This document shows, in pieces, positions 1 through 64,000 of a DNA stretch of 64,000 nucleotides (position 1 is its first letter; every line of letters begins with the position of its first letter). The position numbers and the translations under genes were made by a program. The notes below the pieces were generated by a model that made no database searches, was not told where the DNA came from, and saw only the letters and a program-made list of their open reading frames with translations. Source of the DNA: Alistipes sp. Marseille-P5061 (GTDB taxonomy: Bacteria; Bacteroidota; Bacteroidia; Bacteroidales; Rikenellaceae). The DNA lies in the NCBI RefSeq assembly GCF_900290115.1, contig NZ_LT985748.1, forward strand, positions 687,120 through 751,119. Direction: 5' to 3'.

Positions 1-1839
1 GCCCGCTGCTACCGGGGCGCCGAGTCCTTCACCGTCACGGCGGGCCAGACGTCGCGCGTCGACGTGGAGTGCCGCCTGCGGAACACCGTCGTCGAGGTCA
101 GCTACGACCCCACAGTGGCCAAGAACTTCAACGAGGGCTACCTCACGTGGGTTGCCGCGGGTGACAAGCTCGACCCGACGGCTGCCGAAGAGGGCTCCCT
201 CGCGGCGCTGCGCTTCACCGAAAGCGGCACGGGCTACCTGCTGCTGCCCGAGGGGGTGACCTCGCTCAGCTGGCTCTTCCGCGGCGAACACCCCGAGAAG
301 GGGCTCATCGAGAAGTCGGGACGCATCGACGACGTGAAGGCCGCCGGCAAGTACCAGCTCTCGTTCCGCTACTCGGAGGACTTGCCGGGCTTCATCGACT
401 TCACGCTCACGGTCGACACCTCGACCGACGACCACGACGATACGATTATCTTCAGCCCCGACCCCACCATCACGGGCGACGGCTTCGACATGAAGGCGGT
501 CCAGAAGTACACCTCGGGCGAGCGCCGCTTCCTCATCACCTCGATGGGTGCGCTCTCGTCGACGACGCTGCGCGTGGGTGACGCGCAGTACGACCTGCTC
601 CACCCCACCGAGCCGGGCATCACCGCGCAGCTCACCTCCGAAACGTCACTCACGGTGACCCTCGGCGAGGAGTTCCTCTCGCAGCTGCCGGCCGGCAGCC
701 AGACGCTCACCTTCGACATCGACGACGAGGATGGCGGCCACCTCACCGCCACGAGCGAGTTCCGCTTCGAGGGGCTCATCATGGTTGGCGAGGGCGACTA
801 CGACCTCTGGAACAACACGATGACGCTGCGCGCAATGGTCTTCGACGACCACACCCCCGCTGTGCGCTTCTCGCTGCGCCGCACCCGGGCCAACGGCGAG
901 CCGGTGAGCGAGGAGTGGCAGCAGCTCGACGGCAGCCGTACGGGCGAGGACCTCTACACGGCCACCTTCGCCCCGCAATGGAACGAATCGAACAACGAGG
1001 GTGGACTCTCCGTCTACACCCCGGCGGCCGGCAGCGGCATCTTCGCCAATGCAGAGTACGCCTACGCCGTCACGCTCGACGGAACGCCCCGCGGCGAGGG
1101 CTCGTTCACGACCTCGACCACACAGAGCATCCCCGACGGCGGGATGGAGAGCGCATCGCTCCCCTGCTTCGGTGTCGAGATAAGCAGCAACTCGTCGTTC
1201 TGGGCCAGCGGCAACAACTCCTTCGCCAAGACGCTCTGCTCGCAGGGCACCTTTGCGGGAATGGGCGGCTCGTACTGCGCCAAGCTCGCCTCGTCGTCGC
1301 CTCCGCTGGTGGGTCTGGCCGCCGGCAACCTCCTCTCGGGCCTCTTCTACAAGGACGGTCTGACCACCGGCGTGGTGGAGTTCGGACAGCCCTACACCTG
1401 GCAGGCGCGGCCGCGTGCCATGCGCGTGAAGTACCACGCCACGGTCGGCATCGTCAACAACGACAAGGGCTACGCCGGACCGCCCATCAAGAGCGGCGAC
1501 CAGGACCGCGCCACCATCTACGCCTGCATCGTCGACTGGAGCGCCCGCCACAAGGTATCGTCGGGCACCAGCGCCCCGACCGGCGCCTGGAACCCCACGA
1601 CCATGCAGAGCACCGACGAGGGGGCCATCATCGGCTACGCGATGCTGACGCTCGACGGCAACACCGAGGGTGACGCCATGCTCACGCGCGACATCGAGTT
1701 CCACTTCTACGACCGCACGGCTCGCCCCTCGGGCAAATACGCCATCGTCATCTCCTGCTCGGCCAACGCCTACGGCGAGTACATGCTCGGCTGCACGTCG
1801 AACGTACTCTACGTCGACGACTTCGAATGGGTTTACTAA
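1..1839 (+). CDS. DUF4493/PCMD-domain surface protein (5' truncated by window edge)
   Basis: The frame is open from base 1, so the start, signal peptide and any lipobox lie outside the window. The first visible residues, with a C-rich strand 'VECRLRNTVVEVSY', resemble the DUF4493 family of Bacteroidetes surface proteins. The last 220 or so residues, starting at 'PDGGMES' and ending 'VLYVDDFEWVY', match the PCMD (putative carbohydrate metabolism) type of jelly-roll domain. No catalytic residues can be named and the substrate is unknown. It is first in a tight operon: the next start is 20 bases after the stop, and the fourth gene also ends in a PCMD domain with the same VDDFE ending. Cell-surface location is inferred from the family. 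The family call is by recognition, not a profile search. Confidence 0.75.
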   Translation, partial: ARCYRGAESFTVTAGQTSRVDVECRLRNTVVEVSYDPTVAKNFNEGYLTWVAAGDKLDPTAAEEGSLAALRFTESGTGYLLLPEGVTSLSWLFRGEHPEKGLIEKSGRIDDVKAAGKYQLSFRYSEDLPGFIDFTLTVDTSTDDHDDTIIFSPDPTITGDGFDMKAVQKYTSGERRFLITSMGALSSTTLRVGDAQYDLLHPTEPGITAQLTSETSLTVTLGEEFLSQLPAGSQTLTFDIDDEDGGHLTATSEFRFEGLIMVGEGDYDLWNNTMTLRAMVFDDHTPAVRFSLRRTRANGEPVSEEWQQLDGSRTGEDLYTATFAPQWNESNNEGGLSVYTPAAGSGIFANAEYAYAVTLDGTPRGEGSFTTSTTQSIPDGGMESASLPCFGVEISSNSSFWASGNNSFAKTLCSQGTFAGMGGSYCAKLASSSPPLVGLAAGNLLSGLFYKDGLTTGVVEFGQPYTWQARPRAMRVKYHATVGIVNNDKGYAGPPIKSGDQDRATIYACIVDWSARHKVSSGTSAPTGAWNPTTMQSTDEGAIIGYAMLTLDGNTEGDAMLTRDIEFHFYDRTARPSGKYAIVISCSANAYGEYMLGCTSNVLYVDDFEWVY

Positions 1840-1859
1840 CGACACAAACGCACGCATCC

Positions 1860-2735
1860 ATGCGCATACTGACATACTCACTGCTGCTCGCGCTCGCGGC
1901 GCTGCTGGGCACGACCCCGGCGCTCCGGGCCCAGGAGCCGCACCGCAACCCGCTTGCAGCGGCCGAAGAGACGGCCGCCGAGGAGATGGCCTCCGAGGAG
2001 GCCGCCGACGCCCGGACGACCCAAAAGACCGAGCTGCGCCCCATGACCATCAACGAGAAGCGCCGGCAGCGCGGCCTGACCGACACGCACAACCTCTTCG
2101 TGCCGCGCGGACAGTGGATTTTCGGTGGTACGGCCTCCTACTCGGCCCACTCGAACGACTCGTACCGCTTTCTGGTCATCGAGGGCATCGAATCCGAGGG
2201 CTACACCTTCCGCATCAGCCCGATGGTGGCCTACGCCTTCCGCAACAACATGGCGCTCGGCGCACGTTTCGCCTACGGGCGCACGCTGCTCAAGCTCGAC
2301 AAGGCCAACCTGAGCCTCGGCGATGAGGATTCGGGCATCAACCTCCAGGCCAAGGATTTCTACTCGCTCAAGCACTCCTACACCATCTCGGCCATCTGGC
2401 GGCAGTACATCCCGCTGGGGCGCAGCAAGCGCTTCGCGCTCTTCAACGAGACGCAGCTCTCGGTGGGCGGTTCGCAGGCCCGCTTTGCCAACGACTCGCC
2501 CGTGAAGGGCACCTACGAGACGGGCTACTCGCTCTCGCTGGGCTTCTCGCCCGGTATCGTGGCCTTCGCAACGAACAACATGGCCGTCGAGGTGAATGTC
2601 GGCGTGATGGGTATCTCCTACTCCCACACCAAGCAGGTCCACAACCAGGTGACCGTCGGCAAACGCTCGGCAAGCATGATGAACTTCAAGGTCAACATCT
2701 TCTCGATTGGCCTCGGCATGGCCTTTTACCTCTAA
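1860..2735 (+). CDS. Outer-membrane beta-barrel protein (paralogue 1)
   Basis: 291 residues. The start is the ATG at 1860, which gives a clean signal peptide (MRILTYSLLLALAALLG, then a Gln after Ala); an ATG at 1827 would add 11 hydrophilic residues and overlap the previous stop. After about 60 charged, Glu/Ala-rich residues the rest is alternating-hydrophobicity beta strands with aromatic girdles, ending in a short strand 'IGLGMAFYL' with a C-terminal hydrophobic residue typical of outer-membrane barrels. It resembles the following gene over the whole barrel (for example 'MMNFKVNIFSIGLGM' against 'NMKFKLNIFSINFGM'), so the two look like a tandem duplication. Function is unknown. The operon context with two PCMD proteins suggests that barrels and surface proteins work as one envelope assembly. 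Confidence 0.8.
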   Translation: MRILTYSLLLALAALLGTTPALRAQEPHRNPLAAAEETAAEEMASEEAADARTTQKTELRPMTINEKRRQRGLTDTHNLFVPRGQWIFGGTASYSAHSNDSYRFLVIEGIESEGYTFRISPMVAYAFRNNMALGARFAYGRTLLKLDKANLSLGDEDSGINLQAKDFYSLKHSYTISAIWRQYIPLGRSKRFALFNETQLSVGGSQARFANDSPVKGTYETGYSLSLGFSPGIVAFATNNMAVEVNVGVMGISYSHTKQVHNQVTVGKRSASMMNFKVNIFSIGLGMAFYL

Positions 2736-2747
2736 AACGGCACGCGC

Positions 2748-3605
2748 ATGAAAAAGACGATACTCTTCACGATTCTGACCCTCTTCACCCTGCTCGGCGC
2801 AACGGCCGAAACGGTGCCCGATGCCGCAAGGCCCGCAGCGGAAGATTCGCTGCGGATGTCGGGTGCCGAAGCCGGCAAGACGAAGCGGCACTTCCTCCCC
2901 ACGCGCCGGCGCATCGACCGTGAAATCAACAAGCTGAAGTTCGCCTACAAGGGCGAGGTGATGATGGGCCTTACGGCCTCGTACGGCACCCTGACGAGCG
3001 ACGACACCGACTTCATGATTATCCTCGACAACATCAACGCCGACGGTACGATGGCCTCGGTGCGCCCCTTCGCCGGCTACTTCTACCGCGACAACCGCTG
3101 CATCGGCGTCCGCTTCGGATACACGCACATCGACGGAACGCTCAACAACATGCGCTTCGACATGGGCGAATCGAACGACATCTCGGCCGAGATTCCCTAT
3201 GTCAACCTGCAGAGCGACAACTACTCCTTCGGTCTGTTCCACCGCTCCTACGCCGGATTGGACCCCAAGGGGCGCTTCGGCCTCTTTGCCGAGTTCGAAC
3301 TCTCGTTCTCGACCGGCAACACGCAGTTCGCCTACGAGACGAGCGGCCAAATCAAGCGCACCTACAGCGAGAACTCGCAGCTCAAGCTGGGCTTCAACCC
3401 CGGCGCGGCAGTCTACATCTTCCCCAACGTCTGCGCCACCATCTCATTCGGACTGGGCGGCATCCAGTACACCAACGTGACGCAGAAGGATGCCGACGGC
3501 AACAAAATCGGCTCGCGCCAGTCGTCGAACATGAAGTTCAAGCTCAACATATTCTCCATCAATTTCGGAATGACCATCCACCTGTGGGACAAGAAAAAGT
3601 TATAA
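2748..3605 (+). CDS. Outer-membrane beta-barrel protein (paralogue 2)
   Basis: 285 residues with a signal peptide (MKKTILFTILTLFTLLGATA). A basic stretch at about residues 45-65 precedes a barrel of roughly 220 residues with glycine/aromatic alternation. The last strand ends 'GMTIHLWDKKKL', so a few charged residues follow the terminal hydrophobic residue. It starts 12 bases after the stop of its paralogue and ends 4 bases before the next start, so translation is probably coupled. No enzymatic motif is seen. A small porin or structural barrel partner of the PCMD proteins is the most economical reading, but this is inference. Confidence 0.8.
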   Translation: MKKTILFTILTLFTLLGATAETVPDAARPAAEDSLRMSGAEAGKTKRHFLPTRRRIDREINKLKFAYKGEVMMGLTASYGTLTSDDTDFMIILDNINADGTMASVRPFAGYFYRDNRCIGVRFGYTHIDGTLNNMRFDMGESNDISAEIPYVNLQSDNYSFGLFHRSYAGLDPKGRFGLFAEFELSFSTGNTQFAYETSGQIKRTYSENSQLKLGFNPGAAVYIFPNVCATISFGLGGIQYTNVTQKDADGNKIGSRQSSNMKFKLNIFSINFGMTIHLWDKKKL

Positions 3606-3609
3606 TAGG

Positions 3610-5301
3610 ATGAGATTGAAAAGATACCTGACCGCCCTGCTGGCCGCAGCGGCCCTGCTGGCGCAGTCGTGCATCAAGAACGACATACCCTACCCCGAGG
3701 TCGAAATCAACATCACGGGGGTCGAGGGGCGCGGGGTCACCGTCGCGTCGATTGACGTGACGACGCGGACCGTCACCCTCTCGCTCGAGGAGCAGACCGA
3801 CATGGGCGCCGTCGAAATCGACAAGGTGACGCTCGGCGTGGTCTCGCACAGCACAAGCCTGACGAACGAGGAGCTGCTCGCCCAGGTGCGCTCGTCGCGC
3901 GAGCTGACCGGCACGTTCGACCTCCGCACGCCGCTCTACGTGACGCTGTCGCTCTACCAGAGTTTCGAGTGGAGCATCGTGGCCGAGCAGAACATCGAGC
4001 GCCGCTTCAGCGTGGCGGGACAAATCGGAGCGTCGCAGTTCGACGTGCCCAACCGCACGGTGGTGGCCAACGTACCCCAGGGAACGGACCTCAGCGCGCT
4101 GCAGGTCAACGAACTCAAGCTCGGACCGGCCGACATCACCACCTACTCGCCGACGCTCGAAGAGCTCTCGGGAACGAGCTTCGAGACGGTGCGCTTCGTC
4201 GACGTCACCTGCTTCGGGCAGACCGAGCGGTGGATTCTCCACGTCGTTCCCGTCGACGTGACGGTCATGCTGACACAGGTCGACGCCTGGAGCAAGGTCA
4301 TCTGGCTCTACGGCGCCGGTGTCGAGGGGCGCAAGATGGGCTTCCGCTACCGTGTGAAGGGGTCGGAGGAGTGGCTGGAGGTGCCCGACGTCGAGGTCGA
4401 CGGCGGCAGCTTCAAGGCCCGCCTCAAGGCCGAGGCCGAGACCGACTACGAGGTGGTGGCCTATGCCGACGACGACCTGTCGGAGCCCCGCAGCGTCCGC
4501 ACCGAGGCGACCTGGACACTCCCCAACGGTGGCTTCGAGGAGTGGACGGCGCCCGACCTCAACATCACCCCCAAGCGCAAATACTGGCTGCCCTACCTGC
4601 TCGACGGCGGGACACCCTTCTGGGATACGGGCAACAAGGGTTCGACGACACTCAGCGAGTCGGACAACATCTCGATTCCCGAGAACAACCCGCGGCCCGG
4701 TTCGACGGGCACCCGCTCGGCACACCTCACCTCGAAGTGGGTGGTGCTGAAGTTCGCGGCCGGAAACCTCTTCACGGGCGAGTACTTCGCCACGAAGGGA
4801 ACCAACGGCGTGGTGGGATTCGGCCGCCCGTGCGGCTACCGTCCGACGGCACTCCACGGATGGGTTAAGTTCAAGGGGGGCAAAATCAACCGCGTGGGCA
4901 GCGTTCCGGTCGGTGTGGACATCCAGCAGGGTGTGACCGACGACAACGGCATCATCTACATCGCGCTGGGTACGTGGACCCCCGAGAAGTACGGTGTCTG
5001 GGTCGACTACATCACGCGCGACTTCTACGGTACGAACGACGTTCCGATTGCCGTCTACACGGGTGACAAGAGTTCGTTCTTCAATGCGCAGGGGCCCGAC
5101 GTAGTGGGCTACGGCGAGAAGGTGATGGTGGAGAACATCGACGAATGGACCGAGTTCACCATCCCGATTGAGTACACCTCGACGGACCGCGTGCCGACCC
5201 ACATCCTCATCGTCTGCTCGTCGTCGCGCTGGGGCGACTACTTCACCGGCTGCGACAAGAGCGAACTGTGGGTGGACGACTTCGAACTCATCTACGACTG
5301 A
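3610..5301 (+). CDS. PCMD-domain lipoprotein
   Basis: 563 residues. The N-terminus is a lipoprotein signal with the lipobox Cys at residue 21 (LLAQSC). Residues 25-300 look like two or three beta-sandwich (Ig/Fn3-like) modules, including a DUF5018-like stretch. A C-terminal PCMD domain begins at 'NGGFEEW' and ends 'ELWVDDFELIYD'. This C-terminus parallels that of the first gene in the window, so the operon is bracketed by two related surface proteins. There is no strong acidic surface-export signal after the Cys (CIKND), so periplasmic or surface orientation cannot be decided. It is last in the operon; an intrinsic terminator follows 26 bases after the stop. Confidence 0.8.
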   Translation: MRLKRYLTALLAAAALLAQSCIKNDIPYPEVEINITGVEGRGVTVASIDVTTRTVTLSLEEQTDMGAVEIDKVTLGVVSHSTSLTNEELLAQVRSSRELTGTFDLRTPLYVTLSLYQSFEWSIVAEQNIERRFSVAGQIGASQFDVPNRTVVANVPQGTDLSALQVNELKLGPADITTYSPTLEELSGTSFETVRFVDVTCFGQTERWILHVVPVDVTVMLTQVDAWSKVIWLYGAGVEGRKMGFRYRVKGSEEWLEVPDVEVDGGSFKARLKAEAETDYEVVAYADDDLSEPRSVRTEATWTLPNGGFEEWTAPDLNITPKRKYWLPYLLDGGTPFWDTGNKGSTTLSESDNISIPENNPRPGSTGTRSAHLTSKWVVLKFAAGNLFTGEYFATKGTNGVVGFGRPCGYRPTALHGWVKFKGGKINRVGSVPVGVDIQQGVTDDNGIIYIALGTWTPEKYGVWVDYITRDFYGTNDVPIAVYTGDKSSFFNAQGPDVVGYGEKVMVENIDEWTEFTIPIEYTSTDRVPTHILIVCSSSRWGDYFTGCDKSELWVDDFELIYD

Positions 5302-5327
5302 TGCGGCCCGAGGCCGCAGCCATACCG

Positions 5328-5359
5328 AGCCCGGTAACCCGACGGTCACCGGGCTTTTT
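5328..5359 (+). terminator. Intrinsic terminator of the PCMD/barrel operon
   Basis: An 8-bp perfect stem (AGCCCGGT with ACCGGGCT, 5328-5335 and 5348-5355) with a 12-base loop is followed by a run of five T. It lies just after the stop at 5301 and has the classic form of a Rho-independent terminator. Confidence 0.85.
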
Positions 5360-5599
5360 CTTGCCTCTGAGGGCCGAAGAGGCGACATGGGGGAGGGCTG
5401 GTCTGCACGGGCAGAAACAGGCTGAAAACGGAAGAAAAGAGGGTGAAGAGAGCAGAGACGGCGGAAGGAACCCGGCTGAAAAGGCTCGGCGGAAGAAACC
5501 CGTGCGGAAAAAGAGGCTGAGAACGGGCAAAGGGTTGCAGGAAGCGAAGCAAGGGAAAAGGCGAAAAGAAGGCGGGAAGACAGCGGGAGGAACAGGCAC
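5360..5599. other. Gene-free purine-biased spacer between two convergent terminators
   Basis: This stretch between the plus-strand terminator and the minus-strand terminator is strongly purine-biased on the plus strand, mainly G/A with isolated pyrimidines, from about 5410 on. Open frames across it encode only Lys/Arg/Glu/Gly-rich low-complexity peptides and lack a start signal, so I see no gene. Confidence 0.6.
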
Positions 5600-5640
5600 A
5601 AAAAAGAGGGACTCTGCATCCTGACAGAAGCGGAGTCCCT
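5600..5640 (-). terminator. Intrinsic terminator of the transglycosylase operon
   Basis: Read on the minus strand, a 10-bp stem (GGGACTCCGC-type arms at 5608-5617 and 5630-5639, with one G-T pair) and a 12-base loop run into TCTTTTTT. It lies 26 bases beyond the stop of the lytic transglycosylase at 5666. Confidence 0.85.
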
Positions 5641-5665
5641 CCCGGGTTATGCCCCTCGCACGCCG

Positions 5666-6364
5666 CTAACGGCGGGCAAGACGGCAATATGTATCGTAAC
5701 GACCGATTACGTCGTTGACATAGGCTCTCGTCTGCGCGACACCCGTGAACTTGCCGCACTTGACGGCGTCGTTCTCATAGTACTCGGGCTGCGCCTTGAG
5801 CTCAAGGTAGCGCGAAACGACCTCCCATGAATTGGGATTCTCGCCGTTGAGCCGCGCGAGTCGGCGGGCATCGTTCACATGACCGATTCCGCCGTTGTAG
5901 CAGGCCAGCACGATGCTCATCCGGTCCTTTTCCGAAGTTCCCTGCGGGAAGCGGAGCATCGACTGAATCGTCGACATCAGTCGGTTGGCCAGCCAGACGT
6001 TCGTCTCGGGGTCGGCAATCTGCTCGACCGGAACGTCGAACTGACGCGCTACGGAGGGCATAATCTGCATCAGACCGCGCGCTCCGCTGCGCGACACGAT
6101 ATCGGGCGTAAAGCGCGATTCGTGGTAGGCTATGGCACTCATCAGCCGCCAATCGTTGCCCTCACGCTCGCTGATGGAGCGAATCAGGCCATCGTAGGCC
6201 GAGATTACCGGTGCGTCGTCGAGATAGGGGGAGGCCGTCGCGGAGTCCACCGTCTCGTCCGACTGCTGCGTTCCGTCCATCGGAACGCTCATGCGGGCAT
6301 TGAAGCCGTAAAAGGTAGTAATTAAGGTTAAGAACGAAAAGGTTAAAACTGTCTTTTTCAGCAT
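5666..6364 (-). CDS. Lytic transglycosylase, SLT domain
   Basis: 232 residues. It cleaves the glycan backbone of peptidoglycan between MurNAc and GlcNAc in the periplasm, releasing 1,6-anhydro products. An N-terminal hydrophobic segment (residues 5-20) acts as signal or anchor. The SLT domain shows the catalytic Glu in 'HESRF' (E82), the 'GLMQIMP' motif (97-103) and 'YNGG' (156-159), all in the expected order and spacing. The length suits a compact MltF/Slt-C-like enzyme without extra binding domains. It lies 44 bases downstream of the porin gene on the same strand with no promoter seen between them, so the two are probably cotranscribed. Confidence 0.9.
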   Translation of the reverse strand: MLKKTVLTFSFLTLITTFYGFNARMSVPMDGTQQSDETVDSATASPYLDDAPVISAYDGLIRSISEREGNDWRLMSAIAYHESRFTPDIVSRSGARGLMQIMPSVARQFDVPVEQIADPETNVWLANRLMSTIQSMLRFPQGTSEKDRMSIVLACYNGGIGHVNDARRLARLNGENPNSWEVVSRYLELKAQPEYYENDAVKCGKFTGVAQTRAYVNDVIGRYDTYCRLARR

Positions 6365-6408
6365 ACATCACTGTTTTGCGGGCAGCTTACACCGTGCAGA
6401 ACAGTACG

Positions 6409-8559
6409 CTAATCATAGAACCCCCACGAGATACCGATTTTGAACATGCCCGGATTGAGCGGGTAGTCGGCCAGCGAGAAGTACTCGCCATTGCCGAACA
6501 GCCCCTTGTTCAGATGCTGGTATTTGAGGAAAATCCTCATTCTCTTCCACTTGGCCATCAGGAAAAGGTCGACGTAGGGATAGTTCCCCACCTCGGTCTC
6601 CCGCTGGTTGTAGAACACCGACAGAGCCGGATTGTAGCCGGGGGCATAGTACCGCGTATGGTAATGCCCGTCCAGTCCGAACTGCAGGCGCAATACGTTG
6701 CGCACGGCCCAGAACTCGTAGTAGTACGAGAGGTAGGCGCTGAGAAGCGGAACGGGTACAACTTCTTGATTCGTACTCCACTGCAACAATACCCTGTTGT
6801 CCAGATGAAGTCCGCCTAAGCGGAAATCCTTGCGAGCGTACACACTCGTGAGGCTTACACTCCCCGAATGCTGCGCCACCAGGCGGTCGTTCCCGTAGTA
6901 GATTTTGTCGGTCACGACACCCTGCCACGCCTCCACCTCGAAGGCATAGTCGGGCAGCGAGAATTTCACCTCGAATCGAGTTTCAGTCTCCTTGTCCAAA
7001 GGAGCGGACCACATGTAGTGGTTCGAGCACAGATTCTCCTCCCAGTAGCTGGGCGAACGCCGCTCCATCGAGAAGCGTCCCTCGAGAATCAGGGGATGGC
7101 CGCGGAGCGTCCCCATCAACGCCAGGTGGGCCCCCAGCGTCAGGTCTCCGCCTCTGTATCCCGACGGGTAGAACTTCACGTTCGCATCCCAGTCGACATA
7201 CCGTTTGATTTTGCCGCCCACCGAGCCGTAGGCGAAAAAACTGGTCTTCTTAACCGTAGAGTACTTGCCCGAGAGGAAATCCTCCGGGTCAAACTGCGCA
7301 TAGGTGTGCAGGTCGAGTCCCACACCTCCGTCGATGGTTCCCACCACGCCGTTGCGGTCCCACGGCTGCGCCTGCACGAAGAGGCGGTTCGATATCACGC
7401 GCTCGTAGGTCGAGTCGCGCGACTCGGTGGGATTGAGGTACCAGTTGTCGTAGTAGTAACCCTCGGTCGGAATCCACTCCCCGGTATCCGGGTTCCGCGA
7501 ACCGCGTTCGTCGGTATAGGGTGCCCGGATGTCGGTATAGACCTTGCTCCACGAGTTGTACTCGAAGGAGTGCCCGATGTAGACGGCCGAAAGTCCGGCT
7601 ATCGAGTAGTCCTCCTCGGTGACCCGCTGGAGCGGGATGCCGTACGACTGCGTGATGAAGAAGGCGTTGTTGCGGTAGAGGTTTTTCGCCTCGGCATCCG
7701 CCAGCTTCATCGGAACGCCCGACGGCATCTCGAACGTGGTGTCGGCAATGGCCCATTTGCCCACCACGCCGCCGTTCTCCTGCTGCTCGATGTGGTTGTT
7801 GATGTAACCGGCATGCACCGAGTAGCGTTTGCCCGTATGGTTGAACGCCAGGGCTAAGTTGTGGTTCTTGGTCGACGACCAGATGTACTTGCCCCGCGTT
7901 CCGCGCGCCTTGTAGTCGACGTTGAAGCCCGTCGACGGCGATATCTGTGCCGCATGCATGATGTCGAAGTTCTCCTCGCGGTACTTCTTCTGACCCGATT
8001 CGAGGTACGAGAGGCGAATCATCGGCTTCTTCGTATTGTAGAACGGCACGTTCTCCATGTCGTAGAGGTAGGCGTAGTAGGGCGTCGCAAAGGTGAAGTT
8101 GAACTCCTGCGGCCGGTCGAAGTAGTTGAGCGGCTGCGACGTCTGGCCCAGACCTCCCTGCGCCATGTCTCCCACCCCGTGACGGTAGAAGGGGTAGTCG
8201 ATGCGGTAGTCCGCAAGCGTGGTGTCGATATCATGCAGCTGCACGCGGTTGTAGTCGCGGCTGATGTGCCACATGAAGTTCGGACGCGCCCGCGTCGAGT
8301 CGTCGAAGAAGTAGCTCTCGAGCGGCTTGCGGATTTTGCGCTCCTTCTTGGTGGTATCCTGTTGCTGCTGGCCTTCGCCCTCCTCGCCATTCATGTTCTC
8401 GTAGGGGTTGCCGCCGTAGAGCGCCCCCGACTGCCCGTTCTGCTGCGCACGCATGAGCGCCCGAGCGTCCAATCCCTGAGCGGAACCGCCTTGGGGCCAC
8501 ACGACAAGGAGCAGCCCGGTCAGAAGCGCCCAGAAGATTTTGTTCGACCACCGATTCAT
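6409..8559 (-). CDS. Putative porin (large outer-membrane beta barrel, Porin_10-like)
   Basis: 716 residues from the ATG at 8559. This start gives a signal peptide (MNRWSNKIFWALLTGLLLVV, cleavage near GGSAQ) and leaves about 25 bases after the -7 element. A TTG at 8584-8586 would add nine residues but lies inside the -7 element, so I reject it. After a Gln/Asn-rich, acidic spacer (about residues 30-75) the protein is a long series of amphipathic strands rich in Tyr, Asn and Gly, ending 'KIGISWGFYD'. It resembles the 'putative porin' family common in Bacteroidetes. The transported substrate is unknown. It heads a unit with the downstream lytic transglycosylase. Confidence 0.8.
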   Translation of the reverse strand: MNRWSNKIFWALLTGLLLVVWPQGGSAQGLDARALMRAQQNGQSGALYGGNPYENMNGEEGEGQQQQDTTKKERKIRKPLESYFFDDSTRARPNFMWHISRDYNRVQLHDIDTTLADYRIDYPFYRHGVGDMAQGGLGQTSQPLNYFDRPQEFNFTFATPYYAYLYDMENVPFYNTKKPMIRLSYLESGQKKYREENFDIMHAAQISPSTGFNVDYKARGTRGKYIWSSTKNHNLALAFNHTGKRYSVHAGYINNHIEQQENGGVVGKWAIADTTFEMPSGVPMKLADAEAKNLYRNNAFFITQSYGIPLQRVTEEDYSIAGLSAVYIGHSFEYNSWSKVYTDIRAPYTDERGSRNPDTGEWIPTEGYYYDNWYLNPTESRDSTYERVISNRLFVQAQPWDRNGVVGTIDGGVGLDLHTYAQFDPEDFLSGKYSTVKKTSFFAYGSVGGKIKRYVDWDANVKFYPSGYRGGDLTLGAHLALMGTLRGHPLILEGRFSMERRSPSYWEENLCSNHYMWSAPLDKETETRFEVKFSLPDYAFEVEAWQGVVTDKIYYGNDRLVAQHSGSVSLTSVYARKDFRLGGLHLDNRVLLQWSTNQEVVPVPLLSAYLSYYYEFWAVRNVLRLQFGLDGHYHTRYYAPGYNPALSVFYNQRETEVGNYPYVDLFLMAKWKRMRIFLKYQHLNKGLFGNGEYFSLADYPLNPGMFKIGISWGFYD

Positions 8560-8583
8560 ACGTTCAGGAGCGGTTTTGCGCCG

Positions 8584-8591
8584 CAAAGGTA
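8584..8591 (-). promoter_or_regulatory. -7 element TACCTTTG of the porin promoter
   Basis: On the minus strand TACCTTTG matches the Bacteroidetes -7 consensus TAnnTTTG and is preceded by an AT-rich stretch. It sits 25 bases upstream of the chosen ATG. No clear -33 TTG at 19-21 bases was found. Confidence 0.7.
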
Positions 8592-8684
8592 ATTAAAAAT
8601 TTTTTAAATATTCAAATCCGGCATTCCGCCGCTCGGCGTGAACCGCTCACAGGCAGAGGGTTCCGCGCGCTGCCGGATGGATGG

Positions 8685-9485
8685 TTACTCCGCTTTCGGA
8701 GCATCGTCCGAGGCGCTCCGCGCCTCCTCATCCGTGCGCTCTTCGGCCGCCTGCGCCTCCGCCGGCTGCTGCCCGCCGCGGTTGGCCTGCATCCCCCAGC
8801 GGATGGCCGAGATGAGGATGTAGAGCAGGATGATGACCGGAATGGCATAGATTCTCAGCGAGGCAATCACCGCCACGCAGAGCAGCAGGAAGAGGTAGCG
8901 GATTTGGTTGCCGCGCCAGCCGAAGCCCCGGAACTTGAGGGCGAACATCCTCACGGGCGAGACGAGCAGCCACGACATCGCCACCACGACGATGAGCAGC
9001 GGCCAGCCGCCGAAATCGAGCCCCGTACGCACGCCGATGAATCCCAGCGAGGAGAAGAAGAGGGCGTTGGCCGGGGTGGGCAGTCCGCAGAATTCGGTGT
9101 GCTGCGTCTCGTCGATGTTGAACTTGGCCAGCCGCAGCGCCGAGAAGGCCGCCATGACGAAGCATACGAAGGTTGCCACAAGGCGAATCCACACGGGGGT
9201 TCCCTCCGCCATCCCGCCGACGGTCATCGCGTAGACCACGGCCGAGGGGGCGAATCCGAAGGAGACCATGTCGGCCAGCGAATCGAGCTCGACGCCGATT
9301 GCCGAGGGGCACTTGAGCAGCCGCGCCACGAAGCCGTCGAAGAAGTCGAAGACGGCGGCCAGGACAATGAGCCAGAAGGCCCATTCGAGGCTGCCGTAGA
9401 CCAGCGCCGCCAACGATGCGAACGCTCCGCAGAGCAGGTTGGAGAGCGTCAGCAGGTTGGGAACCGTAAAGAGTTTAATCTTCAT
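8685..9485 (-). CDS. pssA: CDP-diacylglycerol--serine O-phosphatidyltransferase
   Basis: 266 residues. It makes phosphatidylserine from CDP-diacylglycerol and serine, the step before phosphatidylethanolamine, in the inner membrane. The CDP-alcohol phosphotransferase signature DGx2ARx8Gx3Dx3D is complete at residues 50-72 (D50, G51, A54, R55, G64, D68, D72). Several hydrophobic helices follow. The C-terminal 35 residues are hydrophilic, Ala/Glu/Gln-rich and probably cytosolic. The gene is divergent from manC across an 86-base region with a -7 element for each direction. It precedes the porin gene on the same strand, which has its own promoter. Confidence 0.93.
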   Translation of the reverse strand: MKIKLFTVPNLLTLSNLLCGAFASLAALVYGSLEWAFWLIVLAAVFDFFDGFVARLLKCPSAIGVELDSLADMVSFGFAPSAVVYAMTVGGMAEGTPVWIRLVATFVCFVMAAFSALRLAKFNIDETQHTEFCGLPTPANALFFSSLGFIGVRTGLDFGGWPLLIVVVAMSWLLVSPVRMFALKFRGFGWRGNQIRYLFLLLCVAVIASLRIYAIPVIILLYILISAIRWGMQANRGGQQPAEAQAAEERTDEEARSASDDAPKAE

Positions 9486-9516
9486 CGCGAAGAAATAATT
9501 TATACTGCATGGGCGG

Positions 9517-9524
9517 CAAAGTTA
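9517..9524 (-). promoter_or_regulatory. -7 element TAACTTTG of the pssA promoter
   Basis: TAACTTTG on the minus strand matches TAnnTTTG and lies 31 bases from the pssA start, back to back with the manC promoter. Confidence 0.75.
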
Positions 9525-9535
9525 CAAAATATTTT

Positions 9536-9543
9536 TATCTTTG
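9536..9543 (+). promoter_or_regulatory. -7 element TATCTTTG of the manC promoter
   Basis: TATCTTTG matches TAnnTTTG, 28 bases upstream of the manC ATG. Only 11 bases separate it from the opposing pssA -7 element, so the two promoters must overlap upstream. Confidence 0.75.
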
Positions 9544-9571
9544 TCTTGCTGAACACGCTATAATATAACTT

Positions 9572-10645
9572 ATGGAGAGCAAGAAATATTGTGTAATCAT
9601 GGCGGGCGGCATCGGTACGCGCTTCTGGCCCAAGAGCCGTCAGGCCATGCCCAAACAGTTTCTCGACATACTCGGCACCGGGAAATCGTTCATTCGCCAG
9701 ACCTACGAGCGCTTCGCGCCGATGATTCCCGCCGGGAATTTTCTGGTGGTGACCAACCGCCGCTACAAGGAGCTGGTGCTGCAGCATCTGCCCGAGCTCG
9801 ACGAGCGGCAGGTGCTCTGCGAGCCCATCGGCCGCAACACGGCCCCCTGCATCGCCTATGCGGCCTATACGCTGCTCAAGCGCGACCCCGAGGCCGAGAT
9901 GATTGTCACCCCGTCGGACCATCTGATTCTCAACGAGGAGGAGTTCCGACGCATCGTCACGGACTGCGCCTCGTTCGCCTCGGAGCACGACGCGCTGCTG
10001 ACCATCGGCATCACCCCCACCCGCCCCGAAACGGGCTACGGATACATCCAGGTCTCGGACGAGCAGGCCATCAGCAAGGTGAAGAGCTTCACCGAGAAGC
10101 CCGGTCTGGAGCTGGCGCAGACCTTCCTCCAGTGCGGCGAGTTTCTCTGGAACTCGGGCATCTTCGTCTGGAAGGTGAGCACCATCATCGAGGCCTTCCG
10201 CCGCTATCTGCCCGAGCTGCACGCCCTGTTCAACGGCGCCATGCCGGCACTGGGGACCGACGCCGAGCGCACGGCCCTGGAGATTGTCTTTTCGGAGTGC
10301 CGCGCCGTCTCAATCGACTACGGCGTGATGGAGAAGGCCGACAACGTATATGTCCACCGCGGCGACTTCGGCTGGAGCGACGTGGGGACCTGGGGCTCGA
10401 TCTACCAGCACTCGCGCAAGGACCGCTACGCCAACGCCGCGCCGGATGAAGGGTGCTACCTCTACGACACGCGCAGCTGCATCGTCTCGCTGCCCAAGGA
10501 GAAGATTGCCGTCATCAGCGGACTGAAGGAGTACATCGTCGTCGACACGGAGGACGTGCTGATGATTTGTCCGCGCGCCGAGGAGCAGAACATCCGCAAG
10601 TTCATCGACGAGGTGAAGTTCCACAACGGCGACCGGCACATCTGA
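9572..10645 (+). CDS. manC: Mannose-1-phosphate guanylyltransferase
   Basis: 357 residues. It converts mannose-1-phosphate and GTP to GDP-mannose, the precursor for GDP-fucose and mannosylated glycans of the capsule or O-antigen. The nucleotidyltransferase signature 'AGGIGTRFWPKSR' (residues 11-23) with the downstream PKQF is at the N-terminus. The family motifs 'RNTAP', 'TPSDH', 'FTEKP' and 'FGWSDVGTW' are all present in order. The length fits the single-domain guanylyltransferase without the isomerase domain of bifunctional ManC/AlgA, so mannose-6-phosphate isomerase must be encoded elsewhere. It is a single-gene unit with its own promoter and terminator. Confidence 0.93.
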   Translation: MESKKYCVIMAGGIGTRFWPKSRQAMPKQFLDILGTGKSFIRQTYERFAPMIPAGNFLVVTNRRYKELVLQHLPELDERQVLCEPIGRNTAPCIAYAAYTLLKRDPEAEMIVTPSDHLILNEEEFRRIVTDCASFASEHDALLTIGITPTRPETGYGYIQVSDEQAISKVKSFTEKPGLELAQTFLQCGEFLWNSGIFVWKVSTIIEAFRRYLPELHALFNGAMPALGTDAERTALEIVFSECRAVSIDYGVMEKADNVYVHRGDFGWSDVGTWGSIYQHSRKDRYANAAPDEGCYLYDTRSCIVSLPKEKIAVISGLKEYIVVDTEDVLMICPRAEEQNIRKFIDEVKFHNGDRHI

Positions 10646-10664
10646 CCGCCGCCGACCCCAACGG

Positions 10665-10696
10665 GACCCGTACCGCTGCGCCGGTGCGGGTCTTTT
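10665..10696 (+). terminator. Intrinsic terminator after manC
   Basis: A 10-bp stem (GACCCGTACC with GGTGCGGGTC, one G-T pair) with an 8-base loop is followed by TTTT, 20 bases after the manC stop. Confidence 0.75.
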
Positions 10697-10772
10697 GCAC
10701 AATCGGGGACAGAAGTCCGGCGCGACACGCCCGGCCCCGACCCCCCAGAACCGATTCGAACAGAGACAGCAC

Positions 10773-12017
10773 ATGAACATTCAGGAACTCTACGCCATCT
10801 ACCGGCAGCATCCGCACATCTCGACCGACTCGCGGCGGATACTGCCCGACTCGCTCTTCTTCGCCCTGAAGGGCACTTCGTTCGACGGCAACCGCTTTGC
10901 CGCCGAGGCCCTCGAAAAGGGGGCCGTGCGGGCCGTTGTCGACGACCCGTCGGCAGCCGGCGAGGGGTGCATCCTCGTCGACGACGTGCTCGCGACGCTC
11001 CAGGCGCTGGCCCGCGAACACCGCCGCGCACTGGCCATTCCAATCCTGGCCATCACAGGCAGCAACGGCAAGACGACGACCAAGGAGCTCGTCGCCCGCG
11101 TGCTCTCCGAGCGCTTCGTGCTCCGCGCCACGCAGGGCAATCTGAACAACCACATCGGCGTGCCGCTGACGCTGCTGGCGATGGATGCCTCGACGCAGTT
11201 CGGCGTGGTGGAGATGGGGGCAAGCGCCTGCGGCGAAATCGCCCTGCTGGCCTCGATTGCCGAGCCCGACTACGGGCTCATCACCAACATCGGCCGGGCC
11301 CACCTCGACGGCTTCGGCGGTCCCGAGGGGGTGCGCCGCGGCAAGGGCGAGCTCTACGACTACCTCGCCGCCCACGGCGGTACGGCCTTCGTGCCCGAAG
11401 CCGACCCGACGCTCGGCGAGATGGCCGCCGAACGGCCCGCTCTGAAGAGCGTCCGCTGCCCGCTCGACGGCGCCGACGGGATTGAGAGCCATCTGGAGGG
11501 GGCCTACAACCGGGCCAACATCGCCGCTGCAGCGGCTGTGGGACGCTATTTCGGGGTTCCCGAGGAGCGGATTCGCGCGGCGATTGCCGGCTACCGTCCC
11601 GACAACAACCGTTCGCAGCGGGTCGTAACGGGGCGCAACACGCTCATCGTCGACTGCTACAATGCCAACCCCTCGAGCATGCACGCCTCGGTGGAGAACT
11701 TCCTCGGCGAGCCGCTCGACGGGCGCACGCAGCGCATCTTCATTCTGGGCGACATGCTCGAACTGGGGGCCTGGTCCGAGGAGGAGCACCGCGCCATCGC
11801 CGCGCTGGCCGCCGGCGACCCTGCGGCGCGGCTGATGCTCGTCGGCGGCGAGTTCGCCCGGGCCTGCGCCGGAAGCGAGGTGGCACGGCGCGCCGAATTC
11901 TACCCCTCGCGCACGGAGCTGGCCGCCGAACTGGAGCGCCACCCGGTCGGGAATGCCCTCGTACTGGTCAAGGCCTCGCACGGCATCGGGTTGGAACACA
12001 TCATCGACAAACTCTGA
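10773..12017 (+). CDS. murF: UDP-N-acetylmuramoyl-tripeptide--D-alanyl-D-alanine ligase
   Basis: 414 residues from the ATG at 10773 ('MNIQELY'), the start conserved in this family; upstream in-frame codons translate into the manC terminator and are rejected. It adds D-Ala-D-Ala to the UDP-MurNAc-tripeptide in the cytoplasm, the last soluble step of peptidoglycan precursor synthesis. The N-terminal domain carries 'STDSRRILPDSLFFAL', the ATP-binding P-loop 'TGSNGKTTTK' is at residues 95-104, and the C-terminal ligase domain has 'DCYNANPSSM' and 'ILGDMLELG'. It is followed after 13 bases by a secreted hydrolase gene and is probably cotranscribed with it. It is not inside the usual dcw cluster. 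Confidence 0.93.
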   Translation: MNIQELYAIYRQHPHISTDSRRILPDSLFFALKGTSFDGNRFAAEALEKGAVRAVVDDPSAAGEGCILVDDVLATLQALAREHRRALAIPILAITGSNGKTTTKELVARVLSERFVLRATQGNLNNHIGVPLTLLAMDASTQFGVVEMGASACGEIALLASIAEPDYGLITNIGRAHLDGFGGPEGVRRGKGELYDYLAAHGGTAFVPEADPTLGEMAAERPALKSVRCPLDGADGIESHLEGAYNRANIAAAAAVGRYFGVPEERIRAAIAGYRPDNNRSQRVVTGRNTLIVDCYNANPSSMHASVENFLGEPLDGRTQRIFILGDMLELGAWSEEEHRAIAALAAGDPAARLMLVGGEFARACAGSEVARRAEFYPSRTELAAELERHPVGNALVLVKASHGIGLEHIIDKL

Positions 12018-12030
12018 AAGACAAGGAAAT

Positions 12031-13056
12031 ATGAAACGACTGCTACTCTCGCTCTGCATCCTGCTGACGGCCGTACCGACGCTCCGGAGCGCAGCACAGA
12101 CAAGCGGCGCAGCGCCGGAAACCGCAACGCACGACACGGCATACGGCGCCGCATACGAATCGCGTCAGGTGGCGTGCGAACGCGACTTCGGCAAACTCCA
12201 CGGCACGCTGACCGTCCCTGCCGGGGGCGCGCAGACCGCCCTGCTGCTGATTGCCGGCTCGGGCCCCACGGACCGCGACGGCAACAACCGGCTGGGCATC
12301 CGCTGCGACTCCTACCGCCTGCTGGCCGAGGAGCTGACGGCAGCGGGCTACGCCGTGCTGCGCTACGACAAGCGGGCCATCGGTTCGAGCCAGCTCGACG
12401 ACCCGACGCGGCTGCGGGAGCTCACCTTCGACCAGTACATCGACGATGCCGTGGCGCTGGCCGACCTTCTCTCGAAGGAGGGCTTCCAACGCGTGGTGCT
12501 CGCAGGTCACAGCGAAGGGGCGCTCATCGCACTGGTCGCCGCACAGCGTTCGCCGGCCGTTGCGGGCGTCGTCTCACTCTGCGGCACCGGCTACCCGCTC
12601 GACAAGGTGCTCCGCCTGCAACTGGCCGGGCAACTCGTTCCGGCGCACATGGAGCTCTACTTCGAAGCGATGCAGATAATCGGGGCACTCAAGCGGGGAG
12701 AGCGGGTCGACATGGCCTACCACCCCCAGTTCCAGGCGCTTTTCAACACGGACGTGCAGCCCTTCATCATCTCGCAGATGCGCTACGACCCGCAGCAGGA
12801 GCTCCTTAAGGTCAAGGTCCCGGTGCTGATTGCAGCCGGCGACAACGACCTGCAGGTTCCCGCATTCCATGCAGAGGAGCTCGCCGCGGTGCGCCGTGAC
12901 GCCCCGCTCCGCGTCATCCCGAAGATGGCGCACACGCTCAAGGCGTGCGACGAGACGACGCTCGAAGGACAGATGCGCACGGCCTATGGCGACCCGACGC
13001 TGCCCCTCGCCCCGGGACTTGTGCAGGCCATCACGGAGTTTCTCGGCGGGCTGTAA
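12031..13056 (+). CDS. Secreted alpha/beta hydrolase
   Basis: 341 residues from the ATG at 12031, which follows murF by 13 bases and begins a signal peptide (MKRLLLSLCILLTAV, cleavage near SAAQ). The fold is a serine alpha/beta hydrolase. The oxyanion-side motif 'GSGPTDRDGNN' is at residues 76-86, the nucleophile elbow 'GHSEGA' has S161, and the late acid and His are plausibly in 'AGDNDLQVP' and 'MAHTLK'. This combination is typical of Bacteroidetes dienelactone-hydrolase/acyl-peptidase-like proteins, but the substrate cannot be read from sequence. Periplasmic location is inferred from the signal peptide. Confidence 0.82.
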   Translation: MKRLLLSLCILLTAVPTLRSAAQTSGAAPETATHDTAYGAAYESRQVACERDFGKLHGTLTVPAGGAQTALLLIAGSGPTDRDGNNRLGIRCDSYRLLAEELTAAGYAVLRYDKRAIGSSQLDDPTRLRELTFDQYIDDAVALADLLSKEGFQRVVLAGHSEGALIALVAAQRSPAVAGVVSLCGTGYPLDKVLRLQLAGQLVPAHMELYFEAMQIIGALKRGERVDMAYHPQFQALFNTDVQPFIISQMRYDPQQELLKVKVPVLIAAGDNDLQVPAFHAEELAAVRRDAPLRVIPKMAHTLKACDETTLEGQMRTAYGDPTLPLAPGLVQAITEFLGGL

Positions 13057-13215
13057 CCGCTCCGGAGGCTGCCGGCCCCCCGCCGCTACACCCGTCCCGA
13101 CCGCCACACCCCACCGCCCGGGGCCGCACGCTGCCGCAGGAGCCCGTTGCCGGAGAAAAGGCCCGGGAGCCGCCGAGAAACGGGGCCTTGGCCGCACGTT
13201 TACCAAATATTTTGC

Positions 13216-13223
13216 TATTTTTG
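13216..13223 (+). promoter_or_regulatory. -7 element TATTTTTG before the MazG-like gene
   Basis: TATTTTTG matches TAnnTTTG and is in a short AT-rich island 29 bases upstream of the start at 13253, inside otherwise very GC-rich DNA. Confidence 0.65.
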
Positions 13224-13252
13224 CACAGACTTACCAAAATTTCCACCCGATT

Positions 13253-13579
13253 ATGACACTCAACGAATACCAGCAGCACGCCCTCGAGACGGCGATATAT
13301 CCCGAGAACCGCAAAATCATCTACCCGACGCTCGGCCTGACGGGCGAGGCGGGCGAAGTGGCCGACAAGGTGAAGAAGGTCATCCGCGACGGTCACGAGG
13401 AGTTCACCGACGAGAAGCGGCTCGAAATCGTCAAGGAGATTGGCGACGTGCTGTGGTACTGCGCCACCCTCTCGCGCGATTTGGGCTACGACCTCGACGA
13501 GGTTGCCCGCATGAACGTCGAGAAGCTCCGCTCGCGCATGCAGCGCCACCTCATCTCGGGCAGCGGCGACAACCGGTAG
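13253..13579 (+). CDS. MazG-like nucleotide pyrophosphohydrolase
   Basis: 108 residues from the ATG at 13253, the only start placed after the -7 element; longer in-frame extensions run through non-coding GC-rich spacer. The all-alpha NTP pyrophosphatase signature is visible: 'GEAGEVADKV' with E32 and E35, then 'EIGDVLWY' with E62 and D65, which together bind Mg2+. It is a single MazG domain, half the size of E. coli MazG. Enzymes of this class hydrolyse (d)NTPs to NMP and PPi and are thought to clean up aberrant nucleotides. The gene stands alone with about 200 bases of spacer on the 5' side and 266 on the 3' side. Confidence 0.85.
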   Translation: MTLNEYQQHALETAIYPENRKIIYPTLGLTGEAGEVADKVKKVIRDGHEEFTDEKRLEIVKEIGDVLWYCATLSRDLGYDLDEVARMNVEKLRSRMQRHLISGSGDNR

Positions 13580-13845
13580 CGGTCCCCGCCTCCCGGACTT
13601 CGAAGCGGGCATTCTGCCAGTCGCGGCAGGCCCCCTCCGACCAACATCAGCAGGCGCCCCTCCGGCCGACGGCGCCCCGACCACGACGCCGCCCCGAGGC
13701 GACAACCGGCAGCAGGCCCAACGCGAGGCCCCGGACGCGGCAACAGGTCCGACCGTCGGCCAAGCCCTTACGAACGGCTCGCAAGCTGCCGCACGACACC
13801 CCGCCGAACACCCCATCGAACCAATGTTTCAAAGCATACCTTGAC

Positions 13846-15849
13846 ATGAACCAGGAAACACCCAAAACATCGCTTCCCGAGAACGCCTACCGCGAACTCA
13901 AACCCGGCGAGGAGTACACTCCCGTCATGCCGGCCTCGCCCGCCCCGATTGAGGTCACCCCCTACTCGGTGCTCATGGGCGTCGCCATGGCCATCATCTT
14001 CTCGGCCGCCGCTGCCTATCTGGGGCTGCGCGTGGGCCAGGTCTTCGAGGCCGCCATCCCGATTGCCATCATCGCCGTGGGCATGGGCACCGTGCTGGGC
14101 AAGAAGAACATGCTGGGCCAGAACGTCATCATCCAGTCCATCGGCGCCTCGTCGGGCGTCGTTGTCGCCGGAGCCATCTTCACCCTCCCGGCGCTCTACA
14201 TCCTGGGGCTCGACGCCGCCTTCTGGCAGGTTTTCCTCTCGTCGCTCTTCGGCGGCATGCTGGGCATCCTGCTCATGATTCCCTTCCGCAAGTACTTCGT
14301 CAAGGAGATGCACGGCAAATACCCCTTCCCCGAGGCCACGGCAACCACCGAGGTGCTCATCTCGGGCGAGAAGGGGGGCAACCAGGCCAAGCTGCTCGCC
14401 GTGGCGGGTCTGGTCGGCGGTCTCTACGACTTCGTGGTCGGCACCTTCGGACTCTGGACCGACGCCGTCTCGACGCGCATCTGCGCTTGGGGCGAGACGC
14501 TCGCCGACAAGTTCAAGGTGGTCTTCGGACTGAACACCTCGGCCGCCGTGCTGGGTCTGGGCTACATCATCGGACTCAAGTATGCGCTCATCATCACGGC
14601 CGGCTCGTGCCTCGTATGGTTCCTCATCGTGCCGCTCGTCGGCTCGCTCACCGAAGCGCTCGACCCCGCCGCGCTGGCCGCGCTGCTGGGCGTGACGAAC
14701 CAGGGGCTGCTGGATGACCCGCAGCAGCTCTTCACGGCCGAGAACCTCTACACCTACATCGGCAAGCCCATCGGCATCGGCGGTATCGCCATGGCGGGCA
14801 TCATCGGCATCGTCCGCCAGTCGCGCATCATCCGCCAGGCCGTCGGTCTGGCCGTCTCGGAGCTGGGCGGCAGCAAGAAGGGGGCCGACACCACCGAGCG
14901 CACGCAGCGCGACATCACGATGAAGCGCATCCTCTCGCTGCTCATCGCCACGCTCGTCTGCGTCTTCGTCTTCTTCCACTTCGGGCTGCTCGACGGCTGG
15001 GTACAGTCCGTCACGGCGATTCTCATCGTCTTCGTCATCTCGTTCCTCTTCACCACCGTAGCGGCCAACGCCATCGCCATCGTGGGGTCGAACCCCGTCT
15101 CGGGCATGACGCTCATGACGCTGATTCTCTCGTCGCTGGTGCTCGTGGCGGTGGGTCTGAACGGCACGACGGGCATGACCGCCGCGCTGATTATCGGCGG
15201 CGTGGTCTGCACGGCCCTCTCGATGGCCGGCGGCTTCATCACCGACCTCAAAATCGGCTACTGGCTGGGCACGACGCCCCGCAAGCAGGAGACCTGGAAG
15301 TTCCTGGGCACGTTCGTCTCGGCCGCAACGGTTGCCGGCGTGATGATTGTCCTCAACAAGTCCTACGGCTTCGTCGGCGAGGGGGCGCTCGTTGCTCCGC
15401 AGGCCAACGCCATGGCGGCCGTCATCCAGCCGCTGATGACCGGCGGACAGACCCCCTGGATGCTCTACTTCTGCGGCGCGGCGCTGGCGCTCGTGCTGAC
15501 GGCCATCGGCGTGCCGGCCCTGGCCTTCGCCCTGGGTATGTTCATCCCCATGGAGCTCAACGCCCCGCTGGTGGTCGGCGGTCTGGTCTCCTGGTACGTC
15601 TCGACACGCTCGAAGGACCAGGCACTCAACAAGGCGCGCATGGACCGCGGTACGCTCATCGCCTCGGGCTTCATCGCCGGCGGTGCGCTGATGGGCGTGG
15701 TGAGCGCCATTCTGAAGTTCTGCGAGGTAGACTGGTTCCTCTCGGGCTGGGCCTCGTCGAACGCCGCCGAGTGGACCGGACTGGTGATGTACCTCGTGCT
15801 GATTGGCTACTTCTCGTGGCACACGCTCCGCGCCCGCAAGGAGGAGTAG
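13846..15849 (+). CDS. OPT-family oligopeptide transporter
   Basis: 667 residues from the ATG at 13846 ('MNQETPKTSL'). A cytosolic N-terminus of about 35 residues is followed by some 14-16 hydrophobic helices, interrupted by hydrophilic loops such as the one around 'SKKGADTTERTQRD'. The motifs 'AYLGLRVGQVFEAAIP', 'PFPEATATTEVL' and 'IVGSNPVSGMT' are characteristic of the oligopeptide transporter (OPT) superfamily. It probably imports oligopeptides with cations across the inner membrane. The next gene, 62 bases downstream, is the cytosolic tripeptidase pepT, so uptake and cleavage of peptides look functionally paired. The ATG is preceded by TACCTTGA, only a weak match to a -7 element. Confidence 0.9.
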   Translation: MNQETPKTSLPENAYRELKPGEEYTPVMPASPAPIEVTPYSVLMGVAMAIIFSAAAAYLGLRVGQVFEAAIPIAIIAVGMGTVLGKKNMLGQNVIIQSIGASSGVVVAGAIFTLPALYILGLDAAFWQVFLSSLFGGMLGILLMIPFRKYFVKEMHGKYPFPEATATTEVLISGEKGGNQAKLLAVAGLVGGLYDFVVGTFGLWTDAVSTRICAWGETLADKFKVVFGLNTSAAVLGLGYIIGLKYALIITAGSCLVWFLIVPLVGSLTEALDPAALAALLGVTNQGLLDDPQQLFTAENLYTYIGKPIGIGGIAMAGIIGIVRQSRIIRQAVGLAVSELGGSKKGADTTERTQRDITMKRILSLLIATLVCVFVFFHFGLLDGWVQSVTAILIVFVISFLFTTVAANAIAIVGSNPVSGMTLMTLILSSLVLVAVGLNGTTGMTAALIIGGVVCTALSMAGGFITDLKIGYWLGTTPRKQETWKFLGTFVSAATVAGVMIVLNKSYGFVGEGALVAPQANAMAAVIQPLMTGGQTPWMLYFCGAALALVLTAIGVPALAFALGMFIPMELNAPLVVGGLVSWYVSTRSKDQALNKARMDRGTLIASGFIAGGALMGVVSAILKFCEVDWFLSGWASSNAAEWTGLVMYLVLIGYFSWHTLRARKEE

Positions 15850-15911
15850 CGACATAGAAACAGCTTTCCGACAGATTTCAAGAAACCCCTAAAAAAACGA
15901 CCGAAAAAGAT

Positions 15912-17129
15912 ATGGAACTCAAGGACCGATTTCTGAAGTATGTCTCCTACGACACGCAGTCGTCGGAGCAGAGCAATACCTTCCCCTCGACCGAAAAGCA
16001 GAAGGTGCTGCTTGCGGCGCTGGCCGACGAGATGCGGACGCTCGGCATGACCGACGTCACGATGGACCGCTACGGCTACGTGATGGGCACCATTCCGGCC
16101 ACGCCCGGGTGCGAGAACGCCCCCGTCATCGGCTTCATCGCCCACGTGGACACCTCGCCCGACATGAGCGGCCGGGACATCAAGCCCCGCATCATCGATG
16201 AGTACGACGGCGGCGACATCTTCCTCAACGGCCACCTGACGATGACCGTCAAGGACTTCCCCGAGCTGAGCTTCTTCAAGGGCCACACGCTCATCCACAC
16301 CGACGGCACGACGCTGCTGGGGGCCGACGACAAGGCGGGTGTGGCCGAAATCATGAGCGCGGCCGAGTACCTGCTCGCCCACCCCGAGCTCCGGCACGGC
16401 AAAATCCGCATCGGCTTCACCCCCGACGAGGAGGTGGGACGCGGCGTGGACTTCTTCGACGTGGAGGCCTTCGGCGCCGACTTCGCCTATACGGTCGACG
16501 GCGGCATGGAGGGCGAGCTCGAGTATGAGAACTTCAACGCCGCGAGCGCCAAAATAGAAATCCAGGGGCGCAACGTCCACCCGGGCTATGCCAAGGGGAA
16601 GATGATTAACGCGCTCGACGTGGCGTGCGAACTGCAGACGCTGCTGCCCGCCGAACAGCGCCCGCAGTATACCGACGGGTACGAGGGCTTCTACCACTGC
16701 GTCGGGGTGAACGGCACGGTGGAGCACGCCTCGGTGAGCTACATCATCCGCGACCACGACGCCGACCTCTTCGAACAGAAGAAGGTCTACATGTGGGCGT
16801 GCGTCGACCTGCTCAAGAAGAAGTACGGGCAGGAGGTGCTGACGCTCACGCTCAAGGACCAGTACTTCAACATGCGCAAGATGGTCGAGCCCCATCCGCA
16901 ACTCATCGACAAGGCGCTCGAGGCGATGCGCGAGGCCGACGTGAAGCCGATTGTGCGGCCCATCCGCGGCGGCACGGACGGCGCGCGGCTCTCGTTCATG
17001 GGGCTGCCCTGCCCCAACCTCTTCACGGGAGGCATGAACTTCCACGGCAAGTTCGAGTACTGCTCGCTCACCACGATGCACAAGGCCATGCAGGTGGTCA
17101 TCAACCTGGCCCACCTGTGGGCCGAATAG
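15912..17129 (+). CDS. pepT: Peptidase T (tripeptide aminopeptidase)
   Basis: 405 residues, the normal length of the family. It is a cytosolic M20-family metallopeptidase that removes the N-terminal residue of tripeptides. Zinc and catalytic residues are in place: 'AHVDTS' (H78, D80), 'GADDKAG' (bridging D140), 'PDEEVGRG' (general base E173 and ligand E174), 'VDGG' (D196) and the C-terminal 'FHGKFE' with the last His. It is between the OPT peptide transporter (62 bases upstream) and nadE (25 bases downstream) on the same strand, so a peptide-scavenging unit with the transporter is likely; linkage to nadE may only be positional. Confidence 0.94.
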   Translation: MELKDRFLKYVSYDTQSSEQSNTFPSTEKQKVLLAALADEMRTLGMTDVTMDRYGYVMGTIPATPGCENAPVIGFIAHVDTSPDMSGRDIKPRIIDEYDGGDIFLNGHLTMTVKDFPELSFFKGHTLIHTDGTTLLGADDKAGVAEIMSAAEYLLAHPELRHGKIRIGFTPDEEVGRGVDFFDVEAFGADFAYTVDGGMEGELEYENFNAASAKIEIQGRNVHPGYAKGKMINALDVACELQTLLPAEQRPQYTDGYEGFYHCVGVNGTVEHASVSYIIRDHDADLFEQKKVYMWACVDLLKKKYGQEVLTLTLKDQYFNMRKMVEPHPQLIDKALEAMREADVKPIVRPIRGGTDGARLSFMGLPCPNLFTGGMNFHGKFEYCSLTTMHKAMQVVINLAHLWAE

Positions 17130-17154
17130 CGCACGGCGCCCAACTCTGAAAACG

Positions 17155-19080
17155 ATGGACAACTACGGATTTGTAAAGGTTGCGGCGGCGGTGCCGCAGG
17201 TTGCGGTGGCCGACTGCGCGCGCAATGCCGAGCGCATCGTGGCGCTGGCGCAGCAGGCTGCACGGCGGGGCGTCGAACTGGTCGCCTTCCCCGAACTGGC
17301 CGTCACGGGCTACACCTGCGCCGACCTCTTCCTGCAGCCCGCGCTGCTCGATGCGGCGGACGAGGCGCTGGGCGAGATTATGCGCCAGACGCGCAAGTTG
17401 CCGCTCGCACTCATCGTCGGTCTTCCGCTGCGGCACGAAGACCGGCTCTACAACTGCGCGGCGGTTGTGGCCCAGGGGCGCCTGCTCGGCGTGGTGCCCA
17501 AGAGCTACATCCCCAACTATGCCGAATTCTACGAGGCGCGCTGGTTCGCCTCGGGGGCCGGCATCGAGGAGGAGCGCATCACGGCGGCGGGTCAGGAGGC
17601 CGACTTCGGCACGGAGCTCACCTTTGCGGTGAACGGCGCCGAGTTCGGCATCGAAATCTGCGAGGACCTCTGGGTGGCATCGCCCCCCTCGTCGCGGCTG
17701 GCACTCAACGGTGCAAAGCTCATCTTCAACCTCTCGGCCTCGCCCGAGGGGGTGGGCAAGCACGCCTATCTGCGGGAGCTGGTCGCTCAGCAGTCGGCCC
17801 GCACCCATACGGCCTACGTCTACTGCTCGGCCGGATTCGGCGAGTCGTCGACCGACCTGGTCTTCGCCGGCAACGGACTCATCGCCGAGAACGGCACGAT
17901 GCTGGCCCAGGCCGCCCGCTTCTCGCTCGACGAGCAGCTGACGGTGGCCGACGTCGACATCGAGCGGCTGGAGTTCGAGCGGCGGCGGAACACCTCGTTC
18001 CGGATGCGCGAGGAGGCGGGCGAGAGCACCGTGATTGAGATGGAGCTGCCCGACGCGCTGAAGGCCTCGGCACTCGACCGGAGGGTGGACCCCATGCCCT
18101 TCGTTCCGGCCGACGAGGCGCACCGCAGCGAACGGTGCGAGGAGATTTTCCAGATTCAGTCGCACGGCCTGGCGCGCCGGCTGGCCCACACGGGCTGCCG
18201 CTGCGCGGTAGTGGGCATCTCGGGCGGTCTGGACTCGACGCTGGCGCTGCTGGTCACCGTCCGCACGTTCGACAAGCTGGGGCTCGACCGCCGGGGCATC
18301 CTGGGCATCACGATGCCGGGCTTCGGTACCACGGACCGCACCTACCGCAATGCGCTGAAGCTCATGGAGGGGCTGGGCGTGACGGTGCGCGAGATACCCA
18401 TCCGCGACGCCTGCCTGCAGCACTTCCGCGACATAGGGCTTCCGGAGAGCGACCGCTCGGCCGCATACGAGAACGCCCAGGCACGCGAACGGACCCAGAT
18501 TCTGATGGATGTGGCCAACATGGAGGGGGGACTGGTCATCGGCACGGGCGACCTCTCGGAGCTGGCGCTCGGCTGGGCCACCTACAACGGCGACCAGATG
18601 TCGATGTACGGCGTCAACGCCTCGGTGCCCAAAACGCTGGTGCGCCATCTGGTCCGCTGGGCCGCCGACACCGAGCGCGACGGGGCGACGCGCGCCACGC
18701 TGCTCGACATCATCGACACGCCGGTGAGCCCCGAGCTGCTGCCCGCCGACCGCGAGGGCAACATCGCCCAGAAGACCGAGGACCTGGTGGGCCCCTACGA
18801 GCTGCACGACTTCTTCCTCTACAACTTCGTGCGGGCGGGGTTCCGGCCGGCGAAAATCGCCTTCCTGGCTGAGCAGGCCTTCGCCGGAAGCTACGACCGC
18901 GAGACGATTGTCAAGTGGCTCCGGGTCTTCTTCCGCCGCTTCTTCGCGCAGCAGTTCAAGCGCTCGGCGATGCCCGACGGCCCGAAGGTGGGTTCCGTCT
19001 CGCTCTCGCCGCGCGGCGACTGGCGCATGCCCTCCGACGCCTCGGCGGCGCTGTGGCTCCGCGAGCTGGAGGAACTCTGA
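17155..19080 (+). CDS. nadE: NAD+ synthase, glutamine-hydrolysing
   Basis: 641 residues. It amidates nicotinic acid adenine dinucleotide to NAD+ using ammonia released from glutamine. The N-terminal nitrilase-type amidase domain has the triad E47 ('FPELAVTGY'), K116 ('VPKSYIPN') and C169 ('EICEDLW'). The C-terminal synthetase domain has the PP-loop 'SGGLDS' at 356-361 and the NAD-synthase motif '[12 protein letters not shown]'. The two-domain length shows that it does not depend on free ammonia. nadC, another NAD pathway gene, lies about 10.5 kb downstream on the same strand. Confidence 0.94.
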
Positions 19081-19142
19081 GCGGGCCCGGAGGCAATAAC
19101 CGGGACAGCCGCTGCCGGCTTGCCCCGAACAAGAGAAAAAAG

Positions 19143-19760
19143 ATGAAAAACGACAGAATGATGAAACACATGACACTGCTCCTCACGCTGGGGCTCCTGC
19201 TTTGGGGCGCCCAGGTGCAGGCACAGGACTGGAAAGATGCCCTCAAGAAGGTGGTGACTTCGGCTGCCGACGAGGCGACAGGCGGCAAGCTGACCGAGGT
19301 GGCCATCGTCGGGGCGTGGCGCTACACCGGTCCGGGCATCAAGTTCGAGGGCGAGAACCTCACCAGCCAGCTGGGCGGCGCAGCCATCGAATCGACCGTC
19401 ACCAAGCAGCTTGTGAAGGGCTACGAGCTGGTAGGCATCCGCGAGGGGGCCTGCTCGTTCGACTTCGCCAGCGACGGAACCTTCACGGCCCAGCTGGGCT
19501 CGCACGAACTGGCGGGCAGCTACACCTTCGACGCCTCGACGCACGAACTGGCGCTGCAGGTCTCGACGGGCAAGATTCCGCTGGGGACCATCCCGGGCCG
19601 CGCCTATCTGAGCGGCACGGAGCTGCAGCTGGTCTTCCCCGCCACGAAGCTCGTCGAGCTGATTGAGAGCCTCGGGCAGAAGATTCAGGCCCTCTCGTCG
19701 GTCACCAAGCTGCTCGAAAACTACGAGAACGTCTACATCGGCTTCGCCTTCTCCAAGTAG
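19143..19760 (+). CDS. DUF4923-type secreted protein
   Basis: 205 residues. The signal peptide is MKNDRMMKHMTLLLTLGLLLWGAQVQAQ; the ATG at 19143 is preferred, with internal Mets at residues 6, 7 and 10 as alternatives. The mature part starts 'DWKDALKKVVTSAADEATGGKL', then becomes a small beta-rich domain of about 160 residues with 'VGAWRYTGPGIKFEGENLTS'. This pattern matches the DUF4923 family known mostly from Bacteroidales. The beta sheet with the first-strand 'W-Y-G' pattern recalls lipocalin/calycin barrels, but I cannot assign a ligand. It lies 62 bases after nadE and ends in a strong terminator hairpin. Confidence 0.78.
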   Translation: MKNDRMMKHMTLLLTLGLLLWGAQVQAQDWKDALKKVVTSAADEATGGKLTEVAIVGAWRYTGPGIKFEGENLTSQLGGAAIESTVTKQLVKGYELVGIREGACSFDFASDGTFTAQLGSHELAGSYTFDASTHELALQVSTGKIPLGTIPGRAYLSGTELQLVFPATKLVELIESLGQKIQALSSVTKLLENYENVYIGFAFSK

Positions 19761-19792
19761 AGCGGGCGGCTGCGGCCGGACAGAACGAGACA

Positions 19793-19833
19793 AGCGGAGC
19801 TCCTCCCCATGCGGGAAGAGCTCCGCTCGTTTG
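19793..19833. terminator. Terminator hairpin between convergent genes
   Basis: A 15-bp stem (19793-19807 with 19813-19827, one mismatch, arms around AGCGGAGCTC) with a 5-base loop separates the DUF4923 gene from the convergent PAP2-like gene. Only TTT follows on the plus strand, so it may act in both directions as a weak-tail terminator. Confidence 0.65.
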
Positions 19834-19855
19834 ATGCAAACCGCTCGGCGCCGGC

Positions 19856-20464
19856 TCAGAGGAAGAGCACGGCGAGGGTTGCGATGCAGAAGCCGCCGGC
19901 AAATCCGGCCAACACCTGCCAGCCGTTGTGGCTGCCCAGGTAGAGGCGGGCCGAGGCGAGGGCCCCGGCGCAGAGGATAGCCACCGAGAGCGGCACCATC
20001 ATGTTGCCCACGCCGGCGACGTTCATCAGCACCAGCAATGCCACGACGGCACCCATGCCCGTCAGGTGGAGGCTGATTTTCCAGTAGTGCGAGACGACGA
20101 GGCACATCCCCTCGCAGCAGGCGGCCGCCAGCATGAACTTGCGCAGGAAGTCGGCCGCGGGAATGCGCGAAAGCGTGTAGGCGCAGAGCAGGTAACAGCA
20201 GAGGCCTGCCACCAGCGGCAGCGTACGCTCCTCGCGGCGGTCGACCCGCCAGTCCGACAGGCGCCCCAGCGAGCGCAGCAGGGCGAGCACCAGCAGCGGA
20301 ATCACCAGTGCGTAGAGCACGACGACCCACAACAGGTAGAGTTTCACATCGAGGGGATAGCGCGCAAAGGTGGTCATCGTCAGCAGCAGCGCCATGACGT
20401 AGAGCGGCAGCAGAAAGGGGTGCAGCGCCCACGAAAGCCCCTGGGATATCTTGCGGTAATTCAT
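19856..20464 (-). CDS. PAP2-like integral membrane protein
   Basis: 202 residues with six predicted transmembrane helices. The parts resembling the PAP2 acid phosphatase family are 'DRREERTLPL' (residues 75-84, like the first K/R-x6-RP motif), 'YWKISLHLTG' (127-136) and 'SARLYLGSHNGWQVLAGF' (171-188), in which R173 and H179 keep the R-x5-H spacing of the last motif. The final Asp of that motif is replaced by Q183, so catalytic competence is uncertain. A lipid-phosphate or undecaprenyl-pyrophosphate substrate would be typical of the family. It is 75 bases downstream of rpoN on the same strand. Confidence 0.7.
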   Translation of the reverse strand: MNYRKISQGLSWALHPFLLPLYVMALLLTMTTFARYPLDVKLYLLWVVVLYALVIPLLVLALLRSLGRLSDWRVDRREERTLPLVAGLCCYLLCAYTLSRIPAADFLRKFMLAAACCEGMCLVVSHYWKISLHLTGMGAVVALLVLMNVAGVGNMMVPLSVAILCAGALASARLYLGSHNGWQVLAGFAGGFCIATLAVLFL

Positions 20465-20539
20465 CCGTTACAAATTTTACAAACGCGCGGTGCCGAAGCC
20501 GTTGCTCCGCACTTCGGCCGGAGCGACGGTCCGCGCAGC

Positions 20540-21958
20540 CTATATCTGTTTGCGCAGCCGTGCGACGGGGATGTTGAGCATCTCGCGGTATTTGGCCACC
20601 GTACGGCGGGCGATGCGGTATCCCTTCGAATTGAGGATATCCATCAGCGTCTCGTCGGTCAGCGGGTGACGCTTGTCCTCCTCGTCGATGCACTGCTGGA
20701 GGATGTTCTTGATTTCGTAGCTCGAAACCTCCTCGCCGCTCTCGGTCTGCATCGCCTCCGAGAAGAGCGACTTGAGCAGGATGATGCCAAACTGCGTCTG
20801 GACATACTTGCTGTTGACCACGCGCGAGATGGTCGAGACGTCGAGCCCCGTGCGGTCGGCAATATCCTTGAGAATCATCGGCCGCAGCTTCGACTTGTCG
20901 CCATCCTTGAAGTACTCCTTCTGGTAGTCGAGTATGGTCTGCATCGTCCGCATGAGCGTATCGTGGCGCTGCTTGATGGCCGAGATGAACCACTTGGCCG
21001 AGTCGATTTTGCTCTTGACGAACTGCAGCGCCTCGCGGTCCTCTGCCTTGACCGTGCCGTCGGGGGCCACCATGTCGCGGAGCATCTCCGCATAGCGGCG
21101 GTTGATGCGCACCTCGGGGATGTTGCTCGAGTTGAGCGAGAGGTCGAAGCGCCCGTCGTGGTAGTCGAGGATGAAGTCCGGAACGATGTAGGGGGTCGTA
21201 TCGGTTCCCCCCTCGGCGTAGAGGTTGCCCGGCTTGGGGGTCAGGCGGCGGATTTCGGCGATGGCATCGCGGAACTCCTCCTCGCTCACCTGCAGGCGGG
21301 AAATCAGCTTCTCGTAGTGCTTCTTGACGAACTCGTCGAAGTAGTCGGTCAGGATGCGGCGGGCAAGACGGCGCGCCGGCGTATTCATCGGCAGCTGCCC
21401 CATCTGCAGCAGCAGGCACTCGCGCAGGTTGCGGGCGCCGATGCCGGCGGGCTCCAGGTCGTGGATGACGTCGAGCAGCCGTTCGAGCTCCTCCGCCGTG
21501 GTCTCGATGCCCAGCGTGAAAGCAATGTCGTCGGCGATGGCATCCAGCTCCCGACGCAGGTAGCCGTCCTCGTCGATGCTCCCCACCAGGTAGGTGGCCA
21601 GCTTCATCTCCCGCTCCGAGAGGTTGCGGTAGCCGAGCTGCTCGACCAGGTACTCCTGCAGCGAGCGTCCCTCGGAGAGAATCACCGGACGCTGCTTGTC
21701 GTCCTTCGAATAGTTGTTGATGCGGCTCTTGTAGGAGGGCGTCTCGTCCTCGCGCAGGTATTCGTCGACCGAAATCTGCTGGGGCTCCTCCTCTTCGGGC
21801 GTACGTTCGTCCTCCTCCAGCACGATGTTGTTCTCGATTTCCTGCTTGATGCGCTGCTCGAGCTGCATGGCGGGAAGCTCCAGCAGCTTGATGGTCTGAA
21901 TCTGCTGGGGCGAGAGCTTCTGCTGAAGCGAAAGGACCTGTTTCTGTGTTATTGCCAT
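20540..21958 (-). CDS. rpoN: RNA polymerase sigma-54 factor
   Basis: 472 residues, full length. Region I is Gln/Leu-rich ('QKQVLSLQQKLSPQQIQTIKLLELP'-like, residues 5-29), as expected for activator interaction; region II is acidic ('EEDERTPEEEEP'); region III carries the core-binding part, the HTH and the near-invariant RpoN box 'ARRTVAKYRE' about ten residues from the C-terminus, which reads the -24 promoter element. Sigma-54 needs an AAA+ enhancer-binding protein to open promoters; none is encoded in this window. It lies 139 bases downstream of asnS on the same strand. Confidence 0.95.
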   Translation of the reverse strand: MAITQKQVLSLQQKLSPQQIQTIKLLELPAMQLEQRIKQEIENNIVLEEDERTPEEEEPQQISVDEYLREDETPSYKSRINNYSKDDKQRPVILSEGRSLQEYLVEQLGYRNLSEREMKLATYLVGSIDEDGYLRRELDAIADDIAFTLGIETTAEELERLLDVIHDLEPAGIGARNLRECLLLQMGQLPMNTPARRLARRILTDYFDEFVKKHYEKLISRLQVSEEEFRDAIAEIRRLTPKPGNLYAEGGTDTTPYIVPDFILDYHDGRFDLSLNSSNIPEVRINRRYAEMLRDMVAPDGTVKAEDREALQFVKSKIDSAKWFISAIKQRHDTLMRTMQTILDYQKEYFKDGDKSKLRPMILKDIADRTGLDVSTISRVVNSKYVQTQFGIILLKSLFSEAMQTESGEEVSSYEIKNILQQCIDEEDKRHPLTDETLMDILNSKGYRIARRTVAKYREMLNIPVARLRKQI

Positions 21959-22097
21959 ATCGAATCCAAATTAAGAATCAGCTTCTCATTTGGCTCCTTC
22001 ATTTTCGGGTTTGTTCGGGTCTCACGGTTCGGGTCTGCACCCCGAAATCAAGCCGCGCGCGGCCGAAGCCCCGCCGGCAGGCTCAGCACGGAAACAA

Positions 22098-23486
22098 TCA
22101 GAAATCGGCGTGCTGCGGCGTACGCGGGAAGGGCTGCACGTCGCGGATGTTGGTCATGCCCGTGACGAAGAGCAGCAGGCGGTCGAAGCCCAGACCGAAG
22201 CCCGAGTGAGGTGCCGAGCCCCAGCGGCGCGTGTCGAGGTACCACCACAGCTCGCGCTCGTTCATGCCCAGCTCCTTGACGCGGCGGTTGAGCTTCTCGT
22301 AGTCGGCCTCACGCTCCGAGCCGCCGATAATCTCGCCGATGCCCGGGAAGAGGACGTCCATGGCGCGCACCGTCTTGCCGTCGTCGTTCTGCTTCATGTA
22401 GAAGGCCTTGATGTCCTTCGGGTAGTTAATCAGGATGACCGGACGCTTGAAGTGCTCCTCGACCAGGTAGCGCTCGTGCTCCGACTGCAGGTCGCAGCCC
22501 CAGTCGCACGGGAATTCGAACTTGCGGCCCGAAGCCTTCAGAATCTCGATGCCCTCGGTGTAGTCCAGACGCTTGAAGTCGTTGTGGAGCACGAAACGGA
22601 GCCGGTCGAGCAGCCCCTTGTCCCACATCTTGTTCATGAACTCGAGGTCCTCCATGCAGTGGTCCAGCGCATACTGGATGAGGTACTTGAGGAAGTCCTC
22701 GGCCAGTTCCATGTTGTCCTCCAGGTCGTAAAAGGCGGCCTCGGGCTCAATCATCCAGAACTCCGAGGCGTGGCGCGGCGTGTTGGAGTTCTCGGCGCGG
22801 AACGTGGGGCCGAAGGTGTAGATGCGGCCCAGCGAGAGGGCGCCCAGCTCGCCTTCGAGCTGACCCGAGACGGTCAGGTTGCACGACTTGCCGAAGAAGT
22901 CCTTCGTATAGTCCACCTTGCCATCCTCCGTGCGGGGCGGATTGGCGATGTCGAGCGTCGTCACCTGGAACATCGCACCGGCACCCTCGCAGTCCGAAGC
23001 GGTGATGATGGGGGTGTGGAAGTAGTAGAATCCGTGGCTGTTGAAGTACTCGTGGATGGCGTAGGCCATGGCGTGGCGGATGCGCAGTACGGCGCCGAAG
23101 GTGTTGGTGCGCGGACGCAGGTAGGCGATGTCGCGCAGGAACTCGAGCGAGTGGCCCTTCTTCTGGAGCGGGTAGGTATCGGGGTCGGCCGTGCCGTATA
23201 TCTCGATTTTCGAGGCCTGCACCTCGACGCCCTGACCCGAGCCGGGCGAGGCGACCAGACGGCCGTCCACACGGATGCAGGCGCCCGTGGTGATGGGCTT
23301 GAGCTCCTCGTCGGAGAATTTCGCAAGGTCAACCACCACCTGGATGTTCGACAGACACGAGCCGTCGTTCATGGCGATGAAGGCCACGTTCTTGTTGCCG
23401 CGCTTGGTGCGCACCCAACCCTTGACGACCACGTCCGTATCGACGGCTGCCGCCTTGAGTATTTCAGCGATTCTCTGTGTTTTCAT
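22098..23486 (-). CDS. asnS: Asparaginyl-tRNA synthetase
   Basis: 462 residues from the ATG at 23486; an in-frame extension upstream would start in the promoter. It charges tRNA-Asn with asparagine. The N-terminal OB fold binds the anticodon ('[19 protein letters not shown]'). The class II catalytic core has motif 2 ('[19 protein letters not shown]') and motif 3 ('[12 protein letters not shown]'). The long insertion between motifs 2 and 3 is normal for AsnRS. Direct aminoacylation implies that the amidotransferase route is not essential for Asn-tRNA. Its promoter overlaps a divergent promoter for the GH2-like gene. Confidence 0.95.
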
Positions 23487-23525
23487 ATCGTGATTCTGTT
23501 GTTTTTCGTTTGCTTTTCGAATTGA

Positions 23526-23556
23526 CAAAGGTATCGATTATTTGTGATTTCTCAAA
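23526..23556 (-). promoter_or_regulatory. asnS promoter (-33 TTTG, -7 TACCTTTG)
   Basis: On the minus strand TTTG (23553-23556) and TACCTTTG (23526-23533) are separated by 19 bases, the ideal Bacteroidetes spacing. The -7 element is 39 bases upstream of the asnS ATG. Confidence 0.85.
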
Positions 23557-23572
23557 ATAAAAAGTACCTTTG
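23541..23572 (+). promoter_or_regulatory. Promoter of the GH2-like gene (-33 TTTG, -7 TACCTTTG)
   Basis: TTTG (23541-23544) and TACCTTTG (23565-23572) are 20 bases apart. The span overlaps the divergent asnS promoter by 16 bases, so each -33 region lies within the other promoter's spacer. Confidence 0.85.
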
Positions 23573-23599
23573 TCCGCATCTGACATCATCCGAACCGAA

Positions 23600-24907
23600 A
23601 TGAAGCAGACGATACTTCTTCTTGCCGCCCTCTGCTGCACGGGAGCCCTCCAGGCCCAGCAGGCGGGGCGCATCTACCGCACCGAGGTCATCCCCTACGA
23701 CACGCGCCACGACGCCGAGGCGCGCAACCGCGCCGGAGTGGAGGCCTACCGGGAGTTCAAGCCCCGGATGCTCGTCTCCGAGGGCGAGGTGCTCATCGCC
23801 GGCCAGAGCCTCGAGATTCCCTACGCCTGGACCGACGGCAACGTCTACCTCCACATCGAAAATGCGGGGCGGCCCTACCGCCTGACGCTCAACGGCGAAG
23901 AGGTGGCCCTCTGCGCCGACCCCGTCACGCCGGCCGAGTACGCCCTGACACCCTACATCCGCGAAGGAGAGAACTCGCTGCTGCTCGAACTGGACAACAC
24001 CGGGCGGTCGGCCATCGATCCCGAGGCGACGCCCCGCGAGCCCTTTGCCGGGAGCTACCTCTACATGCAGAACAAGCGCTCGATTCGCGACTTCACCATC
24101 TCGCTCGAACCCGACCCCGAGGGGCGCGACTTCGGCGTGCTGCGGCTCGACATCGTGGCCCAGAACTCCTACAACTACGACGAGCCGGTGACCGTCGGCT
24201 ACGACATCTACTCGCCCCAGGGCAAGCTGCTCGAGTTCAACATGACCGAGGTGACCATCCCCGGCCGCTCGACCGACACCGTGCGCTTCGACCCCTACAT
24301 CTACGGCACCTTCGCCAACAAGTGGGAGGGCGGCGCCAAAAGCGTCCCGCTCTACAAGGTGATGCTCTTCACGCGGCGCGACGGCGTCTACAAGGAGTAC
24401 ATGCCGATGAAAATCGGCTTCGGCAAGACGGAGCTGCGCGACGGCAAGCTGATGCGGCTGGGCAAGGAGCTCACGCTCAAGCGCGTGCGCTGCAATGCCG
24501 GGACCGACCCCACCGCGACGCGCCGCGAACTGCTCCGCCTGAAGGGGCAGGGCTACAACACCGTCTGCCCCGACTGTCCGCAGCCGGCGTGGTTCTACGC
24601 CCTGTGCGACGAGACGGGGCTCTACGTCATCGACCGCGCCGCCATCTCGGCACCCGAGCGGCGCGGGGACCGCACCGTCGGAGGGACGCCGTCGAACGAC
24701 CCGCGGCTGGCCGACGAGTACCTCGAACGGGTGAAGGCGATGTACTACCGCTCGCGCAACTTCACCTGCGTGGTGGCCTTTGCGCTGGGCGCCCCCTCGG
24801 GCAACGGCTACAACATGTACAAGGCCTACGAGTGGCTCAAGTCGGTCGAGAAGTCGCGTCCGGTCATCTACGAGGATGCCGACGGCGAGTGGAACAGCGA
24901 CCTCTGA
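23600..24907 (+). CDS. GH2 beta-galactosidase-like protein lacking catalytic residues
   Basis: 435 residues from the ATG at 23600; a TTG ten codons upstream lies in the -7 element. There is a signal peptide (MKQTILLLAALCCTGALQAQ). Residues 60-170 form a GH2 sugar-binding-type jelly roll, 175-275 an Ig-like sandwich, and 280-435 the first part of a GH2 TIM barrel: 'WFYALCDETGLYVIDRA' parallels the family's 'ELCDEYGLYVVDEA', and 'LGAPSGNG' (396-403) aligns with the acid/base motif GNESGNG. The acid/base Glu is thus Pro399 and the preceding Asn is Ala398, and the protein stops about where the nucleophile half should begin. I read it as a secreted pseudoglycosidase, possibly carbohydrate-binding. 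The 3' end is not visibly frameshifted: no rest of the barrel follows before rlmH. Confidence 0.72.
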   Translation: MKQTILLLAALCCTGALQAQQAGRIYRTEVIPYDTRHDAEARNRAGVEAYREFKPRMLVSEGEVLIAGQSLEIPYAWTDGNVYLHIENAGRPYRLTLNGEEVALCADPVTPAEYALTPYIREGENSLLLELDNTGRSAIDPEATPREPFAGSYLYMQNKRSIRDFTISLEPDPEGRDFGVLRLDIVAQNSYNYDEPVTVGYDIYSPQGKLLEFNMTEVTIPGRSTDTVRFDPYIYGTFANKWEGGAKSVPLYKVMLFTRRDGVYKEYMPMKIGFGKTELRDGKLMRLGKELTLKRVRCNAGTDPTATRRELLRLKGQGYNTVCPDCPQPAWFYALCDETGLYVIDRAAISAPERRGDRTVGGTPSNDPRLADEYLERVKAMYYRSRNFTCVVAFALGAPSGNGYNMYKAYEWLKSVEKSRPVIYEDADGEWNSDL

Positions 24908-24918
24908 GGCCGGCTGCC

Positions 24919-24963
24919 GTCACACCGTCACACCGTCACACCGTCACACTGCCACACTGCCAC
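24919..24963. repeat. Tandem 8-bp repeat (GTCACACC)n
   Basis: Three exact units of GTCACACC from 24919 are followed by GTCACACT, GCCACACT and a partial GCCACCC, filling most of the spacer between the GH2-like gene and rlmH. It is non-coding and could vary in copy number. Confidence 0.8.
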
Positions 24964-24985
24964 CCCACATCCGAAAATTCGAAAA

Positions 24986-25459
24986 GTGACCATCGAACTC
25001 ATAGTCATCGGCAAGACCGATTCGAAGGAGGTCGCCGCGCTGGTCGAGCAGTACGCCCGGCGCATCGACTTCTACTGCCGCTTCCGCTTCACGGTGCTGC
25101 CCGACGTGCGCAACACGCGCAGCCTCTCCGAGAAGCAGCAGCGCACGGCCGAGGGTGAGGCCATCCTCCGTCAGCTGACCGAGGGCGACTACGTGGCGCT
25201 GCTCGACGAGCACGGCACCGAATACCGCTCGGTGGAGTTCGCCGCATGGCTCCAGAAGCGGATGAACAGCGGCATGAAGCGGCTCGTGCTGGTCATCGGC
25301 GGTCCCTACGGCTTCTCGGAGGCGGTCTACGCGCGGGCCGATGCGCGCCTGTCGCTCTCGAAGATGACCTTCTCGCACCAGATTGTGCGGGCGCTCTTCG
25401 CCGAACAGCTCTACCGCGCCTTCACCATCCTCAACAACGAACCCTACCACCACGAATAA
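24986..25459 (+). CDS. rlmH: 23S rRNA (pseudouridine(1915)-N(3))-methyltransferase
   Basis: 157 residues from a GTG start ('MTIELIVIGKTDSKEV'). It is a SPOUT-class methyltransferase that methylates pseudouridine 1915 in helix 69 of 23S rRNA on the assembled ribosome. The knotted SAM-binding region is seen in 'LLDEHGTEYRSVEFA', 'VIGGPYGFSEAV' and 'SKMTFSHQIVRALFAEQLYRAF'. Length and motif order match the family. Its TAA overlaps the ATG of the downstream LuxR-type regulator (TAATG), so the two are translationally coupled. Confidence 0.94.
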   Translation: MTIELIVIGKTDSKEVAALVEQYARRIDFYCRFRFTVLPDVRNTRSLSEKQQRTAEGEAILRQLTEGDYVALLDEHGTEYRSVEFAAWLQKRMNSGMKRLVLVIGGPYGFSEAVYARADARLSLSKMTFSHQIVRALFAEQLYRAFTILNNEPYHHE

Positions 25460-26052
25460 TGATGGAGCGCCGCCCCGCCATAGCCGTCATCGCCCCCAGC
25501 ATTCTCACGGCGCTGGGCATGAAGTCGATTCTCGAGAAAATCATCCCGATGGCCGAGGTCGAGGTCTTCAACGACGTGCATGCGCTCGAGGAGAGCGGCA
25601 TGGAGCGCTACTTCCACTTCTTCACCGCCGCGCCGCTCTTCGTGCGCCACAGCGCCCTCTTCCGCCCCTACCGCCGGCGGGTGATTCTGCTCGCCGGAGG
25701 GTCGGTTCCCCCCGAGCTGGCCGACATGCGCCGCCTGAACATCCTCCGCAGCGAGGAGGAGCTCGTGCGCGACATCATGCACATGCACCGCAGCGTCCAC
25801 CACGACGCCCACGACCCGGCGCCCGACGCCTCCGCCGCACAGGGGCCCGTGCTCTCGGCCCGCGAGGCGGAGGTGCTGGCCCTCATCGCCCGCGGACACA
25901 TCAACAAGGAGATTGCCCAGCGGCTCGGCATCGGGCTGACGACGGTCATCTCGCACCGCCGCAACCTGATGGAGAAGCTCGGCATCCGCTCCGTCTCGGG
26001 GCTGACGCTCTACGCCGTCACGCGGGGCTATGTCGAGGCCGACGAACTCTGA
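25459..26052 (+). CDS. LuxR-type transcriptional regulator with degenerate receiver
   Basis: 197 residues; the ATG at 25459 overlaps the rlmH stop by one base, and a second ATG follows directly. Residues 133-190 are a GerE/LuxR helix-turn-helix ('LSAREAEVLALIARGHINKEIAQRLG', 'VISHRRNLMEKLGI'). Residues 5-115 have the size and start of a receiver ('AIAVIAPSILTALGMKSIL'), but where the phosphorylated Asp is expected there is 'FFTAAPLF' (residues 54-61), so classical phosphorylation is unlikely. It may sense a ligand or act constitutively. Targets are unknown; the adjacent TonB receptor locus, whose promoter starts 38 bases downstream, is a candidate. Confidence 0.8.
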   Translation: MMERRPAIAVIAPSILTALGMKSILEKIIPMAEVEVFNDVHALEESGMERYFHFFTAAPLFVRHSALFRPYRRRVILLAGGSVPPELADMRRLNILRSEEELVRDIMHMHRSVHHDAHDPAPDASAAQGPVLSAREAEVLALIARGHINKEIAQRLGIGLTTVISHRRNLMEKLGIRSVSGLTLYAVTRGYVEADEL

Positions 26053-26089
26053 GCGGAGCGCTCACGGGGCCGCTCCTCATAAATTAGGA

Positions 26090-26120
26090 TTGCATTTTCG
26101 CGCGAAAAGCCCTTACTTTG
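26090..26120 (+). promoter_or_regulatory. Promoter of the TonB receptor operon (TTG-N20-TTACTTTG)
   Basis: TTG (26090-26092) is followed after 20 bases by TTACTTTG (26113-26120), one mismatch from TAnnTTTG. The spacer contains a short palindrome, TTTTCGCGCGAAAA. The GTG start is 23 bases downstream. Confidence 0.65.
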
Positions 26121-26143
26121 CACCCGATTCGAACCATGCACCC

Positions 26144-28465
26144 GTGAAACCGCGCCTGCGCCACATCCCGCTTCTGCTGCTTTCGGCCATTGCCGCCGCC
26201 CTCCCGGCGGAGGGGCTTCGTGCACTGCCGCGGCCCCGCGACAAGGCCGCGACCGAAGAGAGCGACCTGCTCGCCGACACGGTGATTCAAGTCGACCGCG
26301 TCCAGGTGACGGCCATCAAGCAGGGGCTCATGCTGCGCAGCGAGCCCGTCGCCTCGTCGATTCTGGGCGAGCGGATGCTCGAACGGCGCCACGTCGACGC
26401 CCTGAAGGATGCCTCGCTCATCGTCCCCAACCTCCACATCCCCGACTACGGCTCGCGCATGACCTCGTCGATTTACGTCCGCGGCCTCGGCGCCCGCATC
26501 GACCAGCCCGTCATGGGGCTCAACGTCGACAACGTCCCGGTACTCAACAAGGACAACTACGATACGGAGCTGGCCGACATCGAGCGCATCGAGGTGCTGC
26601 GCGGCCCGCAGTCGACCCTCTACGGCCGCAACACGATGGGGGGCGTAATCAACGTCTACACGCTCTCGCCGCTCACCTACGAGGGCATCCGCCTCGGCAT
26701 GGAGTACGGCAGCGGCAACACCCTCAAGCTGCGCGCGGCGGCCTATCAGAAGCTGCGCGAAGGGCTGGGGCTCTCCGTGACGGGCTACTACAGCCACAGC
26801 GACGGCCTCTTCGAGAACCGCTCGACGGGCAAGCTGTGCGACTGGGAGCGCAACGCCGGCGGACGGTGGCGCCTGCAGTGGCGCAGCGGCTCGCGCTGGC
26901 AGATTGACAACACCTTCGCCGTCTCGGTGCTCCGCCAGGGAGGCTATCCCTACGCCTACGTCGGCGAAGAGATTAAGGTCGACGGCCAGAGCGTCATCCG
27001 CCCGGGCGAAATCAGCTACAACGACCCCTCGTCCTACCGCCGCACGCTGCTGAGCGACGGACTGACCGTCCGCTACGAGGGCGAACGCTTCACGCTCGCC
27101 TCGATTACGAGCTACCAGTACTCCGACGACGAGATGATACTCGACCAGGACTTCCTGCCCCTCTCCTACTTCACGCTGCGGCAGGCCCGCACGGAGCACA
27201 CGCTGACCGAGGACATCGTCATCCGCAAGCGGGGCAAGGGAAACTACCGCTGGCTGTTCGGCGCCTTCGGATTCTACCGCCACGGGGTGATGGACGCCCC
27301 CGTGAGGTTCAAGCAGTATGGAATCGACGAACTGATTCTCAAGCATATCAACCAGGTGAATCCCGACTATGTCGACGTCTGGGACGACGACAACTTCATG
27401 CTGGGGAGCACCTTCCGCATGCCGACGCTCGGCGCCGCACTCTACCACGAGTCGGAGTACCGCACGGGGCGCTGGCGCTTCACGGCGGGGCTGCGCTTCG
27501 ACTACGAGCACGCCACGCTGCGCTACCGCAACTTTACCGACACGGGGTGCAAGACCTACCGGACCGACGAGGAGGGCAACCGCGAGCTGGTGGCCACCAC
27601 GCCGATTAAAATCGACACGCGGGGCACGCTGCGCGACCTCTTCACCGAACTGCTGCCCAAGGTGACGGTCACCTACTCCTTCGACGAGAACCGCAACCTC
27701 TACCTCTCGGTCGCCAAGGGCTACAAGGCCGGCGGCTTCAACACGCAGATGTTCTCCGACGTGCTGCAGCAGCAAATCATGAAGGAGTACTTCCACGTCG
27801 GCACGCAGTACGACATCCGCAAGGTGGTGGGCTACGACCCCGAGTACAGCTGGAACTACGAGGTCGGGGGCCACTTCTCCTGCCTCGAGGGTGCCATACG
27901 GGGCGACTTCGCCCTCTTCTGGATTGACTGCCGCGACCAGCAGCTGACCGTCTTCCCCGAGGGAAGCACCACGGGGCGCATGATGACCAATGCCGGCCGC
28001 ACGCGCAGCCTCGGCGCCGAGGTGGCCCTGCAGGCGGTGCCCCACCGCAACGTGGAGCTCAACGTCGCCTACGGATACACCGACGCCCGCTTCGTGGAGT
28101 ACAACAACGGCATCGAGGACTACGCCGGGAAGCGCATCCCCTACGCCCCGGAGCACACCTTCTCGGCCCTCGCCTCGTGGGAGATTCCCGTCGGCCTGCG
28201 CTGGCTCGAGCGCATCGTCCTGCAGGCCGACCTGCGCGGCACGGGACCGATTGCCTGGAACGAGCAGAACTCGCTCCGGCAGTCGTTCTACCTGCTGACG
28301 GGAGCCTCGGTGCGCTTCGAGCAGCGCCACTTCTCGCTCGACCTCTGGGGCCGCAACCTCGCCGATACGCGCTACGACGTCTTCTACTTCCGCTCCATCG
28401 GCAACGACTTCGTGCAGCGGGGACGTCCGCGCACCTTCGGCATAACGCTCAACATCAACCTTTAG
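26144..28465 (+). CDS. TonB-dependent outer-membrane receptor (siderophore/cobalamin-type)
   Basis: 773 residues from the GTG at 26144; this start begins a signal peptide ('KPRLRHIPLLLLSAIAAALPAEG') just after the promoter, while an ATG at 26030 lies inside the regulator gene. Unlike SusC proteins it has no carboxypeptidase-like N-terminal domain. The plug is at about residues 55-170 with 'SIYVRGLGARIDQPV' and 'IERIEVLRGPQSTLYGRNTMGGVINV'. The 22-strand barrel ends 'RGRPRTFGITLNINL'. Such receptors import siderophores, haem, cobamides or metal complexes using TonB-ExbBD. Two surface lipoproteins follow at 31 and 53 bases, so a three-gene uptake operon is likely. The ligand is unknown and no riboswitch precedes it. 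Confidence 0.9.
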   Translation: MKPRLRHIPLLLLSAIAAALPAEGLRALPRPRDKAATEESDLLADTVIQVDRVQVTAIKQGLMLRSEPVASSILGERMLERRHVDALKDASLIVPNLHIPDYGSRMTSSIYVRGLGARIDQPVMGLNVDNVPVLNKDNYDTELADIERIEVLRGPQSTLYGRNTMGGVINVYTLSPLTYEGIRLGMEYGSGNTLKLRAAAYQKLREGLGLSVTGYYSHSDGLFENRSTGKLCDWERNAGGRWRLQWRSGSRWQIDNTFAVSVLRQGGYPYAYVGEEIKVDGQSVIRPGEISYNDPSSYRRTLLSDGLTVRYEGERFTLASITSYQYSDDEMILDQDFLPLSYFTLRQARTEHTLTEDIVIRKRGKGNYRWLFGAFGFYRHGVMDAPVRFKQYGIDELILKHINQVNPDYVDVWDDDNFMLGSTFRMPTLGAALYHESEYRTGRWRFTAGLRFDYEHATLRYRNFTDTGCKTYRTDEEGNRELVATTPIKIDTRGTLRDLFTELLPKVTVTYSFDENRNLYLSVAKGYKAGGFNTQMFSDVLQQQIMKEYFHVGTQYDIRKVVGYDPEYSWNYEVGGHFSCLEGAIRGDFALFWIDCRDQQLTVFPEGSTTGRMMTNAGRTRSLGAEVALQAVPHRNVELNVAYGYTDARFVEYNNGIEDYAGKRIPYAPEHTFSALASWEIPVGLRWLERIVLQADLRGTGPIAWNEQNSLRQSFYLLTGASVRFEQRHFSLDLWGRNLADTRYDVFYFRSIGNDFVQRGRPRTFGITLNINL

Positions 28466-28496
28466 AAAAGACTAATCCAAACACATTCAGACAACG

Positions 28497-28940
28497 ATGA
28501 AAAAACTGTTTGCACTCCTTGCCTGCCTCTTCGTGGCAGCCGCCTGCAACACGGAGGACGAAATCTCGTTCAAGACCCAAATCGGCTACCGGGGAACCCT
28601 CGACATGCATCTGCTGGCCGACCCCTCGCAGAGCTACACCTACGAGAACGTCTCGTTCGAGCTGAAGAGCTCGACGGAGGACAACACGCTGACGCTGTGG
28701 ATTTACGACATGCAGTTCCCGGGCATGCCGATGGCCATCGACATGACGCTGCCGGGCATCGGCTACACCTCGTCGGGCGATACGGCCACCCTCTCGGCCG
28801 ACGAAGTAGTCCCCTACTACGGCGAACGCCCGATGGAGGAGCGCAAAATCACCGCGCTGCGCGGCACGGCAACCGCCGAGCGGCTCACGCTCACCTTCGA
28901 GTGCATGGGCTACAGCCTCAGCTACACGGGCACCAAGTAG
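28497..28940 (+). CDS. Calycin-like surface lipoprotein
   Basis: 147 residues. The lipobox Cys is residue 17 (VAAAC), followed by NTEDE, an acidic stretch consistent with the Bacteroidetes surface-export signal. The mature domain is all-beta, with the stretches 'LTLWIYDMQFPGMPMAID' and 'MTLPGIGYTSSGDTATL' in the order seen in Bacteroidetes calycin-like domains, which resemble lipocalin/avidin barrels. It lies between the TonB receptor and a second small lipoprotein of similar plan. A ligand-capturing partner of the receptor, comparable in position to HmuY beside HmuR, is the working inference; the ligand is not known. Confidence 0.75.
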   Translation: MKKLFALLACLFVAAACNTEDEISFKTQIGYRGTLDMHLLADPSQSYTYENVSFELKSSTEDNTLTLWIYDMQFPGMPMAIDMTLPGIGYTSSGDTATLSADEVVPYYGERPMEERKITALRGTATAERLTLTFECMGYSLSYTGTK

Positions 28941-28993
28941 CCGCCGGGCGCTCCGTATCAACACAAACACCAACCCCCATCATTACGACAACC

Positions 28994-29542
28994 ATGTTTG
29001 CAACCATCTTCAAACGACTGCTGCTTCTGACCGGTGCACTCACCATGCTGGCCTCCTGCAGCGACGACGACTCGGGGCTTCCCTACGGATATGTCTATCT
29101 GGGCGGGAACCCCTATCTGGAGGAGGGACACCTGACGGGAACCAACCTCCACTTCTACGGCACGACGACGGTCCGCGACACGCAGAGCGGCGAGAGCTAC
29201 ACCAACCGGGAGGGATACATCGAACTGGCCGGGCTCTACGACTTCACGCTCTACCTCCACCGCTTCCGCCTCGAGGCCGGAACATGGGGCAGCGAGATGC
29301 GGCTCCGCAACGTCGGATACACCCCCACGGGCGACCGCTCGCTCAGCTTTGCGCTGGAGGAGGCCATTCCCGAGGTGCTACAGCCCAACGAGGTGGGCGG
29401 CGGGGCCACCTACCGTCCCGACGAGGAGCTCCGCATCACGCAGTTCGAGGGGCGTATCGACGACATCGACTGCCGCATGAGCTTCACCGTGGCCGGACGC
29501 TGGCAGGTTGCCTACGAAGGACGCCTGATTGGACCGAAATAA
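28994..29542 (+). CDS. Calycin-like surface lipoprotein (second)
   Basis: 182 residues from the ATG at 28994. The lipobox Cys is residue 22 (MLASC), followed by SDDDSG, a strong surface-export motif. The domain is beta-rich with 'YIELAGLYDFTLYLHRFRLEAG' near the middle and 'CRMSFTVAGRWQVAYEGRLI' at the end. It shares the layout of the preceding lipoprotein ('YDMQF...', 'TLPGIGYT' against 'HRFRLEA', 'RLRNVGYT') with low identity, suggesting an old duplication. It is last in the TonB receptor operon; only 23 bases, which contain the nadC -7 element, separate it from nadC. Confidence 0.75.
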   Translation: MFATIFKRLLLLTGALTMLASCSDDDSGLPYGYVYLGGNPYLEEGHLTGTNLHFYGTTTVRDTQSGESYTNREGYIELAGLYDFTLYLHRFRLEAGTWGSEMRLRNVGYTPTGDRSLSFALEEAIPEVLQPNEVGGGATYRPDEELRITQFEGRIDDIDCRMSFTVAGRWQVAYEGRLIGPK

Positions 29543-29553
29543 ATATTTTTTCG

Positions 29554-29561
29554 TACCTTTG
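29554..29561 (+). promoter_or_regulatory. -7 element TACCTTTG directly before nadC
   Basis: TACCTTTG matches TAnnTTTG and ends only four bases before the nadC ATG. TTG at 29529-29531 lies 22 bases upstream, slightly longer than ideal. The resulting mRNA would have almost no leader. Confidence 0.7.
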
Positions 29562-29565
29562 CCGC

Positions 29566-30420
29566 ATGAAACCCGAATACATACCTTTCGTCAAGGAGCT
29601 CATCGAGCTCTGCATCAAAGAAGACATCGGCGACGGTGACCACACGTCGCTCTGCTGCATCCCGGCCGACGCGCACGGACGCATGCGCCTGCTCTGCAAG
29701 CAGGAGGGCGTCATCGCCGGCATCGAGGTGGCCCAAATGGTGTTCAACCGGCTCGACCCCGAGATGCGGTTCGAGCAGAAGCTCAACGACGGTGACCACG
29801 TCCAGCCGGGCGATGTCGCCTTCTACGTCTCCGGCCGCGTGCGCTCGCTGCTTCAGGCCGAGCGCATCGTGCTCAACATCATGCAGCGCATGAGCGGCGT
29901 GGCAACCCAGACGGCCTTCTACGTGAAGCACCTCGAGGGGCTGCACACCCGCATTCTCGACACGCGCAAGACCACGCCGGGCATGCGCGTGCTGGACAAG
30001 ATGGCCGTCAAGCTGGGCGGCGGCGAGAACCACCGCATGGGGCTCTTCGACATGATTCTGCTCAAGGACAACCACATCGACTTCGCCGGCGGCATCCGGA
30101 AGGCCATCCACGGCGCCCGCGAATACCTGCGCGCCAAGGGCAAGCAGCTCCCCATCGAGTGCGAGGTGCGCTCGCTGGAGGATATCGACGAGGTCTTTGC
30201 CGCCGGAGGCGTCGACCGCATCATGTTCGACAACTTCACCCCCGAGATGACACGCAAGGCGGTTGAAAAGGTGGCGGGCCGCTGCGAGACGGAGTCGAGC
30301 GGAGGCATCACCCTCGAGACGATGCGCGCCTATGCCGAGTGCGGCGTGGACTTCATCTCGGTTGGGGCGCTGACCCACCAAATCAAGTCGCTCGACATGT
30401 CGCTCAAGGCGTGCGAATAG
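29566..30420 (+). CDS. nadC: Nicotinate-nucleotide pyrophosphorylase (carboxylating)
   Basis: 284 residues. It converts quinolinate and PRPP to nicotinate mononucleotide, CO2 and PPi in de novo NAD synthesis. The N-terminal 'EDIGDGDHTS' and the substrate-binding motifs 'NIMQRMSGVAT', 'DTRKTTPGMR', 'KLGGGENHRMGLFDMILLKDNH' (basic residues contacting quinolinate) and 'GGITLETM' are all in place. Length is normal. The first Met agrees with the conserved family N-terminus, so the unusually close -7 element implies a near-leaderless transcript rather than a wrong start. Confidence 0.94.
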   Translation: MKPEYIPFVKELIELCIKEDIGDGDHTSLCCIPADAHGRMRLLCKQEGVIAGIEVAQMVFNRLDPEMRFEQKLNDGDHVQPGDVAFYVSGRVRSLLQAERIVLNIMQRMSGVATQTAFYVKHLEGLHTRILDTRKTTPGMRVLDKMAVKLGGGENHRMGLFDMILLKDNHIDFAGGIRKAIHGAREYLRAKGKQLPIECEVRSLEDIDEVFAAGGVDRIMFDNFTPEMTRKAVEKVAGRCETESSGGITLETMRAYAECGVDFISVGALTHQIKSLDMSLKACE

Positions 30421-30466
30421 CCGCCCGGCAGACATCCGACCCTGACATCCGAAAAAGAGACGACCG

Positions 30467-30509
30467 ACGGCCGCCGTCACCGACTCCATGAGCCGAGGAC
30501 GGCGGCCGT
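30467..30509. terminator. Perfect 12-bp hairpin after nadC
   Basis: ACGGCCGCCGTC (30467-30478) pairs perfectly with GACGGCGGCCGT (30498-30509) across a 19-base loop. No T-run follows on the plus strand, so it is a terminator-like or mRNA-protecting hairpin at the nadC 3' end. Confidence 0.5.
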
Positions 30510-30780
30510 TCGCATCGGATGGGTGGGCTGAAGTAGAAAAATGCAGCTGCGCACACCAAAATCCGGACGGACGCATCAAGCAGGACGCACGAAACCGCAC
30601 ACACGAAGCCGGGTGCATGAAGCACCGACCGGAGCGGCGAAGGACCGGCTTCCGCGCCGTGGCCCCTACGAAGTGGTCCGGAAGTACAAATTGGTCCGGC
30701 CCTGCTACCGAAAGCGGTCGAAAAGCCCGCTGCAAGCGGATGCTGCGCCTATTTTTCGGACAAAAGAGGCGGCTGCGGAG
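30510..30780. other. Gene-free spacer upstream of the sulfatase gene
   Basis: Two short plus-strand frames cross this stretch but have Arg/Lys/Pro-rich translations, no start signals and no recognisable domain. I see nothing else in it before the promoter at 30781. Confidence 0.5.
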
Positions 30781-30810
30781 TTGCACCATCCGCCGAAACC
30801 ATTAAATTTG
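30781..30810 (+). promoter_or_regulatory. Promoter of the LTA-synthase-like gene (TTG-N19-TAAATTTG)
   Basis: TTG (30781-30783) and TAAATTTG (30803-30810) are 19 bases apart, a full match to the Bacteroidetes consensus. The transcript would carry a leader of about 105 GC-rich bases before the GTG start. Confidence 0.8.
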
Positions 30811-30917
30811 CAGCCGGAAGCCGACCCGGGCCCGCTGCGGAAGGGAGTCCGGCCTGCTTCCCGCCCGAGGGGCGCCCGACGCCCGCCCGGGCAACCATAC
30901 ACCCAAATCCAACGCCC

Positions 30918-32888
30918 GTGAAACGACTGCTCCATACCCCGCTTTTCCTGCTTCTCTGGCGCATCGTGCTGCTCTATGTGGTGCTGATGCTCTGCCGCAT
31001 GGTCTTCTACCTCTACAACTACGAACTGCTGGGCGCGCTCTCGTGGCACGAGGCGGGACAGCTCCTGCAGGGGGCGCTGAAGTTCGACACGGCCTCGATT
31101 GTCTACGCCGAGGGGCTCTTCATCCTCCTCTCGCTGCTGCCCCTTCCACGCCGTCTGCGCGAGCGGGGCTGGTGGCGCAACCTGCGCTACGGCTACTACT
31201 TGGCGGTGGGTGCGCTGCTGGTGGTAGCGGTCAACATGGCCGACTGCGTCTACTTCCGCTACACGCAGAAGCGCTTCACGGCCGAGGAGCTCTTCTTCGC
31301 CGACAACGACAACTCGGCGCAGCTGGTCGTGAAGTTTCTGGGTGAGAACTGGTACCTGGCGCTCGTCGCCGCGGGCCTCATCGCCCTGCTTGCATGGGGC
31401 TACCGCCGCAAGGCGCGCGAAGAGAGCCTGCTGCGCGACGGCTGGAGCTACTATGCGGGCGGCACGCTGCTGCTGGCCCTCGGCGCGGCGCTCTCCATCG
31501 CCGGCATGCGCGGCGGCATGACCCGCATGACGCGTCCCATCACCCTCTCCAACGCCACGCTCTACACCCCCGACAGCGGCAAGGCCAACCTCATCCTGAG
31601 CAACCCCTTCTGCATCCTCCGCACGGTGGGCAGCAGCGCGAAGGTCTCCTACCGCAAGTACTACGCCGCGGAGGAGCTCGACAGCCTCTTCACACCGCTC
31701 CACATGCCCGCCGACTCGGCGGCCGTCGACCTCTCGGGACGCAACGTGGTGCTCTTCGTCATGGAGAGCATGTCGGCCGAGCACTCGGCCTACCTCATGC
31801 CCGAGCTCTACGCCGGCCGTGCGGAGCAGGGCTTCACCCCCTTCCTCGATTCGCTCATGCGCGAGGGGTTGTGCTTCGAGCGCTTCTATGCCAACGGCAC
31901 CCGCTCCATCCAGGCGCTCCCCTCGGTGCTGGGAAGCATTCCCTCGTTCAAGACCCCCTTCGTGCTGATGCCCCAGGCGCTGGGCCGCAGCCGCCAGCTG
32001 CCCGCCATGCTCTCCGACCGGGGCTACGAGACGCTCTTCTTCTGCGGCTCGGAGCACGGTTCGATGGGCTTCGGGGCCTACGCCCGCTCGGCCGGCGTCG
32101 AGCGGCTCGTCAGCCGCGAGGATTACGAGGCGGCCCACGGCAAGGGGGATTTCGACGGATACTGGGGCATCTGGGACGAGCCCTTCCTGCGCTTCACGGG
32201 CGAGGAGCTGGGCCGCACGCGCGAGCCCTTCTTCGCCACGCTCTTCACCCTCTCGTCGCACCACCCCTTCGTCGTGCCCGAAGAGTACGCCGACTCGCTT
32301 CCCGAGGGCTACACCCGCATCCACAAGGGGGTTGCCTACGACGACATGGCCTTCCGCCGCTTCTTCGAACGCTACAAGGACGAGGAGTGGTTCCGCCGCA
32401 CGATTTTCGTCTTCACGGCCGACCACGTCTCCTCCGAGAAGTTCGCCGAGGAGAGCCTCGCCTTCCCCGGCAACATGCGCATCATGGGCTTCATCTACAC
32501 GCCCGACGGCGCGCTGCGCGGCACCATCCGCGAGGTTGCGCAGCAGCTCGACCTCATGCCGACACTGCTCGGGCTGCTGGGCAACCGCGAGCCCTACTTC
32601 GCCTTCGGCCGCGACGTGCTCAACGAGCCGGAGCGTCCCCGCTGGTCGGTCTCCTACGGTGGAGGCAACTTCCGTGCAGTGACGGGCGACGCCACACTGC
32701 TCTTCGACGAGGAGCAGGCCACGGTCGAGCCCCGCACCGACAGCGGCTGCATCCCTTCGGCCGGCGACACGCCCGACGCCGCCGCGCTGCTGCCGCAGCT
32801 CAAGGCGCTCATTCAACAATACTACACCCGCATCGAACGCAAGGACTACACGGTCGGCGGGGACAACACGCTTCATACCGATGATTGA
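30918..32888 (+). CDS. LTA-synthase-like membrane sulfatase / phosphoglycerol transferase family protein
   Basis: 656 residues from a GTG start. Five hydrophobic helices fill residues 8-195, followed by an extracytoplasmic alkaline-phosphatase-superfamily domain from about residue 270. It shows the metal-binding 'VVLFVMESMSAEH' (with the Glu) and the Thr nucleophile in 'NGTRSIQALPS' (T328). 'FCGSEHGSMGF' and 'FTADHVSSEKF' supply the downstream Asp and His ligands. Family members transfer phosphoglycerol or phosphoethanolamine to envelope glycans. Bacteroidetes have no lipoteichoic acid, so the acceptor here is unknown. The last 8 bases overlap the start of the DUF2156-GNAT gene, so the two are coupled. 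Confidence 0.85.
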   Translation: MKRLLHTPLFLLLWRIVLLYVVLMLCRMVFYLYNYELLGALSWHEAGQLLQGALKFDTASIVYAEGLFILLSLLPLPRRLRERGWWRNLRYGYYLAVGALLVVAVNMADCVYFRYTQKRFTAEELFFADNDNSAQLVVKFLGENWYLALVAAGLIALLAWGYRRKAREESLLRDGWSYYAGGTLLLALGAALSIAGMRGGMTRMTRPITLSNATLYTPDSGKANLILSNPFCILRTVGSSAKVSYRKYYAAEELDSLFTPLHMPADSAAVDLSGRNVVLFVMESMSAEHSAYLMPELYAGRAEQGFTPFLDSLMREGLCFERFYANGTRSIQALPSVLGSIPSFKTPFVLMPQALGRSRQLPAMLSDRGYETLFFCGSEHGSMGFGAYARSAGVERLVSREDYEAAHGKGDFDGYWGIWDEPFLRFTGEELGRTREPFFATLFTLSSHHPFVVPEEYADSLPEGYTRIHKGVAYDDMAFRRFFERYKDEEWFRRTIFVFTADHVSSEKFAEESLAFPGNMRIMGFIYTPDGALRGTIREVAQQLDLMPTLLGLLGNREPYFAFGRDVLNEPERPRWSVSYGGGNFRAVTGDATLLFDEEQATVEPRTDSGCIPSAGDTPDAAALLPQLKALIQQYYTRIERKDYTVGGDNTLHTDD

Positions 32889-34269
32889 ATTTCAACCCGT
32901 CCGGCTCGAAGACCGGGCAACCATCGAACGCTTCACGATGTCGTCCGACATCACCAACTGCGACCTCTCGTTCTCGAACATGTACTGCTGGCAGGAGGTC
33001 TACCACAGCGCATGGGCCGTGGTGGACGGCTTTCTGGTGATTCGCTTCCAGATTGACGGCGGCGAGCGGCTGGGCTACATGCAGCCCGTCGGCGAGGGCG
33101 ACTGCGCCCGCATCATCCCCGCGCTGCGCGAGGATGCTCATGCCCACGGGCAGCGGCTGCGCATCGTCGGGCTCACGGACCAGGGGCGCGACATGATTCG
33201 CAACATGCACATCGGGCAGTTCGCCTTCGAGTCGGACCGTGCACTGGAGGACTACGTCTATGCGGCCGACGACCTGCGCAACCTGCCGGGGCGCCGCTAC
33301 CAGCCCAAACGCAACCACATCAACCGTTTCACGGCCGAATACCCCGACTACCGCTACGAGGAGCTCACGCCCGACCGGTTCCAGGCCTGCATGGAGCTCG
33401 AACGCGAGTGGCGGCAGGTGCACGAGGGACACACCTCGGAGCTCTGCGCCGAGCAGCGGGCCATGCAGCGGGGATTCGCCCACTTCGCCGAGCTGGGCAT
33501 GACGGGCGGCTGCATCTATGTGGGCGACCGCATGGTGGCCTTCACCTACGGCTCGGCCGTGAACGACCACACGTTCGACACCCATGTCGAGAAGGCCGAC
33601 ACGGAGTACGACGGCGCCTTCACCATCATCAACTGCCTCTTCGCCCGCCACCTGCCCGAGCGCTTCACGCTCATCAACCGCGAGGAGGACCTCGGCATCG
33701 AGGGGCTGCGCCGCGCCAAGCTCTCGTACCACCCCGTCGTCATCCAGCACAAGTATCTGGCCATCCACCTCCACCCTGACGAACTGGAGTGCAAGCGTCT
33801 CTGGACAACCTGCTTCGGCGACGAGGAGCAGTTCGTGGACTCGTTCCTCATCCGCTACTACAGCCGCCGGCGCATGCTCTGCATCGAGCGCGACGGAGGC
33901 ATGGCGGCGATGCTCCACCTGCTCCCCTTTGAGAGCGAGCTGGGGCGCACGACCTACATCTACGGCGTGGCCACCGCCCCCGAACACCGGGGCGAGGGGC
34001 TTGCGACGGAGCTCATGCGCGAAGCGATGCGGCTCATCGAGGAGCGCGGCGACGATGCCGCCCTGCTCATCCCCTCGCCGGGCGAGGAGTGGCTCCGCGA
34101 CTTCTACGGCCGCTTCGGCTTCGAGGGGCGCACCCCGGTGGAGTTCGTCACGAAGGACGGCTTCGACTTCGGCACGGGCAATGCGGCCGACGACCTGGCG
34201 ATGGTCTGGCAGCGCCGCCCGGAGCAGCAGCGCCCCGAACGGCTCCGCTGCCTCTGGAACGGGAAGTGA
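32881..34269 (+). CDS. DUF2156 (aminoacyltransferase-like) fused to a GNAT acetyltransferase
   Basis: 462 residues. Residues 1-290 match DUF2156, the GNAT-related double-domain fold also found in the C-terminal part of lysyl-phosphatidylglycerol synthase MprF ('CDLSFSNMYCW', 'RRYQPKRNHINRF', 'INREEDLGIEGLRRAKLSYHP'). Residues 300-460 are a separate GNAT domain with the acetyl-CoA-binding motif 'HRGEGLATELMREAM' (369-383). The gene overlaps the membrane sulfatase by 8 bases. The sulfatase partner and the MprF-like half suggest envelope lipid or glycan acylation. No membrane segment is present, so it acts in the cytoplasm or at the inner face. Confidence 0.82.
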   Translation: MIEFQPVRLEDRATIERFTMSSDITNCDLSFSNMYCWQEVYHSAWAVVDGFLVIRFQIDGGERLGYMQPVGEGDCARIIPALREDAHAHGQRLRIVGLTDQGRDMIRNMHIGQFAFESDRALEDYVYAADDLRNLPGRRYQPKRNHINRFTAEYPDYRYEELTPDRFQACMELEREWRQVHEGHTSELCAEQRAMQRGFAHFAELGMTGGCIYVGDRMVAFTYGSAVNDHTFDTHVEKADTEYDGAFTIINCLFARHLPERFTLINREEDLGIEGLRRAKLSYHPVVIQHKYLAIHLHPDELECKRLWTTCFGDEEQFVDSFLIRYYSRRRMLCIERDGGMAAMLHLLPFESELGRTTYIYGVATAPEHRGEGLATELMREAMRLIEERGDDAALLIPSPGEEWLRDFYGRFGFEGRTPVEFVTKDGFDFGTGNAADDLAMVWQRRPEQQRPERLRCLWNGK

Positions 34270-34282
34270 CGCATCCGCATGC

Positions 34283-34326
34283 AAAAAGCGAGGGGGTCCG
34301 GCCATAGAGGTCGGGCCTCCTCGCTT
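34283..34326 (-). terminator. Strong 18-bp hairpin terminator (minus, probably bidirectional)
   Basis: Arms 34286-34303 and 34309-34326 pair over 18 positions with four G-T pairs and a 5-base loop. On the minus strand TTTTT follows. It would end the terminase transcript and may also stop readthrough from the DUF2156-GNAT gene. Confidence 0.75.
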
Positions 34327-34464
34327 CTGTGGGGCGGCAAGCGGAACGGGACGGAACGGCTGCAGCCTGCCGGTGCCTGCGCAGGGGGTGCGACAGAAGA
34401 CGGCCGCCGGGATGACGAACAGCCCCCCCCGGAGCGGAGGACCGGAACGCCGGGGAACGCAGCG

Positions 34465-35892
34465 CTACACGATTTTCACATAGCGCAGCCGCCCGCTGCG
34501 GCCGGTTGCCTCGCGCTCGACGAGCCCCGTCACCACGTCGGCGGCATCGTGCCAGCGGTTGGCGCGGAACTTCCGCCGGTAGGTCGTCAGGTGGGCGTAG
34601 AGCTCGGGCCAGCGCAGCGACCAGCCCCGCGGGAAGCGCACCAGATGGAGTACCGTAGCCGAATTGGAGAGGATGCGCGCCTCCTTGTTGGCGCTCTGGT
34701 GGAACCACTCGACGCGCACGCCCGGCACCCGCGCCTGCACGGCCCGGGCAAAGCCCCGGCCGCCGTTGTTGCTCTCGACGGCCGCCTCGCGCGTGTCGGA
34801 GCGGAGCAGCATCTCGGCCACAAGCTGCTCGGTCACCTCCATCGGCTCGCGTGTATAGACCGCATCGGTGACGTAAATCAGCCCGTCGACATCGACCACA
34901 TAGGAGAGCGAGCAGAGGTAGTCGTCGCCCGTGTCGGCCGTGTCGGTGTAGTTGCCCCGGCGGACCACATCGCGCGGCAGCAGGTCGTATTCGGCGAAGT
35001 TTCCGCCGTAGAGCAGCCCCTCGCGCGCCGAGGGGTGGCCCTGGTACATGCACTCGAACTGCACGGGGTCGAGCCGCCGCTTGGCCTCGAGCAGCGCAAC
35101 GTCGTGCTGTCCGGGCCAGAGCGCCTCGCCCGGACGCCGCGGGTCGAGTTCGGTGGGCGGCGACGACTTGAGCGCCTCGAAATTGAGGTGGAGCCACCCC
35201 TCCGGGGCCGTTCCGAAGGCCGGCGCCCCCTCCGAGCCGAGCTGCTCCCAACGCTCGAGCGGCACGACCGGCTCACGGCGCATGAGCGAGCCGATGAGGT
35301 CCTCCTCGTGCCAGCGGGTGAAGACAACCAGCTCGCGCGAGGCGTTGTGCATGCGGGTGCGGACCACCGAGGTGTACCACTCCCAGCAGTTGGCGCGGAT
35401 GAGGGGCGAGTTGGCCTCGATGGCATCCTTGTAGAGGTCGTCGAGGATGAAGCAGTCGACGCGGTTGCCCGTGAGCGAGCCCTCGCGCCCGACCGAGAGC
35501 AGACCGCCGCGGCGGCCGATGATTTCCACCTCGTCGGCCGTGCGGATGTAGCTCGGAGGGCGCGTGCCGCGCTTGATAGTCGTCTCGGGGAAGAGGGCGG
35601 CATACTCCGACGATTCGAGGATGCGCTGCACGCGGCGGTTGAACTTCGAGGCCAGCGAGCCGGAATAGGAGGCGATGGCCACCCGCAGGTCGGGGTCGAG
35701 CCCCAGCAGGTAGGCCGGCAGGAGCGTCGTGGCGCCGACGCTCTTGCCGTGCTGCGGAGGCATGGTGACAATCAGTCGCGGGATGCGCCCGCGGGCAAAG
35801 GCCTCGAGCACGCGGTAGTAGACCCGATGGAAGGGCTGCAGCTCGAGAAAGGGGTAGACCTCGAGCGCAAAGTCGGTAAAGGACAAGGACAT
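34465..35892 (-). CDS. Phage terminase large subunit (orphan)
   Basis: 475 residues from the ATG at 35892; an upstream in-frame extension translates into Arg/Pro-rich non-coding sequence and is rejected. It has the ATPase domain with Walker A 'MPPQHGKS' (44-51), Walker B 'CFILDD' (147-152) and the coupling motif 'VVFTRWHEEDL' (189-199). The C-terminal RNase H-like nuclease has acidic residues in 'VVDVDGLIY', 'AVESNNGG' and 'RWHDAADVV'. All motor and nuclease motifs look intact, so it could still cut and translocate DNA. No portal, capsid, small terminase or integrase gene lies nearby. It is transcribed after the 95-residue gene and ends in a strong terminator. Confidence 0.85.
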   Translation of the reverse strand: MSLSFTDFALEVYPFLELQPFHRVYYRVLEAFARGRIPRLIVTMPPQHGKSVGATTLLPAYLLGLDPDLRVAIASYSGSLASKFNRRVQRILESSEYAALFPETTIKRGTRPPSYIRTADEVEIIGRRGGLLSVGREGSLTGNRVDCFILDDLYKDAIEANSPLIRANCWEWYTSVVRTRMHNASRELVVFTRWHEEDLIGSLMRREPVVPLERWEQLGSEGAPAFGTAPEGWLHLNFEALKSSPPTELDPRRPGEALWPGQHDVALLEAKRRLDPVQFECMYQGHPSAREGLLYGGNFAEYDLLPRDVVRRGNYTDTADTGDDYLCSLSYVVDVDGLIYVTDAVYTREPMEVTEQLVAEMLLRSDTREAAVESNNGGRGFARAVQARVPGVRVEWFHQSANKEARILSNSATVLHLVRFPRGWSLRWPELYAHLTTYRRKFRANRWHDAADVVTGLVEREATGRSGRLRYVKIV

Positions 35893-36185
35893 GATGTGTA
35901 GGAATTTGTGAGAAAGCGAACCGCCCGTTCGGGGCACTCCCTCCGGAGGCATCTGCGACGGACGGGGTGTCAGGACACAGACGCCGCTACGGGGAGGGGC
36001 CCCGCGGTCGGGGTTGGTACAAAAACACCGCTGCACGGGCAACGGTGTCGGGCGGGAATCCGGGTGTGCGGCGCCACGGCGAGAGATTCCCTGAGTTGAA
36101 ACGTTCCGGAGGGCGGCGCCGCGCCGCAGGTGGGATGGATTCCGGAACGTGGGAGAGGCCAGCGCCTCAGAGGCGCCGCCGTGCA
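35893..36185. other. Spacer with inverted repeats between the phage genes
   Basis: A perfect 10-bp inverted repeat, ACGTTCCGGA at 36101-36110 and TCCGGAACGT at 36141-36150, encloses a GC-rich palindromic stretch. A small hairpin GCGCCT-CAG-AGGCGC lies at 36162-36176. On the minus strand the large hairpin is followed by TTT, so it could partly terminate the upstream 95-residue gene. I see no gene here. Confidence 0.55.
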
Positions 36186-36473
36186 TCAGAGCAGGTAGCG
36201 CGTCATCTCGGCAAAGGAGAAGTCGTTCAGACACTCCCCCTCGTCGCCGACGGTGTGGAACTCCCACCAGACGGGCACCAGGTCGGAAATCGGCTCGGTA
36301 CGCCCCTCGGGGGCGACCTCCCGGCGGCGGTAGACAATCACCGACGCCACCAGACGGCACTCCATTCCGTCGAAAGGGAATTCGAGCGAACCCGAATAGT
36401 AGTCTCCCCCGTCGAGCGCGTCGCAGAGGCGCGCGGCCGTCTCCCGGTAAAGTTCAGGCGATACGGTATACAT
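36186..36473 (-). CDS. Small acidic protein of the phage-derived module
   Basis: 95 residues, starting 'MYTVSPELYRETAARLCDAL' and containing 'VPVWWEFHTVGDEGECLNDFSFAEM'. It is acidic, has no signal peptide or membrane segment, and matches no domain I can name. The start ATG is preceded by an AT-rich stretch (ATTTATAAAAA). It is the first gene leftward from the divergent region that holds the S24-repressor operators, with the terminase 293 bases downstream on the same strand. This placement suggests it is controlled by the repressor. Coding status is supported by the ordinary GC-rich codon pattern and conserved-looking aromatic residues, but function is unknown. Confidence 0.65.
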   Translation of the reverse strand: MYTVSPELYRETAARLCDALDGGDYYSGSLEFPFDGMECRLVASVIVYRRREVAPEGRTEPISDLVPVWWEFHTVGDEGECLNDFSFAEMTRYLL

Positions 36474-36510
36474 TTTTTATAAATGGATAATGTGGTTTTT
36501 CGGTGCGGAG

Positions 36511-36542
36511 TTTGCATCACCGAAATAAATTGTTTAACTTTG
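36511..36542 (+). promoter_or_regulatory. Promoter of the S24-type repressor (TTTG-N20-TAACTTTG)
   Basis: TTTG (36511-36514) and TAACTTTG (36535-36542) are 20 bases apart, a full Bacteroidetes promoter. It gives a leader of about 78 AT-rich bases. Confidence 0.85.
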
Positions 36543-36557
36543 CAGAGGCAAAGATAG

Positions 36558-36583
36558 TTCAATAATTGAATGTTGATACTCAA
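36558..36583. promoter_or_regulatory. Two palindromes, candidate operators of the S24 repressor
   Basis: TTCAATAATTGAA (36558-36570) is a perfect dyad with central A. TTGATACTCAA (36573-36583) is a second dyad with TTGA/TCAA arms. Both lie just downstream of the repressor promoter and share the TTGA/TCAA half-site, as expected for autoregulation. Confidence 0.6.
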
Positions 36584-36624
36584 AAATACAATTTTTTATT
36601 ATAATTTTTTCCAATCGCAGAGCC

Positions 36625-37296
36625 ATGAACGAGCGCATAAAAATGATACGAAAGGCGTTGAACATGACACAAGAACAACTGGCACAACGACTTGGCATCG
36701 GAAAGGCGGCCCTCTCGATGATTGAAACCGGAAAGACGCGTCTTTCGTCGCGAAACCGGAACATCCTGGTTCAGGAGCTGAACGTCAACCCCGAATGGCT
36801 CGAGACGGGCAAAGGCGAGATGTTCAACGCCGAGCCCGACCTGACGGCCTACATGCGCCGCACCGACTCGTCGCTGCCGCTGCAGAGCGTGCCGCTCTAC
36901 TCGATTGAGGGGACGGCCGGGCTGGTGCCGCTCTTTACCGAGCACGTGCAGGCCAAGCCCGTGAACTACATCCACATCCCCAACCTGCCGAAGTGCGACG
37001 GCGCCATCTACGTGGTGGGCGACTCGATGTATCCGCTGCTCAAGAGCGGCGACATCGTGCTCTACAAGCAGCTGCACGACATCAACGATATCTTCTGGGG
37101 CGACATGTACCTGCTCTCGATTGACATCGACGGCGAGGAGTACATCACCGTCAAGTACATCCAGAAGTCGGAGCGCGAGGGATATGTCAAGCTGGTGAGC
37201 CAGAACCCCCACCACGCCGACAAGGAGGTGCGCATCGACCGCATCCGCGCCATTGCGCTGGTCAAGGCGAGCATCCGCATGAACTCCATCCGCTGA
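36625..37296 (+). CDS. XRE/S24-type phage repressor
   Basis: 223 residues. Residues 6-60 are an XRE helix-turn-helix ('MTQEQLAQRLGIGKAALSMIE'-type, 14 on). Residues 90-220 are a LexA/CI-like S24 domain with Ser134 in 'GDSMYPLL' and Lys177 in 'ITVKYI'. An Ala-Gly dipeptide at 98-99 ('GTAGLV') is placed where self-cleavage would be expected. RecA-stimulated autocleavage under DNA damage is therefore plausible. It is divergent from the small acidic gene and terminase, the usual arrangement of a temperate phage control region. The AT-rich leader with two palindromes suggests autoregulation. Confidence 0.88.
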   Translation: MNERIKMIRKALNMTQEQLAQRLGIGKAALSMIETGKTRLSSRNRNILVQELNVNPEWLETGKGEMFNAEPDLTAYMRRTDSSLPLQSVPLYSIEGTAGLVPLFTEHVQAKPVNYIHIPNLPKCDGAIYVVGDSMYPLLKSGDIVLYKQLHDINDIFWGDMYLLSIDIDGEEYITVKYIQKSEREGYVKLVSQNPHHADKEVRIDRIRAIALVKASIRMNSIR

Positions 37297-37361
37297 CGGC
37301 AGGAGCCGTTCAGCAATCGGAGCTCCAAGGCAGTGCCCCACCCATACCGACAAAACAGAAG

Positions 37362-37397
37362 GCCCCCGGCCGTCGGCATTGTCCGACAGCCGGGGGC
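37362..37397. terminator. Terminator-like hairpin after the repressor gene
   Basis: A 14-pair stem with one mismatch (GCCCCCGGC and GTCGG with CCGAC and GCCGGGGGC) lies 65 bases after the repressor stop. There is no T-run on the plus strand, so efficiency is uncertain. Confidence 0.5.
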
Positions 37398-37523
37398 ATG
37401 CCGTTCGACGGGCAACAGGCTCATGATGAGAGGAGCTGAACATCGAAAAGACGGGAAAGACGAAAAATATCCAAAACCACTTATTTTTCATCCTCCTTTG
37501 CAGTAATTATAGACCCTAATAAT

Positions 37524-37531
37524 AATCTTTG
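37524..37531 (+). promoter_or_regulatory. Probable -7 element AATCTTTG of the repeat lipoprotein gene
   Basis: AATCTTTG is one mismatch from TAnnTTTG, in an AT-rich island (TAATTATAGACCCTAATAAT) about 100 bases upstream of the start at 37635. The rest of the 338-base gap holds only the hairpin at 37362 and no gene. Confidence 0.5.
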
Positions 37532-37634
37532 CACCGATGTTCCGGACTGAGGGCTGACACCATGCTGCCCCGCGGAGTAGCATCAACCCCAAACATAATA
37601 CATACCAGAAATTTTACACAAAAAAGGATTCGTC

Positions 37635-39398
37635 ATGAAACACCGACTCCACTTGACCCTTGTGCTCCTGCTGTTCGTGCAAGGCCTTGCCCTTCTGCAC
37701 GGCTGCAGCAACTCCGAGAGCGAAGTCCCTGGTCCTGGCGCCACCGGAAGCACCGCCGCGCAGGTGCTCAACCTTACACCCGACTTCATCACCCTTGAGG
37801 GTGTTGACAAAGATACCCACTATAAGGCAGGCTCCACCCTGACGCTGACGCTCATCCCCGGCGAAACGCTCGCCTCCGGCTTCAGCGCCACCCACATGGA
37901 GCATATCCACATCCACGTGAACGATGCCGTCTACATCCCGACATTCCCCGCAACGGGCGATGAGAACGTACAGTCGCTTACGGTCGACATCACGGTGCCC
38001 GATTCGGACTTCGAAGTAGTGGCATGCTACAGCGTCCAGCAGCAGATGGTCGACGGCGGCCACACGATGTTCCTCGAGGAGAATCCGAGCGTGAAGCTCT
38101 ACGGTGTAAGCCCAGACCGCTCGTACCGCTACTTCGACTGCTACCTGCTGACGACAGACGCCTACACCATCACCGGCATCGAATTCCGCATCGGCAACGG
38201 CGAGTGGCAGCCGCTCGCCGAAACGACCGGCTGTTCGTTCACCCGCTCGGCCCTTGTCGCAAATGTCTACCAGCTGACCGTACGTCCCGACTACGCCGAC
38301 GTGACGGGCGATGTCACGCTTCGCGTCAGCGGCGAGCAGCATGCCCGCCACACCATCACCTGGCAACATGCCGAGGAGAGCTACCTCGACCTCGAAAAGT
38401 CGACCCTCCCCGCGGAGTCGATTGACGGCGAGCAGGTGACCGCCGAACTGTGGGTCAAGCCGGACTACTACCTCGCATCGGCCGCCATCTCGGCCCAGGG
38501 CGTCGAACCGGAGCTCATCGAGCGGGTCTACGTCCGTTTCAAGATGCCGGCCGAGGATGTGACCGTAACACTGAACTTCGAGGAGAAGATTCCGGTCGCC
38601 TACACTCCCAGCGACCACATTACGGAGGCAACCTTCTACGATGCCGACGACATCTACTACGGCGTGCCGACCGACAAGGGCATTCCGGGCGAGAAGGTCT
38701 ATCTCTTCGCCTCGGCCGAGGAGGGCTACAAGCCGATGCGGGCCCGCATCGCTTCGGGCGAGACCTTCACCTTCAAACACTACGCCTATGAGATGTACCG
38801 CGCCGCGATTCTGATTCCCGAAAGCGCCGCCGAACTCGCCGCATCGGTCGAGGTGGCCCAAGCGTACACCGTATCGACCAAGAACGACATCTCGTTCGAC
38901 GATGGCACGCTCTACGCCGAGGGTGAGACGGTCTCGATGGCCATCTACGTTCCCGACGGAGAGCGCATCACCTCGGTCAAGGCGACCGACGCCGAGGGGC
39001 ACGACCTGCCCGTGACGCTCAATCTGCCGTATGCAAGTTTCGTCATGCCGGCTTCGGACGTAAGCGTGGAGGTCACCTACGAGCAGATAGGCACCGGTTC
39101 GACCGTCTCGGTGATTGCCTACTACGATGCAGACACCTACGACGTATACAGTTCGACCAACTACGACTGGGACTTTGCCGAGGGCTTCACGATGGAGCGC
39201 GGCGCAACCTTCTACCTCTCGGTCTCCGACTACGAGGGTTCGAACTTCTACGTAGGGGTTAAAATCGGTGATACGGTGACCGTCTATCCGGCCGACTTCG
39301 ACGACATGATGGGCGGATATTCGTTCGGCAAGGCGCTGGTGGCTGACGGCGATGTGGTCATCAAAGTTGGCGCCACGGAGGACCAGGTCGCCTTCTAA
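37635..39398 (+). CDS. Lipoprotein with InlB-type beta repeats
   Basis: 587 residues. The lipobox Cys is residue 24 (LLHGC), followed by SNSESE, a plausible surface-export signal. The mature protein looks like a series of about 70-residue beta modules; several end in 'MPA-(S/E)-DV-(S/T)-V' ('FKMPAEDVTVTLNFEEK', 'FVMPASDVSVEVTYEQ'), the hallmark of the divergent InlB B-repeat family of bacterial surface proteins. No enzymatic motif is seen. Adhesion or surface-layer roles are typical of such repeats but not shown here. It has its own promoter and a strong terminator, so it is a monocistron. The lysine and aspartate codons are slightly less GC-biased than in neighbours. Confidence 0.75.
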   Translation: MKHRLHLTLVLLLFVQGLALLHGCSNSESEVPGPGATGSTAAQVLNLTPDFITLEGVDKDTHYKAGSTLTLTLIPGETLASGFSATHMEHIHIHVNDAVYIPTFPATGDENVQSLTVDITVPDSDFEVVACYSVQQQMVDGGHTMFLEENPSVKLYGVSPDRSYRYFDCYLLTTDAYTITGIEFRIGNGEWQPLAETTGCSFTRSALVANVYQLTVRPDYADVTGDVTLRVSGEQHARHTITWQHAEESYLDLEKSTLPAESIDGEQVTAELWVKPDYYLASAAISAQGVEPELIERVYVRFKMPAEDVTVTLNFEEKIPVAYTPSDHITEATFYDADDIYYGVPTDKGIPGEKVYLFASAEEGYKPMRARIASGETFTFKHYAYEMYRAAILIPESAAELAASVEVAQAYTVSTKNDISFDDGTLYAEGETVSMAIYVPDGERITSVKATDAEGHDLPVTLNLPYASFVMPASDVSVEVTYEQIGTGSTVSVIAYYDADTYDVYSSTNYDWDFAEGFTMERGATFYLSVSDYEGSNFYVGVKIGDTVTVYPADFDDMMGGYSFGKALVADGDVVIKVGATEDQVAF

Positions 39399-39467
39399 GG
39401 CACGAACGTCCCCGATGAGAAGGTCCCGCGGAAGGGGCCGCTCAGGACCTTTCTTCGTCAAAATACG

Positions 39468-39507
39468 GCTCCGGCCGGGTTTTCAGACCCGGCCGGAGCT
39501 CTTTTTT
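39468..39507 (+). terminator. Strong intrinsic terminator
   Basis: A perfect 12-bp stem (GCTCCGGCCGGG with CCCGGCCGGAGC, 39468-39499) and an 8-base loop are followed by TCTTTTTT. A weaker hairpin (AGGTCC/GGACCT, 39421-39450) precedes it, giving tandem stops after the repeat lipoprotein. Confidence 0.92.
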
Positions 39508-39571
39508 AGGGGTCGGAGTTACGGGTTGTCAATTTTTTTCATGGTTTGTGAATAATCTAACAATAAATTTA

Positions 39572-39579
39572 TATATTTG
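39572..39579 (+). promoter_or_regulatory. -7 element TATATTTG of the korAB promoter
   Basis: TATATTTG is a full match to TAnnTTTG, 45 bases before the korA ATG, in a long AT-rich region. TTTG at 39545-39548 is 23 bases upstream, a little far for a -33 element. Confidence 0.75.
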
Positions 39580-39624
39580 TATTACAGTTTACAAAACCAA
39601 ACCTAAAACCAACACCACTCAAAC

Positions 39625-41472
39625 ATGGACAGAACCAATGTGCGCGAGTTGCAGGATGTCGTCATTCGCTTTTCGGGCGATTCGGGCGACGGCATGCAGC
39701 TCACAGGCACGCTTTTCTCCGACACATCGGCGCTGTTGGGCAACGGCATCTCGACGTTCCCGGACTATCCCGCCGAAATCCGCGCCCCGCAGGGAACCGT
39801 GGCAGGCGTATCGGGTTTCCAGGTGCACTTCGCCAACCGCTCCGGACTCAACCCCGGCGACTACTGCGACGTCTTGGTCGCCATGAACCCCGCGGCGCTC
39901 AAGGCCAACCGCAAATGGCTCAAGAGAGGGGCTACGGTCATCATCGACGGAGACTCCATCACCGAGGAACATCTCAAGAAGGCCGGCTTCGCAACGCTCG
40001 ACCCGCTGGCCGAACTCAAGCTCGACGAATACAACGTCGTGATTCCCGACATCACCACCATGACGCGTGAGGCGCTCAAGGATTCGGGACTCGACAACAA
40101 GGCCATTGTCAAGTGCAAGAACATGTTTGCACTGGGCATCTGCTTCTATCTGTTCAACCGCCCCGAGGACTACGCCAAGCGTTACCTCGACACGAAGTTC
40201 GCCAAGAAGAACCCCGCCATAGCCGAGGCCAACAAGCGGGCCATGGATGCCGGGTACAACTTCGCCGCCAACACCCACCAGTTCGCCAATACCTACAACG
40301 TGCCCCCCGCCCATCTGGAGAAGGGCACCTACCGCACCATCTCAGGCAACGTCGCCACGGCATGGGGCCTCTGCGCCGCCGCCGAGAAGGCCGGGCTGCC
40401 ACTCTTCTGCGGCTCCTACCCCATCACCCCCGCAACGGTGATTCTCGAGGAGCTGGCCAAGCGCAAGGACCTCGGCGTGAAGACCGTGCAGGCCGAGGAT
40501 GAAATCGCCGGCATCTGCACCGCCATCGGCGCCGCCTTCGCCGGCAACTTCGCCGTCACGACCACGTCGGGTCCGGGCCTTTCGCTCAAGAGCGAGGCGC
40601 TGGGTCTGGCCGTGATGACCGAGCTCCCGCTGGTGGTTGTCGACGTACAGCGCGGCGGCCCCTCGACGGGTCTGCCGACCAAGACCGAGCAGAGCGACCT
40701 GGTGCAGGCACTCTACGGCCGCAACGGCGAGTGCCCCGTAGTGGTCATGGCCGCATCGACGCCGAGCGACTGCTTCCACTTCGCCTTCGAGGCCGGCCGC
40801 ATCGCCATGGAGCACATGACGCCCGTCATCCTGCTCACCGACGGCTTCATCGCCAACGGTTCGGAGCCGTGGCGCATCCCCTCGATGAAGGACTACCCGA
40901 CCATCGTTCCGCCCATCGTCGACAAGGCGCCCGAGGGTGGCTTCATGCCCTACGTGCGCAACGAGAAGCTGGCCCGCGGCTGGGCATTCCCCGGCAAGGT
41001 GGGTCTGGAGCACCGTGTCGGCGGTCTGGAGAAGGACAGTGTGAAGGGCTCCATCTCGCATGACCCGGCCAACCACCAGAAGATGGTCAACACGCGCGCC
41101 GCGAAGGTGGCCAAGGTGGTCGAGGATATTCCCGACCAGACGGTGCTCGGTCCCCAGGAGGGCGAGCTGCTCGTCGTAGGCTGGGGCGGTACGCGCGGCA
41201 ACCTGCAGAGCGCCGTCATGCAGCTCCAGGAGGAGGGCAAGAGTGTCTCGCTGTGCCACTTCAACTACATCAACCCGCTGCCGCGGAACGTTCGCGAAAT
41301 CTTCGCCCGTTTCAAGCGCATCGTCGTCTGCGAGCTCAACGAAGGTCAGTTCGCCGGCTACCTGCGCCAGCATTTCCAGGAGTTCCACTACGACCAGTAC
41401 AACAAGTGCGAGGGTCTTCCCTTCACGGTCGTCGAGCTCAAAGAGAAGTTCCACACCTTATTAGCAGAGTAA
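39625..41472 (+). CDS. korA: 2-oxoacid:ferredoxin oxidoreductase, fused gamma-alpha subunit
   Basis: 615 residues. With the beta subunit it oxidatively decarboxylates a 2-oxoacid, most likely 2-oxoglutarate, to its acyl-CoA while reducing ferredoxin. Residues 10-185 are the gamma-like domain ('RFSGDSGDGMQLTG', 'PDYPAEIRAP'). Residues 225-600 are the alpha subunit ('GSYPITPATVILEELA', 'TTTSGPGLSLKSEALGLA', 'QRGGPSTGLPTKTEQSDL'). The fused architecture is usual in Bacteroidetes. korB starts 4 bases after its stop. 2-Oxoglutarate is preferred over pyruvate because the beta subunit is short and lacks a ferredoxin domain; this is inference from family size. Confidence 0.9.
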   Translation: MDRTNVRELQDVVIRFSGDSGDGMQLTGTLFSDTSALLGNGISTFPDYPAEIRAPQGTVAGVSGFQVHFANRSGLNPGDYCDVLVAMNPAALKANRKWLKRGATVIIDGDSITEEHLKKAGFATLDPLAELKLDEYNVVIPDITTMTREALKDSGLDNKAIVKCKNMFALGICFYLFNRPEDYAKRYLDTKFAKKNPAIAEANKRAMDAGYNFAANTHQFANTYNVPPAHLEKGTYRTISGNVATAWGLCAAAEKAGLPLFCGSYPITPATVILEELAKRKDLGVKTVQAEDEIAGICTAIGAAFAGNFAVTTTSGPGLSLKSEALGLAVMTELPLVVVDVQRGGPSTGLPTKTEQSDLVQALYGRNGECPVVVMAASTPSDCFHFAFEAGRIAMEHMTPVILLTDGFIANGSEPWRIPSMKDYPTIVPPIVDKAPEGGFMPYVRNEKLARGWAFPGKVGLEHRVGGLEKDSVKGSISHDPANHQKMVNTRAAKVAKVVEDIPDQTVLGPQEGELLVVGWGGTRGNLQSAVMQLQEEGKSVSLCHFNYINPLPRNVREIFARFKRIVVCELNEGQFAGYLRQHFQEFHYDQYNKCEGLPFTVVELKEKFHTLLAE

Positions 41473-41476
41473 AGCC

Positions 41477-42508
41477 ATGGCAGACTACAAATACACTCCC
41501 GCCGACTTCAAGAGCGACCAGGAGGTACGCTGGTGCCCGGGTTGCGGCGACCACGCCATCCTGAACGCCGTGCAGCGCGCACTGCCCGAGATTGCAGATG
41601 CGACCGACACGCCCCACAACCTCTTCACCTTCGTCTCGGGCATCGGCTGCTCGTCGCGCTTCATCTACTACATGAAGACCTTCGGGTTCCACTCGATTCA
41701 CGGACGCGCCAACGCCGTGGCTACGGGCGTCAAGGTGGCCAATCCGCGGCTGAACGTCTGGGTGACCACCGGTGACGGCGACTCGCTGGCCATCGGCGGC
41801 AACCACTTCATCCACGCCATCCGCCGCAACGTGGACCTCAACGTCATCCTCTTCAACAACGAAATCTACGGTCTGACCAAGGGTCAGTACTCCCCCACTT
41901 CGAAGCTGGGCAAAATCACCAAGACGTCGCCCTACGGCACCGTCGAGAAGCCCTTCAACCCCGGTGAGCTGGTTATCGGCGCCAAGGGAACCTTCTTCGC
42001 CCGTTCGATTGACATGGAGGTGCAGCTCTCGAAGGAGTGCATGGTCGCCGCCGCGAAGCACAAGGGCATGTCGGTCATCGAGGTGATGCAGAACTGCGTC
42101 ATCTTCAACGACAAGACCCATGCCGACTTCGCCGCCGACAAGGCCACGCGCGCCGCACGCACCATCACGCTGCGCCATGGCGAGAAGATGCTCTTCGGTG
42201 CGAACCGCGAGAAGGGCCTCGTCTTCGAGAACATGAAGCTGAAGGTGGTGACCGTCGGCGAGGACGGCTACACGCTCGACGACGTGCTGACGCACGACGC
42301 CCACGAGCGCGACACGACGCTTCACGTGATGCTCGCCTCGATGAAGTATCCCGACTATCCGGTGGCGCTGGGCGTCATCCGCGAGGTGGAGGACGATGCG
42401 GTCTACGACCTTGCCGTCGAGCGCCAGGTCGAGGAGGTGAAGGCCAAGAGCAAGATTCACTGTGTGGACGACCTGCTGCACTCGGGCGCCACGTGGGAGA
42501 TGGAGTAA
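41477..42508 (+). CDS. korB: 2-oxoacid:ferredoxin oxidoreductase, beta subunit
   Basis: 343 residues. It binds thiamine diphosphate and the [4Fe-4S] cluster of the complex. 'RWCPGCGDHAIL' near the N-terminus supplies two cluster cysteines, a third is in 'GIGCSSRF', and a later Cys ('MQNCVIF') could be the fourth. The ThDP/Mg motif is 'GDGDSLAIGGNHF' with the downstream 'NNEIYGLTKGQ'. Length matches the beta subunit of two-subunit enzymes. It is cotranscribed with korA and followed by a strong terminator. Confidence 0.92.
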   Translation: MADYKYTPADFKSDQEVRWCPGCGDHAILNAVQRALPEIADATDTPHNLFTFVSGIGCSSRFIYYMKTFGFHSIHGRANAVATGVKVANPRLNVWVTTGDGDSLAIGGNHFIHAIRRNVDLNVILFNNEIYGLTKGQYSPTSKLGKITKTSPYGTVEKPFNPGELVIGAKGTFFARSIDMEVQLSKECMVAAAKHKGMSVIEVMQNCVIFNDKTHADFAADKATRAARTITLRHGEKMLFGANREKGLVFENMKLKVVTVGEDGYTLDDVLTHDAHERDTTLHVMLASMKYPDYPVALGVIREVEDDAVYDLAVERQVEEVKAKSKIHCVDDLLHSGATWEME

Positions 42509-42547
42509 TCCCCGCAGGAAGGAAAAGACCTTCAAAGGCATTCTCAC

Positions 42548-42577
42548 AGGGGGCGGAACTATCCGCCCCCTGTTTTG
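42548..42577 (+). terminator. Intrinsic terminator after korAB
   Basis: A perfect 11-bp stem (CAGGGGGCGGA with TCCGCCCCCTG), a 4-base loop and TTTT follow the korB stop by 40 bases. Confidence 0.92.
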
Positions 42578-42650
42578 TTGCGGATTGTTGCGGACGGAGC
42601 GGGCGGCCGGGCCAAACAGACATGACCGGGCCGGACAGACAAGACAGGGA

Positions 42651-42765
42651 CAAGGCCGGGCAGGACAGGCAGAACAGGCAGAACAGGCAGAACAGGCAGG
42701 ACAGGCAGAACAAGGCCGGGCAGGACAGAATGGCCGGACAAGGCCGGGCAGGACAGAATGGCCGG
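42651..42765. repeat. Nested tandem repeats between korB and the MFS gene
   Basis: Five consecutive 9-bp units (A/G)ACAGGCAG run from 42664 to 42708. CAAGGCCGGGCAGGACA occurs three times, at 42651, 42711 and 42739; the last two copies extend to a 27-bp exact repeat spaced by 28 bases. All lie in the 493-base gap after the korAB terminator; the remainder is GC-rich with a possible -7-like AAATTTTG at 42918-42925 but no gene. Confidence 0.85.
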
Positions 42766-43001
42766 GCCGACAAACAGGAGGGGCCGCCGGCAGCGGAGAA
42801 AGAATGCACGCGACGAGGGTCGGCAGGCTGCCGACGACGAATAAGGGATGCTCACTCAGAGGGCGGCCGGGCAACCGGCAGAGCAAGTTCGGACGGGTCG
42901 GATGGAGCAGATTCGGCAAATTTTGCGTAATTTAGCGGCTGAATGGAGCCCGGCGCGGCAATCGGCCGGAACAATGACCGGGCACCCACGCGACGCTGAG
43001 C

Positions 43002-44237
43002 ATGGAACAAAGCTGGAAAAAGACATTCGCCATCATCTGGAGCGGACAGTTTCTGTCGGTGCTCAGCAGTTCGATTGTCGGATATGCCGTGATTTTCTGG
43101 CTGAGCATCGAGACCCGCTCGGCCGAGGTGCTGGCGCTGGCCGCCATCTGCGGCATGCTGCCCCAGGCGGTTCTGGGCATCTTCGTCGGCCCCTACGTCG
43201 ACCGCTGGAACCGCAAGCGGACGATGATTGCCTCCGACTCGTTCATCGCCCTCTGCACGCTGCTGCTGGCCCTGCTCTTCTGGCTGGGCGTGGCCCGCAC
43301 GTGGCACATCTACCTGCTGCTGGCCTGCCGTTCGGCCGGCTCGGCCTTCCACAGGCCCGCCATGCAGGCCTCCATTCCGCTGCTGGCCCCCCGCTCGCAG
43401 CTCACCCGCATCGCCGGCATCAATCAGGTCATCAGCGCCGTGTCGGACATCGCCGGCCCGGCGCTCGGAGCGCTGCTCATCTCGCTCACGGGGATGGGCA
43501 CCATCCTCATGCTCGACGTGGCCGGAGCGCTCTTCGCCTGCACGACGTTGCAGCTGGTCCGCATTCCCGAGCCCGAGCGTCCGGAACGGACGCCCGACCT
43601 GAGGCGTGAGTTCCGCGAAGGGTTTTCGGCCATCTTCGCCGTGCGGGGCATGGCGTGGTTCATCGGGCTGGCCATCGCCGTGCTCTTCTTCATCATGCCC
43701 GTCGGGGTGCTCTTCCCGCTCATGACGCTCGAACACTTCGGCGGCGGAACCTACGAAATGAGCCTCGTCGAGATTGTCTGGGGCGCCGGAGCACTGGCTG
43801 GAGGCGCCCTGATGGGGGTGCGCAACTACCACCGCAACCGGGCGCTGCTTATCAATGCAATGTACCTGGTCGTCGGCCTCTCGTTCCTCGGCTCGGGACT
43901 GCTCCCGGCATCGGGATTCGTCTGGTTCGCGCTCTTCACCGCGGCGGCGGGCATCACCTCGAGCGTCTTCAGCGCCGCCTTCATCGCCGTGGTCCAGCAC
44001 CGGATTGCCGCCGAGGTGCTCGGCCGCGTCCTCTCGCTCTACTACGGATTCAGCCTGCTGCCGGCAGCGCTCGGACTGCTGGGCACCGGATTTCTGGCCG
44101 AACAGGTCGGACTGCGCCCCACCTTCATCATCTCGGGATGCATCATCTGCCTGCTCGGCATCGTCGCCTTCCTCATCCCCTCGGTCCGCCAGATTGACAG
44201 CAAAAGAGATGAGGAGCCGGCCGGGCAGAAGAGGTAA
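43002..44237 (+). CDS. MFS transporter (MefA/DHA3-like)
   Basis: 411 residues with about 12 hydrophobic helices in two halves. The loop 2-3 signature 'GPYVDRWNRKRTM' matches the MFS motif A, and 'SAFHRPAMQASIP' and 'GINQVISAVSDIAGPALGALL' (motif C region, split by a loop) are typical of the drug:H+ antiporter 3 family that includes macrolide exporters MefA/E. Substrate is unknown and family membership alone does not show drug export. It stands alone. The C-terminus is a charged, short cytosolic tail. Confidence 0.85.
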   Translation: MEQSWKKTFAIIWSGQFLSVLSSSIVGYAVIFWLSIETRSAEVLALAAICGMLPQAVLGIFVGPYVDRWNRKRTMIASDSFIALCTLLLALLFWLGVARTWHIYLLLACRSAGSAFHRPAMQASIPLLAPRSQLTRIAGINQVISAVSDIAGPALGALLISLTGMGTILMLDVAGALFACTTLQLVRIPEPERPERTPDLRREFREGFSAIFAVRGMAWFIGLAIAVLFFIMPVGVLFPLMTLEHFGGGTYEMSLVEIVWGAGALAGGALMGVRNYHRNRALLINAMYLVVGLSFLGSGLLPASGFVWFALFTAAAGITSSVFSAAFIAVVQHRIAAEVLGRVLSLYYGFSLLPAALGLLGTGFLAEQVGLRPTFIISGCIICLLGIVAFLIPSVRQIDSKRDEEPAGQKR

Positions 44238-44444
44238 ACGCCGCACTCATCCCGCCGCATTCGATGCAGGTCCGACAGGCCCTGCGATTCCTTCCCGGTC
44301 CTGCTCCGGCAACCGTTCAGCACCTTCTCCCCTTTCCCGCCTCTGCTCTTCGCACCGCTCCTGCTCCCCCACCTGGCCGGGCCTCCAGACGGTTCAAGCC
44401 TCCCTTCCGACTCCACGGCGCAATCTCCGCGCGCCGGACGGCAT

Positions 44445-44477
44445 AAAAAAACGGTGCGAAGCCTCAGCTCCGCACCG
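44445..44477 (-). terminator. Intrinsic terminator of the minus-strand lipoprotein gene
   Basis: On the minus strand CGGTGCG and CGCACCG (44471-44477, 44452-44458) form a 7-bp stem followed by seven T, 33 bases beyond the stop at 44511. Confidence 0.85.
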
Positions 44478-44510
44478 ACGATGGATGCAGCACGACGTTC
44501 CGCGGAGGAC

Positions 44511-45488
44511 TCAGTCGACCACCACGACGTAGCCGTTGTAGCGAATCGTATAAATCAGCGCATAGCTGCCCTGAAGCTCCCACTCCACCGAGACCTCGTT
44601 CGAGGGGAACTGTGCGGCGTCGTAGTCGCCGGCATCGGGCATGCGGCAGGTCTCCACGCCGTCGCTGATGATGTTGTAGCCGATGCACTCGCCCCCCATG
44701 ATTTCATACTCAAGGGCCAGCGAGGTGGTGTTGTTGAAGGTCACGAACGAGCGGCCCGAAGCCTCGCCCTCCAGCTCGCTGCCCTTGCCCTCCTCGGCAA
44801 AGTCGGAGTAGCAGAGCGTCCCCGCCTTGGGCTTCCAGCGGAAGGTGCCGCTCCAGTCGGAGGTATAGGCCTCCTGCTCGTAAATCTTCACGGCAGCCAT
44901 CTCGATGACATAGCCGCCCGTCGCATCGGCATGGATGCGCGTCGAGCCTCCTTCGCAGGTTACCTTCTCGTCGGAGCCGGCCGTCATCTCAACCGGCGTA
45001 TCGATGGAGACGGTCCAGAGGTTGTCGGCATCGGTCGCGGCCAGCTGCCGGTCCCCCGTCATGACGATGTAGGAACCTGTCCGGTTGTAGGCGTCGTAGC
45101 TCCCCTTGCTGCCGTTGTAGCGAATGCGGAAGCCCGAGGCAATCTTCTCGAGCTCGGTATTGTAGCCGAAGAGCAGGTTCTGCAGGTTGGCGCCGCTCAC
45201 CTGAATCTTCTTCAGATACTCAACGTCGAACGGGTCTCCCGGCTCCTGTCCCTGCTCGACGGCAGCGGCCGCCTGCTTTTCGGCTTCGGCCAGCAGCATT
45301 GCCAGACGCAGGGCGGCGTCGGCCGACTGCATCGAGAGCACGTTCTGCGGATGAGCCGCATTGTAGATGGCGATACCGGGGCGCACGGGCTCCAGTTTCT
45401 TGAAGAGGTCGTTGCCTTCGCTCTTGAGGCATCCCGTGAGCGAGAGCGCTGCGGCCGCCGCGAGGGAGATAAGGTAGAATTTGCGCAT
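44511..45488 (-). CDS. Lipoprotein of unknown function
   Basis: 325 residues from the ATG at 45488, which starts a lipoprotein signal with Cys at residue 20 (LSLTGC). An Ala/Glu/Gln-rich helical stretch (about residues 45-80) is followed by beta-rich sequence with many Tyr, Ser and Gly, including 'GSYIVMTGDRQLAATDADN' and a C-terminus 'IYTIRYNGYVVVVD'. I do not recognise a domain. The residue after the Cys is Leu-Lys rather than acidic, so surface export is not predicted. It is divergent from the MBL-fold lipoprotein gene and has its own -7 element and terminator. Confidence 0.75.
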   Translation of the reverse strand: MRKFYLISLAAAAALSLTGCLKSEGNDLFKKLEPVRPGIAIYNAAHPQNVLSMQSADAALRLAMLLAEAEKQAAAAVEQGQEPGDPFDVEYLKKIQVSGANLQNLLFGYNTELEKIASGFRIRYNGSKGSYDAYNRTGSYIVMTGDRQLAATDADNLWTVSIDTPVEMTAGSDEKVTCEGGSTRIHADATGGYVIEMAAVKIYEQEAYTSDWSGTFRWKPKAGTLCYSDFAEEGKGSELEGEASGRSFVTFNNTTSLALEYEIMGGECIGYNIISDGVETCRMPDAGDYDAAQFPSNEVSVEWELQGSYALIYTIRYNGYVVVVD

Positions 45489-45587
45489 GGTCTGTTCTGT
45501 TTGGTTTCCCGATAAACGGTGCACAGCGACCGATACTGCATCGCACGTCCGAAAAAAATCGGAGACCGCACCGACGTTTATCATCTG

Positions 45588-45595
45588 CAAAGATA
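45588..45595 (-). promoter_or_regulatory. -7 element TATCTTTG of the minus-strand lipoprotein gene
   Basis: TATCTTTG on the minus strand matches TAnnTTTG and gives a leader of about 95 bases before the start at 45488. No -33 TTG at the usual distance was seen. Confidence 0.7.
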
Positions 45596-45652
45596 GGAAT
45601 TATTCGTTTTTTTCGTTAAATTGGACTCCGGAATCTCTAAATCCAGGATACA

Positions 45653-46399
45653 ATGATTCGCAAAACCCTCTTGCTTATGTCGTTTCTTTCACTCTTCGGC
45701 TGCGGCGCATCGCACGCCCCCGAATTTCCGACGGATACCTTCACGGCCCGCGACGGTTCCCAATTTACAATGACCTTCATCAAACACGGCTCGCTGGCCA
45801 TCGAGGTGGCGGGCAAGCACATCTACATCGACCCCGTCAGCGAATATGCCGACTACGCGACGCTGCCCAAGGCCGACCTCATTCTGGTGACCCACTCCCA
45901 CTACGACCACTTCGACCGCACGGCCATCGAGGCGCTCGAGACCCCCGAAACGGATCTGCTCTGCGACAAGACGACGGCCGAGGCCTTCGACTTCGACTGT
46001 CACGTGATGATGCCTGGCGATACGGCCCGTCCGCGCGACTACGTCACCATCGAGGCCGTAGCGGCCTACAACACCTCGGCCGACCGGCAGCAGTACCATC
46101 CGCGCGAGCGTCAGGATGTGGGCTACCTGCTCACCATCGGCGGCACGCGCATCTATGTCTCGGGCGACGGCGAGAACACCCCCGAGATGGAGGCGCTCCG
46201 CGACATCGACATCGCGCTGCTGGCCGTCAACCAGCCCTTCACGATGACCGTCGACCAGGCTGTCGAGGCGGCGAAGGCCATCCGCCCGAAGATTTTCTAC
46301 CCCTACCACTACGGCGAAGTGGACGAGAAGACCGACCTCGACCGGCTCACCCGCGAGCTGGAGGGTGTCACCGAGGTCCGCATCCGCCCGATGGAGTAA
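45653..46399 (+). CDS. MBL-fold metal-dependent hydrolase, lipoprotein
   Basis: 248 residues. The signal ends at a lipobox Cys (residue 17, LFGC). The metallo-beta-lactamase metal motif 'THSHYDHFD' is complete (H81, H83, D85, H86), followed by 'YVSGDGE' with an Asp in the second metal-ligand region and 'FYPYHYGE' with the last His. The short strand pattern resembles UlaG-like hydrolases, which act on phosphodiester or lactone substrates; the actual substrate is unknown. It is unusual in being membrane-anchored. It is followed by a strong hairpin. Confidence 0.85.
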   Translation: MIRKTLLLMSFLSLFGCGASHAPEFPTDTFTARDGSQFTMTFIKHGSLAIEVAGKHIYIDPVSEYADYATLPKADLILVTHSHYDHFDRTAIEALETPETDLLCDKTTAEAFDFDCHVMMPGDTARPRDYVTIEAVAAYNTSADRQQYHPRERQDVGYLLTIGGTRIYVSGDGENTPEMEALRDIDIALLAVNQPFTMTVDQAVEAAKAIRPKIFYPYHYGEVDEKTDLDRLTRELEGVTEVRIRPME

Positions 46400-46461
46400 T
46401 TGTTTGTTCCAAAGGCTCCGACTACCCTTCCCGGCAACATCCCAGCCGCACAACCGCACGG

Positions 46462-46494
46462 CAAGGGGCGCGACCCGACGGGTCACGCCCCTTG
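46462..46494. terminator. Strong hairpin between convergent genes
   Basis: CAAGGGGCG-c-GACCC pairs with GGGTC-a-CGCCCCTTG, 14 pairs with one mismatch and a 3-base loop, followed by TTCATGTT. It separates the MBL gene from the riboswitch-controlled lipoprotein gene. Downstream, 46510-46580 has short imperfect repeats of GAGAACGGCTCCG and no gene. Confidence 0.65.
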
Positions 46495-46626
46495 TTCATG
46501 TTCCGAGCCGGAAAACGGCGCCGGAGGAAGGCTTCCGAGAACGGCTCCGGAGAACGGCTCCGGAGGAAGGTTCCGGAGGTCCGGAGGGAGGAGCGCCGCA
46601 CGGAGCTGCGCGCCTCCCCACCCCCG

Positions 46627-48378
46627 TCACTCGCGGATGCAGCGGATGTTGCCGCCGATGGCCTCGTTCTGGGCGTTGTTATTGCTCACCGCACGCGAGT
46701 ACCAGTAGAGCATGTAGCCCTTGAAGTTCTGCGCCGGATAGTTGTGGTTGTAGGAGCAGGCCGACCAATAGTAGCCGTAGCGCCCCACGTTCGACAGCCG
46801 GCCCGAATCCATCCGGTAGCCCTGCGCCGGCCAGTAGCCGCCCTTGTAGGTGCGCGACTGATGTTCGCCCGCCGCTGCCATCGTCGTCTTGTCGGCGTCG
46901 GCCATCACCTCCTGATACCATCCCGGCACCTTGTATCCCGGCGGGCAGGGGTCGAACATCGTCTTCTGGTTGTTGCGCTTCATGAAGTCGTAGCCCCACA
47001 GCTCGGCATACTGCACGTTGTCGTCGTTGAACCACGCCCCGACACCGCTCGAGGCGACCTGCGCCCCGTAGGTGATGAAGGTCATCGGATGGGCCGCCGC
47101 ATAGTCGACCGACTGCCCCGAGGCGATGGAGGCGTCGTCGTTGCGCAGCGTCGACCAGCCGGTCGTATGGGCCGCGTTGAAGACGCAGTCTCCCTCGATG
47201 GCGCTCTGGAAGGCCTCACCGTCGGGAATGGCCGCACCGTCGGAGTTCGCCAGCTGCGACGTCGCGATGAAGGGGTCCTTGCGCCCCCACTGATAGAAGA
47301 GGCCGAACGACGCCACGTCGTCGACCGCCGTCGAGGTGGCCCCCACATTGCGGTCGAGGAAGAGATACTCGGGCGAGGAGCCCTCGATAAGGTGGGCCGA
47401 GGGGTCCTCCGTCATCCAGATGTGCCAGCTCCAGACCACCCGCTGCTCGCTGTCGAAGAGGGCCAGCACCGCATTGCCGCGCCCCGCCGAGGCCTCAAAG
47501 CGAATCCGTTTCGAGGCGGCGTCAAACGACACCCCCGAAACCAGCCCCTCGGCCGAGGCCCAGAGCCAGTCGGCGCTCCACCCTTCGCCCGGCTGGATGG
47601 CCCCGTCGAAATGCTTGCTCTCCGCATCGGCATTGGCGCTCACGCCATTGCCGCGCACATCGGCCGCAAAGGAGTAGACGCCCGCCTCGCTCACCAGGTA
47701 GCAGTTGGCCGTCCCCGAGGCGCTCAGGTCGACCGACGAGGGGTCGGCCGTACGGAAAGGCTTCACGGCCAGCTCGCTGCGCGACTCAGCATCGGCAACG
47801 TAGGCGTAGAGCCGGTAGTCGGTCGCCGCGGCAAGGCCCCGGATTTCGAGCTTCATCTCGGCCGCAGCCTCCACCTCGGTAAACTCCGAAGGCTCGCCCC
47901 CGTCGGCGGGAAGGCAGGCCCAGAAGAGGCGCAGCGCGTCGGAGGTCGTCACCGAGGCCTCGGCCCCCTCGGCCGTGGCGGTCACCTCGCCGAACTGGAG
48001 TGCCGGCAGACGCAGCGTCTCGAAATCGCGGCTCACCGCCTCGCACGGCTCGCCCTTTGCATTCTCGGCCCGCGCCATAAGCGTATAGGCCGTGCCGGCG
48101 TCAAGCCCCTCGACGCGGAGCGTCACCGAAGCGGCGGGGCTCTCCAGTTGCGTCCAGGCCGATGCGTCGGGCGCGGTGCCCTGACTCAGACAGCAGTAGG
48201 CCACACGCGCGGCCTGTTCCGATTTCAGGGTGAAGCTCACCGCCTGCCGGGCAGGGGTCACCTCTTCGATGGTCACCTTGGCCGGAAGCGGCCGCGGAGC
48301 ATCACTATCCGACTTGCTGCACGCCGTCGGAAGCAGGGCCGCCCAGGCGGCCGTCAAGAGTACAAACAATCTCCTCAT
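46627..48378 (-). CDS. FISUMP-like surface lipoprotein under cobalamin riboswitch control
   Basis: 583 residues from the ATG at 48378; the in-frame extension upstream lies in the riboswitch leader. The lipobox Cys is residue 20 (LLPTAC), followed by SKSDSD, which fits the surface-export signal. Residues 28-120 and 122-215 resemble two fibronectin-III/Ig-like modules. Residues 220-350 carry the 'GTANCYLV...GVYSFAADVRGN' module seen in Bacteroidetes surface lipoproteins. The C-terminal 230 residues resemble the Fibrobacter succinogenes major paralogous (FISUMP) domain ('YLFLDRNVGATS', 'FDPCPPGYKVPGW', 'NIRCIRE'). The only gene downstream of a complete B12 riboswitch, it is probably made when cobalamin is scarce. 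No known B12-binding fold is recognisable. Confidence 0.82.
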   Translation of the reverse strand: MRRLFVLLTAAWAALLPTACSKSDSDAPRPLPAKVTIEEVTPARQAVSFTLKSEQAARVAYCCLSQGTAPDASAWTQLESPAASVTLRVEGLDAGTAYTLMARAENAKGEPCEAVSRDFETLRLPALQFGEVTATAEGAEASVTTSDALRLFWACLPADGGEPSEFTEVEAAAEMKLEIRGLAAATDYRLYAYVADAESRSELAVKPFRTADPSSVDLSASGTANCYLVSEAGVYSFAADVRGNGVSANADAESKHFDGAIQPGEGWSADWLWASAEGLVSGVSFDAASKRIRFEASAGRGNAVLALFDSEQRVVWSWHIWMTEDPSAHLIEGSSPEYLFLDRNVGATSTAVDDVASFGLFYQWGRKDPFIATSQLANSDGAAIPDGEAFQSAIEGDCVFNAAHTTGWSTLRNDDASIASGQSVDYAAAHPMTFITYGAQVASSGVGAWFNDDNVQYAELWGYDFMKRNNQKTMFDPCPPGYKVPGWYQEVMADADKTTMAAAGEHQSRTYKGGYWPAQGYRMDSGRLSNVGRYGYYWSACSYNHNYPAQNFKGYMLYWYSRAVSNNNAQNEAIGGNIRCIRE

Positions 48379-48530
48379 ATCCTGTACAATTAAAGGGTTA
48401 GGCGTTGCACCGCACCATCGGCGCCGCCCGCAGGAAGATTCGGAGTATGCAAAAAAGGGGAAACGGTAAAACGAAAAGAGTTCCTCCACCTCGCCCCGCC
48501 CGTCCTCCGCAGGCATGCGCTCGATTCAGG

Positions 48531-48720
48531 CAAAGGCAGGTCTTCTGACTCGCTTCCGACGCGACGCCTTCCCAACCCGAAGGTCAGTGGCAAAAGATTG
48601 TCGCGACGACAGCCCGGCATCCACCGGGACGAAGCTCACAGCAGCGGGAACTGTTGCCGAATTGCACGGCATTCCCTTTTAATCCCTCGAGGCGGCGCGG
48701 CCTCTCGGGAACCGTTTGCA
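48531..48720 (-). promoter_or_regulatory. Cobalamin (B12) riboswitch
   Basis: Read on the minus strand the element contains, in order, 'AAAAGGGAATGCCG', 'CAATTCGGCAACAG', 'CCCGCTGCTGTGAG' (the conserved core CCCGC-ACTGTGA variant), 'GCCACTG', 'GGGAAGG' and the B12-box end 'GCGAGTCAGAAGACCTGCC'. Order, spacing and the closing pairing (CAAA with TTTG at the ends) fit the cobalamin class (Rfam RF00174 type). It begins about where transcription from the adjacent promoter should start and is followed by a 152-base leader to the lipoprotein ATG at 48378. I could not identify a clear terminator or Shine-Dalgarno-sequestering helix, so the expression platform is undefined. Confidence 0.93.
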
Positions 48721-48723
48721 GGG

Positions 48724-48754
48724 CAAATGTAGCCATTTCCGGCATATTTCCAAA
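48724..48754 (-). promoter_or_regulatory. Promoter of the riboswitch transcript (TTTG-N19-TACATTTG)
   Basis: On the minus strand TTTG (48751-48754) and TACATTTG (48724-48731) are 19 bases apart. The aptamer starts within a few bases of the expected transcription start. Confidence 0.88.
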
Positions 48755-48819
48755 CGCTTCGGGCAAAAATCGTCCGGCCGACGCTCCGTCCGGCCGCCGT
48801 CTGAAGACCCTCATGGGAC

Positions 48820-48861
48820 AAAAAAGCGGAGCGCTTCCCCCTTTGGGGGAAAACGCTCCGC
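48820..48861 (-). terminator. Intrinsic terminator of the metal locus
   Basis: On the minus strand GCGGAGCG and CGCTCCGC (48854-48861, 48826-48833) bracket a second inner stem of C and G runs, followed by six T. It separates the HMA gene from the riboswitch promoter. Confidence 0.92.
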
Positions 48862-48889
48862 AGCGGTCGGTTTCAGCGCGCGCGAAAGG

Positions 48890-49207
48890 CTACTCGGCCT
48901 TTTCGGCCTCGGGCATCGGTTCGGCCTTCACCTTGAGCGAGGCCAGCCCCTTGACAATCGTCTGCACGTCGTTCTTCGAGGCGTCGTAGACCACCGTAAC
49001 CTGCTTCGTGGCGAGGTCCACCTGCACATCCTTGATGCCTTTGCCCAGCACGGGCACGTTGTTCATGATGCGGGTCACGCAGTGCTCGCAGTCCACATCG
49101 GTCTTGAAGACGGTGGTCACCGTCTTCTTCTGGGCGGCGGGTTTGGCCGCCATGCAGGTGCCGACGCCCAGCAGCAGGACGAGGCACATCATCAGCATCT
49201 TTTTCAT
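48890..49207 (-). CDS. Periplasmic heavy-metal-associated (HMA) protein
   Basis: 105 residues. The signal peptide is MKKMLMMCLVLLLGVGTCMA. The HMA ferredoxin-like fold follows, with the metal-binding pair in 'DCEHC' (C40 and C43; the canonical motif is MxCxxC) and 'VYDASKNDVQTIVKGL' as the second helix. Such domains bind Cu(I), Zn or other soft metals and hand them between proteins. A good Shine-Dalgarno-like AGGAG lies ten bases before the ATG, uncommon in this group. It is 109 bases downstream of the TonB receptor and ends in a strong terminator, so it is the last gene of the metal locus. Confidence 0.88.
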   Translation of the reverse strand: MKKMLMMCLVLLLGVGTCMAAKPAAQKKTVTTVFKTDVDCEHCVTRIMNNVPVLGKGIKDVQVDLATKQVTVVYDASKNDVQTIVKGLASLKVKAEPMPEAEKAE

Positions 49208-49316
49208 CTTGTCTCCTGTTTTTTGAAGTTTTACTCGTATTCGTTCATTCCGGCGCGCGGAGGCCGTCCGGAGCGCTCCGGCCCGGCCCGGCCCGCGCCC
49301 CGCATCAGTATCAGTA

Positions 49317-51695
49317 TCAGTAGAGGTTGAAGCGCACGCCCAGATAGAACTTGCGCCCCATGAGCGGACCCCAGACGTTCATCGAGTTGAAGGCCGCCGA
49401 GAAGGGGTTGTCGGCACTCAGAATCGGGTCGTGCTGCATGTAGTCGCCGATGTTCTCGCAGCCGACGTAGATGTCGAACTTGCCCACCTTGCGGGTCACC
49501 TGTGCGAAGAAAATCGGGTAGCGCGGCGAGTAGTAGCCGTAGTCGGCCTCCACGACGCCGTTGTTCTCCACGAAGCGCGGCACGCGGCTCGGGCCGTTCA
49601 GCTGGGCCGTCACGTCGAAGACCCAACGGCGGAACTTGGTGGCGTACTGGATGTTGAGCAGCGTCTTGTACTGGCTGATGAGCGGCCGCTCGACGCGCAC
49701 GTGCTCCGTTCCCTGGGGGTTGCGGTTGAGCGTCATCTCGCTGTCCGTGTAGCGGAACGTGGCGAAGATGTCGAGCCGCTCGACGGGCGACCACGAGAAG
49801 TCGACCTGGTAGGTATCCGTATAGGAGCGGCCGTCGGTGTTGTAGATGTGGATGGCGGAGGGGTCCATCTCCTGGTCGACGACCACCGAGTTGTAGAACT
49901 GCGTGCGGAAGTAGTCGAAGCTCAGCGTCGCATCGTCCTCGCGCACCAGCGTGAAGCTCTGCGTGAGGCTGCCGCCGAAGGTCAGCGCCTTCTCCATGCG
50001 GTTGAAGTCGCGCGAGAAGCCGTTGTCGAAGACCAGCTTGCGGCCCGTGGCCAGCATGCCGACGTTGTCCGTGATGATGTTGGTCGTGCGGTAACCCAGA
50101 CCGGCCGAGGCGCGCAGCGTGGTGGTGCGGGTGATATTCCAGCGGATGTGGCCGCGCGGCGTGGCGAAGAAGTTGTCGAAGTAGCGGTTGTAGTCGCCGC
50201 GAATGCCCGCCACGAGCGAGAACTTGTCCTTGATGGAGTAGGTATACTCGGCGAAGAGTCCCGCCTCGCCCTCCGTACGGTCGAAGGTGAAGTCACCGGC
50301 CGACGTCCCGGCAATCCAGGGCGTGGGGTTGAGCAGCGACTCGCGGTAGTAGTTCAGGTGGGCCTGACCGCCGACGTTGATGGAGGAGCGGTAGGTGAAG
50401 TAGTGGTTGTACATGAGCGAGAGCGAGAGCGCGTTCTGGTTACCCGAGTAGTTGTTCAGGCCGAAGTAGGCCTCCTCGTCGAAGTGGTCGAAGTCGGCCA
50501 CGAAGGCCAGGTTCGAGCGCATCTCGTCCTGCTCCTGCTCGTCGTAGACCGACGGGCCGAGCGGCAAGCCGATTTTGACGTAGCCGTTGGCGTTGCGATT
50601 GCGGATGTGCGAGCCGTAGAGCGGCTTGCCGGCAGCATCGGGCTGCTCCCACAGCGACCAGTCATCCTCCATCGCCCGGCGCATGGCGTCGGTATTGCGG
50701 TAGCCGAGCATGCCGCCCAGGCGGTTCTCCTGGACGAACTTCCAGCCCCAGCGAATCTGCGTGCCGTTGTCGGCCGCATAGAGCCACTTGTTGGCCACGT
50801 TGAACTGGCTGGTGATGGGCAGGTCGCGGAAACCGTCGTCGTTGTGGTCCATGCGCCGCACGTCGGTATCGCCCGAGCCGTGGAGCAGGATGATGCTCGT
50901 CAGCTTTCCGTCGCGCGAGACGGGAAAGGCCGAGGTGATGTTGGCCTCGGGACGCAGCTCGTCGTCGAGGTAGACGTTGACGAAGAGGCGTTCGGCGTCG
51001 GTCGGCTTGCGGTGCTCGAGGTTGATTTGGCCCGTGATGGCCTCATGGCCGGCCGTCACCGAGGCGACGCCCTTCGAGACCTGAATCGAGTTGAGCCACA
51101 TGCCCGGCGTATAGCTCAGGCCGTAGGGGGCGCTGAGCCCCTGCATGATGGGGCGGTTCTCGTCGAGAATCTGCGTATAGGTGCCGGCCAGACCGAGCAT
51201 CTTGATTTGCCGCGCGCCCGAGATGGCGTCGCTGTAGCCTACGGTCACCGACGCCGAGTTCTCGAACGACTCGGCCAGGTTGCAGCAGGCCATCTTGCAG
51301 AGGCCGGCAAAGGATATCATCTCGTTCTTGACAATGCCGTCGTGCTTGACATAGTTGCCGCTCTGGTTCCCCTCGATGACCACCTCGTCGAGCGAGACCC
51401 CTTCGGCCTCGAGCGCGAAGTTGAGCTCCGCACGGTTGTCGTCGATGCGGACCGTGTCGTTGACGTAACCGAGGTAGGAGGCGACCAGACGGTCGTAGCC
51501 GCGCACGCGGTGCACCAGGAAGCCACCCTCGGCATCGGTGCTTGCGCCGACGGTCGTTCCGGCCCAGTAGACCGAAGCGCCGACGAGCGGCTGTCCCTCC
51601 GTATCGCACACCTTGCCGCGCAGGTCCTGGGCGCGAAGCGGCGAGGCGGCGGCAAACAGCGTAAGAATTGCAATCGATAAAGCGAATCGTTTCAT
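49317..51695 (-). CDS. TonB-dependent receptor with Cys-rich plug, probable metal receptor
   Basis: 792 residues from the ATG at 51695, which begins the signal peptide MKRFALSIAILTLFAAASPLRAQ. Residues 25-100 are a carboxypeptidase-like regulatory domain ('DLRGKVCDTEGQPLVGASVYW'). A TonB-box-like stretch lies near 'DEVVIEG' (103-109). The plug holds three Cys in 'LCKMACCNL' (C133, C137, C138), an unusual feature for an outer-membrane receptor and suggestive of soft-metal binding. The plug motif 'QIKMLGLAGTYTQILDENRPI' is typical of this receptor subfamily, often found beside HMA proteins in Bacteroidetes. The barrel ends 'GRKFYLGVRFNLY'. Copper or zinc is the likely substrate by context; this is inference. 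Confidence 0.88.
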   Translation of the reverse strand: MKRFALSIAILTLFAAASPLRAQDLRGKVCDTEGQPLVGASVYWAGTTVGASTDAEGGFLVHRVRGYDRLVASYLGYVNDTVRIDDNRAELNFALEAEGVSLDEVVIEGNQSGNYVKHDGIVKNEMISFAGLCKMACCNLAESFENSASVTVGYSDAISGARQIKMLGLAGTYTQILDENRPIMQGLSAPYGLSYTPGMWLNSIQVSKGVASVTAGHEAITGQINLEHRKPTDAERLFVNVYLDDELRPEANITSAFPVSRDGKLTSIILLHGSGDTDVRRMDHNDDGFRDLPITSQFNVANKWLYAADNGTQIRWGWKFVQENRLGGMLGYRNTDAMRRAMEDDWSLWEQPDAAGKPLYGSHIRNRNANGYVKIGLPLGPSVYDEQEQDEMRSNLAFVADFDHFDEEAYFGLNNYSGNQNALSLSLMYNHYFTYRSSINVGGQAHLNYYRESLLNPTPWIAGTSAGDFTFDRTEGEAGLFAEYTYSIKDKFSLVAGIRGDYNRYFDNFFATPRGHIRWNITRTTTLRASAGLGYRTTNIITDNVGMLATGRKLVFDNGFSRDFNRMEKALTFGGSLTQSFTLVREDDATLSFDYFRTQFYNSVVVDQEMDPSAIHIYNTDGRSYTDTYQVDFSWSPVERLDIFATFRYTDSEMTLNRNPQGTEHVRVERPLISQYKTLLNIQYATKFRRWVFDVTAQLNGPSRVPRFVENNGVVEADYGYYSPRYPIFFAQVTRKVGKFDIYVGCENIGDYMQHDPILSADNPFSAAFNSMNVWGPLMGRKFYLGVRFNLY

Positions 51696-51718
51696 GGGTT
51701 TTTCATTTTTCGACGGAG

Positions 51719-51754
51719 CAAAGGTGGCAAAAAAGAGTTGCAACCGGGTTGCAA
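51719..51754 (-). promoter_or_regulatory. Receptor promoter -7 (CACCTTTG) with 17-bp palindromic operator
   Basis: CACCTTTG (51719-51726), one mismatch from TAnnTTTG, is 24 bases from the receptor ATG. Just upstream, TTGCAACCGGGTTGCAA (51738-51754) is a perfect palindrome about the central G. Its place between the -33 and -7 regions, next to a Fur-family gene, marks it as a probable Fur-family operator. Confidence 0.7.
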
Positions 51755-51782
51755 AGTCTCTATGCATACCCTGCACTGGGGC

Positions 51783-52211
51783 TCAGCCCCGCCGTTTGGC
51801 CCTGCACTCGGGGCAGAGTCCCCGGAGCAGGTAGTCGATTTGACGGACCTCGAAACCGGCCGGATAGGCGACAACCGGAATGTGCGTATGGTCCAGACAG
51901 AGGGTCCGGCCGCACGCCTCGCAATGGAAGTGGCAGTGCATCTCGTCGATGCGGCAGGCGTGGTCGTTGTGGCAGACGCAGTACTTGGCCGAGCCGCTGC
52001 CATCCTCGACCAGATGCAGCAGGTGGCGCCGCACGAAGAGCGTCAGCGTCCGGTAAATCGACGAGCGGTCCATGCCGTCGGTGGCCTCCTCCAGGTCGGC
52101 CAGCGTGAAGGTGTCGCTGAAACGCTCCATGGCGTCCAGCACAAGCATGCGCACCGCCGTGGGGCGGATGCCGTGGTGCAGAAGCACCTCTTCGCAATGG
52201 TGGGAATCCAT
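51783..52211 (-). CDS. Fur-family metalloregulator
   Basis: 142 residues from the ATG at 52211. The winged-helix DNA-binding part (residues 10-80) has 'LHHGIRPTAVRMLVLDAM' and 'DRSSIYRTLTLFVRRHLLH'. The dimerisation part has 'HCHFHCEACGRTLCL' (His/Cys cluster, C97 and C100) and C-terminal 'CPEC' (C133 and C136), a structural zinc site as in Zur and PerR. Additional Cys and His ('CVCHNDHAC', 78-86) could form another metal site. It is 87 bases upstream of the receptor start. Whether it senses iron, zinc or another metal cannot be told from sequence; the TTGCAAC dyad in the receptor promoter is its likely target. Confidence 0.88.
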   Translation of the reverse strand: MDSHHCEEVLLHHGIRPTAVRMLVLDAMERFSDTFTLADLEEATDGMDRSSIYRTLTLFVRRHLLHLVEDGSGSAKYCVCHNDHACRIDEMHCHFHCEACGRTLCLDHTHIPVVAYPAGFEVRQIDYLLRGLCPECRAKRRG

Positions 52212-52372
52212 CTTGCCCTCCTCGAAAGGCCTGCCGACGGGCGGCAGACCGGTCCGTAAATCGATGATTGGTAAAAACGGGTGGAATAAAAAGAGAAGCA
52301 CGCGGGCGGAGAGGGAGCCGGGCTCCGCGCAACATCCGCCTGCAGGCGCGCCCGGACACACCGAGGGCGCCG

Positions 52373-52801
52373 TCAGCCCCGGGCGGGAGGAGCCCGAAGA
52401 GCCGCCGCACGAAGCAATCCGTCGTCGGGCAGCACGTCGGGACGCTCCGCCGCATCGCTGTGGTGGAGCAGCTGCTCGGCCACGGCCGGCAGTTCGGCCG
52501 CAAGCGTCGGCGGCAGGGCCAGCACGACGCGGCGGGCCGCCTTGTCGAGCAGCGACGAGAGGGCCGTGTAGAGTGCTATTTCGGTGCTGTGCGAGTCGTC
52601 GCAGCAGGGCGCCGTCAGATGAAGGGCGTCGCCCGCAGAGGCCGCATCGTGGTGCACGCAGCAGATGCAGTGCGGATGCTCATGTCCGGGATGCGCATGG
52701 AGCCGCACGCAGTCGCACGAGAGTGCGGCAGCGGCCTCGCCACCCACGGCAAAGAGGTAGAGGGCGAGCAGCAGGAGAGCTATGATGCGGCGGGGGTTCA
52801 T
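52373..52801 (-). CDS. His/Cys-rich secreted metal-binding protein
   Basis: 142 residues from the ATG at 52801. The signal peptide is MNPRRIIALLLLALYLFAVGGEAAA. The mature N-terminal part (residues 29-71) is packed with potential metal ligands: 'CDCVRLHAHPGHEHPHCICCVHH'-type clusters and 'CCDDSH'. The C-terminal half is Ala/Leu-rich and low-complexity. I know no named family for it; the His/Cys content and the location upstream of the Fur-family and receptor genes point to metal binding in the periplasm. It has its own -7 element. 161 bases separate it from the Fur-family gene. Confidence 0.75.
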   Translation of the reverse strand: MNPRRIIALLLLALYLFAVGGEAAAALSCDCVRLHAHPGHEHPHCICCVHHDAASAGDALHLTAPCCDDSHSTEIALYTALSSLLDKAARRVVLALPPTLAAELPAVAEQLLHHSDAAERPDVLPDDGLLRAAALRAPPARG

Positions 52802-52826
52802 CGACGCTGTTTCGAAGCTATCGGAG

Positions 52827-52834
52827 CAAAGATA
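52827..52834 (-). promoter_or_regulatory. -7 element TATCTTTG of the His/Cys-rich gene
   Basis: TATCTTTG on the minus strand matches TAnnTTTG, 25 bases upstream of the start at 52801 in an AT-rich patch. Confidence 0.75.
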
Positions 52835-52929
52835 GTGATTATTTCCGATTTTGCCTAATTCCGACGACAAAACGACAGAAGCCGCCCGCCCCTCGGCCCG
52901 TCACCGACCCGCCTGACGGGGTCCGGGGC

Positions 52930-52960
52930 TTGCTTTTGCGCGGCGGATTCACTAATTTTG
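52930..52960 (+). promoter_or_regulatory. recQ promoter (TTG-N20-TAATTTTG)
   Basis: TTG (52930-52932) and TAATTTTG (52953-52960) are 20 bases apart. The recQ ATG at 52967 follows the -7 element by six bases, so the leader would be about three bases. Confidence 0.8.
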
Positions 52961-52966
52961 CAACGT

Positions 52967-55192
52967 ATGGAAGTTCGCGACATTCATGCCGTCCTGAAGC
53001 AATACTGGGGCTACGACGCCTTCCGGCCCGTACAGGAGCAGATTATCCGCTCGGTGCTGGAGGGGCGCGATACGCTCGCGCTGATGCCCACCGGCGGCGG
53101 CAAGTCGCTCACCTACCAGGTCCCGACGATGGCCCGCCAGGGGCTCTGCATCGTCGTCACCCCCCTCATCGCCCTGATGAAGGACCAGGTCGACCGGCTG
53201 CGCGCGCTGCACATTCCGGCCGTGGCGGTCCACTCGGGCCTCTCGCCCCGCCAAATCGACATTGCGCTGGACAACTGCGCCTACGGCGACGTGAAGTTCC
53301 TCTACGTCGCCCCCGAGCGGCTCTCGACCGACGCCTTCCGGCTGCGCGTCGAGCGGATGAAGGTCACGCTGCTGGCCGTCGACGAGGCCCACTGCATCTC
53401 GCAGTGGGGCTACGACTTCCGCCCCTCCTACCTGCGCATCGCCGAGCTGCGCCGCCAGCTTCCCGGCGTGCCGGTGCTGGCGCTCACCGCCTCGGCCACG
53501 CCGCTCGTGGCCGAGGACATCATGCGCCACCTCGACTTCGCCGAGCCCCACATCCTGCGCAGCAGCTTCGCACGTCCCAACCTCTCCTACAGCGTCCGCC
53601 GCACCGAGGACAAGAACGGGCAGCTGCTCCGGCTGCTGCGGGGGGTCGAAGGCTGCGGCATCGTCTACGTCCGCACGCGCGAGGGCACCGAACAGCTGGC
53701 CGACCTGCTGCGCAACGAGGGCATCACGGCCGCCGCCTACCACGGCGGACTGGGCCACGCCGAGCGGACGCTTCGCCAGGAGGATTGGATGACGGGCCGC
53801 GTGCGGGTGATGGTGGCCACCAACGCCTTCGGCATGGGCATCGACAAGGCCGACGTGCGCTTCGTCTGCCACTACTCGCTCTGCGACTCGCTCGAGAGCT
53901 ACTACCAGGAGGCGGGGCGCGCCGGACGCGACGGCCGCCGCAGCTATGCCCTGCTGCTCGTCGCCCCCAACGACGAGAGCCGCGTCGTGCGCCGCTTCGA
54001 GCAGGAGTTTCCGCCGCTCGACCGCATCAAGGAGATTTACGACAAGGTCTGCTCCTACCTGCAAATCGGCATCGGCGAGGGGGCCGGCGCCTCGTTCCTC
54101 TTCAACATCCACGACTTCTGCACGCGCGAGCACCTCTACGTCGGCACGGTGCAGAGCGCACTGAAGCTGCTGCAGCAGAACGGCTATCTGACCCTCACGG
54201 ACGCCATGGAGAACCCCGCCCGGCTGATGTTCTGCGTCAGCCGCGACGACCTCTACCGGCTGCGCATCCGCCGCGACGACTTGGACCACTTCATCCGCAC
54301 CATCCTGCGGCTCTACAACGGCGTCTTCACGGAGTTCCGCCCCATCGACGAGTGCGAGCTGGCGACGTGGAGCGGCTATAAGGTCGAGCGGGTCAAGGAG
54401 CTGCTCAAGACGCTCTGGCAGTTGCGCGTCATCCGCTACATCCCGTCGAACCGCTCCCCGATGCTCTACATGGAGGAGGAGCGCCTGCCGCGCGCCGACC
54501 TCTACATCGCCCCCGAGACCTACAGGCACCGCCAGGAGCTCATGCGCGAACGCTTCGACCACATGCTCGCCTATGCGGCCAACGAGACGGAGTGCCGCAG
54601 CGTGGTGCTCGAGCGCTACTTCGGGGCCGACGACGCCCAACCCTGCGGCATCTGCGACATCTGCCTTGCCCGCCGGCGCGAGACGAAGCGGCAGCAGGCA
54701 TCGACCGCCCCGACCGAACCGAACGCTCCGGCCGACAGTCCGGCAGGAAATCCGTCAGCGCACGACGCCGCCCCGACCGGCACCACGCCCGGGGGTCAAG
54801 CCTCAACCACTCCCCGTCCGACCGGCACCACGCCCGAGGGTCCCCGACCGGCCGGCTCGTTCCCAACCGGCGCGGCCCCGGAGACGGCTTCTGAGGCAGA
54901 CGAAGCGGAAGCGGAAGCAGACAGCCCGACGGGCTCCTCACCCACGAGGTTGCCGATTGCCGCTGCCGAGGGGACCATTCCGACCGGGGAGCTGCGGCGC
55001 AGGGTGCTCGAGCTCCTCTCGTCCTCGCCCTGCTCACCGCAGGAGCTGCTCGACGCGCTGCACAGCGAACTGCCTGGAGCACTGTTCGTGGACGAGGGCC
55101 CCGTCATCGAACTGCTGCGCCGCCTCCAGGCACAGGGAGTGCTCCGCACCGAAGCCGACGGACGCCTCCACACCGTCCTCGCGCAGCCGTAA
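52967..55192 (+). CDS. recQ: RecQ-family ATP-dependent DNA helicase
   Basis: 741 residues from the ATG at 52967; a TTG three codons upstream lies in the -7 element. It unwinds DNA 3' to 5' in repair and recombination. Helicase motifs include Walker A 'PTGGGKS' (41-47), 'DEAH' (139-142), 'TASAT' and 'QEAGRAGRDG'. The RQC zinc site is canonical: C543-x16-C560-x2-C563-x2-C566. Then comes a roughly 90-residue linker rich in Pro, Thr, Gly, Ser and Glu with repeated 'PTGTTP' units, and a C-terminal winged-helix-like domain (about 670-741). No HRDC domain is apparent. The linker sets it apart from ordinary RecQ. Confidence 0.9.
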   Translation: MEVRDIHAVLKQYWGYDAFRPVQEQIIRSVLEGRDTLALMPTGGGKSLTYQVPTMARQGLCIVVTPLIALMKDQVDRLRALHIPAVAVHSGLSPRQIDIALDNCAYGDVKFLYVAPERLSTDAFRLRVERMKVTLLAVDEAHCISQWGYDFRPSYLRIAELRRQLPGVPVLALTASATPLVAEDIMRHLDFAEPHILRSSFARPNLSYSVRRTEDKNGQLLRLLRGVEGCGIVYVRTREGTEQLADLLRNEGITAAAYHGGLGHAERTLRQEDWMTGRVRVMVATNAFGMGIDKADVRFVCHYSLCDSLESYYQEAGRAGRDGRRSYALLLVAPNDESRVVRRFEQEFPPLDRIKEIYDKVCSYLQIGIGEGAGASFLFNIHDFCTREHLYVGTVQSALKLLQQNGYLTLTDAMENPARLMFCVSRDDLYRLRIRRDDLDHFIRTILRLYNGVFTEFRPIDECELATWSGYKVERVKELLKTLWQLRVIRYIPSNRSPMLYMEEERLPRADLYIAPETYRHRQELMRERFDHMLAYAANETECRSVVLERYFGADDAQPCGICDICLARRRETKRQQASTAPTEPNAPADSPAGNPSAHDAAPTGTTPGGQASTTPRPTGTTPEGPRPAGSFPTGAAPETASEADEAEAEADSPTGSSPTRLPIAAAEGTIPTGELRRRVLELLSSSPCSPQELLDALHSELPGALFVDEGPVIELLRRLQAQGVLRTEADGRLHTVLAQP

Positions 55193-55225
55193 TTCCATGC
55201 CTTCGGCAGCGGGTTCCCAGAACAC

Positions 55226-55256
55226 AAAAACGGGCGGCACCCTGAGGCACCGCCCG
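55226..55256 (-). terminator. Intrinsic terminator of the minus-strand orphan gene
   Basis: On the minus strand an 11-bp stem (CGGGCGGTGCC with GGTGCCGCCCG, two G-T pairs) and a 4-base loop run into TTTTT, 20 bases beyond the stop at 55277. Confidence 0.85.
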
Positions 55257-55276
55257 GAATCGTCCGGAATAAGAAG

Positions 55277-55807
55277 CTACTTCTCCCAGCTCTCATCCCA
55301 ATTGAACTGGACGTTCTGCACCAGATAACGGCCAATCACCTCCTTGTACTCCTCTTTCCACGGCAGAAGCACCGTACCCTTCTCTTTCAATTCGGGAATC
55401 GACCGGTGAATCGTCTCGTAGTCCGGCAAATCCTCGCGGTTTTCCACCTCCCACGGAAAGATAAACATGCTGAACAACGAACACTTATTAAGCAATACGG
55501 CCCGCTCTTCTTTCAATTTGGCAACCGAATCACACGGGATAATATAAAGCCGAACATCAGACAGGACATATCCATTGATGCACGTAAAATCCACCGACCG
55601 GATGGGCAATTCGAACCGGTCAAAAAACTCCTGCAATGGGGCGTTGCTATTTGTTCCCATGGCATGAGCACTCCAGTTGTAATCCAGATAAGCGACCGTA
55701 TCCCCGCCAAAGGCCGACAATGGCTTGTAGTCCGCATAACCGGGCTTGCGTGCAATGGCCGTCATGCACACCAATACCGCCAACAAAAATATAATGCTCC
55801 GTTTCAT
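55277..55807 (-). CDS. Secreted protein of unknown function, AT-richer than its surroundings
   Basis: 176 residues. The signal peptide is MKRSIIFLLAVLVCMTAIA. The mature protein has a mixed composition with many aromatic residues ('FPWEVENREDLPDY', 'VQFNWDESWEK') and two Cys ('FTCINGY', 'IIPCDSV') that might pair. No domain is recognised. The codons use clearly more A/T at third positions than neighbouring genes, which suggests recent acquisition. It is convergent to recQ and divergent from the RNase D-like gene. Confidence 0.7.
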   Translation of the reverse strand: MKRSIIFLLAVLVCMTAIARKPGYADYKPLSAFGGDTVAYLDYNWSAHAMGTNSNAPLQEFFDRFELPIRSVDFTCINGYVLSDVRLYIIPCDSVAKLKEERAVLLNKCSLFSMFIFPWEVENREDLPDYETIHRSIPELKEKGTVLLPWKEEYKEVIGRYLVQNVQFNWDESWEK

Positions 55808-55966
55808 AGTTCCATAGATTCGACTCCTCTACAAGATACGCATTATTCCCCAAATTACAAAAACGGCCGAACGCAAGTCTCCCTGCGCCAAGGCCGGCAG
55901 CGGGGCCCGCACGGAGGGCAATGCCGATTTTGGGGGCGCCGATGCCGATATTCCGATTTATTTCCC

Positions 55967-55974
55967 TAACTTTG
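55967..55974 (+). promoter_or_regulatory. -7 element TAACTTTG of the exonuclease gene
   Basis: TAACTTTG matches TAnnTTTG, 17 bases before the ATG at 55992. No -33 TTG at the usual distance was seen. Confidence 0.75.
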
Positions 55975-55991
55975 TATGAATTTACAACTCG

Positions 55992-56597
55992 ATGAAGAAC
56001 ACAAATACATTTCAACCCAAAATCGGCAACGAAGAGACGGCGGCGCTGCCCGCCATCGAATACCCGGGCGAAATCCGCGTCATCGAGCAGGAGGAGGAGA
56101 TTTCCGACGCCTGCGCCTATCTGGCGGCCCATCCCGTCATCGGATTCGACACCGAAACGCGTCCCTCGTTCCGTCAGGGCGTGACCTTCCGCGTCTCGCT
56201 GCTCCAGCTCTCCACCCCCGAACGCTGCTACCTCTTCCGCCTCAACCGGATTCCGCTCGCCGCCCCGCTGCTCCACCTGCTGGGGAGCGCAAAGGTGCAG
56301 AAGGTGGGAGCCGACGTGGCGGGCGACCTCCGTTCGCTGCGCCAGCTGCGCCACTTCCGCGACGGCGGCTTTGTCGACCTGCAGGCCATCGCCCCCGACT
56401 GGGGAATCGAGGAGAAGAGCCTCCGCAAACTCTCGGCCATCGTGCTGGGCAAACGGGTCTCGAAGGCGCAGCGGCTGAGCAACTGGGAGGCCGCCCAGCT
56501 GACCGACAAGCAGCTGCTCTACGCGGCAACCGATGCCTGGGTCTGCACCGAAATCTACGACAAACTGCAACAAACGCCCCAAATCCGCAAAAAATAA
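55992..56597 (+). CDS. RNase D-like 3'-5' exonuclease domain protein
   Basis: 201 residues from the ATG at 55992, 17 bases after the -7 element. A single DEDDy exonuclease domain: D53 and E55 in 'GFDTETRPSF', D111 in 'VGADVAGDLRSL', and the Y176-x3-D180 motif in 'YAATDAW'. It lacks the HRDC domain of full RNase D, matching the short WRN-exonuclease-like proteins common in Bacteroidetes. The substrate may be structured RNA or DNA ends. It lies 7 bases before rlmI and is cotranscribed with it. Confidence 0.88.
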   Translation: MKNTNTFQPKIGNEETAALPAIEYPGEIRVIEQEEEISDACAYLAAHPVIGFDTETRPSFRQGVTFRVSLLQLSTPERCYLFRLNRIPLAAPLLHLLGSAKVQKVGADVAGDLRSLRQLRHFRDGGFVDLQAIAPDWGIEEKSLRKLSAIVLGKRVSKAQRLSNWEAAQLTDKQLLYAATDAWVCTEIYDKLQQTPQIRKK

Positions 56598-56604
56598 CCC
56601 CCGC

Positions 56605-57804
56605 ATGACACCTCAAGTATACCTGCGCCGCGGCAAGGAGGAATCGCTCCTCCGCCACCATCCCTGGATTTTCTCGGGCGCCATCGACTACATCAAGGCC
56701 GAAGACGAGGCCGAGATTACGGAAGGCGCCCTGGTCGAAGTCTACACCCACGGCGGCGAATTCATCGCTCTGGGCCACTACCAAATCGGCTCCATCGCCG
56801 TGCGCGTGCTCTCGTTCGAGCGCTGCGCGATTGACGCCGCGTGGTGGCGCGGACGCATCGCCTCGGCTCTCGACGTGCGCCGCACACTGGGGCTCACCGA
56901 CGCCCCCGACACGACCTGCTACCGACTGGTGCACGGCGAGGGAGACTCGCTGCCGGGGCTCGTGGTGGACATCTACGGCACGACGGCCGTCGTCCAGTGC
57001 CACTCGGTGGGGATGTACCGTGCGCGGCTCGACGTGGCCGCCGCCCTGCGCGAGGTCTACGGCTCGCGGCTCACGGCCATCTACGACAAGAGCTCGCAGA
57101 CGGTCCCCTACAACGCCCGTCTGGGCGCCGTGGACGGCTACCTGTGGGGCAGCTCCGACCACGAGACGCAGGTGGTGCTCGAGCATGGCGAGAAATTCCT
57201 GGTCAACTGGGAGCATGGGCAGAAGACGGGCTTCTTCCTCGACCAGCGCGAAAACCGCCAGCTGGTGAAGCGCTACGCCGCGGGCCGCACCGTGCTCAAC
57301 ACCTTCTGCTACACGGGCGGCTTCTCGGTCTACGCCCTCTCGGGCGGCGCGAAGGAGGTGGTGTCGGTCGACTCGTCGGAACGCGCCGTGGCACTGGCCG
57401 AGGAGAACGTGCGGCTTAACTTCGGGGCCGAGGCCAAACACACGGCCCTGGCGGCCGACGCCGTGGAGTACCTGCGCGACATCGGCGACCGCTACGACCT
57501 GATTATCCTCGACCCGCCCGCCTTCGCCAAGCACCACAAGGTGCTGGGCAACGCCATGCAGGGCTACAAGCGGCTCAACGCCCGGGCGCTGTCGCAAATC
57601 AAGAGCGGCGGCATCCTCTTCACCTTCTCCTGCTCGCAGGCCGTCTCGAAGGAGCTCTTCCGCACGACGGTCTTCTCGGCGGCGGCCATCGCGGGGCGCA
57701 AGGTGCGGATTCTGCACCAGCTGACCCAGCCGGCCGACCACCCCATCAACATCTACCACCCCGAAGGCGAGTACCTCAAGGGGCTGGTGCTCTACGTCGA
57801 GTAG
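56605..57804 (+). CDS. rlmI: 23S rRNA (cytosine-5-)-methyltransferase, RlmI type
   Basis: 399 residues from the ATG at 56605. The N-terminal PUA domain ('VYLRRGKEESLLRHHPWIFSG') is followed by a beta-sheet domain and a Rossmann SAM-binding domain with 'VLNTFCYTGGFSVYAL', 'VDSSERAVALAEENV' and the catalytic 'LDPPAFAKHH'. This is the arrangement of RlmI/YccW, which methylates C1962 of 23S rRNA. Length and motif order are full. It follows the exonuclease gene directly and precedes the subtilase gene by 29 bases. Confidence 0.9.
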   Translation: MTPQVYLRRGKEESLLRHHPWIFSGAIDYIKAEDEAEITEGALVEVYTHGGEFIALGHYQIGSIAVRVLSFERCAIDAAWWRGRIASALDVRRTLGLTDAPDTTCYRLVHGEGDSLPGLVVDIYGTTAVVQCHSVGMYRARLDVAAALREVYGSRLTAIYDKSSQTVPYNARLGAVDGYLWGSSDHETQVVLEHGEKFLVNWEHGQKTGFFLDQRENRQLVKRYAAGRTVLNTFCYTGGFSVYALSGGAKEVVSVDSSERAVALAEENVRLNFGAEAKHTALAADAVEYLRDIGDRYDLIILDPPAFAKHHKVLGNAMQGYKRLNARALSQIKSGGILFTFSCSQAVSKELFRTTVFSAAAIAGRKVRILHQLTQPADHPINIYHPEGEYLKGLVLYVE

Positions 57805-57833
57805 CAGCGGCCACGCCCCGACCGCCGAAAGGC

Positions 57834-58949
57834 ATGAATGCGATGAACGGAACGACCGACAACAGCAAATCGAAGCTCCTGCGGCGGGGCTTTGCGGCAT
57901 TTGCCGCAGCATCGGCACTGCTGCTTGCGGATGGCTGTGCCGACATCCGGCAAGCCATCGACGATGCGCTGGGGGGCTGGACCAAGGAATACACCCGAAC
58001 CTACTCGCGCGAAATCGGCGCAATGATGGGTCCCCGTTACGATTCGCTCGCTCTGGAGGGCCGCGGCATCCGCATCGGCGTGCTCGATGCCGGGTTCGGG
58101 TCGCTGCGCAGCGACCCGCGCACCCAAGGGCTCCGCATCATCGACTACCGCGACTTCACGACCGGAGACACGACCGGATTCTTTCGCGACCCGATGGAGC
58201 ACGGCCGGCAGGTCTGCATGAACATCGGCGGCCGCATGGGGAGCGACACGCTGCTCGGGCTGGCCCCCGCGAGCGAGTTCTGTCTGGCGAAAATCGACCT
58301 TCCCGACCGGGAGCCGCGCAGCGAGGAGGTGCGCATGATGCAGGGTATCGAGTGGCTGCTCGACAAGGGGGTGGACCTCATCACCTGCTCCATCAGCTAC
58401 ACCACCTTCGACGACTTCGACGGCTACACGCCCGGGCAGCTCGACGGCCGCAGTTCGCGGATTTCGCGCTTCCTCGACAGCATTCTGCGCGCTCATCCCC
58501 AGCTGCTCTTCATCCAGTGCGCCGGCAACGAGGGCAACAAGCCGTGGCGCCACATCGGCTTCCCGGGCGACGTGCGCGAGGCCGTCACGGTCGGCGCCGT
58601 CGACTGGGACGGTCAAACGCGCAGGGAGTACAGCAGCACGGGATGGCCCGAAGCTGGGTATATCAAGCCCGACGTGGTCGTCAGCGACTCGCCCCGCGGA
58701 ACCTCCTTCTCGACGCCCGTCATTGCAGGGCTCTGCGCCGCGATGCTCCAGTACAACCGCGTGGAGCGCTCTACGCTGATTGCCGCGCTCCACGCCTCAG
58801 GCAGCCGGGCCGCGACGCCCGACTGCGAGGTGGGATACGGCATACCGCAGCTCGACCGTCTGGTCGAACTGCTCGCTCCGACCGACGCATCGGACTCCGC
58901 CGGCAGCAAAACCGACACGACGAACCAAACGATAAACAACCTGAAATGA
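57834..58949 (+). CDS. Subtilisin-like (S8) serine protease, lipoprotein
   Basis: 371 residues. The lipobox-like Cys is residue 35 (LLADGC). The S8 catalytic triad is complete: D85 ('IGVLDAGFG'), H123 ('MEHGRQV') and S291 ('GTSFSTP'), with the oxyanion Asn at N232 ('CAGNEGN'). The domain is compact (about residues 75-350) without a recognisable pro-domain, and the C-terminus is Ser/Thr/Asp-rich. It is probably anchored in the outer or inner membrane facing the periplasm. Its stop overlaps the start of the esterase by four bases (ATGA), so the two are translationally coupled. Confidence 0.9.
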   Translation: MNAMNGTTDNSKSKLLRRGFAAFAAASALLLADGCADIRQAIDDALGGWTKEYTRTYSREIGAMMGPRYDSLALEGRGIRIGVLDAGFGSLRSDPRTQGLRIIDYRDFTTGDTTGFFRDPMEHGRQVCMNIGGRMGSDTLLGLAPASEFCLAKIDLPDREPRSEEVRMMQGIEWLLDKGVDLITCSISYTTFDDFDGYTPGQLDGRSSRISRFLDSILRAHPQLLFIQCAGNEGNKPWRHIGFPGDVREAVTVGAVDWDGQTRREYSSTGWPEAGYIKPDVVVSDSPRGTSFSTPVIAGLCAAMLQYNRVERSTLIAALHASGSRAATPDCEVGYGIPQLDRLVELLAPTDASDSAGSKTDTTNQTINNLK

Positions 58950-59797
58950 GACGAATGCTGATGTTTGCGGCGATGCTGCTCTCCGCCGCACCGCTGACGG
59001 CCCAGAGCCGGCTTGAAACCTTCACGCTCCGCAGCGAGCTGCTCGGCGCCGAAAAGAGCTGCACAATCTACCTTCCCGACGGCTTCGACGCCGACCCGAC
59101 GCGCCGCTATCCGGTGCTCTACCTGCTGCACGGCGCGAGCGACACCCACACCGCATGGAGCGAACCCACCAAGGGACAGATGCAGCAGATTCTTGACGAA
59201 GCCATCGCCGAGGGACGCTCTGTGAAGATGGTGGTCGTCATGCCCGACGCCTCGGGCGAGGACGAGAACCACACGGGACGCCACATGGGTTACTACAACG
59301 TTCCGGATTGGCCCTACGAGCGCTTCTTCTTCGAGGAGCTGATGCCCGCCGTCGAGCGCCGCTACCGCATCCGGAGCGAGAAGCAGAGCCGCGCCATTGC
59401 CGGCCTGTCGATGGGCGGAGGCGGCACGGCGACCTATGCCCAGCACCACCCCGAGCTCTTCAGCTCGGCCTGCCCGCTCAGCGCGGCGATGGAGCCGCGG
59501 CCGATTCCGGGCGACCCGAACGACTACGAACGTTCGCGCATCGAGAACAGTCCGCTGCGCTTCCTGCAGCAGATGACCGACGAGCAGGCTGCTGCGCTGC
59601 GCACCGTACGCTGGCGGGTCGACTGCGGCGACGACGACTTCCTCTGGCAAGGCAACATCCGCTTCTACGAGCAGATGCGCCTGCACAACATTCCACTCGA
59701 ATACCGCATGCGCGACGGCGGCCACACGTGGCGCTACTGGCGCACGGCGCTGCCCGAGGTGCTGACCTTTGTCAGCATCGGATTCGGGCAGGAGTAA
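58946..59797 (+). CDS. Secreted esterase (esterase D/Ag85-like family)
   Basis: 283 residues from the ATG at 58946. The signal peptide is MRRMLMFAAMLLSAAPLTAQ. The alpha/beta-hydrolase esterase fold shows 'YLLHGASDTHTAW', the nucleophile elbow 'GLSMGGGG' (S154) and a late His in 'RDGGHTWRYW'. This is the family of feruloyl esterases, S-formylglutathione hydrolases and mycolyl transferases; in gut Bacteroidetes such proteins often act on acetyl- or feruloyl-polysaccharides. It is coupled to the subtilase gene by a 4-base overlap. The stop lies inside an imperfect direct repeat. Confidence 0.88.
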   Translation: MRRMLMFAAMLLSAAPLTAQSRLETFTLRSELLGAEKSCTIYLPDGFDADPTRRYPVLYLLHGASDTHTAWSEPTKGQMQQILDEAIAEGRSVKMVVVMPDASGEDENHTGRHMGYYNVPDWPYERFFFEELMPAVERRYRIRSEKQSRAIAGLSMGGGGTATYAQHHPELFSSACPLSAAMEPRPIPGDPNDYERSRIENSPLRFLQQMTDEQAAALRTVRWRVDCGDDDFLWQGNIRFYEQMRLHNIPLEYRMRDGGHTWRYWRTALPEVLTFVSIGFGQE

Positions 59798-59870
59798 CGG
59801 CAGCCGGGCCGACCCGAAGCGCTTCGGGACGGAGTATAACGGCAACCGGGCGGGCCCGAAAGGCATCGGG
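59791..59870. repeat. Imperfect direct repeat at the esterase 3' end
   Basis: GGAGTAACGGCAGCCGGGCC and following bases (59791-59828) recur with changes as GGAGTATAACGGCAACCGGG and following (59831-59870). Each copy ends in a small hairpin (CCCGAAGCGCTTCGGG, CCCGAAAGGCATCGGG). The first copy contains the esterase stop codon. Confidence 0.7.
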
Positions 59871-59883
59871 TGCGCAGCATCGA

Positions 59884-59935
59884 AACGACAGACGGCGACG
59901 TCCCCCTTTACGGGGTAACGTCGCCGTCTGTCGTT
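59884..59935. terminator. 18-bp perfect hairpin between convergent genes
   Basis: AACGACAGACGGCGACGT (59884-59901) pairs perfectly with ACGTCGCCGTCTGTCGTT (59918-59935), and the loop itself can pair CCCC with GGGG. It lies between the esterase and the convergent proline-rich gene and probably terminates both, although T-runs are short. Confidence 0.75.
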
Positions 59936-59972
59936 AGGAGCGGAGCCCAAACAGAGCCCGCCGATACGGGAG

Positions 59973-61028
59973 CTACCGCACCCGCTCGTAGATGTAGAGC
60001 TCGTGCACCTCTCGGTCGTAGCCGGGATAGAAGCCGCGGACCATCCCCAGCACGATGCGCGAACCGCGGTTCGAGAGCACCACCAGCTCGCCCGTCGCCG
60101 GGTCGACCGTGAGCCCCTCGATTTCGCCCGCGCGGCGGAAGTCGTTCATCTCGCGGAAGGGAAGCACCGTCGTGCAGCTTCCGGCGCCGCGCAGGTCGGC
60201 CACATAGAGGTTGTCTGCCTCGTCCAGGTCGGCATCACCGTCGTCGGCCGAGAGGAGCATCTGCCCGCCGAGCATGAAGATGCCCTGCTGCCACTGCGGC
60301 ACGGGACGCAGATGCACCCGGCGCAGATAGGCGCCCGTCCGCAGGTCGTACTCGTAGAGGTAGCGGCCATCGACCCAGTCGGCCATCCAGACGCGGGCGC
60401 TGTCGCGGTCGACGGCAAGGCCGCACACCTCGACCTGTCCCGATGCGGGTTCCCAGGCCATCGAGCGCTTCCAGCGAAGCGTCCGGGCGTCGTAGACCGC
60501 TATCTGGATGTGCTCGCCCACCCCGTCGTTGAAGGTCTCGATGCCGGCGTAGATTTCACCCCGCCAGACGTCGATATCGCCGATGTGGTTGGCCGGGAGG
60601 GGCAGCCCCTCGAAGGGCTTTTCGTTGGAGGCCACCAGTTCGCCCTGCTTCGTGTATTTGTAGAGCGCCGTGCTGCCCGAAACGTAGTAGTAGTTCGAGT
60701 CGGCGGCAACGCCCTGCCGCCCCTCGACCGGAATCACCCTCCGGAGCCGGTAGCAGTCGCCCTCGCGTGGCACAGGCGGAACCGGCGGCAGAGGCTGCAC
60801 GGGAGGAACCGGCGGAACGGGAGGAACGGGTTGACCTGCAAGCGCGGGCTGTGCAGCGGATGCAGGCGGAACCGGCTTTCCCGTCTCGGGTTGAGGCGGA
60901 AGCGGACGGTCTACGGCAGGCTCAACAGCTTCCGGCTGAGGCGGAAGCGGACGCTCCGCCACGGGCTGTGCCGCCACCGCGCCCGAAAGCAGCAGGGCGA
61001 CAATGAGTATCTCTCTTTTCATGTTCAT
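59973..61028 (-). CDS. Proline-rich secreted protein with a propeller-like domain
   Basis: 351 residues from the ATG at 61028 (a second ATG two codons later is also possible). The signal peptide is MNMKREILIVALLLSGAVAAQ. Residues 24-90 are a Pro-rich segment: 'PLPPQPE' units occur twice and then 'PPVPPV' repeats, likely an extended spacer. Residues 95-350 are beta-rich with repeated 'YDLRTG', 'VDRDS' and 'LYVADLRG' patterns, like an SMP-30/NHL-type beta propeller that might bind sugars or act as a hydrolase, but metal-binding residues cannot be assigned. It has no neighbours in the same operon. Confidence 0.72.
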   Translation of the reverse strand: MNMKREILIVALLLSGAVAAQPVAERPLPPQPEAVEPAVDRPLPPQPETGKPVPPASAAQPALAGQPVPPVPPVPPVQPLPPVPPVPREGDCYRLRRVIPVEGRQGVAADSNYYYVSGSTALYKYTKQGELVASNEKPFEGLPLPANHIGDIDVWRGEIYAGIETFNDGVGEHIQIAVYDARTLRWKRSMAWEPASGQVEVCGLAVDRDSARVWMADWVDGRYLYEYDLRTGAYLRRVHLRPVPQWQQGIFMLGGQMLLSADDGDADLDEADNLYVADLRGAGSCTTVLPFREMNDFRRAGEIEGLTVDPATGELVVLSNRGSRIVLGMVRGFYPGYDREVHELYIYERVR

Positions 61029-61312
61029 GGTTATGGTTTTGTTTCGTGGTTGTTGACCGGGCAGGTTGCCTTTCCGCCCTCTGAATCCGACGGGCGCAGC
61101 GTTTGCGCACCGAACGGCCCCAGGACCGCAACGGCAGACATTCCGCAACGACGGGCACCTCGCAACTGCAAGTTTTCTGCAACGGTGAGCCCCGCAACAT
61201 CGGGCCGCCCCTTGCCGGGACGGGCCCTCCTCAACGTCGGGCATCCGGCCGCGGCGCTTTCGCCCTCATCGAAGGACGGGACGACCGCGCCAAAGACGGG
61301 ACAAAGGCGCCG
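61029..61312. other. Gene-free spacer upstream of the proline-rich gene
   Basis: I find no consensus -7 element and no frame with a plausible protein. Several short TTGC-rich direct repeats occur (GTTGCAG, CTTGCAG, GTTGCG) on the minus strand around 61140-61180. Nothing else is apparent. Confidence 0.45.
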
Positions 61313-61366
61313 AAAACGGAACGACCGGGCGGAAGGCGCTCTGAAGTCCTCCCCACCCGGTCGTTC
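61313..61366 (-). terminator. Intrinsic terminator after yidC
   Basis: On the minus strand a 14-bp stem (arms 61353-61366 and 61319-61332, one G-T pair) with a 20-base loop is followed by CGTTTT, 38 bases beyond the yidC stop. Confidence 0.75.
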
Positions 61367-61404
61367 TGCTCCGTCGGAGCCCGGCACACCAGGCTCCGCA
61401 TCCG

Positions 61405-63336
61405 TTACTTGCGCTTGGCGCGCTGCTGGGCCTCCTGCTGACGCAGAAGCTCCTCGTAGCGCTGCTGGAAGCGCGACTTCTTGCCGTTGGTATGCTTGGC
61501 GGCGTTGGCCTTCATGATGGCATGAATCTTCTCGTCGTCAATCATGCGGCGGATGAAGAAGGTCTGGCCGATGGTAATCAGGTTGGAGAGCAGGTAGTAG
61601 AAGCACAGACCGCTCGCGTAGCTGTTGAACCAGAGGAGCATCATCACCGGCATCAGGTAGACCATCATGAACTTCATGCCGGCCATCTGGGGCTGCGACG
61701 AAGCCGTCTGCTGGTAGTTGACGTAGGAGAAGATGAAGAGCGACACGGCCATCAGCAGCGCAAAGAGGCTGATATGGTCGCCGTAGAAGGGAATCGAGAA
61801 GGGCAGGTTGAGGATGCTGTCGTACGACGAGAGGTCGTCGGCCCAGAGGAACGACTCGCCACGCAGCTCAATCGATGCCGGGAAGAAGCGGAACATGGCG
61901 ACCAGAATCGGGAGCTGAATCAGCATCGGGATGCAGCCTCCCATGGGGTTGATGCCCGCCTTGCGGTAGAGCTCCATCGTCGCCTGCTGGCGCTTCATGG
62001 CATCCTCCTTCTTGGGGTACTTCTTGGCCAGTTCGTCGACCTCGGGCTTGATGACGCGCATCTTGGCCGTCGAGACGTAGCTCTTGTAGGTGAGCGGCGA
62101 GATGACCAGCTTGATGAGCACCGCCAGAATCAGGATGATGATGCCGAAGTTGGGGATGTAGTTGCGCAGGAAGTCGAAGACCGGAATCACGCACCAGCGG
62201 TTCACCCAGCCGAAGATGCCCCAGCCCAGCGGAATGAGGCGCTCCATGTGAAGCGATTCGCCCTCGGCGTCGGCCACCTTCTTGAGAATGGCGTACTTGT
62301 TGGGGCCGAAATAGAAGGCGAAGTCATACCCCTCGGTCTGCGCCGTATAGGGCACGGCCGTCTGCAGCGAGAAGTCCTTGAGCAATTCGGAGCCCTCCTC
62401 GGCCGTGTCAAACGACATGTCGGCATACGACAGGTTCTCGGGGGCGATGAAGACCGACGAGAAGTACTGCTGCTTGAAGGCCACCCAGTTGACCGCCGTC
62501 GAGACCTTCTTGCTCTTATCCTTCTCGCTCATGCCCAGATCCTCGATGGAGGATTCGCCCGGGAAGCGGTACGAGAGGGTCGTATACATGTTCTCGTTCT
62601 TGAAGCCCTTCTCGTTCTGGTAGGAGGAGTTCGACCAGGTGATGCCGATGGAGGTCTGGTTGGCCATCTGCGGCGCCATGTTGACCAGCCGGACGTCGAA
62701 GTCGACCAGATAGTCGCGCTCGGGCGTCTGCACGTCGTAGATGCGGTAGTCGTACTGCAGCCATGCGTCCGCCGCCACGGGCAGCCGCATCGTGAGCAGC
62801 TGCGCACCGTCATCGGTCCGCACGACGGAGTCGGCCTCGAAGAGGTAGTCGGTCGTATTGACCGCCACGTTGTTCAGTCCGTTACGGACGTAGAACGACA
62901 GGTCGAAGTTGGCCGTCGAGGGGTCGAAGAGCTTGACCAGCTCGTTGCGCTCGCCGCGGGGGGCATAGCGGGTGTAGTCCTTGAGCGTCACATCGACAAT
63001 CTGGCCGCCGCGCGTCGAGAAGCGCACCGTCATCACGTCGTTCTCGAGCGTGATGAAGCGCTCCTCGCCCTGGCGTGCCGCCGCGAGGTACTCGCCCAGG
63101 CCGGCCACCTGCCGCTCGTGCAGCGACAAGGTGTCGGCTGCCGAGGCGGCACCCTCCTCACCGGCCACGGCTGCGGCCGCCTGCTCGGGGCGCGTCACGG
63201 CCGCCAGCGAATCCTGATAGGCCTCGTATTCGGCCAGTTCCTTCTTGTATTGTTCCTGCTCCTTGCCGCTGAAGTAGGCGAATCCCAGAAAGAGGACCGC
63301 AATGACGGCAATTCCCAAAAGTGATTTCTTATCCAT
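61405..63336 (-). CDS. yidC: Membrane protein insertase YidC
   Basis: 643 residues. It inserts proteins into the inner membrane alone or with SecYEG. An N-terminal helix (residues 6-23) is followed by an Ala/Glu-rich stretch, the large periplasmic P1 beta domain (about 75-345) and the conserved five-helix insertase core ('GIIILILAVLIKLVISPLTYKSY', 'PMLIQLPILVAMFRFF', 'MMLLWFNSYASGLCFYYLLSN'). The conserved Arg of the hydrophilic groove lies in 'AKMRVIKPEVDEL'. The Lys/Arg/Gln-rich C-terminal tail probably binds ribosomes. It lies just downstream of pyrG, the usual order in Bacteroidales. Confidence 0.95.
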   Translation of the reverse strand: MDKKSLLGIAVIAVLFLGFAYFSGKEQEQYKKELAEYEAYQDSLAAVTRPEQAAAAVAGEEGAASAADTLSLHERQVAGLGEYLAAARQGEERFITLENDVMTVRFSTRGGQIVDVTLKDYTRYAPRGERNELVKLFDPSTANFDLSFYVRNGLNNVAVNTTDYLFEADSVVRTDDGAQLLTMRLPVAADAWLQYDYRIYDVQTPERDYLVDFDVRLVNMAPQMANQTSIGITWSNSSYQNEKGFKNENMYTTLSYRFPGESSIEDLGMSEKDKSKKVSTAVNWVAFKQQYFSSVFIAPENLSYADMSFDTAEEGSELLKDFSLQTAVPYTAQTEGYDFAFYFGPNKYAILKKVADAEGESLHMERLIPLGWGIFGWVNRWCVIPVFDFLRNYIPNFGIIILILAVLIKLVISPLTYKSYVSTAKMRVIKPEVDELAKKYPKKEDAMKRQQATMELYRKAGINPMGGCIPMLIQLPILVAMFRFFPASIELRGESFLWADDLSSYDSILNLPFSIPFYGDHISLFALLMAVSLFIFSYVNYQQTASSQPQMAGMKFMMVYLMPVMMLLWFNSYASGLCFYYLLSNLITIGQTFFIRRMIDDEKIHAIMKANAAKHTNGKKSRFQQRYEELLRQQEAQQRAKRK

Positions 63337-63371
63337 CGAAACGTTTGTCTCTCGTTACTCAAAAGTCGTCG

Positions 63372-64000
63372 TTACTTGCGCGAGTCGTCGAAGGCGAGCG
63401 CCGCCTTGACGAAGGCCACGAAGAGCGGCGAGGGGCTCAACACCGTACTCTTGTATTCGGGATGGTACTGCGTACCGACGAACCACGGATGGTTCGGAAT
63501 CTCGACCACCTCGACCAGGTTGGTGTCGGGGTTGATGCCGACGGCCTTCATGCCCGCGGCCTCGAACTGCGCCAGATAGTCGTTGTTGAACTCGTAGCGG
63601 TGACGGTGGCGCTCCGAGATGTGGAGCTTGCCGTAGGCCTCGGCCACCTTCGAACCCTTCTTCAGCACGCAGGGGTAGGCGCCCAGACGCATCGTGCCGC
63701 CCTTGGCCGTCACGCCCTTCTGCTCCTCCATCAGGTCGATGACCGGATGGGGCGTGGCCTCCATCTCGCTCGAGTTGGCATCGGCGATGCCCAGCACGTT
63801 GCGTGCGAACTCGATGACGGCGCACTGCATGCCCAGGCAGATGCCCAGGAAGGGAACGCCGTTCTCGCGGGCGAAGCGCACGGCCTCAATCTTGCCCTCG
63901 ATGCCGCGGTTGCCGAAGCCCGGAGCCACGAGGATGCCGGCCATACGGCCCAGCTTCTCGGCCACGTTCTCGCGGTTGAGCTTCTCGGAGTTGACGTAGG
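63372..64000 (-). CDS. pyrG: CTP synthase, C-terminal part (runs off the window)
   Basis: The minus-strand frame is open to the window edge, so only the last 209 residues are visible. They are the type-1 glutamine amidotransferase domain with '[10 protein letters not shown]' (catalytic Cys), '[10 protein letters not shown]' (His and Glu of the triad) and '[10 protein letters not shown]' (CTP synthase lid). The N-terminal synthetase domain lies beyond 64000. The enzyme converts UTP to CTP with glutamine-derived ammonia. It is followed by yidC after 35 bases on the same strand. Confidence 0.95.

Follow-up and report, generated by a model that had tools for sequence, protein, structure and literature searches.

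Competition for cobamides shapes gut communities, and the Bacteroidota keep yielding new lipoproteins for cobamides. BtuG is a riboswitch-regulated lipoprotein, and the export signal of BtuG2 is MKWD (PMC6143338). BtuH, a further lipoprotein of the B12-riboswitch regulon, joins an N-terminal part to a C-terminal head (PMC8941943), and DUF4465 (PF14717), the domain of BtuJ, is a shown B12 binder (PMC13398666; PMC12751083). In B. thetaiotaomicron, the lipoprotein BtuL is encoded in an operon under riboswitch regulation; it is reported to promote early vesicle release and showed no cobalamin binding (PMC12751083), so that riboswitch regulation alone is no proof of binding. We describe here P0001, a lipoprotein encoded behind a cobalamin riboswitch in the window, that is, the whole stretch of DNA that was analysed (64 kb), from an Alistipes genome.

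P0001 resembles each of these proteins in part. Its gene lies directly 3' of RF00174, as do the solitary or operon-first DUF4465 lipoprotein genes of the genus, and in related genomes the DUF4988 stalk of some proteins with a P0001-type head is also that of riboswitch-led DUF4465 lipoproteins. P0001 differs from BtuJ in its head, which has an Ig-like and a FISUMP-like part, and gave no PF14717 match at E ≤ 1. It also lacks any sequence match at E ≤ 1 to 7biz and 8blw, which we take to be structures of BtuH, in 8blw of its C-terminal part; both are matched by a separate BtuH-like protein of the same genome. The SKSD of P0001 resembles the MKWD reported for BtuG2, but the protein has no DUF5074 match (E ≤ 1) and its gene is not beside BtuB. 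Comparison with BtuG had been proposed in the first-pass annotation, and the predicted model, made up of Fn3, Ig-like and FISUMP-like parts, contains no propeller. With BtuL, going by its description and not by sequence, P0001 shares riboswitch regulation and the lack of a known ligand, but BtuL sits in a btu operon, whereas the P0001 gene stands alone. The features of the locus, all on the minus strand, are as follows.

48861-48826, minus: terminator-like hairpin 3' of the upstream HMA gene
48754-48724, minus: promoter, TTTG (48754-48751), N19, TACATTTG (48731-48724); exact TTTG-N19-TAnnTTTG, read from sequence
48732-48518, minus: cobalamin riboswitch aptamer, RF00174 (cmscan, 91.6 bits at E 2.1e-21, covering positions 1-189 of the 189 in the model)
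48379-48517, minus: leader of 139 nt from aptamer to start codon, aligned with that of the Candidatus Alistipes avicola orthologue (L016)
48378-46627, minus: lipoprotein gene P0001, 583 aa by translation (ATG at 48378, stop ending at 46627)
48378-48319, minus: signal peptide to Cys20, followed by SKSD (sequence)
48291-47740, minus: stalk, a tandem pair of Fn3 domains at about residues 30-213 (AlphaFold model compared with PDB structures)
47739-47386, minus: first part of the head, Ig-like beta-sandwich, residues 214-331 (core model pLDDT 83, pTM 0.90)
47385-46630, minus: second part of the head, FISUMP-like domain, residues 332-583 (BFVD match, sub-threshold PF09603 in the paralogue, invariant columns among 40 relatives)
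46803-46630, minus: best-conserved stretch of the head, residues 526-583 (identity of 96.6% between orthologues)

The aptamer match extends over the full length of the covariance model at a score far above the RF00174 gathering threshold of 31.5 bits, and is the sole Rfam match above gathering score found by cmscan in the window. Both the complete B12 aptamer and the consensus promoter at 48724-48754 had been read in the first-pass annotation, the latter at exactly the positions where we find TTTG-N19-TACATTTG, a promoter of the Bacteroidota type. The pattern TTTG-N18-22-TAnnTTTG, with at most 1 mismatch and between -90 and +25 relative to the aptamer start, is present at 68 of 113 riboswitch loci, compared with 7 of 565 random stretches of equal length. 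In the leader no terminator was called and no clear expression platform was found (fold z-score of -0.16 for 48360-48560). The L016 orthologue of the lipoprotein (71% identical) has RF00174 at the equivalent place (93.7 bits), with a DNA identity between the two loci of 80% in the aptamer and 77% along the entire aligned 5' region. Since the terminator-like hairpin closes the upstream HMA gene, the riboswitch unit probably stands alone; the gene downstream is on the opposite strand, in agreement with the earlier view that the riboswitch serves one gene only.

The 583-residue gene itself is as first annotated. A 629-aa ORF beginning inside the aptamer is an unlikely alternative start, because the L016 orthologue begins at the Met of 48378. 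Cys20 is preceded by a hydrophobic leader and, read from sequence only, makes P0001 a candidate for surface export. The Fn3-like modules that had been proposed are seen in the predicted model as a tandem pair (best Z 12.6 across 179 residues, rmsd 6.4, by PDB comparison), while the Pfam fn3 model scores above its cut-off in the L016 orthologue and below it in P0001. A phmmer search with P0001 returned, at E ≤ 1, 8 Fn3-type sequences and nothing else, and Fn3 also dominates the fold matches of the whole model.

The head is where the orthologues are most alike, with 77–84% identity against 51–57% in the Fn3 stalk, and over the last 58 residues dN/dS is about 0.03, a rough value since dS is high. 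Its Ig-like part gave a weak best fold match (Z 5.7 across 79 residues, rmsd 2.8). As to the FISUMP-like C-terminus of the first-pass annotation, Pfam FISUMP does not match P0001 itself at E ≤ 1, and a paralogue reaches 17.8 bits to PF09603 (cut-off 33.9). In BFVD the core model found a FISUMP protein as its best match (E 1.6e-3 with probability 1.00; rmsd 4.6 over 124 alignment columns), at a TM-score of just 0.22 by query length. The domain is named FISUMP-like because the PF09603 score lies under the cut-off. To judge by the trend of the profile scores and by the predicted structure, P0001 may share its C-terminal head with FISUMP/Fib_succ_major (PF09603) and DUF1566 proteins; it differs from them in the Ig-like part in front and in its riboswitch control. 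The head alone, compared with PDB structures, gave nothing at E ≤ 1e-3 and Z values of at most 5.7, and a PDB profile search with it gave 0 matches at E ≤ 10. Cobamide binders are absent from these fold-search results, where the matches are weak enough for absence not to exclude them. FISUMP/DUF1566 domains occur among the proteins compared with the C-type-lectin binding fold (PMC4159848).

Seven RF00174 sites were found in the genome, that of the window included. Of the other six, one lies before a DUF5074 (BtuG-type) lipoprotein gene, which a TonB receptor follows at a distance of about 0.9 kb; one before a set of TonB receptor, DUF5074, BtuH-like and DUF5074 genes; and one before a DUF4465 lipoprotein of BtuJ type that stands by itself. 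The remaining three precede NrdD, an unclear case and a paralogue of P0001. The BtuJ-type protein matches PF14717 at 1.8e-23, and DUF4465 also via 9hmu, and the BtuG-like proteins match DUF5074. The B12-binding domain PF02310 is above cut-off at three places in the genome, which also has one reverse-transcriptase domain elsewhere. No btuB or btuG had been noted in the window, and the BtuB-, BtuG- and BtuH-like proteins of this genome, used as queries against the window ORFs, likewise found none; genes of these kinds are present elsewhere in the genome, under other B12 riboswitches.

Neighbouring genes were considered as partners and rejected. A functional link to the adjacent TonB receptor/HMA pair is opposed by the terminator-like hairpin lying between and by the receptor, which has no blastp match at E ≤ 1 to the two BtuB-like receptors of the genome; the synteny with Candidatus Alistipes avicola (L092) at this locus may be plain inheritance. 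Alkaline phosphatase lies 3' of the genome's own paralogue (L051) but 5' of the riboswitch in another genome (L094 of G152, where it was named by reading its sequence) and is therefore not a fixed operon member.

To place P0001 among the genes under such control, we took a census of the first gene behind 133 riboswitches of the genus, 7 of this genome and 126 of the 144 rows from other genomes among the 150 matches listed, 18 being left out. The first gene is of DUF4465 type in 52, of NrdD type in 32, BtuG/DUF5074 in 13, BtuH-like in 9, FISUMP-like in 7, a small ORF of unknown role in 7, BtuB-like in 4 and unclassified in 9. The genes were called with our own codon-usage script, or taken as the longest downstream ORF where none was called, and for 21 of the 133 riboswitches the locus had no more than 1.5 kb of flank. 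The NrdD type was assigned by phmmer similarity to the genome's own NrdD, including its ATP-cone, so that the 32 may contain other ribonucleotide reductases, and the DUF4465 class by matches and a model able to pick up the DUF4988 stalk as well; in a Pfam check of ten members, nine carry DUF4465 and one (L200) DUF4988 only. In all, cobamide-uptake and NrdD types account for 110 of the 133 first genes, L200 being a doubtful case.

The head and the riboswitch are paired repeatedly. Homologues behind B12 riboswitches had been suggested as something to look for, and among the 17 best-matching head genes of 180 genus genomes (E ≤ 1e-36, window gene included) 11, in 9 of 12 genomes, are led by RF00174 or are second in such an operon, while the flanks of the other 6 are without a riboswitch. 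The first-pass annotation had held that the lack of a covariance match, together with homologues never linked to B12, would speak against its reading; both were looked at, and a match and linked homologues were found. The riboswitch-linked genes carry a common head on four kinds of N-terminal part: the Fn3 pair; DUF4988 (3 of 3 scanned); one whose only match, under cut-off, is Invasin_D3; and one with a fimbrillin-like match, again under cut-off. Their loci, with neighbours named by reading the sequence, lie beside the TonB receptor/HMA pair, beside purB, or beside uracil-DNA glycosylase and rpoD. The head family as a whole is large, with a match at E ≤ 1e-10 in 93 of 101 genus genomes; a riboswitch-led copy was found in just 9 of 180. 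Scans of loci with 1.5-kb flanks may on their own miss a riboswitch, 12 of 27 measured loci having fewer than 110 bases upstream of the gene, and whole-genome riboswitch coordinates were therefore compared, by eye, with the listed head matches in 40 further genomes of the genus and family. RF00174 is present in 39 of these and, among the matches listed, no head lies less than 4 kb from an RF00174 site. Likewise, in 60 genomes drawn from as many families of the order, no head match (search A1) shares a contig with RF00174 outside the present genome (G000). The open-licence literature searched contained no paper linking Alistipes with a cobalamin riboswitch or DUF4988 with a riboswitch, and the word FISUMP was not found in it; Fib_succ_major occurred together with B12 in one phage paper, and Alistipes together with BtuG in one diet review.

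What is directly observed, then, is the riboswitch with its gene and regulon, a head that is strongly conserved, and the repeated association of this head with a riboswitch at various loci and on various N-terminal parts. We propose, with a probability of roughly 0.6, that P0001 is a stand-alone, B12-repressed surface lipoprotein that captures a cobamide or a cobamide carrier for the BtuB–BtuG transporters, probably a means of scavenging scarce B12 that has not been recognised before. Going by established knowledge of such systems, the riboswitch would act as an OFF switch and the protein would be lipidated and displayed: ample intracellular cobamide would be bound by the riboswitch and turn the gene off, and when cobamide is scarce P0001 would be expressed alongside the BtuB-, BtuG-, BtuH- and BtuJ-type uptake proteins under sister riboswitches elsewhere in the genome. 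Lipidated at Cys20, it would be shown on the cell surface upon its two-Fn3 stalk, where the Ig-like plus FISUMP-like head could capture a cobamide or its carrier and hand it to the BtuB–BtuG transporters. We put at somewhat under even odds that the head binds a corrinoid as its ligand and not a carrier or partner. Counting against capture are the absence of a BtuB or BtuG co-transcribed with P0001, the lack of a sequence link to BtuG, BtuH or BtuJ, and the head relatives, most of which have no riboswitch. Given the covariance match and the linked homologues, the earlier idea that the surface protein captures cobamides or responds to them is supported at the level of regulation and regulon; a sequence link to the known binders, or a cobamide binder among the weak fold matches of the head, was looked for and not found.

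It is unlikely that P0001 is a B12-regulated accessory which does not itself bind cobamide and, under B12 shortage, serves vesicle release, receptor docking or the assembling of the uptake complex. BtuL is reported as a riboswitch-operon lipoprotein of this kind (PMC12751083), and the changing N-terminal parts and the lack of a linked BtuB would suit this role; conservation, however, is strongest at the tip of the head and not in the stalk, and the company of FISUMP/DUF1566 domains in the C-type-lectin comparison (PMC4159848) suggests a ligand.

We consider it more unlikely still that the protein is an adhesin induced by B12 starvation, with a head that attaches to some glycan or protein of mucus, food particles or other microbes, low B12 being a cue of location or crowding and the protein taking no part in uptake. 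Surface adhesins often contain Fn3 and fimbrillin-like parts, and the head has far more relatives without a riboswitch than with one, but an unrelated adhesin would be an exception among the first genes of the census, given the 110 noted above (L200 doubtful) beside the 7 small ORFs and 9 unclassified genes.

Chance capture, in which the riboswitch landed before a gene unrelated to it and is not under selection there, is disfavoured and very improbable. The riboswitch label is indeed scattered over the head tree, in which branches are long and the starred ones force at least 3 changes; a single clade of all 11 riboswitch-led rows is rejected (p-AU 0.006), and one group of the nine rows of classes A–C is not (p-AU 0.2). 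Against this, the 7 FISUMP-like first genes compare with about 0.16 expected, a rough estimate assuming 2000 genes per genome and drawing on the matches counted at E ≤ 1e-10 (P 5e-10 if orthologues are independent, about 6e-4 if three loci are counted). The pairing recurs at several loci and with several N-terminal parts, and the aptamer and 5' region have kept their DNA identity to the orthologue although the Fn3 stalk has drifted in protein identity, the two being on different scales. Finally, a variable protein of a diversity-generating retroelement with a diversified FISUMP tip, for which the occurrence of Fib_succ_major domains in such targets might speak (PMC4159848), is refuted in the genome as assembled, where the last 204 bases of the gene find, besides themselves, only matches of 32 bases or fewer and no near-identical template repeat, the tip being moreover the most conserved part of the protein.

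Returning to capture of a cobamide or its carrier, what is new in P0001 is the head, the kind of control being already known. Tentatively, and with slightly less assurance than we attach to a corrinoid ligand, the Ig-like plus FISUMP-like head may be a further class of cobamide-capturing surface domain in the Bacteroidota, beside BtuG, BtuH, DUF4465/BtuJ and BtuK: a head of a type compared with C-type lectins, carried on interchangeable stalks behind B12 riboswitches. If the head does bind cobamides or their carriers, a common surface module would gain a ligand and Alistipes a testable uptake factor; even without binding, P0001 draws attention to a B12-riboswitch-controlled surface protein with a directly testable role.

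The lipoprotein gene lies, apparently alone, behind a cobalamin riboswitch with its own promoter. The complete B12 aptamer proposed in the first-pass annotation is a full-length match to the Rfam cobalamin riboswitch family, RF00174 (91.6 bits against a gathering threshold of 31.5, over all 189 model positions), and the consensus promoter claimed at 48724-48754 is likewise borne out, reading there as an exact instance of the usual Bacteroidota form. The elements of the unit are as follows.

48861-48826, minus strand: terminator-like hairpin, 3' of the upstream gene
48754-48724, minus strand: promoter, TTTG-N19-TAnnTTTG, directly before the aptamer
48732-48518, minus strand: cobalamin riboswitch aptamer
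between aptamer and gene start, minus strand: leader of 139 nt, 3' of the aptamer
48378-46627, minus strand: window gene, 583 codons, sole gene behind the aptamer

Allowing one mismatch at most, in a stretch that starts 90 bases ahead of the aptamer and reaches 25 bases into it, the promoter pattern is present in 68 of 113 riboswitch loci tested, compared with 7 of 565 random stretches. Since the hairpin comes after the upstream gene, and the next gene downstream runs in the opposite direction, the riboswitch unit appears to stand alone, in agreement with the claim that it controls one gene only. Leader folding and a terminator search found no clear expression platform in the leader. Just upstream of the unit, an HMA-domain protein, a TonB-dependent receptor and a Fur-family regulator lie in a row (48890-52361, minus strand) that looks like a metal-uptake set; the receptor/HMA pair is also kept in Candidatus Alistipes avicola (locus L092).

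Seven RF00174 riboswitches were found in the genome, and the genes following them were identified from gene calls and Pfam. One precedes a BtuG-type (DUF5074) lipoprotein, followed ~0.9 kb further on by a TonB receptor; another a TonB receptor, a DUF5074 protein, a BtuH-like protein (matching 8blw at E = 1.8e-64 and 7biz at 6.9e-35, which we take to be BtuH structures) and another DUF5074 protein; a third a solitary DUF4465 lipoprotein matching 9hmu. The remaining four lead to NrdD, to a small ORF lacking any Pfam match (~0.7 kb on, and the nearest same-strand gene), to the window gene, and to a paralogue of its product (39% identity over residues 209-583) followed by an alkaline phosphatase. 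Given the genes behind the other sites, and B12-binding domains scoring over cut-off at three places in the genome, the window gene belongs to a cobamide regulon. The absence of btuB and btuG noted earlier holds within the window, where neither was found, but BtuG-type and BtuH-like genes do stand behind riboswitches elsewhere in the genome. An alkaline phosphatase gene adjoins a riboswitch-led FISUMP-like gene in two genomes (L051:13074-14186, minus; L094:6046-7146, plus), its order relative to the riboswitch being swapped between them. Elsewhere in the window's genome there is a single ORF with a reverse-transcriptase domain (G000:C2:123210-123695, locus L282; open frame 297 aa).

A lipoprotein-type signal is predicted with Cys20, and the residues after it, SKSD, are similar to the MKWD that serves BtuG2 as export signal (PMC6143338). 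In the predicted model of the whole protein (mean pLDDT 82) two tandem Fn3 domains span residues ~30-213, with a Z as high as 12.6 against PDB structures (179 residues, rmsd 6.4), confirming the Fn3-like modules suggested from the sequence. Folded alone, the C-terminal 370 residues, the head (pLDDT 83, pTM 0.90), give an Ig-like sandwich with a weak match only (Z 5.7, 79 residues, rmsd 2.8) and a FISUMP-like domain. The FISUMP-like C-terminus of the first-pass annotation is consistent with this model, for which a FISUMP protein ranks first in a comparison with viral models (E = 1.6e-3, probability 1.00, TM only 0.22). In Pfam, FISUMP gives no match on the window protein itself, and its only trace is a sub-threshold match on the paralogue. 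The protein fails sequence tests for BtuG, BtuH and BtuJ. PMC4159848 places Fib_succ_major and the similar DUF1566 among the targets of diversity-generating retroelements and compares the variable region of one target with the C-type-lectin fold; domains of this type are binding-type heads.

The orthologue in Candidatus Alistipes avicola (71% identity) has its own riboswitch in the same place (93.7 bits); the two aptamers are 80% identical and the aligned 5' regions 77%. Identity rises along the protein: the Fn3 domains stand at 51% and 57%, the Ig-like part at 77% and the FISUMP part at 84%, and the last 58 residues reach 96.6%; dN/dS for the pair is rough because synonymous sites are near saturation. 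Such conservation of head over stalk is what would be expected if the head tip were the working surface.

Across 180 genomes of the genus, the head matches 17 genes (window gene included) in 12 genomes at E ≤ 1e-36, and 11 of these best-matching genes, from nine genomes, either stand first behind a riboswitch or come second in an operon that one leads, so that a link of homologues to B12 riboswitches is found within the genus. The 11 are from the window's genome (two), G101 (apparently avicola), G085, G105, G054, G076, G042, G152 and G043 (two, in tandem); the six without a riboswitch in their flanks are from G088 (two), G087, G066, G085:C13 and G054:C11. The scanned flanks of other head relatives held no RF00174, flanks that are too short for long genes (<110 bases upstream in 12 of 27 measured), and RF00174 sites of whole genomes were therefore compared by coordinates. 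All sites were listed in 40 genus and family genomes, 39 of which have at least one; among the head matches listed, none lies <4 kb from a site, and the closest pairs, on opposite strands, are ~5 kb apart (G291, G292). Of 60 genomes representing 60 families of the order, the head profile matched 15 (E ≤ 1e-8, many covering only the FISUMP half) and RF00174 matched 57, and outside the window's genome no head match shared a contig with a riboswitch. Given these absences, the link has so far been seen in nine genomes only, all of one genus. In a further genus of the family, a FISUMP-like gene has an RF03028 (RT-7 RNA) match nearby (L268:104-287, minus).

Riboswitch-led heads adjoin the TonB receptor/HMA pair in some cases, purB in others, and uracil-DNA glycosylase and rpoD in others again, neighbours being named from protein starts. 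The head tree joins the purB and rpoD classes in one clade (99/99) and sets the window pair apart from it, with the G043 pair in yet another place. The AU test does not reject a single origin for the three main classes (p-AU 0.2) and does reject one clade that also takes in G043 (p-AU 0.006); on these trees the riboswitch-head link either arose more than once or has undergone repeated loss. Stalks also differ: Fn3 in the window protein and its avicola orthologue; DUF4988 in all three purB-class proteins that were scanned; in G152, an N-terminal part whose one match, to Invasin_D3, is under cut-off, and to which that of the paralogue is similar in sequence; and, in one gene of the G043 pair, a fimbrillin-like match that is also under cut-off. 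Lipoproteins of the DUF4465 type that follow a riboswitch carry the DUF4988 stalk as well (E = 5.7e-15 for the profile match; 2 of the 10 proteins scanned in Pfam have both domains), so that in this genus the FISUMP-like head occupies a position filled elsewhere by a known B12-binding head. Since DUF4988-like starts can also be read on riboswitch-free head relatives (L012, L101), the shared stalk is supportive only. A riboswitch-led protein in L200 (G087:C10) has a DUF4988 stalk and no recognised head, and is followed by a very long ORF.

Among the first genes behind 133 riboswitches (7 from the window's genome and 126 of 144 rows listed from other genomes), 52 are DUF4465-type (9 of 10 checked confirmed by Pfam), 32 NrdD-type, 13 BtuG/DUF5074, 9 BtuH-like, 7 FISUMP-like, 7 small ORFs of no assigned family, 4 BtuB-like and 9 unclassified. 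The seven FISUMP-like genes compare with 0.16 expected from 247 head matches in 101 genomes, assuming 2000 genes per genome; as several are orthologues, the independent cases are nearer three loci (P ~6e-4). In this genus the gene next to a B12 riboswitch is often NrdD, the anaerobic class III ribonucleotide reductase, or an ATP-cone reductase resembling it (L049:7096-9228, plus). The small conserved ORF (~121-144 aa; own-genome copy L047:11055-11426, minus), also seen in other genus genomes at L057, L058, L063, L067, L073, L155 and the L075 region, had no Pfam match in two members scanned and is possibly another member of the B12 regulon. In L179 (G054:C7) it follows a riboswitch and a multi-pass transporter-like gene, and the two genes may form a B12-controlled unit.

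We put the probability that the window protein has a role in cobamide acquisition at about 0.6; direct corrinoid binding by the head is more tentative, at somewhat below even odds. Both estimates are set so because cobamide riboswitches of Bacteroides turn their genes down in the presence of B12 (PMC8941943, PMC6143338), DUF4465 proteins bind B12 (PMC13398666), and no binding was seen for BtuL, from a riboswitch-regulated operon (PMC12751083). The type of control and the broader class, a surface lipoprotein led by a B12 riboswitch, are already known, and the open-licence literature searched yielded no publication on this head in such a role. What would be new to the family of B12-controlled surface proteins, as judged by sequence tests, is an Ig-like and FISUMP-like head under known control, outside BtuG, BtuH and BtuJ.
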